From positions 1-25,595 of IMG/VR virus record IMGVR_UViG_3300042430_002308: 25,595 nt of DNA. One strand, given 5' to 3'. The DNA comes from a virus. Below are positions 1-25,595 of the stretch, piece after piece (positions within the stretch are counted from its first letter, which is position 1; the number at the start of each line of letters is the position of its first letter). The notes beneath the pieces were generated by a model. It searched no databases, was not told the origin of the DNA, and worked only from the letters and a program-made list of their open reading frames with translations. The position numbers and the translations under genes are program-made.

Positions 1-366
1 TAGCCGGTACAAGTCATCACCAATCGCAGAATCAGGATCAGACGGATCAACCCTCGCACGCTTCGCACGAGCCTCACGAATATCCGCCGCTTCCTTATCG
101 CCCCGATCAGCGATCCCAACCAGTATCCGATCACGATGGCTTTTCCAATCCGCTTCTGCCCCAGCCGCTTGCTCCGCCGCCGAGTAATGCTGCTCAACCA
201 GATCAGCCAACTCGTCATCCACCCGCATGATCCGCCGCTCCACCTCGCCTAGCGACGGAAGCTCGGGAAGCATCTGCCCCCCGTTGTCTCTTGTCCGCCC
301 GTTTCGTGCGCGCTGGTCAACGTGCCTAGCAGGTCGGGCTGTTCTCGGATCGTAATGGTCTGACAT
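1..366 (-). CDS. Small helical phage protein, C-terminus cut by window edge
   Basis: An open minus-strand frame of 122 codons runs off the left edge, starting MSDHYDPRTARPARH. I chose the ATG at 366 because it lies just after the stop of the methyltransferase gene (ends at 376), a 9-nt gap that fits one operon. The protein has a basic disordered N-terminus, then a long heptad-like helical stretch (LPSLGEVERRIMRVDDELAD onward) rich in Glu, Ala and Arg, with no membrane segment. Many actinophages carry short helical proteins of this type beside recombination or methylation genes, but I cannot name a family. It could be an oligomerising accessory protein. The reading frame is certain enough; the function is unknown. 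Confidence 0.7.
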   Translation of the reverse strand, partial: MSDHYDPRTARPARHVDQRARNGRTRDNGGQMLPELPSLGEVERRIMRVDDELADLVEQHYSAAEQAAGAEADWKSHRDRILVGIADRGDKEAADIREARAKRARVDPSDPDSAIGDDLYRL

Positions 367-375
367 ACGACCATT

Positions 376-1947
376 CTACGATTCCGGTTGGACGCTTTCC
401 GTGGCCTCAGCCGTCAGATCACCGGCCTGCACCGGACCGCAAGCGCGTGTCGCTGCGCGTGCGTCACCCTTCAAGAACACAAGAACATTCTGATGCGACT
501 TGCCCATCTTGCGGGACACATCAAACTGTTTACCGACACGCAGAATCAGTGAAGCAAGATTCGTTACAAGGATCGCCTCGTTATACAAGCTGAGTCCTGC
601 GTCTTGGAAAGCGCTGATCGTATCTGAAACAAAGTTGCGGTAGTTCCCGTCGGGGCCACGGAAGTCACCGACAACAACAACAGCGAACCTGTCGTCCTTC
701 AACAGTTTTGTTGACGTATCAACAATCTGTCGGAATGACTCAATAAAAGTTGAGTAATCCATCGTTGAAAGATCACGCGGATCATCCGAGTACACTTCAA
801 GATCACCATAAGGCGGACAAGAAAACCACAAATCGGCTTCTAAACCTTGACACAACTCGCCCACCTCTGAAGCGTCACCCTCAACCCACTGGGGTAACGG
901 TGCTGCGGCGAGAACAACTGACGGTCGGATAGCGCTCACCCATAACAAGTCACCCGGTTCCAAAGTCGGAATGCACTTCGCCTCGTACCACGGGTCCAAC
1001 TGCACCCCACGGAACACAGTCACCGCTGCCTCGTCGTGGTAATCGGACGGGTGGTCCACAATCGTCACCATTTCCTGCCAACCCGGTGGTGCGTGCCTCT
1101 CAAGGCGTTCTAACGGCGGATGACCGACACACACACCAACTACCGGAATATCCCTCCCCGACTCAACTAGACCCCACAGGATGCCCGCAAGAGTCATTCC
1201 TGACCCGACACTGTTCACAATCCGCTGAACCCCGTCAGGGATATTCGCAACCTGCGGTTTCGTAAACTCAACCGCCTCCGGCGCTTCCATCCCATACGGA
1301 ATCTCAACCCAACCAGACTGCAACGCATCCTCACGCGCACGCGCAACGATCACCGTGTTATACCCCGCCTGATGTTGAATCAACTCGCAACCAGCGCCAC
1401 GAGCCGCAAGAAGCTCCGGTGTCAAATCGCCAGAAGGCACATGCGCCCGACACTTCACACCCAACGCCGCTGCAATCTGAGCCACAAAGTTCACCTGCGG
1501 CGACTGCCGTGACCCAGCCGTGACAACCCCAACCCCTTGTTCACGCGCACGCTCAACCAGAAGCATACAAGTCCGAACTTTCGCACCCCTCACCCCACCA
1601 AAAACATAATGATCCTCACGTTTCAACCAGATGTCACCATGAGTTTCAACCGGTGTCAGCTCAGGCATGTGATCCTCAGGGACATCCGGCACAAACGACA
1701 ACCCGCGGCAAAGCCTTTCACCCTGCAACCTGTTCGCCTCAACCTGCTCCGGGCGAACGTCAATCCCCGTGTACTCCCGACCCAACTTCGACGCAACAAC
1801 CCCACGAACAGAACCCCCGGCGAACGGGTCCAACACCTGACCGCCCGGTGGACAAAACCACCTATAAACCAGTTCACACAAAACCGGGTCAAACAAAGAA
1901 GTTGAACCCTCACCGTAACCCTCAACCTCAACAACAGGTTCAACCAT
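376..1947 (-). CDS. DNA methyltransferase with an inserted PLP-dependent-enzyme-like domain
   Basis: The protein is a mosaic. Residues 35-75 hold a SAM-binding motif I (DPFAGGS at 40-46, followed by the GREYTGIDVRPEQ strand). Residues about 95-365 read as a fold-type II PLP enzyme of the ACC deaminase/D-cysteine desulfhydrase kind: KRED at 109-112, a candidate Schiff-base lysine in RGAKVR (K123), an SPQVNFVAQIAAALG helix, and a Gly-rich phosphate loop VGSGMTLAG at 247-255. The catalytic motif IV of an amino-methyltransferase (SCPPYGDLE, CPPY at 377-380) appears only after this insert, followed by the usual C-terminal half. So the methyltransferase is split by a whole second enzyme fold. I prefer the ATG at 1947, which overlaps the upstream ParB-gene stop by 8 nt, over a start at 1998. 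The methyltransferase call is strong. Whether the PLP domain is active, and on what substrate, is unknown. Confidence 0.85.
   Translation of the reverse strand: MVEPVVEVEGYGEGSTSLFDPVLCELVYRWFCPPGGQVLDPFAGGSVRGVVASKLGREYTGIDVRPEQVEANRLQGERLCRGLSFVPDVPEDHMPELTPVETHGDIWLKREDHYVFGGVRGAKVRTCMLLVERAREQGVGVVTAGSRQSPQVNFVAQIAAALGVKCRAHVPSGDLTPELLAARGAGCELIQHQAGYNTVIVARAREDALQSGWVEIPYGMEAPEAVEFTKPQVANIPDGVQRIVNSVGSGMTLAGILWGLVESGRDIPVVGVCVGHPPLERLERHAPPGWQEMVTIVDHPSDYHDEAAVTVFRGVQLDPWYEAKCIPTLEPGDLLWVSAIRPSVVLAAAPLPQWVEGDASEVGELCQGLEADLWFSCPPYGDLEVYSDDPRDLSTMDYSTFIESFRQIVDTSTKLLKDDRFAVVVVGDFRGPDGNYRNFVSDTISAFQDAGLSLYNEAILVTNLASLILRVGKQFDVSRKMGKSHQNVLVFLKGDARAATRACGPVQAGDLTAEATESVQPES
1911..1941. repeat. 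Dispersed repeat, copy 1 of 3 (start of the fused methyltransferase gene)
   Basis: This stretch shares about 29 of 31 positions with 5411-5441, and its central 24 bp recur at 7324-7347 on the other strand. Plus-strand core: AACCCTCAACCTCAAC, one variable base (A here), then ACAGGTT. It encodes the N-terminal EPVVEVEG of the methyltransferase. Confidence 0.8.
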
Positions 1948-2599
1948 TTTGCACCATATCCGTCGCCTGATGGCCGTGACCCTGCGGCACAGCAACATTC
2001 CAAGTCAACGGTTTACCATCACGACCCAACTCAGACTCAATCCCAAGATCAGTCCACGCCCGTTTCCGATCCTGCCACCAACCCTCACGACTGTTCAACA
2101 CACTCACAGGCAAACCAACAAACCGTTCAGCCAACTTCACCGGGGCCTTACGAGTCTCAGGAACCGGCAACTCCTCAACAGGCAAAGTATCCGCCAACAA
2201 CGCATCCAAATCGTCAGCCGTATACGAAGCCGCAGCCAACAACCCCAAGTCAGCAGACATCACCTCAGCGATCATCCCCGCCAACAACTCATCATCATAA
2301 CCACCCAACTCGGCAGTCCGATTATCAGCCAACGCAAACGCCTTAGCCGTCGCATCATCATCATCAACCCACACAACCGCAATCTCAGACCAACCCAACT
2401 TCACCGCCGCCATAAACGTATGGTTCCCAGCGATCACCTCGCCCGTACTCTCACGAGCAACAATCGGTTTCCGCTGACCAAAAGCATCCAACGAACGCAT
2501 CACCGCATCCACATCACCCCGACGCGGATTACCAGTCATCGTTCTCAACCCCTCAACAGGAACACACAACCCCTGCAACTGCGGAACAACATTCGACAC
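1940..2599 (-). CDS. ParB/sulfiredoxin-fold domain protein with a phage methylase-associated C-terminus
   Basis: The N-terminal 100 residues have the ParB-like nuclease signature: GNPRRGD at 23-29, a KPIV strand, AGNHT at 57-61 and ADNRT. The C-terminus contains PVSVLNSREGWWQDRKRAW and a downstream LGIESELGRD. In other phages this pattern sits beside or fused to DNA methylases and substrate-modifying genes. Start choice: a TTG at 2611 would place the perfect GGAGG inside the gene. The GTG at 2599 sits five bases after that GGAGG and is preferred (219 aa). The gene is translationally coupled to the fused methyltransferase (8-nt overlap) and diverges from a paralogous ParB-domain gene at 2667. 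It probably acts on or near phage DNA with the methyltransferase, but the role of phage ParB-domain proteins of this type is not well defined. Confidence 0.85.
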   Translation of the reverse strand: MSNVVPQLQGLCVPVEGLRTMTGNPRRGDVDAVMRSLDAFGQRKPIVARESTGEVIAGNHTFMAAVKLGWSEIAVVWVDDDDATAKAFALADNRTAELGGYDDELLAGMIAEVMSADLGLLAAASYTADDLDALLADTLPVEELPVPETRKAPVKLAERFVGLPVSVLNSREGWWQDRKRAWTDLGIESELGRDGKPLTWNVAVPQGHGHQATDMVQNG

Positions 2600-2666
2600 A
2601 ACAACCTCCAAATAGAAAACCGATCATACCCCAAATAATGCCTAAACGTATGGTAGAATCACAACC
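2600..2666. promoter_or_regulatory. Divergent promoter region between two ParB-domain genes
   Basis: For the plus-strand gene a -10-like TAGAAT at 2654-2659 lies seven bases before the ATG at 2667, and no ribosome-binding site is present. This predicts a leaderless transcript. For the minus-strand gene a TATGAT -10 lies upstream of GGAGG and GTG. No good -35 is visible for either, so the exact promoters are uncertain. Confidence 0.5.
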
Positions 2667-3158
2667 ATGATTGCAGACGACCTCCAAGAACTACTCGTCC
2701 CAATCGAAACCCTCACACCCCTACACCACAACCCCCGCCGCGGCAACGTCAACGCAATCAAAGCAAGCCTCACCCAATTCGGGCAACTCAAACCGTTAGT
2801 CGTAAACCAAGACGGACAAATCCTCGCAGGGAACCACACCCACGCCGCCGCCGTCCAACTCGGCTGGGACCACATCGCCGCCATCACAGTCAACCTCACC
2901 CTAGAAGAAGCACAAGCATTCGCAATAGCCGATAACCACACCTCCGACCTCTCCCGCTGGGACAACAAAGAACTCACAACAATGCTCACCAACATCTCAA
3001 ACAACAACACCCAACTCCTAGAAGCAACAAGCTTCACACCCGAAGACCTCCAAGCCCTCCTCCAAACCACCGACAACCCCGCCGCCTTCCAACCACCAGA
3101 AAAAGACAACACAGAACACGGACAAGGAAACTGCCCCACATGCCAACGCCCCCTATAA
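2667..3158 (+). CDS. ParB-domain protein (second paralogue)
   Basis: 163 aa. The ParB-like nuclease fold is plain: HNPRRGN near residue 21, QLKPLVV, LAGNHTHAAA near 54, ADNHTSDLS near 90, then an alpha-helical tail (TPEDLQALL). It ends in GNCPTCQRPL, a CxxC pair that could be half a zinc-binding site. It is a clear paralogue of the minus-strand protein at 1940-2599, transcribed divergently from it. Codons are almost all A- or C-ending, unlike genes further right. The gene overlaps the small-terminase-like gene by 19 nt, so the two are probably co-translated. No RBS precedes the ATG, and a -10 lies seven bases upstream (leaderless style). The ParB-fold assignment is strong; the biological role is inferred only from neighbours. 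Confidence 0.85.
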   Translation: MIADDLQELLVPIETLTPLHHNPRRGNVNAIKASLTQFGQLKPLVVNQDGQILAGNHTHAAAVQLGWDHIAAITVNLTLEEAQAFAIADNHTSDLSRWDNKELTTMLTNISNNNTQLLEATSFTPEDLQALLQTTDNPAAFQPPEKDNTEHGQGNCPTCQRPL

Positions 3159-3637
3159 CCTCATACGACCACCCCGGCAGACCAACCAAGTTCAACAAAG
3201 AACGCTGCGACAAAATAATCACCGCACTCCAAGCAGGCAACTACCGAGAAGTAGCCTGCCGCTACGCAGGCATAAGCAACCAAACACTCCGAAACTGGTT
3301 GAAACAAGCCGAAAACCCCGACGCACCACCAGAATACCTAGCATTCTTAGCCGCAATAGAAAAAGCAGAAGCCGACGCAGAAGTCGCAGACATAGCCCTC
3401 ATCCGCAGATCCGCCCAAGACGGACAATGGCAAGCCGCCGCATGGATTCGTGAACGCAAGAACCCTGAACGGTGGGGGCGTAGGGACGCATCGAAGATTG
3501 AAGTTACTGGCGCTGACGGTGGCCCTGTTGATATGCGGGTTACGTTAGGTGTTGACTCGTCTGCGATTGAGAGTTTGGCTATGAAGTTGGAGTCTCGTCG
3601 TCGTGCTGTTGAGGCTGATTCGACCGAACTTGAGTAG
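3140..3637 (+). CDS. Phage terminase small subunit-like HTH protein
   Basis: 165 aa. The N-terminal part (residues about 15-55) holds a helix-turn-helix of the small-terminase type (REVACRYAGISNQTLRNWL). A Glu/Ala-rich helix and the segment AAAWIRERKNPERWGRRD follow; this layout is typical of phage small terminases and related HTH packaging proteins. Such proteins bind the packaging site and hand DNA to the large subunit, which here lies 7.4 kb away on the other strand. A generic phage HTH regulator is the alternative. The oddest feature is codon use: A/C-ending codons to about position 3445, then almost exclusively G/T-ending to the end, which suggests a recombination joint inside the gene. 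The start overlaps the ParB gene end by 19 nt. Confidence 0.7.
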   Translation: MPTPPITSYDHPGRPTKFNKERCDKIITALQAGNYREVACRYAGISNQTLRNWLKQAENPDAPPEYLAFLAAIEKAEADAEVADIALIRRSAQDGQWQAAAWIRERKNPERWGRRDASKIEVTGADGGPVDMRVTLGVDSSAIESLAMKLESRRRAVEADSTELE

Positions 3638-3799
3638 GGTTTCCTATTTGGTTTAGGGCTGTTTTGGGTGGTTTTGGTGGTGTCTGGTTTTGGAAACCCG
3701 CGCCGTTGCTGGGCGAAGTGCGGGTCGTCCACCGGCGGGTAAGCGGGTTTTGGTTGTGGTGGCCGGTTCTGTCCCTGCCCGGTAAGGGCCGGTCACCGC
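3638..3799. other. Intergenic stretch without a convincing gene
   Basis: This G/T-rich sequence lies between the convergent ends of the plus-strand terminase-like gene and the minus-strand 82-aa gene. A short CCCT/AGGG hairpin near 3775-3790 could help termination from either side. Small frames on both strands lack RBSs and recognisable motifs, so I call no gene. Confidence 0.4.
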
Positions 3800-4048
3800 T
3801 CAGTTGTCTGCGAGGATTTCGGTGTGGATCACGCAGGCTTCTAGGTAGGCGGCTTCAAGTGTTGGGTACATGCCGTATGACTGGCCTGCTCCGGCTGGTC
3901 GGGTAACAGCGATCTGGTATCCGCTTGGCCTTGGGAAGATGATGATGCGTGCGCCGTTTTCGATGTTGGCGTTCCACCATGTGTGGGGTTCGGTGGTGGC
4001 GTGGCGTTGCCCTGTTGCTTTGATCGGTGTGAAGGTTGGTGCGGTCAT
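3800..4048 (-). CDS. Hypothetical small protein (82 aa)
   Basis: The ATG at 4048 follows a good AGGAG six bases upstream, so the frame is credible. The protein (MTAPTFTPIKATGQRHATT...) has the pattern of a short beta-rich domain (ARIIIFPRPSGYQIAVTRP) followed by one helix (TLEAAYLEACVIHTEI). This matches the layout of the neighbouring tandem small proteins at 5893-6323, where a strand-rich half is followed by an alanine-rich helix. I do not recognise a family. It is the last gene of the minus-strand run that starts at 4616. Confidence 0.65.
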   Translation of the reverse strand: MTAPTFTPIKATGQRHATTEPHTWWNANIENGARIIIFPRPSGYQIAVTRPAGAGQSYGMYPTLEAAYLEACVIHTEILADN

Positions 4049-4081
4049 GTTGCTCCTAATTTGACTTTGATTAGTAGGTGG

Positions 4082-4261
4082 TTAGTAGATCGGCTGGTAG
4101 CCGTCACACGATGCCTGCATGATGCGGAATTGCTCTGCTGCGATTTCGCAGTCCACGCAACGCCCGGTTTCGGGGACTAGGTGTCGGTCCCATTGGCAGT
4201 CGGGGCAGATGTCGGTTTCACCGGATTTGGTTGCTTCTTGGAGTAGGGCTTCGATGTTCAC
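4082..4261 (-). CDS. Small zinc-ribbon-like protein (59 aa)
   Basis: The protein contains ICPDC and RCVDC, two CxxC knuckles 15 residues apart, the pattern of a zinc ribbon. The GTG start at 4261 overlaps the upstream stop as GTGA, which implies translational coupling and decides the start against longer frames reaching 4345. It sits second to last in a minus-strand operon of tiny proteins. Its partner upstream also has two CxxC pairs. Such proteins often bind DNA, RNA or a host protein, but the function here is unknown. Confidence 0.7.
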   Translation of the reverse strand: MNIEALLQEATKSGETDICPDCQWDRHLVPETGRCVDCEIAAEQFRIMQASCDGYQPIY

Positions 4262-4422
4262 AGTGCGTCTTCTTTCTCTACTGCTTTGAGGAAGCAGATC
4301 GTGCAGAACGTGGTGGTAGCAACAAGTCCTTTTACGGACTCGCATTCGGTGCAGGTTGCTGCGTCGGCAGCGTGTGTGGCCTGTACCTTCTCTACGATTT
4401 TGGTGAACTCGTCGTTTGTCAT
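4258..4422 (-). CDS. Small double-CxxC protein (54 aa)
   Basis: The ATG at 4422 has an AGGAG seven bases upstream. Sequence MTNDEFTKIVEKVQATH, then CTECESVKGLVATTTFCTIC: two CxxC knuckles 13 residues apart, again zinc-ribbon-like. An N-terminal amphipathic helix precedes the knuckles. It overlaps the next gene by 4 nt. No homologue is recognised. It is probably an early accessory protein because of its position behind the promoter element at 4624-4696. Confidence 0.7.
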   Translation of the reverse strand: MTNDEFTKIVEKVQATHAADAATCTECESVKGLVATTTFCTICFLKAVEKEDAL

Positions 4423-4448
4423 GTCTGCTCCTGTTGTTGTGAGTTGGT

Positions 4449-4616
4449 TTATTTCTCGAAGACGAGTGGGCTGTACTCGCTGCCTGACAGAACCGGGTTG
4501 GCCTGACCGACCATCCAGTCCATAGCTGCTTGCCACTCTCGCTCGGTGACCTCGTGGGTCAAGCGCACGTTGCAGTTGGTTGGCTTGTGGAAGATGGTGT
4601 AGAAGGTCGATGTCAT
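4449..4616 (-). CDS. Hypothetical 55-aa protein, leaderless first gene of operon
   Basis: Starts MTSTFYTIFHKPTN; the ATG at 4616 lies seven bases after a -10 (TAGGGT), with no room for an RBS, so the transcript is probably leaderless. The gene at 6646-6939 begins with the same MTST codons and promoter spacing, which supports this start over the longer frame to 4667. The middle holds an amphipathic helix with Trp residues (EREWQAAMDWMVGQ). No family is recognised. Confidence 0.65.
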   Translation of the reverse strand: MTSTFYTIFHKPTNCNVRLTHEVTEREWQAAMDWMVGQANPVLSGSEYSPLVFEK

Positions 4617-4623
4617 GTAGATA

Positions 4624-4696
4624 ACCCTACAGCATGGGTATGACATTATCAAACCAATAATGCCCAATATGGAACATTTCTTCAGATTTCTTTTTC
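4624..4696 (-). promoter_or_regulatory. Recurrent boundary promoter element (copy a)
   Basis: Read on the minus strand: GAAAAAGAAATCTGA, then TTGATA (-35, 4652-4647), 17 nt, TAGGGT (-10, 4629-4624), 7 nt, ATG. The upstream A-rich box overlaps and encodes the last codons and stop (KEI*) of the methyltransferase at 4682. Other copies are at 6947, 9204, 10178, 12631, 17498 and 18284. Confidence 0.75.
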
Positions 4697-5413
4697 ACCC
4701 CAAACACGCTCCCCCGCCAACGCAGTCGCATCCGGGTTCACATCCAACAACACCGAACCACGCCCCAACCGCTTCGCCGCAACCCCAGTCGTACCAGAAC
4801 CACAAAACGGGTCCAACACAACATCACCCCGATTGCTAAACAACTCAACCACACGAGACAACAACGTCACCGGCTTCTGCGTAGGCCACCCAGTGCGCTC
4901 ATGCGAGCTAGTCGAAATGAAAGAGATGTCCCACACATCAGTCATCAACTTCCCATCAGGATGAAACCCCGGCCTGCTCACATCAGTCCCCGGCGCATAC
5001 GGCACACGCTGCGGATTGAACGTGTAACCATCACCCTTCGCATACCACAACAACGTGTCATGCTTCCTAGACAGATGCCGCTTCGACGCACCGCCAGAAC
5101 GGTACGCCCACACAATCTCATTCAAGAAGTTCTGCTCCCCAGCGATGTCGTCCAAAGCGATCTTCGCTCTGTGCGCTGTCCGCCAATCCAAATGCAAGAC
5201 CAGATTGCCGTTAGGCGAAAGCTGCTCCCAACACGCTTCAAGGCGTGGGGTAAGCCACCGGATGTAATCGCTCGTTGTGGCCCAGTGGTTGTCGGCCCAT
5301 TCTCCGAAGTCTCTGCCTGTGTTGAACGGTGGGTCAGCGTAAACAAGTTGGACTGGTTCAAGTCCCAGTGATGGCAGGTTGATGCAGTCGATGTTATGAG
5401 TCGTGTGGTTCAC
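4682..5413 (-). CDS. Site-specific DNA methyltransferase (N4-cytosine or N6-adenine, beta-class order)
   Basis: 243 aa from the GTG at 5413. Motif IV ADPPFNTG comes first (DPPF at 27-30) and motif I DPFCGSGTTG near the C-terminus (from residue 201). A TQKP motif sits just before it. This order defines the beta-class amino-methyltransferases, which methylate adenine N6 or cytosine N4 using SAM. The length fits a stand-alone enzyme, and no restriction endonuclease is adjacent, so protection of phage DNA from host restriction is the likely job. The GTG start follows the stop of the 49-aa gene by one base; a TTG at 5431 is possible but lies inside that gene. Codon endings change from A/C to G/T about 60 codons in, as in the terminase-like gene. 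The target sequence cannot be deduced. Confidence 0.9.
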   Translation of the reverse strand: MNHTTHNIDCINLPSLGLEPVQLVYADPPFNTGRDFGEWADNHWATTSDYIRWLTPRLEACWEQLSPNGNLVLHLDWRTAHRAKIALDDIAGEQNFLNEIVWAYRSGGASKRHLSRKHDTLLWYAKGDGYTFNPQRVPYAPGTDVSRPGFHPDGKLMTDVWDISFISTSSHERTGWPTQKPVTLLSRVVELFSNRGDVVLDPFCGSGTTGVAAKRLGRGSVLLDVNPDATALAGERVWGEKEI

Positions 5414-5441
5414 CCTAACCCTCAACCTCAACTACAGGTTC
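5411..5441. repeat. Dispersed repeat, copy 2 of 3 (junction before second methyltransferase)
   Basis: Nearly the same 31 bp as 1911-1941, again at the edge of a methyltransferase gene. The variable central base is T here. It encodes the last residues EPVVEVEG of the 49-aa protein and the methyltransferase start. Confidence 0.8.
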
Positions 5442-5564
5442 AGGGTTTTCGATCTCGCCCCAGCCTGCCATTGTGGTCCACCACGCTTCACGCAAAGCTT
5501 CCTCCCACGACACCTTGCCATCCGAGTTCGCAACGATCTCACGAGCCAACCGTTCAACACCCAT
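5415..5564 (-). CDS. Hypothetical 49-aa protein upstream of methyltransferase
   Basis: Sequence begins MGVERLAREIVANSDG, continues with a Trp-rich helix (SWEEALREAWWTTMAGWGE) and ends ENPEPVVEVEG. The ATG at 5564 shares one base with the TGA of the upstream gene, and its stop lies one base before the methyltransferase GTG. This tight packing makes it a credible gene despite its size. Its tail EPVVEVEG is identical at DNA level to the N-terminus of the fused methyltransferase at 1947, so it may derive from a larger shared ancestor. The function is unknown; an auxiliary to the methyltransferase is possible. Confidence 0.65.
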   Translation of the reverse strand: MGVERLAREIVANSDGKVSWEEALREAWWTTMAGWGEIENPEPVVEVEG

Positions 5565-5893
5565 CAGTCGTCAAGGCTTTCGATGAAAGCGACAAGACCG
5601 ATAGCTGCTTCGGCGTGCGACGCGTAACCCTCAGAAGCACCCTTAGTAATCGGTCCGTCAGCGTTCCGATAGTTCCACTGGTAGCGACCGTCGAACGTGA
5701 TGAAACCTCGTGAGCGATCCTGTTGTTCCATCTTCGCCATCCTTCTTTCGATCTGGTCTTCCAAAACGTCTAGCTGTGCCATCGCGATGATTTCCATTTC
5801 AAGGTTCTCGTCGCGTATCGCTTCAAGGCGTTGGTCGTCAACCTTGTTCCACTCCTCCCGGAGTGTGTCGATGTTCCAGTCTCTCACCATCAT
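5564..5893 (-). CDS. Hypothetical protein, coiled-coil N-terminus (109 aa)
   Basis: The first 55 residues form a long charged helix (MVRDWNIDTLREEWNKVDDQ, then LEMEIIAMAQLDVLEDQIERR), probably a coiled coil. The C-terminal half is strand-rich (GFITFDGRYQWNY) and ends in an alanine-rich helix (SHAEAAIGLVAFIESL). That last part resembles the helix at the end of other small proteins in this run. It starts by a one-base stop/start overlap (TGATG) with the gene at 5893, so it is translationally coupled. No family is recognised. Confidence 0.7.
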   Translation of the reverse strand: MMVRDWNIDTLREEWNKVDDQRLEAIRDENLEMEIIAMAQLDVLEDQIERRMAKMEQQDRSRGFITFDGRYQWNYRNADGPITKGASEGYASHAEAAIGLVAFIESLDD

Positions 5894-6099
5894 CAGAATG
5901 CTCCTGCTGTGAGGAACACAAACTCAAGTGTCCCAACATTGTAGCCGTCGGCGTTGCCTCGTCCGATGAACTGCTCTGCGAACTGTTGTGCTTCAGCGGC
6001 GTTGGAGAAGAAACCGAGCGGCATGTCTGAACCGCTGACCCTCGCAGTGAAGTGAACTGCTGCTGGTTCGGATGGGAAGATTCCGTATGAGGGTTCCAT
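5893..6099 (-). CDS. Small tandem paralogue B (68 aa)
   Basis: This is a duplicate of the gene just upstream (6099-6323). Shared features in order: HFTARVSGS, a MPLGFF/VPIGYF strand, an NAAEAQQFAEQ/NADQATQYADQ helix, and a C-terminal GTLEFVFLTA. The fold looks like two or three strands around one helix. It starts by TGATG overlap with its paralogue, so the pair is co-translated. Function unknown; tandem small paralogues in phage early regions often target different host factors, which is inference only. Confidence 0.75.
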   Translation of the reverse strand: MEPSYGIFPSEPAAVHFTARVSGSDMPLGFFSNAAEAQQFAEQFIGRGNADGYNVGTLEFVFLTAGAF

Positions 6100-6323
6100 C
6101 AGCCCGCTGCCGCTGTGAGAAACACAAAATCAAGTGTCCCGTTAGACCCTGAGTAGGGCATACCGCACGGAAAGAGCTGATCTGCGTACTGCGTAGCTTG
6201 GTCGGCATTGGCGAAGTAGCCTATTGGCACATCGAAACCGGCGAACGATGAGCCGCTAACCCTCGCTGTGAAATGCAATGTTGCTGTTGCTGTTGCTGTT
6301 GCTGAATATGCTGCTGTTTCCAT
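6099..6323 (-). CDS. Small tandem paralogue A (74 aa)
   Basis: Paralogue of 5893-6099, with a longer N-terminus containing a short Ala-Thr repeat (SATATATATLHFTARVSGS). The DNA there carries a CTGTTG triplet-pair repeat near 6280-6310, so it may be length-variable. It has the same core: a strand, an alanine/glutamine helix, and a final LDFVFLTAAAG. The ATG at 6323 overlaps the stop of the upstream gene (TAATG). Confidence 0.75.
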   Translation of the reverse strand: METAAYSATATATATLHFTARVSGSSFAGFDVPIGYFANADQATQYADQLFPCGMPYSGSNGTLDFVFLTAAAG

Positions 6324-6562
6324 TAGAAGATCACCTCGGTTACTGGAATCAAAAGTGAAGTGTTGCCGTTGATCGTGATGTCGATTGCACGCTCAACCTT
6401 CGCTCGTGCAGGTGCGCTGCGCTCCGCTGCGGCTTTGGTGTCGAAGACCCCGTACTCGCAGTTGGAGAACCAAACGTGAATGTCGTTTGACTCAATATCG
6501 AAGTGGCGGCTGACCTCTGTGGTCACTGTGAACCGTGGTGTGTTTACTTTGATCGTTGTCAT
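6323..6562 (-). CDS. Hypothetical 79-aa protein
   Basis: Starts MTTIKVNTPRFTV; the ATG at 6562 has an AGGAG six bases upstream, which decides against the longer frame to 6658. The composition is strand-helix-strand: FTVTTEVSRHFDIESNDIHVW, a short helix DTKAAAERSAPARAKVERAI, then a hydrophobic strand (TSLLIPVTEVIF). The middle segment (VWFSNCEYGVFDTKAAAERSA) echoes the strand-then-helix pattern of the tandem paralogues downstream, so all three may share an ancestral fold. This is not provable by eye. Confidence 0.65.
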   Translation of the reverse strand: MTTIKVNTPRFTVTTEVSRHFDIESNDIHVWFSNCEYGVFDTKAAAERSAPARAKVERAIDITINGNTSLLIPVTEVIF

Positions 6563-6607
6563 CTTGCTTGCTCCTTGGTTGTGAACTTGGTTGTGATTGT
6601 AATGGGT

Positions 6608-6635
6608 GGGTGTGACACTTTGTCGTGCCACACCC
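6608..6635. other. Intergenic hairpin
   Basis: GGGTGTG and CACACCC pair around a small internal mismatch and a CAC/GTG continuation. It lies between two minus-strand genes (stop at 6646, next start 6562) but lacks a U-run on that strand. An attenuator or processing hairpin is more likely than a terminator. Confidence 0.5.
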
Positions 6636-6645
6636 GCTTGAGGTT

Positions 6646-6939
6646 TTAGTTGACGCACTCGGCGTTGGCCCGACGAGCGAAGTCAATCTCCGCTTGCGTG
6701 AATCCGGCGCAAGCTGCGATCTCCCGGTCGATGCGATCCGAGTGAATCGCTCGGGTGCAAGTTCCGCCGCTCATTGCGATGAACAGTGCGAACACTGTCT
6801 CCTGTGCGTTTGTCCGGCGCGTTGCAATCGCTCGGATGGCGAATGCCTCGTCGGTGTTGTTCGCAGCGGCATCCGCTGCGATGGTCGCACGGTTGCAGTA
6901 GTTGTTGTTGATTGTCTGGATGATCTCGGTCGATGTCAT
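6646..6939 (-). CDS. Hypothetical 97-aa Ala-rich protein, leaderless
   Basis: Starts MTSTEIIQTINNNYCNRAT. The ATG at 6939 sits seven bases after a -10 (TAACTT), the same geometry and the same MTST start as the gene at 4616, so I prefer it over the longer frame to 6987. The protein is mostly helical and alanine-rich (IAADAAANNTDEAFAIRAIA). Four cysteines are scattered without a metal-site pattern. It heads the minus-strand run that ends with the second methyltransferase. No family is recognised. Confidence 0.65.
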   Translation of the reverse strand: MTSTEIIQTINNNYCNRATIAADAAANNTDEAFAIRAIATRRTNAQETVFALFIAMSGGTCTRAIHSDRIDREIAACAGFTQAEIDFARRANAECVN

Positions 6940-6946
6940 GTAGATC

Positions 6947-7009
6947 AAGTTACTGCACCTGTGGGACATTATCAAGTCAATAACCAAGATTGTTTGATAT
7001 TTCTTTTTA
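6947..7009 (-). promoter_or_regulatory. Recurrent boundary promoter element (copy b)
   Basis: Read on the minus strand: AAAAAGAAATATCAAAC, then TATTGACTTGATAATG. A -35 TTGATA (6975-6970), 17 nt, and a -10 TAACTT (6952-6947) precede the ATG at 6939 by 7 nt. The A-rich box overlaps the TAA of the upstream gene (7007). It is nearly identical over its left part to the copy at 10178. Confidence 0.8.
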
Positions 7010-7243
7010 GACGCTCAAACGCTTCCGCTGAAACTCAACATCACAACCATCAGTCAACCGTTGAGCAATCCGAATCACACGGTCAATCTCACGAACCATC
7101 TCCGGCCCACACTCAACCGCCGCCCGCGGATACTCGGCATGGTTCACGCCCAGTTCCTCGGTGGCCTTGACCATAAGGTCTAGTGCTGCAAGCCATTGCT
7201 GTGCAGGCGTGTAGTTGCTGCTCACTTCTTGTTCAGTAGTCAT
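7007..7243 (-). CDS. Hypothetical 78-aa protein
   Basis: Sequence MTTEQEVSSNYTPAQQWLAALDLMV, then an acidic/basic helical C-terminus (MVREIDRVIRIAQRLTDGC). It is all helical, with no known motif. It starts at the ATG at 7243, just downstream of a GCGTCCACAC/TCTATA motif that also precedes the divergent DUF932 gene and the RHH gene at 18218. Its stop codon is inside the next promoter box. Function unknown. Confidence 0.65.
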   Translation of the reverse strand: MTTEQEVSSNYTPAQQWLAALDLMVKATEELGVNHAEYPRAAVECGPEMVREIDRVIRIAQRLTDGCDVEFQRKRLSV

Positions 7244-7515
7244 ATGTTCAACAGTCTATAGAGCAGTGTGGACGCAAACCTTCGACGTACTGGGCGGCGT
7301 TCCGGTTCCGAGTGTCTAACTGTAAACCTGTGGTTGAGGTTGAGGGTTTGCCCAGCGTCGGGGTTGGTGGTGCGGGGGTGAAGTAGTGGTTGAGGGTTTA
7401 GGTTTGTAAACGAATCCAAAGAAAAGTTTAGTGGAAAGTCATTTAGCGTCCACACCGATCTATATAGTGAGTCGTACAACAACCAACAGCAACAACTAAC
7501 ACGGAGGCAATCACA
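7244..7515. promoter_or_regulatory. Divergent regulatory region upstream of DUF932
   Basis: No gene is supported here. Two copies of a GCGTCCACAC-N4/5-TCTATA motif face outward: 7255-7278 toward the minus-strand gene and 7445-7465 toward DUF932. Between them lie a dispersed-repeat copy (7324-7347) and a second partial copy (GTGGTTGAGGGTTT near 7388). This suggests a shared regulator for both directions. Confidence 0.55.
7324..7347. repeat. Dispersed repeat, copy 3 of 3
   Basis: AACCTGTGGTTGAGG continuing to TTGAGGGTT: 23 of 24 bases match the reverse complement of the two methyltransferase-gene copies at 1911 and 5411. The variable base differs in each copy. Here it lies outside any gene. 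Confidence 0.75.
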
Positions 7516-8505
7516 ATGGCAAACAACACAGACATCACAATCCTCGGCAATGGTGGAAGCGTCCACGCAAACGAGAAGCACGCCGGACCTGTTCCGTTTG
7601 AGCGGGTGCGTGACCTGTTCAACTTCACTGTGGAGTACACCCCGCTCTACACACACGACTCGGGTTCCGATTCGATGGTGGCGCTTGAGAACAAGCAAGC
7701 CATCCGCCGAACCGACACGGGCATGGTTCTCAACACGGTGTCCAAGTCACACGGACTTCACCAGTTCAGCGACGTACTCGTGGACAACCTGTTCACACTC
7801 TTGGATGCGTCCGACACCGACCTTCAGGTTTCGGGTGCGGGCCTGCTGAAGAACGGTGCGGTCGGATGGGTTCAGGTTCAGGCACCATGCTTGGAAGCCG
7901 GTGAGGGTGACGTTGCACCAACACTCACACTCGCATCCTCGCACGATGGTTCGCTTGCGACTTCATACCGGATGGGAATGTTCCGCTTCATCTGCTCAAA
8001 CCAGATCGGCGCTCTCCGACGCAAAAGCGACAACGTGTTCAAGTTGCGTCACACGCTCAACTCGTCGATGAACTTCACGACCGCTCGCAACACTCTCGGT
8101 CTGATGTGGAAGCAGGCTGAGTCGTTCAACGAGGAAGTCAACACGCTAATCAACCTTTCGGTGACCGACACCGAGTTCTACCGGATCGTGAACCGCTTGG
8201 CTCCGATGCCACCTGAGTCCGCAACCGAGGCTGCTCGTACTCGTTGGGAGAACCGTGTGGAGTCGGTGTCCAACATCTATCGCAACGATGAGCGTGTCGG
8301 TGACTTCCGTGGAACCGGATGGGGAGTTGTGCAGGCGTTCAACACCTACCGTCAGCACGAGCGTCCGTTCCGTGCGAACGGTACTGCTGGTTCAACTTCT
8401 CGTCTTGGTCGCACGATGACTGACTTCCTGTCGGGTGCGATTGACCTTGATGACCAGAAGGTGACTCAGGCGGTGTTCGCTGAGTCTGCTCGTAACGGCT
8501 TGTGA
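7516..8505 (+). CDS. DUF932 family phage/plasmid protein
   Basis: 329 aa. The ATG is preceded by a strong GGAGG nine bases upstream. The central region reads as DUF932, the family common in phages and plasmids: VPFERVRDLFNFTVEYTPLYT early, SHGLHQFSDVLVDNLFTLLD, a strand MFRFICSNQIG near residue 155, and WENRVESVSNIYRND with GTGWGVVQAFNTYRQHER toward the end. Length fits the family. The biochemical role of DUF932 proteins is not established; a link to replication or anti-restriction has been suggested from context only. The gene is monocistronic, ends in a strong terminator and has the divergent regulatory region upstream. Confidence 0.9.
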   Translation: MANNTDITILGNGGSVHANEKHAGPVPFERVRDLFNFTVEYTPLYTHDSGSDSMVALENKQAIRRTDTGMVLNTVSKSHGLHQFSDVLVDNLFTLLDASDTDLQVSGAGLLKNGAVGWVQVQAPCLEAGEGDVAPTLTLASSHDGSLATSYRMGMFRFICSNQIGALRRKSDNVFKLRHTLNSSMNFTTARNTLGLMWKQAESFNEEVNTLINLSVTDTEFYRIVNRLAPMPPESATEAARTRWENRVESVSNIYRNDERVGDFRGTGWGVVQAFNTYRQHERPFRANGTAGSTSRLGRTMTDFLSGAIDLDDQKVTQAVFAESARNGL

Positions 8506-8523
8506 GTTGTTGTTGGTGATGAG

Positions 8524-8548
8524 GGGACCGGGTAGCTCCGGTCCCTTT
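8524..8548 (+). terminator. Rho-independent terminator after DUF932 gene
   Basis: GGGACCGG, a GTAGCT loop, CCGGTCCC, then TTTGT. This eight-pair stem with a short U tract lies 18 bases after the stop. Confidence 0.8.
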
Positions 8549-8588
8549 GTCGCGTGTCGGCTGGGTGTGCTGGCGGCTCCGATTTGGC

Positions 8589-8606
8589 GTGTGACAAGAG
8601 TCACAC
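8589..8606. promoter_or_regulatory. Perfect palindrome upstream of the first large RNA
   Basis: GTGTGAC, AAGA, GTCACAC: a seven-base perfect inverted repeat just upstream of the putative RNA promoter. It could be an operator or the base of a hairpin; no U-run follows. Confidence 0.55.
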
Positions 8607-8620
8607 CATTTGGATTCGCA

Positions 8621-8642
8621 TAATGTCAGACACCTGTAGTAT
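8621..8642 (+). promoter_or_regulatory. Probable promoter of the first large RNA
   Basis: ATAATGTCAGACAC, TAGTAT (-10 at 8637-8642), then TTATCTACAT. The sequence aligns with the spacer and downstream part of the recurrent promoters at 4624 and 6947 (ATAATGTC ... TATCTACAT), but the A-rich upstream box is missing. Confidence 0.5.
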
Positions 8643-8819
8643 CTTTATCTACATAAGGAAGTGAGCAGTACGAACCGGAGACACAACCGGGGGCGAATCG
8701 CAGCAAGACGCACAAAGCGTGTAGCGGATTCCGGGTGACACACCACCTCAAGGAAATGTGACGGTTGCACACTCAGCAACAGAAACAGCGAGTGCTAGTT
8801 AGATTCTGTTTGATACCAG

Positions 8820-8900
8820 AAGACGATTGAAGTGCAAGAAGTAGCCCTCGGGTGTAAGCCTTCCTCTCCTAAGACATCCTCAGTACGGCTTCCTCAACAG
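8820..8900 (+). repeat. Tandem RNA motif, copy 1
   Basis: This copy starts AAGACGATTGAAGTG and shares with copy 2 the blocks GTAAGCCTT, CTCTCC and AGTACGGC. A small hairpin GCC-CTCG-GGT here corresponds to GTC-GAAA-GAC in copy 2, so two pairs change with pairing kept. This favours RNA structure. Confidence 0.7.
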
Positions 8901-8941
8901 TAACTAGAATGACTCAAGTTGAAACTTGCGGTATCGGACCC

Positions 8942-9020
8942 AAGACGATTGAGGTGACCAAGTAGTCGAAAGACGTAAGCCTTGCTCTCCCAACACATCC
9001 CTAGTACGGCACCTCCGCAG
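8942..9020 (+). repeat. Tandem RNA motif, copy 2
   Basis: The second copy lies 122 nt after the first. GAGGTG near its 5' end pairs with CACCTC near its 3' end, closing the motif around the GAAA-capped hairpin. Confidence 0.7.
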
Positions 9021-9203
9021 CAACTTGAGTGGTTGGTCAGTGGAATCGTCTGGAGACAGACAGGCACACAGAGTCAAGTGAAAGCGTCGTCAAGAGCGTA
9101 ATCACCGAAGCGTATTCGGTCGGGGAGCAAGGCAGCCCGATGTTGCGTCACAGGGATAGAAACTTGCAGCTCTTATTCAGAACATCGGTTTCACTGACCA
9201 ACC

Positions 9204-9264
9204 AAAAGAAATATCAAACAATCTTCTGTTTCGACTTGCGGACTGTAGTCGTATCGACTACTGT
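9204..9264 (+). promoter_or_regulatory. Recurrent boundary promoter element (copy c)
   Basis: AAAAGAAATATCAAACAATC, a variant CGACTTGCGG (-35 TTGCGG 9236-9241), 17 nt, then TACTGT (-10, 9259-9264). The predicted start falls at the first base of the closing helix of large RNA 2. Confidence 0.75.
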
Positions 9265-9268
9265 CTTG

Positions 9269-9981
9269 TGTGTGGGGGAGCAACAGCCTCACAACAGCAA
9301 CTTGAAAACAGAGACAAGCTTGAGCGGCTAAGAGATCAGCAAGGCCCCCACGCAAAGAACGGGACATTCCAAACCGGTAACAACGTGACAAACCTTCAAC
9401 AGACTCTTAGCTCTCAAGAAAGCAATGAGCGTCTTATAGGTCGCTCACGCAATTAGCAGCACCAGTCAAAGTTCAGCAGATGTCCGCAAGTCGGAAACTG
9501 TCGGCAGCGGCGACTGGCAGTAGGAACCTGAGTTAGGTACCTGAACAGCAGCTACGACAGTGCGGAAACCAAGATGGTTCCGGGGTTTACGAGTTCTCCT
9601 CGAACGCTGCGGATCGAAACTGGAAGGGTGATAAACACTGAAGTCTTTAGCTGACACCGATCCATACCGCCCTACGCTAATCAAACGGACTAATTACCCG
9701 GAGCGTGAGTAACCTATAAGGCATTCAATGCCAAGCGATCTTGACCGGACGGCCATTAGGCGACAGCAGAAATGCTGTTCATTGCGAAACGGTCAAGTAC
9801 TGAATCTTGATGAGATATGCGGAGTTCGTCGGGTCACTCCCAAACGATCCAAGCGTCAACTCAAGATTCAAGGGGAGTCCGGTTAGGCCGGTATTCCGCA
9901 GACAAGCACCTAGCCCGCGTGTCGTGCGCAAGGGAGAGACCGCCGCTGGACTGTAGCCCGGAAAACCGGATTCCCCACACA
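9269..9981 (+). ncRNA. Large structured RNA 2 (about 0.7 kb, closed by terminal helix)
   Basis: TGTGTGGGGGA (9269-9279) pairs with TTCCCCACACA (9971-9981), a long-range helix closing 713 nt. Its 5' strand coincides with the predicted transcription start. Inside: CTTGACCG with CGGTCAAG (about 9739 and 9790) enclosing a GACAGCA-GAAA-TGCTGTT hairpin; GGCAT-TCA-ATGCC; GAATCTTGA with TCAAGATTC; GGAAACC with GGTTCC; GTTC-TCCTC-GAAC. No ORF has an RBS or motif. Further hairpins (CCGCC-GACT-GGCGG, ACCGT/ACGGT) continue to 10177, so the transcript may extend that far. Size, ornate pairing and phage setting recall GOLLD or ROOL RNAs, but the family is unassigned. Confidence 0.75.
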
Positions 9982-10177
9982 TTCGTTTAGATCATTCCAA
10001 CTAGAGAAAGCAGGTGCAGTTTGAGCAACACCGCCGACTGGCGGAGAGCAGAAGGGTGAGTCCACACCGGAAGTTGACCTACCGGACCGTTGAGCTTGAC
10101 GGTGAAATGGGCGTGTGGCATCCAATGGAGCTTGACCAGTCATTCAGTGCCAGTCGTGAAGGCTGGGGTTGGTGCCG

Positions 10178-10238
10178 AAAAGAAATATCAAACAATCTTG
10201 ATTATTGACTTGACATGTGTAGTCGCATCGACTATCTT
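10178..10238 (+). promoter_or_regulatory. Recurrent boundary promoter element (copy d, best match)
   Basis: AAAAGAAATATCAAACAATC, then TTATTGACTTGACA (-35 TTGACA 10210-10215), 17 nt, TATCTT (-10, 10233-10238). This is the closest copy to a consensus sigma70 promoter in the window. Confidence 0.8.
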
Positions 10239-10638
10239 TATGGGGGTAAGGCAATACAACCTAAAGAACCGGAACGACCGGGGAGCATGGCGGCTAGGGT
10301 CCGCACACCAAAGACTCTCAAGTACAGGAATCAAGTTCTTAGATGATGAACTTGGAACCGCAGAAGTACCGGGCTGATCGCCAAGTGAAGCGCCCTACGG
10401 CACACAGAGATGTGCTTATGAAGGTGGTGGATGGATGTTGACATAGCGCGAGTGAATGCGGAGAACGGTGAAAGCAACTAGTTCTGAGGTGAAGCGGTGC
10501 GTGCGCACAATCCGTGGAGTAGTAAGAACGAAAGCAAGTAGCCGGTCCAAGAGCATCTTCTAAGAACTTGATTCGTAGGACCGTTGAGTTAGCGGGAAGA
10601 TATACTTCCCGCCAGTTAGCCATTCCCTACCCGGTGGA

Positions 10639-10660
10639 GCGTTGTTGGTGCATCTCTCCC
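10639..10660 (+). repeat. 22-bp direct repeat inside large RNA 3, copy 1
   Basis: GCGTTGTTGGTGCATC plus TCTCCC; an identical copy starts at 10705, 66 bp downstream. Both lie inside the loop closed by the 16-pair helix, possibly equivalent arms of the RNA. Confidence 0.85.
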
Positions 10661-10704
10661 CTCCCGGCTAGGTAACGAGCTTCTGATGTGAAGCGAAGAT
10701 GGGC

Positions 10705-10726
10705 GCGTTGTTGGTGCATCTCTCCC
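10705..10726 (+). repeat. 22-bp direct repeat inside large RNA 3, copy 2
   Basis: Identical to 10639-10660. The sequence between the two copies is unrelated to the sequence after the second. Confidence 0.85.
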
Positions 10727-10990
10727 GCCGCTCTTCCTGCTAACTCAACGGTTCTGCGATCAACAAGCAGTACAGGCAAAAAGCAGCACAGGGAATATCG
10801 CCTGAAACAAAGTCCCGCCGCTGAACGAATCTTCCGGTGTTCCAAGGGTTGTAGACCTCGGGTGACAGAAGATAGGAACCCACCTGCAAGGGCGGTTGCA
10901 GGCACCCCCAATGGTGCAAAAATTTGGCGGTATCAACCGATGCCGACAGAAGGACGTATTGCCTTCTCGGTTAGTCAGCAAGATGGCTTC

Positions 10991-11025
10991 AGCCCCTCCA
11001 CAACGGAGGGGCTTCTTGCATTTTT
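10991..11025 (+). terminator. Intrinsic terminator of large RNA 3
   Basis: AGCCCCTCC, ACAAC, GGAGGGGCT, then TCTTGCATTTTT. A nine-pair GC-rich stem; the T-run overlaps the stop codon of the convergent terminase gene, so it could also limit transcription from that side. Confidence 0.85.
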
Positions 11026-12679
11026 AGTTGAAGTTGAACGCACCGATAGTTGAGTTAGCCGCAGACCCGATACGAGACTTCGACCTGTTCGTCTTCTTCG
11101 AGATGTCCGCCCACGCCCAGTACGCTGCGTCAACAAGATCGTATGGTTTGATCTTAGGGAAACGCATGAGTCCAAGTTCTAACACTTGGTGTGTGCCAAG
11201 GAGATGCCTGATCTGGTTCCGTTCGTAATCGACAAGCATCCGTTGCGCACGAGCCATCTTCGATCCATGCCCTGCGCCTGCTTTCGCTGAAGCGAACCGT
11301 GGTGCTGATCCTTCAAGTTCCCCTGCGTCACGCAAGTTCTCGCAAGCCTGATGGTAAACCGTTTGCCATGTATCGCCGCCTTGGTCGGATTCAACTCCGA
11401 GCGTGTCGGCGTTCCATTGAAGAGCGATTCTGATTCCACGCATCACAGCGTCAAGTGGTGTGGTGCGCCCCTCCCATGACCAAAGACGGTAGATCAAACC
11501 GTCGGAACCCAGCCCATCGCATTGGATGCCTTGGCAGTCTGATTGGTCGTTTGAGGTGACAGCAGGGTCCAACCAGACGACTACGCGTTTCATAACTGGT
11601 AGTTCTGCTTCGGTGACATGAAGGTTCGGCCAGTTGATGTGGTCGAACATCCCGCCGGTCATCGTGACTGTCGCGTGTTGGCACTCTGCGAGGAACGCTG
11701 TTAGTCCGATGTCGTTGAGGAGCGCTTGTGACGATTCGAGTGGCTGGCCTTCCCATGCCGCTTGCCCTGTGACGATGTTGAACAAGCCTTCTTGTTCTAC
11801 CCATTCAAGGTTCCATACTGATGGGATTGGCCCGGACACAATTCGGTCACGGAGAAAGTCTGCTCGTCCGTCTGCGAGTCGTGCGAAGATGGAGTTGTCG
11901 TGGACCTTGTTCTGGATGGCGATAACAGCGCAAGCGTTTGATCCCGCTGGGAGAAGTTTGCGGGTGATGGTTCGGATCTTTTTGTCTGTGGCTGATGGCC
12001 CGTCGGATTCGCTGTCGATGTCATCGAAGACCATTAGGTCGGGTCGCAGGTTTTCGAGTTTGATGCCTCGTGATGCTGAGTCAAGTCCTACAGCGTCAAC
12101 GGTGAACCCGGTTCCGGTTCGGATTCGGTTGCGCCGCCAACCTTTTGCTGATCCGAACTTACCCATCATTCGTTCGCCTAGTTCGGGGTATGCGAATCCG
12201 ATTTCGGTGTCTTCGAGTAGTGATGCGATGTTGGCAACGTGGTCGTCTGCCTGATCTTGTGTTTCGCTGACGTATAGGCAGTAGTGGCGTTTCTGTCGTG
12301 CGCCGAGAGCGACGACGCACATCTCGGCGCTGGTACTCTTTGCGCCGCCTCGGGGCCAGATAGCGACGAACGGTCGGGGTCGTTCACCTGTTTCTACTTC
12401 CCATGCCCAGTTCCAGAATTGTTTGTGGTGGTCACCGAATGGGGCTGATGCGTAGCCGGGGGCCATTCCGAGTAGCCATGTTTCCCAGTCGTCGGTGGTG
12501 ACTGCTGCGTCGATTAGGTATAGGCGGTATTGCTCGCGTTCGTGGTCTGTTGCGAGTGCAAGTAGTTCCGATGGGATTACTACGAGTGGTTCCACATGTT
12601 TAGGGTAGCCGTTGTGTGGTGTTTGGTGCTGAAAGAAATCTTGATATTTGTTTGATATTGACTTGATTCTGTAGTTCAT
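11024..12679 (-). CDS. terL: Terminase large subunit
   Basis: 551 aa, a normal length for the family. The ATPase domain shows Walker A (WPRGGAKST, about 108-116) and Walker B (LMVFDD, 215-220). The nuclease domain shows the first acidic residue in VVVWLDPAV (D371), a second in LGVESDQGG (E430) and the last in KPYDLVDAAYW (D514/D517). The enzyme pumps phage DNA into the prohead and cuts it. The ATG at 12679 has no RBS, but a TAGTAT lies six bases upstream, so a leaderless start is plausible. A GTG at 12595 is an alternative. If 12679 is right, its first codons overlap the promoter element of the divergent plus-strand gene. It stands apart from the small-terminase-like gene and has no portal gene beside it. 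Confidence 0.92.
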   Translation of the reverse strand: MNYRIKSISNKYQDFFQHQTPHNGYPKHVEPLVVIPSELLALATDHEREQYRLYLIDAAVTTDDWETWLLGMAPGYASAPFGDHHKQFWNWAWEVETGERPRPFVAIWPRGGAKSTSAEMCVVALGARQKRHYCLYVSETQDQADDHVANIASLLEDTEIGFAYPELGERMMGKFGSAKGWRRNRIRTGTGFTVDAVGLDSASRGIKLENLRPDLMVFDDIDSESDGPSATDKKIRTITRKLLPAGSNACAVIAIQNKVHDNSIFARLADGRADFLRDRIVSGPIPSVWNLEWVEQEGLFNIVTGQAAWEGQPLESSQALLNDIGLTAFLAECQHATVTMTGGMFDHINWPNLHVTEAELPVMKRVVVWLDPAVTSNDQSDCQGIQCDGLGSDGLIYRLWSWEGRTTPLDAVMRGIRIALQWNADTLGVESDQGGDTWQTVYHQACENLRDAGELEGSAPRFASAKAGAGHGSKMARAQRMLVDYERNQIRHLLGTHQVLELGLMRFPKIKPYDLVDAAYWAWADISKKTNRSKSRIGSAANSTIGAFNFN

Positions 12680-12690
12680 ATGACTATACT
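12631..12690 (+). promoter_or_regulatory. Recurrent boundary promoter element (copy e)
   Basis: GAAAGAAATCTTGATATT, then TATTGACTTGATTC (-35 TTGATT 12663-12668), 16 nt, TATACT (-10, 12685-12690), and an ATG six bases further on. It overlaps the 5' end of the divergent terminase gene. Confidence 0.75.
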
Positions 12691-12696
12691 AGGGGT

Positions 12697-12789
12697 ATGA
12701 CACAGACCGAGATTCACATAGCAATCGCAATCGTAGGAAACATCGCAAGCGTAGGAATGCTCTGCTGGAGAATATGGGTCGAAGGATGA
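12697..12789 (+). CDS. 30-aa membrane peptide, leaderless
   Basis: Sequence MTQTEIHIAIAIVGNIASVG, then MLCWRIWVEG: one hydrophobic helix with a short acidic N-terminus and a basic/Trp C-terminal end. The ATG lies six bases after a consensus-like -10 (TATACT), so the message would be leaderless. Its stop overlaps the start of the pentapeptide-repeat gene (ATGA), implying coupling. Its size and single membrane segment recall small phage membrane peptides, but no family is recognised. Confidence 0.6.
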   Translation: MTQTEIHIAIAIVGNIASVGMLCWRIWVEG

Positions 12790-13148
12790 CCACAATCATC
12801 GGACACGAAGTCCGCAACATGGAACGAGCCGACCTAACCGGAGTGAACCTCTACGGGGCAGACCTATCCGACACAAACCTAATGGGAGCCGTTCTGTTCG
12901 GAGCGAACCTGACAAACGCCGACCTATTCGGATCGAACCTCATCGGAGCCGACCTCATCTGCGCAAACCTGCATAACGCCGACCTACGCAGAGCCGACCT
13001 ACGCAGAGCGAACCTCACGAACGCACACCTATTCGGAGCAAGCCTATTCGGAGCTGATCTGCGTGGGGCGATACTGGATCATGCGATATTGCCAGAAGGC
13101 ATCGTCATCATTGACGGCAGAGTGGTTTATGTGGAGAAAGAAATCTGA
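12786..13148 (+). CDS. Pentapeptide-repeat protein
   Basis: 120 aa. About 16 consecutive A(D/N)LxX pentapeptides run from residue 11 to 105 (ADLTGVNLYGADLSDTNLMG onward), predicting a right-handed quadrilateral beta-helix. A short strand tail follows (IVIIDGRVVYVEKEI). Some pentapeptide proteins mimic B-form DNA and protect or inhibit gyrase; most have no known function. The start at 12786 is chosen because it overlaps the membrane-peptide stop; the ATG at 12774 lies inside that gene. The last codons (EKEI, stop) are the same A-rich box (GAGAAAGAAATCTGA) that ends the methyltransferase at 4682. Confidence 0.9.
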   Translation: MTTIIGHEVRNMERADLTGVNLYGADLSDTNLMGAVLFGANLTNADLFGSNLIGADLICANLHNADLRRADLRRANLTNAHLFGASLFGADLRGAILDHAILPEGIVIIDGRVVYVEKEI

Positions 13149-13353
13149 ACACCCATCTGGTACACTTGCCGCTACCGGGTCCAAAACACTCATGGGGTCG
13201 GTAGCCCAATACGCGAAGAAGCCGGACGATTAGTACTCGCCCGACTCTTCTAAGACACCTCCGCCATACCCATTTGGCGTGTCAGTTCCTGAGTCCAAGC
13301 ATACAGCACTTGGTCAAGGTTGCACACTTCGGGTCCGGCAGGGAAGGACTGAA
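13149..13353 (+). promoter_or_regulatory. Structured 5' leader of the replication operon
   Basis: About 205 nt without a protein-like frame. GCTACCG (13171-13177) pairs with CGGTAGC (13199-13205), GAAGA with TCTTC (about 13214 and 13246), and CCAAG with CTTGG (13295 and 13309). A TACACT near 13161 may be a -10, preceded by the A-rich box. It could be a regulatory leader or an attenuator. Confidence 0.5.
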
Positions 13354-14226
13354 GTGACGATCAGAGTTGAACACCGCAAACAGTTCACAGTCATTGACTC
13401 ACGGACTATCAACGATGAAGCCTTGTCGTTGCGTGCCACTGGGCTGCTCGTGTGGCTTTTGGACAAGCCTGATGGTTGGCGGATCAACTCAATAGAGATC
13501 AGTAAACGATGCAAGGAGGGTCGTGATGCTGTTCGTGCTGCGTTAGCGGAGCTTGAAGAAGCTGGCTATATCACGCGTGAAAAGTATCGTGGCCCGGATG
13601 GGCGTTGGGTGAATGAAGCTGTGGTTCGGGAGCGGCCACTGGTCGAAACAGACGACGACTTATCTGATAGTCATATTGACCGGGGACTGGAAACCCGTCG
13701 CCGGATAACCGGAGCCGGAGAAACGGGTTCCGGTTTTTCAGGCCCTATTATCAGTACTAAGAGTCAAGACTATAAAAAGACTATAAAGACTTATGTCAAC
13801 GAAACAGAAAACGCGGAAACGGAATCCGTTTCTTTACCGCCTCGTTCTGAACTTCAACTCGTTGACGCAGGGCAGATAACGAAAAACGCGGGGACGGCGG
13901 AGCGGGTGATGGAAGCGTGGGTGCTGGCGACTGGGCGCGCACCGGGGAAAGTGAAGTTGAACGCGAAACGGAGGTCTGCTGTTGCTGCCCGTTTGCGCGA
14001 GGGTTACACCGAGGAGGACTTGGTGGCTGCTGCACGGGGGATTGCGTTGTCTGCGTGGCATACAGGGGATAACCCTGATGGGAAGAAGTTTGATGATCTG
14101 CTTGTTGCGATCAGGGATGGTGAGCGGGTTGAGCGGTTTAGGGACATCTTTGAGGCTGGAGGGGAACGCGGGAAGATGTCGGCTACGGATCAGGTGATGG
14201 CTTTGTACGCTCAGGAGCAGGGATGA
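13354..14226 (+). CDS. Winged-helix replication protein (phage replisome organiser-like)
   Basis: 290 aa from the GTG at 13354, which has GGAAGGA eight bases upstream; a longer GTG start at 13279 would place the leader hairpins inside the gene. Residues about 12-90 form a winged helix of the phage replication type: DEALSLRATGLLVWLLDKPDGW, INSIEISKRCKEGRDAVRAAL, EEAGYITREKYRGPDGRW. The C-terminal part is helical (RSAVAARLREGYTEEDLVAAARGI, then DGKKFDDLLVAIRDGERVERF), as in DnaD/DnaA-like phage initiators. It is the first gene of an operon with a helicase loader candidate and a DnaB-like helicase, so origin recognition or helicase recruitment is the likely role. It overlaps the next gene by 4 nt. 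Confidence 0.8.
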   Translation: MTIRVEHRKQFTVIDSRTINDEALSLRATGLLVWLLDKPDGWRINSIEISKRCKEGRDAVRAALAELEEAGYITREKYRGPDGRWVNEAVVRERPLVETDDDLSDSHIDRGLETRRRITGAGETGSGFSGPIISTKSQDYKKTIKTYVNETENAETESVSLPPRSELQLVDAGQITKNAGTAERVMEAWVLATGRAPGKVKLNAKRRSAVAARLREGYTEEDLVAAARGIALSAWHTGDNPDGKKFDDLLVAIRDGERVERFRDIFEAGGERGKMSATDQVMALYAQEQG

Positions 14227-14660
14227 ACCTTGGTGAGGCAGGGCAGGTTGTCCGGTTGTTGGAGTTTGGGTGGTCGCAGAAGTTCCCTCCTGAGATGGCG
14301 TTGATCTATGTGGAGTGTTTGAGGGGTCTTCCGTTTGGGCCAACCAATATGGGTGTTCAGGCAATGTTGAGGACTGAGGAGTTCCGTCCGTCTGTGGCTG
14401 CTGTGTGTCGTGCTGCTACTGGAGCGCCGGATGAAGCTGCGGCGTTGGCTGGTGCCGAGCGCTGGTTGGCTTATCGGGAGCAGATGCGGTTTGTGAATGG
14501 TTCGGGGCATGTTCCCGTCCGTCCTGTCGTGCATGATCTGGTCATTGAGTCGTGTGCTGGTTTGTCTGCGGGGATGTTTGGTTGGCAATCACGGTTCAAG
14601 GGTTCGTATGAAGCGCTGGTTCAGGGCAAGTTGTCCGGGTTGAAGGAGTTGGAAGCATGA
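14223..14660 (+). CDS. Possible helicase loader
   Basis: 145 aa, mostly helical. The first 60 residues (VVRLLEFGWSQKFPPEMALI, YVECLRGLPFGPTNMGVQAM, RTEEFRPSVAAVCRAA) resemble the layout of small phage helicase-loader or inhibitor domains, where a helix bundle precedes an F(R/P)PSxA element. It overlaps both neighbours by four bases (ATGA) and stands directly before the DnaB-like helicase gene, the usual loader position. The assignment is from pattern and context only; a structural search would decide. Confidence 0.5.
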   Translation: MNLGEAGQVVRLLEFGWSQKFPPEMALIYVECLRGLPFGPTNMGVQAMLRTEEFRPSVAAVCRAATGAPDEAAALAGAERWLAYREQMRFVNGSGHVPVRPVVHDLVIESCAGLSAGMFGWQSRFKGSYEALVQGKLSGLKELEA

Positions 14661-15931
14661 AGGAACAATCGCCGCCGTATGACGAGCAGGCTGAGGAAGC
14701 GCTTGTTGGTGCGATGATCTTGAATAACGAGGCTATCGGTGAGGTATTGCCGCTGTGTTCCGCTGAAGACCTCTACACGCCTCGTCTGAGGGTGCTGTAT
14801 GCGACGATTGCGGGGATGTATGGGCGTGGGGAGCCTGTGGACGCTACGACGCTTACGGGGGCGCTCACGCTGTCTGAGGGGGAAGGCGCTTATGGGGGTG
14901 CTGCGGGGATTATGTCATTGGTGGCGAACGCTGGGTTCGTGTCAAACGTGTCTGCGTATGCGACAAGGGTTGTGAAGTGCGCTGCGTACAGGAAGCTGAT
15001 TAGCGCTTGCAAGGAAATAGGGGAACGGTCTTACGGGCAGGACGGTGATCCATCTGAGCTTGGTGACATGTTGAATGCTGCGGTGCTGGATATTCATAAG
15101 TCGGATGTGGTTGAGGTGCCGGGGGATGTGTGGACGATTGACGGGTTCTTGGATCGGCCTGTTTCGGAGCGTCCTGCTTGGGTGATTCCGGGTTTGATGC
15201 GTGTCGGGTGGCGGGTGATGGTTGTTGCTCAGGAGGGGATCGGTAAGACGGTTCTGCTGCGGCAGTTGGGTATTGCTGCTGCGCAGGGGATTCATCCTTT
15301 GCGGTTCACGCCGATACCGCCTTGTAGGACGCTGATTGTTGATCTTGAGAATCCTGATGATTCGATTATCGACGTTTGTAATCCGATCAGAACACAAGTT
15401 GGTTCGGTTGCTGAAGAATACGATCCTGATAGAGCATGGCTATGGCACCGGCCCGGTGGTGTGAATCTGCGGTCAAGGCGTGACAGGTCTGAACTGGAAG
15501 CTGTGATCGCCCATGTGCGCCCCACACTCGTTTGCTTGGGGCCGATCTACAAGGCGTACCGGGTGGAAGCACGAGAATCCGATGAGCAGGCTTCTTCTGA
15601 GGTGATGTCTGTGTTTGACGATCTGCGTGTCCGTTACGGGTTCGGGCTGATCCTTGAGCATCACGCACCGAAAGGGTCAGGCGGTACTCGTGACTTGATG
15701 CCGTATGGTTCGAGCCTGTGGTTGCGGTGGCCTGAGATCGGGTTGAAGCTGGAATCGAAAGAAGATGGCAATGAGATCATGCAGGTTGGGCGTTGGCGTG
15801 GCGACCGTCTGGAGAATGATTGGCCTGATGTGATTGAGCGTTCCACACCGTGGCCTTGGAAAGGTGTTTGGGAACTAGACTCGGGATGGCAACAACCGAA
15901 AGACCATTGGGATGAAGAGGTGCCGTACTGA
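14657..15931 (+). CDS. DnaB-like replicative helicase (DnaB N-domain plus RecA-like ATPase)
   Basis: 424 aa. Residues 8-125 are a DnaB N-terminal domain (DEQAEEALVGAMILNNEAIG, AEDLYTPRLRVLYATIAGMY, ATTLTGAL). Residues 175-370 form a RecA-fold ATPase: Walker A EGIGKT at 193-198, Walker B LIVDLEN at 226-232, LVCLGPIYK near 285-293 and ILEHHAPKG. The ATPase half is closer to the RepA/AAA_25 type than to canonical DnaB, a combination seen in actinophages. It should unwind phage replication forks as a hexamer. Coupled by overlap to the loader candidate upstream. Confidence 0.88.
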   Translation: MKEQSPPYDEQAEEALVGAMILNNEAIGEVLPLCSAEDLYTPRLRVLYATIAGMYGRGEPVDATTLTGALTLSEGEGAYGGAAGIMSLVANAGFVSNVSAYATRVVKCAAYRKLISACKEIGERSYGQDGDPSELGDMLNAAVLDIHKSDVVEVPGDVWTIDGFLDRPVSERPAWVIPGLMRVGWRVMVVAQEGIGKTVLLRQLGIAAAQGIHPLRFTPIPPCRTLIVDLENPDDSIIDVCNPIRTQVGSVAEEYDPDRAWLWHRPGGVNLRSRRDRSELEAVIAHVRPTLVCLGPIYKAYRVEARESDEQASSEVMSVFDDLRVRYGFGLILEHHAPKGSGGTRDLMPYGSSLWLRWPEIGLKLESKEDGNEIMQVGRWRGDRLENDWPDVIERSTPWPWKGVWELDSGWQQPKDHWDEEVPY

Positions 15932-15966
15932 TGGACTCTGAACAGCAGACAAGGGTACGACTATGA
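15931..15966 (+). CDS. Possible 11-aa linking peptide
   Basis: ATG at 15931 shares its A with the helicase TGA, and its stop overlaps the next ATG (ATGA). Sequence MDSEQQTRVRL resembles the N-terminal DYEQQSRIF of the next protein, so it may be a remnant of a duplication or simply a coupling ORF. Expression is unproven. Confidence 0.3.
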   Translation: MDSEQQTRVRL

Positions 15967-16196
15967 GTAATGGGCGAGAGTGGGACTATGAACAACAGTC
16001 AAGGATATTTGACGAGATGACCGGTGAAAGCTTTCCTGCTGCCACGCCTTCCCCCCTGAAAAGGGAAACCCCCGCTGGGGCGAAGATGGCTGTCTCATTT
16101 TTCACTGTCTTCGCAACATGGTTGTTTGTTATAGCCATGTTGATGCCTGCGGTGTGGTTGGTGTGGACTGTTGCGAAGTGGATGTTTAGTTTCTGA
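15963..16196 (+). CDS. Single-pass membrane protein (77 aa)
   Basis: A charged N-terminus (MSNGREWDYEQQSRIFDEMT) and a proline-rich linker precede one long hydrophobic segment (VSFFTVFATWLFVIAMLMPA, continuing VWLVWTVAKWMF), probably one long or two short membrane helices. It lies between the helicase and head genes, with an ATG overlap at each end. A holin-like role is possible, but such proteins cannot be told apart by size alone. Confidence 0.7.
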   Translation: MSNGREWDYEQQSRIFDEMTGESFPAATPSPLKRETPAGAKMAVSFFTVFATWLFVIAMLMPAVWLVWTVAKWMFSF

Positions 16197-16723
16197 TGCC
16201 TTGGGATATTGTTGGTAACGATCAGGGTTGCCCGGTATCTACCCCGTGGGGTGTTCGTTTAGAGACAGGTCGGTTGTTGTCGTGTCATGGGTCGAAGCGT
16301 GATGCGTTAGCTCAGGTGGCTGCGTTGCACGCTAATGAAAACCTTCAGGGCCGTTTGTCTGGCGCTGCGCTATCGGCGCTCGCTGCTTATGTTTCGCTTG
16401 CTGATCTGGACTTGAATCCTACGGACGCGATGGTTGCTGAAGCTGAGAGGGGTTTGGCTTGGCGGGCTGAGTTCAAGCGGGGTGGCACTGCGGTTGGTGT
16501 TGCACGAGCGCGCGATATTTCCAATAGGGTTCGGTTGTCACCTGACACTGTTCGCAGGATGGCATCGTTCTTCGCTCGGCATGAGGTTGATAAGGATGCT
16601 GAAGGGTTCCGTCGTGGAGAAGAAGGTTACCCATCGGCTGGGCGTATCGCTTGGGCGTTGTGGGGTGGCGATCCGGGTAAGACTTGGGCAGATGCACGCC
16701 TTAGACAGATCGAATCTATCTGA
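16196..16723 (+). CDS. Capsid morphogenesis-associated protein
   Basis: 175 aa. The N-terminal 50 residues (STPWGVRLETGRLLSCHGSK, then RDALAQVAALHAN) follow the CxGGWAVV...CHPT...AxxQLAALxAN pattern of short domains joined to phage head proteins. The C-terminal half (SPDTVRRMASFFARHEVDKD, then GYPSAGRIAWALWGGDPGK) is a motif found at the ends of phage portal and prohead-protease proteins. Together with the MuF-like gene that follows, it points to head assembly. No catalytic protease residues are identifiable, so I do not call it a protease. One-base stop/start overlaps on both sides. Confidence 0.65.
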   Translation: MPWDIVGNDQGCPVSTPWGVRLETGRLLSCHGSKRDALAQVAALHANENLQGRLSGAALSALAAYVSLADLDLNPTDAMVAEAERGLAWRAEFKRGGTAVGVARARDISNRVRLSPDTVRRMASFFARHEVDKDAEGFRRGEEGYPSAGRIAWALWGGDPGKTWADARLRQIESI

Positions 16724-17499
16724 TGGCCGGGTCGTATCTGTTATCTGATGCTGACCGTGCGTTGTGGAATTATAGGGTTGGGCGTGCTATTGGCTTTGCG
16801 TTTGATGATGTGAGAGCGAAGTTGAGGGCGAGAGTCACGAAGTCTGATGGGATGTATGAGGACTTGTGGGATCAGGGCTGGTGGGTTGAGGCTGTTGATT
16901 CTGAAGTGAAGCCTGTTTTGGATCGGATGTATCGGGAGATTGCTCGTGATGCTGCGATTGCTTTGGGGTTGGTGTGGTTGTTGCGTTCTAATGTTGTGGA
17001 GAGTGCGGCTGAGGAGATGTTGGCTGCACGGATGGTTGTGATTTACAAGGTTGGCGCAACTGTTGATGGGCGGGTTGCGGTTGCTTCAACGGAGGCATCT
17101 GGTCAGGCTCCGGGTTGGCTGTTAGACCGGCTGGGGTTGTTTGATGGTGGTGTGTCTGGACCGTTGTCTCAGGGGGTGGCACGGGTTATGACTGTTACTG
17201 AAACGAACAGCGGGTTGAACGCTGCGGCTGGTTCTGCTTTTGATTTGTTGGCGGAGTTGGACGATGTTGATATTCCTGATGAGTTGATCGCTGTTGGTGT
17301 TGAGGGGTCGAAGGTTTGGATTTGCCAGTTGGTGGATAGTAGGGAGTCTCATGCTGCTGCTAATGGGCAGGTGGTGGGTCCGGGTGAGTTGTTTGTTGTT
17401 GGTGGGTTCTTTGCTGAGTATCCGGGGGATATTGCTTTGCCTGCTGCTGAGTCAGTGAATTGTCAGTGTGTGGTTGAGTACACGGTTTTGGGGTTGTAA
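16723..17499 (+). CDS. MuF/SPP1 gp7-like minor head protein
   Basis: 258 aa. The N-terminal two thirds are helical with a Trp-rich segment (YEDLWDQGWWVEAVD). The C-terminal 70 residues carry the MuF signature: VWICQLVDSRESHAAANGQVV, VGGFFAEYPGD and the final AAESVNCQCVVEY. This matches the W...DSRxxHAxxxGQ...PGD...NCxC pattern of the gp7 family. These proteins enter the head near the portal and act in head assembly or DNA ejection. The length fits a short family member. It is the last gene of the operon; its TAA overlaps the A-rich box of the next promoter element. Confidence 0.8.
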   Translation: MAGSYLLSDADRALWNYRVGRAIGFAFDDVRAKLRARVTKSDGMYEDLWDQGWWVEAVDSEVKPVLDRMYREIARDAAIALGLVWLLRSNVVESAAEEMLAARMVVIYKVGATVDGRVAVASTEASGQAPGWLLDRLGLFDGGVSGPLSQGVARVMTVTETNSGLNAAAGSAFDLLAELDDVDIPDELIAVGVEGSKVWICQLVDSRESHAAANGQVVGPGELFVVGGFFAEYPGDIALPAAESVNCQCVVEYTVLGL

Positions 17500-17557
17500 A
17501 GAAATCCGAAAACTATTTGCAAATAGACTTGATAACTGTAGAACCATCAACTACAGT
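17498..17557 (+). promoter_or_regulatory. Recurrent boundary promoter element (copy f)
   Basis: AAAGAAATCCGAAAAC, then AGACTTGATA (-35 TTGATA 17529-17534), 17 nt, TACAGT (-10, 17552-17557). It begins inside the stop codon of the MuF-like gene. Confidence 0.75.
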
Positions 17558-17563
17558 CAAAGA

Positions 17564-17645
17564 CACATAGGAACGCAAGCCCGGTTGTCGGGGGTTGAGC
17601 ATCAAGAAGCTCCCCCTTACGCACCGGGCTTCTTCCATTTTACGG
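17564..17645 (+). ncRNA. Small structured RNA (about 80 nt)
   Basis: AAGCCCGG (17577-17584) pairs with CCGGGCTT (17624-17631), closing an inner arm where GGGG-TT-GAGC pairs with GCTC-CCC. A short T-rich tail (TTCCATTTT) follows, so the outer stem may also be the terminator. Start set by the promoter at 17498. No ORF. Role unknown. Confidence 0.6.
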
Positions 17646-17670
17646 TGACCCCACAACTCAGACCCAGCGG

Positions 17671-17832
17671 TCAACGACCTTTAGACTTCTTCGCCCGTAA
17701 CGCTGCACGCCGCTGCTCACGGTTCTGTTTCACAGGACGGTTCCGCCGCAACAACTCGGTAGCCGCTTTATAAACGTCAAGCATCGGGTTATCAACCGGA
17801 GGGTCAACCTCTACAGGAGGTTCAGGTTCCAC
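17671..17832 (-). CDS. Small basic protein (53 aa)
   Basis: The GTG at 17832 shares its G with the TAG of the RHH gene. The protein has an acidic, proline-rich N-terminus (MEPEPPVEVDPPVDNP) and a strongly basic helical C-terminus (ELLRRNRPVKQNREQRRAAL, RAKKSKGR). The basic tail suggests nucleic-acid binding or interaction with the acidic tail of the co-translated RHH protein. No family is recognised; coupling makes the gene credible. Confidence 0.65.
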   Translation of the reverse strand: MEPEPPVEVDPPVDNPMLDVYKAATELLRRNRPVKQNREQRRAALRAKKSKGR

Positions 17833-18218
17833 TACGCATCAAGAGATGCAAGAGCTGCTGCGATGCGTTGAGCAACAGTCAGTTCAACCGGAGGCTCAAC
17901 TGCCGCATCGTACTCAACAGCCGCTACTGCTGCTTCAACAGCGATGTCGCTCGGCGGGCGAGGCGCATCTGCTACAGGCTGCACTTCAACCGGGTTCAGT
18001 TGAAGCGGCTTAGGCTCAACCACCGGCGCTGCTTCCAAACGCATAACGAGTGAACGCAACACTGCGGATCGCGACTCGCCCTTCGCTTTAGCCCAACCGT
18101 CAAGAAGTGCGATCTGGTTTTCGCTCAGACTGAACGAGTAGGTCTTGAGTGGTTCGTCTGTTTTGAGGGGACGGCCTGACTTGCGTTGCTTCATTGGTTG
18201 TACTGTTTCTGATTCCAT
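17832..18218 (-). CDS. Ribbon-helix-helix (CopG/Arc-like) DNA-binding protein
   Basis: 128 aa. Residues about 24-62 (LKTYSFSLSENQIALLDGWA, KAKGESRSAVLRSLVMRLE) show a strand, helix, turn, helix pattern with SRSAVLRSL as the second helix, typical of RHH dimers. The tail is acidic and Ala/Pro-rich (VEPPVELTVAQRIAAALASL) and probably flexible except at its end. It likely binds DNA as a dimer and may regulate phage promoters; the GCGTCCA motif before its own gene and before two others is a candidate operator. Translationally coupled to the 53-aa protein. Confidence 0.8.
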   Translation of the reverse strand: MESETVQPMKQRKSGRPLKTDEPLKTYSFSLSENQIALLDGWAKAKGESRSAVLRSLVMRLEAAPVVEPKPLQLNPVEVQPVADAPRPPSDIAVEAAVAAVEYDAAVEPPVELTVAQRIAAALASLDA

Positions 18219-18250
18219 ACTTCAACAATAACATTCTCTATGGACGCAAA
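18219..18250 (-). promoter_or_regulatory. GCGTCCA motif region upstream of the RHH gene
   Basis: On the minus strand TTTGCGTCCATAGAGAATG lies 17 bases before the start ATG. The GCGTCCA core with nearby TAGAG/TATAG is shared with both sides of the 7244-7515 region. It may be a promoter class or an operator. Confidence 0.5.
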
Positions 18251-18283
18251 CAGGAAACTGGTGGTGGTGGCCCGATGGTGGTC

Positions 18284-18344
18284 AAAAAGAAATCTGAGAT
18301 TGTTTCGTTATTGACTTGCGCACTGTAGTAAACCCTGATACGGT
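18284..18344 (+). promoter_or_regulatory. Recurrent boundary promoter element (copy g)
   Basis: AAAAAGAAATCTGAG, then TTATTGACTTGCGC (-35 TTGCGC 18316-18321), 17 nt, TACGGT (-10, 18339-18344). It drives the structured RNA at 18350. Confidence 0.75.
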
Positions 18345-18349
18345 AATGG

Positions 18350-18560
18350 GGGTAGCGAGTACCTGCGCAAAGCGGTCAAGTCCGGGAATGAAACCGGGAA
18401 CGGACGGCCTAGCCACTAGCTACAAAGCAACTGAGCGAAGCACTGAAGTTCCGTAGGAACGAGGATAGAGAAGCTCAAGCTACAAAGGACCGGAGAAGTG
18501 AGCGACAGAGAAGCTCCGCAGGAGCGAAGCACTGAAGCACAGACTTCCGGTCCTTTCGCA
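18350..18560 (+). ncRNA. Structured RNA with internal duplication (about 210 nt)
   Basis: It runs from the promoter at 18284 to a stem GGACCGGAGAAG (18487) with CTTCCGGTCC (18544-18553) followed by TTTCGCATTT, a plausible terminator. A 16-nt direct repeat GAGCGAAGCACTGAAG is at 18433 and 18522. Next to it two hairpins, GTTCC-GTA-GGAAC and GCTCC-GCA-GGAGC, differ by a compensated base pair, which supports RNA structure. AGCTACAAAG also occurs twice (18418 and 18478). No ORF. Function unknown. Confidence 0.65.
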
Positions 18561-18616
18561 TTTACTGAAACCCGATACCGGCTTCGCCCAGCCGTGACGG
18601 GACTGGACCAAGCCGC

Positions 18617-18883
18617 TTATTCAGTCTCAGTCAGAGAAGCCTTTATAAGCACAACAGAGTCAAGAATCAAAGCGGCGACCTTCAACGCGTCTTCAGGAGA
18701 TACAACAAAGTGGAACGCACCTCCCTCATAAGAGTTATGCGCAGAAATCAACACAGACAAGTAGGTTCCAACCCCGTCATCCTCTAAAGACGTAACCGTC
18801 CCTATACCTACCTCATCAAGCTGATAAGGGTCTTCAGGGTAGTCAAACGATTCTTCATCCATCCGTAAACCATAACTGCCCAT
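18617..18883 (-). CDS. Hypothetical acidic protein (88 aa)
   Basis: From the ATG at 18883: MGSYGLRMDEESFDYPEDPY, then strands (VGIGTVTSLEDDGVGTYLSV), and a C-terminal FHFVVSPEDALKVAALILDSV segment. The composition is acidic. The longer frame to 18973 would overlap the divergent gene at 18942, so I prefer the shorter form, which leaves a 58-bp divergent promoter region. The plan of a strand followed by a helix (VSPEDALKVAALIL) parallels the divergent neighbour's (FTAVQVSEILLLAYE), hinting at distant paralogy. Function unknown. Confidence 0.55.
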   Translation of the reverse strand: MGSYGLRMDEESFDYPEDPYQLDEVGIGTVTSLEDDGVGTYLSVLISAHNSYEGGAFHFVVSPEDALKVAALILDSVVLIKASLTETE

Positions 18884-18941
18884 ATAGACATATTCGGGTC
18901 TAACCCCACAGGTAGCATCTCCTACAACAAGGAGGTTGGTC

Positions 18942-19163
18942 GTGAAGAACAAATTCAAGTTAGCGCCTGACACGATTGAAGAGGCATTGCTAAACGCAGA
19001 GAACGAAGGGCATGGCGTTATCCTTGCGTTGAATCAAACGAATCTTTACGGGGTCGAAGGGCAACTGATGGGCAAAGTTGGTGGGGTAATGAATGTGTCG
19101 TTCACTGCCGTTCAGGTATCAGAAATACTCTTATTAGCCTACGAGGAAGACGCTGCCGAATGA
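18942..19163 (+). CDS. Hypothetical protein (73 aa)
   Basis: The GTG at 18942 follows a perfect AAGGAGG by six bases, which decides the start. Sequence MKNKFKLAPDTIEEALLNAE, a strand-rich middle (GVILALNQTNLYGVEGQLMG), then VMNVSFTAVQVSEILLLAYE. It heads a plus-strand run of coupled small genes that ends with a VRR nuclease. Its stop overlaps the next ATG. No family is recognised. Confidence 0.65.
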   Translation: MKNKFKLAPDTIEEALLNAENEGHGVILALNQTNLYGVEGQLMGKVGGVMNVSFTAVQVSEILLLAYEEDAAE

Positions 19164-19279
19164 GCAGATGTGCTGTACCGGTATCGGTCGCCAGTAGGGG
19201 GTATCGGTCGCCAATCTTGGGCGGTCGCCAATGGGCGGTCGCCAAGCCTAGACGGTCGCCAATGAACGGTCGCCAATGA
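19160..19279 (+). CDS. Possible 39-aa Arg-rich peptide encoded by an iteron-like repeat
   Basis: The ATG at 19160 overlaps the upstream TGA, and its TGA overlaps the HNH-gene ATG at 19276, so it fits a fully coupled operon. The sequence includes GGRQWAVAKPRRSPMNGRQ. It is made of the CGGTCGCCA repeat read in changing frames, because repeat spacing (14 or 17 bp, plus 20 once) is not a multiple of three. It may therefore be only a byproduct of a DNA-level repeat. Confidence 0.35.
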   Translation: MSRCAVPVSVASRGYRSPILGGRQWAVAKPRRSPMNGRQ

Positions 19280-19289
19280 AGGGTCGCAA
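19185..19289 (+). repeat. Iteron-like direct repeats (CGGTCGCCA, six plus one variant)
   Basis: Copies begin at 19185, 19205, 19222, 19236, 19253 and 19267, with a variant GGGTCGCAA at 19281. Spacings are 20, 17, 14, 17, 14 and 14 bp. The array runs into the first codons of the HNH gene. Confidence 0.85.
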
Positions 19290-19641
19290 ACTCAGACCAC
19301 GTTCTGAAAAACGTTCAACACTGATGAAAGAAACAAGGGTTCCTCTTATCCAATCACTAATCAAATCAGGTATAGGTTGCCTGATTTGCCCGCTGTTACA
19401 AGACGAGTCAATACGAACTCAATGCGCAGGAATCCAAGGTTTACACGAACGACGTAAACGATCAGCAGGTGGAAGCCTTATCAACCCGAATAACCTGATC
19501 CCTGCATGTAACTGGTCAAACGGGTTCATCGAAGACAACCCAAAACTGATTCGTGACCTGTTTGGTCAAGTATTAGTTGTTCGTGAAGGAGATGAAGAAT
19601 GGGAACAGTTAGGTTCACGCAATGACAGATACATCAACTGA
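19276..19641 (+). CDS. HNH endonuclease-like protein
   Basis: 121 aa. A zinc knuckle CLIC (35-38) precedes the motif LHERRKRSAGG (H57), then NPNNLIPAC (N73, C78) and NWSNGFIEDNP, matching the beta-beta-alpha HNH fold where the first His sits in LHxRxxRSxGG and the conserved Asn in NLIPxC. The third position reads N82 rather than His, so catalysis is uncertain. Phage HNH proteins act in packaging, homing or DNA processing. It overlaps the next gene by 20 nt. Start at 19276 chosen for its overlap with the upstream stop; M17 is an alternative. Confidence 0.75.
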   Translation: MKGRKLRPRSEKRSTLMKETRVPLIQSLIKSGIGCLICPLLQDESIRTQCAGIQGLHERRKRSAGGSLINPNNLIPACNWSNGFIEDNPKLIRDLFGQVLVVREGDEEWEQLGSRNDRYIN

Positions 19642-19807
19642 TCGGATTTGGTTTGATACGAAACGGCGAAGCAACCGAAAGTGGGTATGGGTTGTTTGGC
19701 GTGGACCACGAATCGTGAAAAGCGGTATCTGCAAAACCAGAGGACTCGCAACACTCCTCGGGGCTTTCAACGCGTTCAGAACGGATAACAATGCGACTTA
19801 CGAATGA
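19622..19807 (+). CDS. Hypothetical small basic protein (61 aa)
   Basis: Sequence MTDTSTDRIWFDTKRRSNRK, then a Trp-rich strand (WVWVVWRGPRIVKSGICKTR) and a helix (GLATLLGAFNAFR). It overlaps the HNH gene by 20 nt and the VRR-NUC gene by 17 nt, both in different frames, so it depends on reinitiation. The strand-helix plan resembles other tiny proteins here. No family is recognised; moderately convincing as a gene. Confidence 0.5.
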   Translation: MTDTSTDRIWFDTKRRSNRKWVWVVWRGPRIVKSGICKTRGLATLLGAFNAFRTDNNATYE

Positions 19808-20177
19808 AGAGAAAGCATTCCGAGAGATCACCGAGAAAGACCTACAAAACCGGATAATGACTTTCGCCCGTTTATACGGATGGCGTGTCGCACACTTCCA
19901 CGATTCACGACGACAAGTCTCAGCAGGCGTTTTCGTCGGTGACGCAGACGCTAAAGGGTTCCCCGACCTCGCGCTCGTCCACCCGCGTTTCGGTTTCGCA
20001 TGTCTTGAACTCAAACGGGAAGTCGGTCGTCTTTCCGTCGAACAACGTGAATGGCTAGACGATCTGGCTGCTGCCGGGGTTTCGGCTCTGGTTGTGCGCC
20101 CGTCGATTGAGCTTTTGGTTTGCGGGTGGTTATCACGGGGGTTTCCTGCTGCGGGGACGCTTTCGCCTTATAGGTAA
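19791..20177 (+). CDS. VRR-NUC domain nuclease
   Basis: 128 aa. The PD-(D/E)xK core is clear: TEKDLQNRIMTFARLYGWRV at the start, GFPDLALV (D59), then CLELKREVGR (E73, K75) and LSVEQREWLDDLAAAGVSAL VVRP. The length fits stand-alone phage VRR-NUC proteins, which are Holliday-junction or flap-type nucleases. It ends the plus-strand run and sits next to the GC-rich repeats and DnaA-box array, consistent with a role in replication or recombination. Confidence 0.88.
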   Translation: MRLTNEEKAFREITEKDLQNRIMTFARLYGWRVAHFHDSRRQVSAGVFVGDADAKGFPDLALVHPRFGFACLELKREVGRLSVEQREWLDDLAAAGVSALVVRPSIELLVCGWLSRGFPAAGTLSPYR

Positions 20178-20186
20178 TCCGAATTA

Positions 20187-20400
20187 GAAAATTCGCGCTG
20201 GCCCGCCGCCCCGCCGCCCCCTAGAAAACTCGCGCTGGCTGGGCCGCCGTTTATCCGGGGCCGGACTGGGCCGGACTGGGCCGCCCACCCGCCCGGAAAT
20301 TCGCGCTGGCCGCCGCCGCCCGCCGCCCGGAAAACTCGCGCTGGCTGGGCCGCCGCTGCCGCCCGCCCGCCGCCGCCCGCTTGGGGCTGGGCTGGGCTGG
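20187..20400. repeat. GC-rich repeat block (GAAAA[T/C]TCGCGCTGGC, four copies)
   Basis: GAAAATTCGCGCTGGC at 20187, GAAAACTCGCGCTGGC at 20224, GAAATTCGCGCTGGC at 20296 and GAAAACTCGCGCTGGC at 20330. Copies alternate T and C at one position, as if a two-copy unit was duplicated. Between them are GCC/GCCGCC runs, GGACTGGGCC doublets and a GGGCT repeat (20385-20406). No gene is supported. Confidence 0.8.
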
Positions 20401-20406
20401 GCTGGG

Positions 20407-20592
20407 TTATCCACAGGCTGTGGATAAACCTGTGGATAAACCTGTGGATAACTCTGGGGATAACCGGATCGAACAGGTGTTCTGTGGATAAACCTGTGGA
20501 TAACTTGTGGATAACTTTGATCGAACATTCGTTTGGGGAACGGGTGTTCTGTGGAAAAAGTTGTGGAAAACCTGTGGAAAACCTGTGGAAAA
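20407..20592. other. DnaA-box array (left), candidate origin or DnaA-titration site
   Basis: One TTATCCACA at 20407 and six TGTGGATAA at 20419, 20431, 20443, 20483, 20495 and 20506 are perfect DnaA boxes. Most lie 11-12 bp apart, about one helical turn. A TGGGGATAA variant is at 20455, and degenerate TGTGGAAAA copies follow at 20550, 20562, 20573 and 20584. Such density is known from bacterial origins and DnaA-titration loci. Confidence 0.75.
20470..20549. promoter_or_regulatory. SOS-box-like palindromes in the left DnaA array
   Basis: CGAACAGGTGTTC (20470-20482), CGAACATTCGTTTG (20522-20535) and GAACGGGTGTTC (20538-20549) resemble the Gram-positive LexA box CGAAC-N4-GTTCG. They sit between DnaA boxes. 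Confidence 0.55.
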
Positions 20593-20676
20593 CTTTTGGC
20601 TGTTTTTGGCTCGTCTGGTTGGTGTGGTTGGGGATAACTCGCGGGCGTTTTCGTGTTGGTCGTTTTGGAATCGACC

Positions 20677-20686
20677 GCGCGCGCTA
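20677..20686. repeat. Left boundary motif of the cassette block
   Basis: GCGCGCGCTA occurs here and inverted at 25214-25223 (TAGCGCGCGC), just outside the two ends of the low-complexity cassette block. Confidence 0.4.
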
Positions 20687-20700
20687 GTGGCGGTTTTCTG

Positions 20701-21070
20701 TCACGAGTTCGGCAGATGTTTTGCATGAGCCGAGAGCGCCACACGAGCCGACCATGAGAGAGCCGAGAGCGAGAGAGCGAGAGCAACCACGAGCCGACCA
20801 CGAGCCGACCACGAGAACGAGCGCGCCATGAGAGAGAGAACACGAGCCGAGAGAGAACAGAGAGCGCCACGAGAACAGAGAGCAACCACACGAGCCACGA
20901 GAGCGCCACACGAGAGCCGAGAGCAAGAGAGAGCGCCACGAGCCACGAGCCGACCACGAGAGCGGCATGAGAGAGCGAGAGCGGCACAAGAGAGAGAGAA
21001 CCATGAGAGCGCCATGAGAGAGCCATGAGAACACGAGCCGAGAGCCGACCATGAGAGAGCGAGCCGAGAG
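20701..21070. repeat. Low-complexity spacer A (GAG/CACGAG words, T-poor)
   Basis: 370 bp built from short words ending in GAG: CCGACCACGAG, CGCCACACGAG, AGCGCCACGAG, AACACGAG, AGAG. T is almost absent on the plus strand, mainly in CATGAG variants of CACGAG. Stop codons are rare, so long frames appear on both strands, but none is protein-like. Confidence 0.85.
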
Positions 21071-21253
21071 CCAAAACGACCGTTTTGGGCTGATTCCAAA
21101 AGATTTCTTTTGGTGCAAAACCCCCTAGTTCTAGGGGTAAAACCGCTGTTCCAAAAAGAATCTCGCATTTTGCTATTGCTTATGTGTGGAATCTTTGCTT
21201 TGATGTAGTCACACCAACAACACGAGCCGAGCGGCTCGGGAAGAGAGAGCAGA
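21071..21253 (+). promoter_or_regulatory. Cassette 1 upstream module
   Basis: CCAAAACG-AC-CGTTTTGG palindrome (21071-21088), CCAAAA-GATTTC-TTTTGG palindrome (21096-21113), CCCCTAG-TT-CTAGGGG palindrome (21122-21137), AAAAAGAATCTCGC, -35 TTGCTT (21176-21181), 17 nt, -10 TTTGAT (21199-21204), ATGTAGTCACACCAACAAC, and a CGAGCC-GAGC-GGCTCG hairpin (21223-21238) before the ATG. Confidence 0.8.
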
Positions 21254-21553
21254 ATGAAAGCACATCCGGCACACCTAGCAAATCGGGCAAAGCTTGCTAA
21301 GAAGATGGCGACAGAAATCGCCACTATCGGCAAAAACCCCGAGTACTTGACCGATTCTGAGTGGACTGAAATCGCCAAAAACGCTGGCGGCAAATCGGTT
21401 CCGTCAGTTTCGACTAGGGCGCTAGTCATGGAAATCGCTGAAGCGGCTGAAGCGGCTGAAGCGGCACCAAAATACGTTGATCTCAACTCTTACTATGTTG
21501 AAGAGTTCTGTCATTCACGAACAAATCAATGGGGTGAGGTTGAATACGACTGA
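21254..21553 (+). CDS. Cassette 1 protein, hypothetical (99 aa)
   Basis: Sequence MKAHPAHLANRAKLAKKMAT, then a middle helix and a triple EAAEAAEAA (residues about 61-70, DNA GCTGAAGCG tandem repeat), ending in a Tyr/Glu-rich tail (YYVEEFCHSRTNQWGEVEYD). The N-terminus is basic and the C-terminus acidic. No family is recognised. It lies between the cassette promoter module and a strong terminator, so it is a single-gene transcription unit. Its codon use and T content are ordinary, in contrast to the surrounding spacers. The RBS is weak (GAGAGAG), so the 5'UTR hairpin may matter for translation. Confidence 0.75.
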   Translation: MKAHPAHLANRAKLAKKMATEIATIGKNPEYLTDSEWTEIAKNAGGKSVPSVSTRALVMEIAEAAEAAEAAPKYVDLNSYYVEEFCHSRTNQWGEVEYD

Positions 21554-21567
21554 ACCACACGAGCCAC

Positions 21568-21607
21568 GAGCGCCGACCAAAAAGGTCGGCGCTCATTCTC
21601 GTTTTTG
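21568..21607 (+). terminator. Cassette 1 terminator
   Basis: GAGCGCCGACC, AAAAA, GGTCGGCGCTC (11 pairs), then ATTCTCGTTTTT. Confidence 0.9.
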
Positions 21608-22040
21608 CGAGCGCCACACGAGCGCCACGAGCGGCTGGGAGAGCCACGAGAACGAGAGCGGCACGAGAGCCGACCACGAGAGCCGAGAGCGGCACCACGA
21701 GCCGACCATGAGCGGCACGAGCGAGAGAGCAACCACGAGCCGAGAGAGCCACGAGAGAGCAACCACGAGAGCGGCATGAGCCGAGAGCAAACACGAGCCA
21801 CGAGAGCGGCACGCGCCGCTGGGTATCTGCCACGAACACGAGCGGCACACGAGAGCAACCATGAGCGAGAGCCGAGAGCCGACCACGAACCACACGAGAG
21901 CGGCACACGAGCGCGCTGCTGGGCGAGAGCGGCACACGAGCCGAGAGCGAGAGCCGAGAGCGAGAGCGGCACCACACGAGAGCCGAGAGAACCATGAGCC
22001 GAGAGCCGAGAACGAGCAACACGAGAGAACGAGCGAGAGC
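21608..22040. repeat. Low-complexity spacer B
   Basis: Same word set as spacer A. It also holds GGCTGGGAGAGCC (21630), GCGCCGCTGGGTATC (21813) and GCGCGCTGCTGGGCGAG (about 21912), members of a GCTGGG motif that recurs in the later spacers. Confidence 0.85.
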
Positions 22041-22230
22041 GCGAAAACTGCCGTTTTGGAGCGATTCCAAAATATTTCTTTTGGTGCAAAACCCGCTAGT
22101 TCTAGGGCGAAAACCCCGGTCGAAAAAAGAATCTCGTGTTTTGCTATTGCGTATCTTTCAAATCTTTGCTTTGATGTAGTCACACCAACAACACGAGCGG
22201 CACCAACTGCTCGGGAAATGAGAAAAGAAA
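22041..22230 (+). promoter_or_regulatory. Cassette 2 upstream module
   Basis: AAAAC-TGCC-GTTTT (22044-22057), CCAAAA-TATTTC-TTTTGG (22067-22084), CTAGTTCTAG core, AAAAAAGAATCTCG, -35 TTGCGT (22147-22152), 17 nt, -10 TTTGAT (22170-22175), and a CGAGC/GCTCG hairpin (22194-22213). Order and spacing match cassette 1. Confidence 0.8.
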
Positions 22231-22515
22231 ATGTACGAACTACTGACAGCCTGCACGTTTGCCCAAACAATGCGCACACTTTGCAACTGGCCGATCAACG
22301 CATCCTACGCACTGTTTGAGCTTATCGAAGCGGCAGAAGAAGAAGGCCAAGGGGTTGAATTCGATCCAATCGCATTCGATCAAGAATGGATGTTTGCGGC
22401 AGACTTGGAAGAGATCAACGAGAACTACGGCGAAAATTTCGACTCGCTTGACGCTCTCAACGATATGACTTTTGCAGTCGAATTTTGCGACGGGATTCTG
22501 TTCCAAGCGTTCTAG
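22231..22515 (+). CDS. Cassette 2 protein, highly acidic (94 aa)
   Basis: By my count 20 Asp/Glu and one Arg in 94 residues, no Lys: a net charge near -19. Helical segments: ASYALFELIEAAEEEG, FDQEWMFAADLEEINENYGE, DSLDALNDMTFAVEF. Such acidity in a small phage protein is typical of DNA mimics (for example Ocr and several anti-defence proteins); this is a property match, not a homology call. Single-gene unit between the cassette 2 promoter and terminator. Confidence 0.75.
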   Translation: MYELLTACTFAQTMRTLCNWPINASYALFELIEAAEEEGQGVEFDPIAFDQEWMFAADLEEINENYGENFDSLDALNDMTFAVEFCDGILFQAF

Positions 22516-22529
22516 AAAACGAGCAACGA

Positions 22530-22566
22530 GCGCCGACCAAAACGGTCGGCGCTTGTTGCCGTTTTT
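22530..22566 (+). terminator. Cassette 2 terminator
   Basis: GCGCCGACC, AAAAC, GGTCGGCGC (9 pairs), then TTGTTGCCGTTTTT. Confidence 0.9.
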
Positions 22567-23104
22567 GGCACGAGCCGAGAGCGGCACCACGAGCGCTGGG
22601 TGAGAGCCACGAGAGAGCCGAGAGCGGCACGAACGAACACGAGAGCGCCATGAGCCGAGAGCAACCACGAACGAGCAACCACGAGCCACGAGAGAGCCAC
22701 ATGAGCCGACCACGAACGAGAGCGGCACCATGAGCGCCACGAGAGCGCCACACGAGCCACGAGAGCGAACAGAGAACACGAGCGCCGACCACGAACCACG
22801 AACGAACACGAGCGGCACCACACGAGCCACACGAGCGCGCTGCTGGGTGAGAGCCGAGAACCACGAGCGGCACGAACCACGAGCCACACGAGAGCCACGA
22901 GAGCGGCATGAGAACGAGCGCCACACGAGAGCGCCACGAGAACCACGAGAGAGCCACACACGAGCGCCACGAGCCACGAGAGCGGCACTAGGACGAACCA
23001 CGAGCGAGAGCGCCATGAGCCGACCACACGAGCGCCACACGAGCCGAGAGAACGAGAGAGCGAGAACCACGAGAACACGAGCGGCACAAGAGAGCCGAGA
23101 GCGG
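22567..23104. repeat. Low-complexity spacer C
   Basis: 538 bp of the same words. GAGCGCTGGGTGAGAG (about 22588) and GCGCGCTGCTGGGTGAGAG (about 22836) repeat the GCTGGG motif once early and once mid-spacer. Confidence 0.85.
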
Positions 23105-23291
23105 CAAAACGTCCGTTTTGGACGTATTCCAAAATATTTCTTTTGGCGTGAAAACCCCTAGAACTAGCGGCAAAACCCCGGTCAGAAAAAGAATCTCGCA
23201 TTTTGCTATTGCGTATAGTCAAAATGTTTGCTTTGATGTAGTCACACCAACAACACGAGCGGCACGAGCCGCTCGGGAATGAGAGAAAAAA
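23105..23291 (+). promoter_or_regulatory. Cassette 3 upstream module
   Basis: CAAAACG-TC-CGTTTTG (23105-23120), CCAAAA-TATTTC-TTTTGG (23129-23146), CCCCTAG-AA-CTAGCGG (core inverted relative to the other cassettes), -35 TTGCGT (23209-23214), 17 nt, -10 TTTGAT (23232-23237), and a CGAGCGGC-ACGA-GCCGCTCG hairpin (23256-23275). Confidence 0.8.
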
Positions 23292-23558
23292 ATGAAGCTG
23301 TCAGACATCATCACCATCCGAGTTTGCCTCAACTGCCTCCAAATGATCGCTGATGGCGATGACTCGGGAATGAGCGAAGCCGATTCGATTGCATGCCAAA
23401 AAGGGATCGAAGAACTAAGCAAGGATTTTGATCTGGTTCCGGCTTCGGATTGGTTCTCGGGATCATTCAGCCGCAACTTGTGCGAATGTTGTGACGCTCT
23501 CGCCGGAGATCGGGAAGAACTCCAACTACTGCCAAAACGAGAGGATCAACTAGGCTAG
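23292..23558 (+). CDS. Cassette 3 protein, cysteine-rich (88 aa)
   Basis: Starts MKLSDIITIRVCLNCLQMIA; CLNC near residue 12 and CECCDALAGDREEL near 64-77 form a likely metal site, separated by an acidic middle. Small actinophage proteins with a CxxCxxxxANGD start and a CxxCxxxLxGxRH end are common; this fits that general pattern, which has no known function. Single-gene unit like its sister cassettes. Confidence 0.75.
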   Translation: MKLSDIITIRVCLNCLQMIADGDDSGMSEADSIACQKGIEELSKDFDLVPASDWFSGSFSRNLCECCDALAGDREELQLLPKREDQLG

Positions 23559-23571
23559 AACGAGCGAGAGC

Positions 23572-23610
23572 GAGAGCCGACCAAAACGGTCGGCTCTCGT
23601 TCTAGTTTTT
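23572..23610 (+). terminator. Cassette 3 terminator
   Basis: GAGAGCCGACC, AAAAC, GGTCGGCTCTC (11 pairs), then GTTCTAGTTTTT. Relative to cassettes 1 and 2 the outer stem changes from GCGCC/GGCGC to GAGAGCC/GGCTCTC with pairing kept. Confidence 0.9.
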
Positions 23611-24078
23611 GGATCCAACGAGAGAGCGCCACGAGCGCCACACAAGACTGGGCGAGAGCCGAGAGCGGCATGAGCCACGAGCGGCACCACACGAGCCGAG
23701 AGCGGCACGAGAGAGAGCGAGAGCAAGCACACGAGCCGAGAGCCGAGAGAGCGGCACCACGAGCCACGAGAGCGCCACGAGCGGCACGAGCGGCACGAGA
23801 GCCGACCACGAGAGAGAACGAGCCGAGAGCGGCACCACACGAGCGCCACACGAGCGCTGGGTGAGAGCGGCACGAGCCGACCATGAGCCGAGCGCCGACC
23901 ACGAGCCACGAGAGCGCGCGAGAGCGCTGCTGGGTGAGAGCGCCGACCACGAGCCGAGAGCCACGAGCGCCGACCACACGAGAGCGCCATGAGCGGCAAG
24001 CGAGAGCCGAGAGCGAGAGCGGCACGAGAGCAACATGAGCGGCACCACGAGAGCCGAGAGCAACATGAGCCGAGAGCG
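23611..24078. repeat. Low-complexity spacer D
   Basis: 468 bp of the same words, with GCTGGG-type motifs at about 23646 (GACTGGGCGAGAG), 23853 (GCGCTGGGTGAGAG) and 23924 (GCGCTGCTGGGTGAGAG). Confidence 0.85.
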
Positions 24079-24267
24079 CCAAAACGACCGTTTTGGAGCG
24101 ATTCCAAAATATTTCTTTTGGGGCAAAACCCCCTAGTTCTAGCGGCTAAATCGCTGTCAGAAAAAGAATCTGGTGTTTTGCTATTGCGTTCTGTTCCAAT
24201 CTTTGGTTGAATGTAGTCACACCAACAACACGAGCGGCACGAGCCGCTCGGGAATGAGAGAAAAATC
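24079..24267 (+). promoter_or_regulatory. Cassette 4 upstream module
   Basis: CCAAAACG-AC-CGTTTTGG (24079-24096), CCAAAA-TATTTC-TTTTGG (24104-24121), CCCCTAGTTCTAGCGG, AAAAAGAATCTGG, -35 TTGCGT (24184-24189), 17 nt, -10 TTGAAT (24207-24212), and a CGAGCGGC-ACGA-GCCGCTCG hairpin (24231-24250). Confidence 0.8.
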
Positions 24268-24594
24268 ATGGCAATCCACGAAGTACTCGCCAACCAAATG
24301 ACCGCACACGAGCTACTGCTCAACATCCGTTCGATCGGCTACTACACAACAACAAACAACGTACATGGAAATCCTCGCCGGGTGTTCGTTGGTTACAACG
24401 AGAACGGCACGAAAGTCATCACAACTGACGAAGGATACGCCGGAACGCCTAAGTGGGTTCGCACTCTCAACGCTCAAGGTGTTGGCACTCACACTTTGGC
24501 GGTTGAGCCGAAAACGTACAACGCTCTTGTGCGCGAAATTCCAGCGCTTCAGCGGGCAATCACTGCCGAGCTAAAAGCAATATTCAAGGACTGA
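24268..24594 (+). CDS. Cassette 4 protein, hypothetical (108 aa)
   Basis: Sequence MAIHEVLANQMTAHELLLNI, a strand-rich centre (GNPRRVFVGYNENGTKVITT), then PKWVRTLNAQGVGTHTLAV and a C-terminal helix (TYNALVREIPALQRAITAEL). Roughly neutral, with no Cys. No family is recognised. Single-gene unit with its own promoter module and the longest terminator of the set. Confidence 0.75.
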   Translation: MAIHEVLANQMTAHELLLNIRSIGYYTTTNNVHGNPRRVFVGYNENGTKVITTDEGYAGTPKWVRTLNAQGVGTHTLAVEPKTYNALVREIPALQRAITAELKAIFKD

Positions 24595-24602
24595 CGAGCC
24601 GA

Positions 24603-24645
24603 GAACGAGAGCCGACCAAAACGGTCGGCTCTCGTTCTAGTTTTT
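24603..24645 (+). terminator. Cassette 4 terminator
   Basis: GAACGAGAGCCGACC, AAAAC, GGTCGGCTCTCGTTC (15 pairs), then TAGTTTTT. Confidence 0.92.
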
Positions 24646-25213
24646 GGGGAGAACGAGAACGAGCGGCACGAGCGGCACGAGCGGCACGAGCTGCTGGGTG
24701 AGTGCCATGAGCGAGAGCCACGAGCCACGAGAGAGAACGAGAGCGGCACCACGAGCGAGAGCCAACGAGAGCCGACCACGAGCCACGAGAACGAGCGAGA
24801 GAGCGCCACACGAGAGCGAGAGCCGAGAGCGAACAGAGAACACACGAGAGAGCCATGAGCGCCGACCACGAACGAGAGCGCCACGAGAGCCACGAGAGCG
24901 AACGAACACGAACGAGAGCCACACGAACCACGAGCCGAGAGCGGCACGCGCTGCTGGGCCACGAGAGCGGCACACGAGAGCCGAGAGAGAGCCACACGAG
25001 CGGCACACGAGCCACACGAGCGAACGAGCCACACGAACACGAGAGCCGACCACGAGCCGCACACGAACACGAGCCAAGAGAACGAGCGAGAGCGGCACGA
25101 ACGAACCACGAACAGAGAGAGCCGACCACGAGCCGAGAGCGAACACGAGCGGCACGAACGAGAGAGCCGAGAGCGCGCCGACCACACGAACGAGAGCGAA
25201 CAGAGAGAGCCGA
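24646..25213. repeat. Low-complexity spacer E
   Basis: 568 bp of the same words with GCTGCTGGGTGAGTG (about 24691) and GCGCTGCTGGGCCACG (about 24948). It has no cassette after it and ends at the boundary motif. Confidence 0.85.
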
Positions 25214-25223
25214 TAGCGCGCGC
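25214..25223. repeat. Right boundary motif of the cassette block
   Basis: TAGCGCGCGC, the inverse of 20677-20686. The non-repetitive CCTACTGTCTCACCTATTGC follows before a short further stretch of spacer-type words to about 25345. Confidence 0.4.
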
Positions 25224-25356
25224 CTACTGTCTCACCTATTGCCACAACATGAGAGCCACATGAGAGCGAGAGCGAGAGCCGAGAACGAGCCGAGAACAAG
25301 AGAGCGAGAGCCGACCACGAGCGCCGACCACGAGCCGAGAACAGCGAACAAGGTTG

Positions 25357-25530
25357 GGGATAAACCTGTGGACAAACTGTGGATAACTTTTGCCTGTGGA
25401 AAACCTGTGGAAAACTTTTCTGTGGATAAAGCTGTGGACAACCTGTGGACAACCTGTGGACAACTTTTCCGAACAAATGTTCGTCGAACAGGTGTTCTGT
25501 GGATAACTCTGTGGAAAAACCTGTGGATAA
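25357..25530. other. DnaA-box array (right)
   Basis: Perfect TGTGGATAA at 25378, 25421, 25498 and 25522, with degenerate TGTGGACAA and TGTGGAAAA copies between them at about 12-bp pitch and a GGGGATAA at 25357. Same orientation as the left array. Confidence 0.75.
25470..25497. promoter_or_regulatory. Double SOS-box-like palindrome
   Basis: CGAACAAATGTTCG (25470-25483) is a full match to the Gram-positive LexA consensus CGAACRNRYGTTCG. CGAACAGGTGTTC (25485-25497) follows directly and is identical to the left-array copy at 20470. Both sit between DnaA boxes. Confidence 0.65.
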
Positions 25531-25595
25531 CTTTTTGGAAAAGTTGACAACTTGAAACTCCCAATCTTTTTTTGTGGGTTCTTTTTGAGTCCGGG

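Follow-up and report, generated by a model that had tools for sequence, protein, structure and literature searches.

An array of four single-gene expression cassettes with shared, fixed-geometry regulatory shells in a viral genome

Why would a virus carry four small, mutually unrelated genes in a row, each enclosed by a copy of the same regulatory sequences? This question is raised by a 25,595-nucleotide stretch of viral DNA (IMG/VR record IMGVR_UViG_3300042430_002308, hereafter the window), in which positions 21071 to 24645 hold four units of ∼1 kb each, all on the + strand. We favor, with a probability of roughly 0.62, the explanation that the locus, carried by an uncultured tailed phage whose hosts are probably actinobacteria, is a four-member regulon of accessory genes that arose long ago through duplication of a single regulatory unit. 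The locus would thus be a compact natural example of a phage multiplying one whole expression unit instead of extending an operon.

Anatomy of the cassettes

The units start at 21071, 22042, 23104, and 24079 (spacing of 971, 1062, and 975), and the final terminator of the array ends near 24645. Each unit presents, in the same order, three dyads, an A-rich box, a promoter, a hairpin-bearing leader, a single small ORF, and a strong intrinsic terminator, and the parts are as follows.

21071..21137, +, cassette 1 operator block (dyads 21071-21088, 21096-21113, 21122-21137)
21176..21204, +, cassette 1 promoter TTGCTT-17-TTTGAT with TGn extension (putative start near 21211)
21223..21238, +, cassette 1 leader hairpin
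21254..21553, +, cargo 1, 99 aa
21568..21607, +, cassette 1 intrinsic terminator
22042..22108, +, cassette 2 operator block (dyads 22042-22059, 22067-22084, 22093-22108)
22147..22175, +, cassette 2 promoter TTGCGT-17-TTTGAT
22194..22213, +, cassette 2 leader hairpin
22231..22515, +, cargo 2, 94 aa
22523..22566, +, cassette 2 terminator
23104..23170, +, cassette 3 operator block (dyads 23104-23121, 23129-23146, 23155-23170; 67/67 between lineages)
23209..23237, +, cassette 3 promoter TTGCGT-17-TTTGAT (in lineage B replaced or strongly diverged)
23256..23275, +, cassette 3 leader hairpin (two-sided change between lineages)
23292..23558, +, cargo 3, 88 aa
23567..23610, +, cassette 3 terminator
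24079..24145, +, cassette 4 operator block (dyads 24079-24096, 24104-24121, 24130-24145; 67/67 between lineages)
24184..24212, +, cassette 4 promoter TTGCGT-17-TTGAAT
24231..24250, +, cassette 4 leader hairpin
24268..24594, +, cargo 4, 108 aa
24602..24645, +, cassette 4 terminator

A scan of the window returned dyad 1, dyad 2, the A-rich box, the promoter, the leader, and the terminator four times each, always on the + strand and only within the array, the sole exception being a promoter-core look-alike with three mismatches at 3349 on the − strand. Dyad 2, allowing up to three mismatches, was found four times against 0.01 expected by chance. The repeated order of elements in four ∼1-kb units, proposed in a preliminary description of the sequence, was thus confirmed, with every element present four times on one strand; however, the paralogous shells, described there as near-identical, share 83–85% identity (∼84%). 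The leader is a constant sequence across the four cassettes. The dyad centers lie at −131.5, −106.5, and −81.5 relative to the inferred start in eight of eight cassettes from two lineages, a pitch of exactly 25 bp, and this dyad/promoter geometry is fixed, whereas the spacers between cassettes gain and lose words. The operator of the array is an exactly spaced triple dyad. The promoter consensus is TTGCNT-17-extended −10, and its position in each cassette would place the transcription start sites near 21211, 22182, 23244, and 24219. Further, pairing in the leader hairpin and the terminator stem is preserved through two-sided (compensating) changes, and an AAGGAG-type ribosome site, present at many other genes of the same phage, is missing from the cassettes.

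Because each unit has its own promoter, ORF, and terminator, the designation as single-gene expression cassettes is supported. By these sequence features, each unit resembles a phage moron, a small gene that has a promoter and terminator of its own and would be independent of its neighbors. Morons are transcribed independently, in many cases during lysogeny, and a moron found in one genome may be missing at that site from an otherwise similar one. In the classical case, morons are inserted singly and their promoters are unrelated, whereas the array lines up four such genes, each controlled by a near-copy of a single operator-promoter unit, on one strand and with conserved T-poor spacers. Moron loci with their own promoter are described in PMC7067206. 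The locus also recalls the repeated conserved elements, some with inverted repeats, that precede many unrelated small genes of the cluster K mycobacteriophages, which are actinophages (PMC3203893). The SAS of cluster K is a 13-bp element, GGGATAGGAGCCC, at the translation start, to which ESAS adds 17-bp inverted repeats (PMC3203893), whereas the array unit comprises three dyads at fixed pitch, the promoter, the leader, and the terminator, and its genes are compactly arrayed; inspection by eye found the 13-bp SAS absent from the start codons in the cassette leaders. In cluster O mycobacteriophages, 17-bp palindromic repeats are similarly dyad-symmetric and taken as sites for dimeric proteins, and recombination between them has been linked to gene loss (PMC4351075). 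However, those repeats are dispersed, some intragenic, and mostly away from promoters (PMC4351075), whereas the dyads described here occur in the array only, at a fixed promoter distance. Integron-type cassette arrays, for their part, are characterized by an attC-like recombination site in every cassette and by an integrase.

In the regulon that we propose, each cassette would be transcribed on its own. Its three dyads, spaced in 25-bp steps, are probably recognized by a dimeric DNA-binding protein that would set the activity of one extended −10 promoter; we infer both this regulator and the time of expression, and a ribbon-helix-helix protein encoded at 17832–18218 is a candidate for the former. 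The resulting short message would begin with a stabilizing hairpin, lack a strong ribosome site, encode one small protein, and end at a strong terminator, so that every gene would be shielded from those beside it.

Two lineages and the question of exchange

The array was found in two lineages only, which are ∼85% identical. These lineages cover the locus, and most contigs end inside the array; contigs G011 and G012 end at dnaB, short of the array locus. The shell was absent from 84,980 GTDB species genomes as well as from INPHARED phages and PLSDB plasmids, no relatives of the terminase were found in GTDB, and a search for dyad 2 in the viral collection returned the same contigs only. Single-copy shell matches (L010 and L012) and four spacer-word matches (L054–L057) were dismissed as chance. 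Relatives of DnaB, DUF932, and the terminase indicate that the host is probably an actinobacterium.

The preliminary description had read the locus as an exchangeable cargo array, in which shells would serve as homology arms for swap, gain, and loss of cargos, and had held that the same cargos in the same order in related genomes would speak against it. That is the arrangement in the only other lineage found: L013 carries these four cargos too, arranged alike, without gain or loss. Further, operator blocks cluster by position rather than by genome, with 62–67 of 67 bases identical between lineages, and across the 156-base shell 87 quartet-site patterns support grouping by position compared with 6 for genome. 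Because operator blocks group by position, the cassette duplication predates the split of the lineages. Concerted evolution of whole shells was accordingly rejected for the operator block and is seen in the core promoter only, where segments are shared in a genome-specific manner (TTTGAT in A1–A3; TTAGAT in B1, B2, and B4), a pattern that also suits exchange.

Another feature that favors exchange lies in cassette 3, where the promoter core and ORF differ between lineages with sharp edges, inside flanks that are 96–100% identical. This mosaic looks like allele replacement with a junction within the shell. However, cassette 3 has a synonymous divergence of 0.86, which does not clearly exceed the 0.70 of cargo 1, so the segment may have diverged rapidly rather than been replaced, and its two alleles are homologs of each other. 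Cargos did not vary under constant shells, the only change being that of the allele at cassette 3. We therefore consider an actively exchanging array, with shells and spacers as homology arms, unlikely, although it retains some weight from cassette 3, the core promoters, and the exchange of single genes at a sister shell in relatives (see below). Under the regulon reading, the set would have been stable since the two lineages split, except for a replaced promoter-plus-gene segment in cassette 3.

Spacers and flanking DnaA/LexA-like clusters

The cassettes are separated by spacers that contain ∼3% T and are built of word repeats.

20723..21070, no strand, T-poor word-repeat spacer 0, upstream of cassette 1
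21608..22041, no strand, T-poor spacer 1
22567..23103, no strand, T-poor spacer 2
23611..24078, no strand, T-poor spacer 3
24646..25340, no strand, T-poor spacer 4

Described at first as low-complexity, they are more exactly almost T-free, conserved, and non-coding. A coding reading was rejected because most indels have lengths not divisible by three and the substitutions are unphased; in lineage B, spacer 2 is 220 bp longer, and indels reach 116 bp. Conservation of the spacers exceeds that of neighboring fourfold sites (∼0.95 versus ∼0.71), and such T-poor sequences, changing more slowly than nearby fourfold-degenerate sites, are an unexplained sequence class. A T-poor stretch near 64.7 kb in G012 lies inside a long ORF, without a shell, and was discarded as a counterpart of the array.

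Two clusters of boxes flank the array.

20407..20592, no strand, left cluster, DnaA-box-like sites TGTGGATAA / TGTGGAAAA and LexA-like GAACNNNNGTTC at 20471 and 20538
25378..25530, no strand, right cluster, DnaA-box-like sites and LexA-like boxes at 25471 and 25486

Exact TTATCCACA/TGTGGATAA sites number 11 in the whole window (0.11 expected) and LexA-like GAACNNNNGTTC sites number 4 (0.32 expected), all of them in the two clusters. Their presence on both sides, together with the conservation of the spacers, is consistent with a replication or partition locus in which DnaA and LexA-like boxes, dyads, and T-poor repeats form an origin or DNA-binding platform and the cassette genes are passengers. 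We regard this as improbable because promoter, leader hairpin, ORF, and terminator are clearly selected as an expression unit and because one relative has its four DnaA boxes adjoining its replication gene instead.

The clusters also bear on a comparison with the Frpo anti-defense genes of conjugative plasmids, where homologous folded promoter units precede unrelated small genes (PMC11541004). By analogy, the dyads could be hairpins of single-stranded promoters used at single-strand entry or replication, with the DnaA-box clusters marking the replication origin. Indeed, in the consensus fold the dyads are hairpins, the one-strand fold exceeds shuffled sequences in stability (z −4.4), and the clusters flank the region. 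However, Frpo pairs −35 and −10 in single-stranded DNA (PMC11541004), whereas these elements are not consistently paired in the array: single-strand folds leave most of the −35 unpaired (paired fraction 0.17–0.44 in 7 of 8 copies), no fold pairing both elements is common to the copies, and the dyads are located well upstream of the promoter. We therefore consider this mechanism highly improbable. It is also rather doubtful that the array is a dedicated landing zone, with interchangeable units under a shared fixed-pitch operator, spacers selected as insulators (start and stop codons being nearly absent from them, and −10 elements and AT tracts for a xenogeneic silencer absent altogether), and DnaA/LexA clusters on either side that tune the whole set via copy number or DNA damage.

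Cargo genes and the sister shell

As had been noted, the four cargos (99, 94, 88, and 108 aa) are mutually unrelated, with no visible similarity between them. Their dN/dS values between lineages (0.08, 0.15, 0.43, and 0.04 for cargos 1 to 4) indicate that the four ORFs are real genes. Cargo 1 has the family pattern MKxHPxHLxNR..., and its homologues in relatives sit behind another type of shell. Cargo 2 is very acidic (20 D/E and one R, counted from the sequence) and weakly matches phrog_9974 (E 2e-4), a PHROG without assigned function. Cargo 3 shares 52% amino acid identity between lineages, with a C-x2-C and C-x-C-C pair kept in both, and weakly matches phrog_3034 (E 7.5e-5), also without assigned function. 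Cargo 4 is an orphan, modeled with low confidence as helix-five strands-helix (best PDB match, E 0.12). The structure models of cargos 2 and 4 were unusable (mean pLDDT 50 and 62). For cargos 2, 3, and 4, no related solved structure was found, and the viral collection returned the same contigs only; cargo searches among phages gave no matches.

The preliminary description had suggested host-takeover or anti-defense roles, and the SPO1 host takeover module, with its clustered small phage genes and strong promoters, offers a likeness (PMC6873191). An island of this kind, expressed at entry, would fit small genes with a promoter each, as well as the marked acidity of one protein and the conserved cysteine pairs of another. 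However, the SPO1 genes lie in operons, act early, and in several cases have been shown to slow host growth (PMC6873191), whereas the array cassettes are single-gene units. Moreover, PADLOC and NCBIfam returned zero matches, Pfam gave none above its curated cut-offs, and the weak PHROG matches and the structure search with cargos 2, 3, and 4 assigned no function. The suggested roles thus gained no support, and we consider a takeover island quite unlikely.

Relatives without the array have a different, dispersed shell that precedes single small genes, of which the window holds one copy.

6563..6630, −, sister shell (hairpin, promoter, leader, AAGGAG)

Genomes differ in the gene that this shell precedes: downstream of a shared gene, o6646, and the shell, the window has o6323, G012 and L022 have a cargo-1-like gene, and G011 has METQ. 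The cargo 1 family is found behind the sister shell in G012, L022, G008, and G009. Because the genes behind it vary, single-gene exchange at promoter shells does occur in the clade. The idea of shells as recombination joints therefore stands for the sister shell elsewhere in the clade but finds little support as ongoing turnover in the four-cassette array. In the regulon that we favor, the cargos would have been recruited under array control in the past, consistent with the cargo 1 family also residing behind this other shared promoter unit. Exchange at the sister shell suggests a concrete, testable way for phages to assort their small accessory genes.

Anatomy of the array and its cargos

The four units lie one after another on the same strand of the window and start at the following positions.

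21071 (+), start of unit 1
22042 (+), start of unit 2
23104 (+), start of unit 3
24079 (+), start of unit 4

Each unit opens with two CCAAAA-N6-TTTTGG dyads and then one CTAG-NN-CTAG dyad. Relative to the inferred start, the three dyad centres lie at -131.5, -106.5, and -81.5 in every one of the eight cassettes examined. At ≤1 mismatch, CCAAAA-N6-TTTTGG has eight sites in the window, all within array units. Downstream of the dyads follow, in order, an A-rich box, a TTGCNT-17-TTTGAT promoter with a TGn extension, a hairpin-bearing constant leader (ACACCAACAACACGAG), a single ORF, and a terminator of 11–16 pairs plus a T run. The leader stem is paired in all copies, with one pair switching between C-G and G-C, and one pair of the terminator stem swaps between A-U and C-G; at seven distinct sequences, these two-sided changes support, rather than prove, both stems. 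The AGGAG site present at many other genes of the phage is missing from all four cargo ORFs. Overall, the four units are a real, unusual array of insulated single-gene units, which are probably co-regulated.

As for the encoded proteins (cargos), cargo 2 matched phrog_9974 (E 2e-4) and cargo 3 matched phrog_3034 (E 7.5e-5), both PHROGs without known function. Searches of the cargos against PADLOC and NCBIfam families found none, a Pfam search gave no match above its cut-offs, and no related solved structure was found for cargos 2–4. The C-x2-C and C-x-C-C motifs kept in cargo 3 could hold a metal; the roles in host takeover or anti-defence put forward in the preliminary description are guesses.

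Stability and possible exchange within the array

The leader and dyad 2, each scanned separately against 2.9 million viral contigs, returned the same four records (L011, L013, L014/L018, and L009). On the array side, L011 is 99.9% identical to the window, and the others form a second lineage (∼85% identical to the window, 99.6–99.8% among themselves). The array shell was not found in species genomes, phage collections, or plasmid collections.

The preliminary description had proposed that the cargos are exchangeable. However, L013 covers all four cassettes, with the same cargos in the same order. Further, the operator block, which spans the three dyads, matches at 62, 66, 67, and 67 of 67 positions between same-number cassettes of the two lineages, compared with 50–61 between other cassettes; thus, the four copies are older than the lineage split and have kept their places. 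The dN/dS values of cargos 1–4 are 0.08, 0.15, 0.43, and 0.04. The preliminary description had named an unchanged set and order of cargos in relatives as grounds for rejecting exchange, and by that criterion these comparisons count against an array that swaps its cargos. The four-unit array is old, and stable across the two known lineages.

Two features nevertheless speak for exchange. Between lineages, cassette 3 has identical dyads, a promoter core of ∼60% identity, and a protein of 52% identity, before returning to 100% just ahead of the stop codon. Replacement of a promoter-plus-gene segment would explain such sharp edges; fast divergence is a possible alternative because synonymous divergence in cassette 3 (0.86) is not clearly higher than in cargo 1 (0.70). 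In addition, the -10 region is shared within each genome, with three copies reading TTTGAT in one genome and three reading TTAGAT in the other, the pattern that short conversion tracts would give.

The T-poor spacers between units (about 350–700 bases; T 3.2%, A 31%, C 31%, G 35%) are built from words such as GAGAGC, CACGAG, and GAGCGGCAC. Where aligned between lineages, spacers 0–3 are 92–96% identical and spacer 4 is 78% identical; in blastn alignments, spacers 0 and 1 reach ∼95%, compared with ∼71–79% for the fourfold sites in most genes close by, and 28 of 193 spacer substitutions involve T. This conservation and substitution pattern suggests either selection or an unusual mutational process. 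Indels of 1, 2, 11, 20, 38, and 116 bases and the lack of a substitution phase ruled out coding sequence.

Gene movement at a sister shell in relatives

Five relatives located via terminase (G011, G012, G008, G009, and L022) carry a different repeated unit, the sister shell, in which a GGGTGTGGCAC..GTGTCACACCC hairpin and a -10 resembling TACAAT are followed by a leader of the form TCACAAC..AAGGAG and then a single small gene. Searching for leader plus gene with a simple pattern gave nine sites in G011 and seven in G012, most of them also with the hairpin or promoter part. After o6646 and the sister shell, the window has o6323, G012 and L022 have a cargo-1-like gene, and G011 has METQ, which had no match in G012 or L022. 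These loci are similar as far as the hairpin and diverge within the leader or beyond it.

G012 carries two same-direction sister shells separated by 17.7 kb, of which one follows o6646 and the other precedes the o6323 homologue. Joining them reproduces the window gene order, which points to recombination at the sister shell, with no order of age implied. By position (window 6480–6700 against G012 8600–8860 and 26340–26570), the window order is that of G012 minus the stretch between the direct shell copies. Because members of the cargo-1 family follow the sister shell in G012, L022, G008, and G009 and the array shell in the window, genes have moved between control units within the clade. This movement probably used shared promoter units as its joints, and, going by these gene neighborhoods, the clade does exchange single small genes at them.

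G011 (53346 end) and G012 (position 1), from the same sample, both break off at approximately codon 367 of dnaB, just ahead of the genome part that carries the array in the window.

Surroundings of the array and probable host

The array is flanked by two clusters, with a repeat tract immediately left of the first.

20181–20400, GC-rich repeat tract (AAATTCGCGCTGGCCGCC...), 92% identical across lineages
20407–20592, DnaA-box-like cluster with LexA-like GAACNNNNGTTC boxes, one side of the array
25378–25530, DnaA-box-like cluster with LexA-like GAACNNNNGTTC boxes, other side of the array

Together, the clusters hold 11 exact DnaA-box-like sites (0.11 expected) and four GAACNNNNGTTC boxes (0.32 expected), GAACNNNNGTTC being the core of the Gram-positive LexA site (PMC2248561). 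Four such DnaA boxes adjoin the replication gene of G012. A part for the array surroundings in replication or the damage response is possible.

The record is that of an uncultured virus of 25.6 kb, and its genes for terminase subunits, a head-morphogenesis protein, a DnaB-like helicase, and a replication protein identify it as a tailed phage. The host is probably an actinobacterium because the nearest named relatives of the DnaB-like, DUF932-like, and terminase proteins, all at <60% identity, are mainly from Gordonia, Mycobacterium, Streptomyces, and Microbacterium phages.

Between the DUF932-like gene and terminase, ∼2.5 kb (8506–11020) without a convincing gene is 94–97% identical across lineages, with stretches at 78–96% in more distant relatives. 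Rfam gave no match to it up to E 5 beyond one chance-level hit, and this region is a candidate large non-coding RNA. Elsewhere, 376–1998 (-) encodes one protein in which DNA methyltransferase regions flank a threonine-dehydratase-like (PLP enzyme) domain, and this gene is 90–96% identical in G011, G012, and G008.
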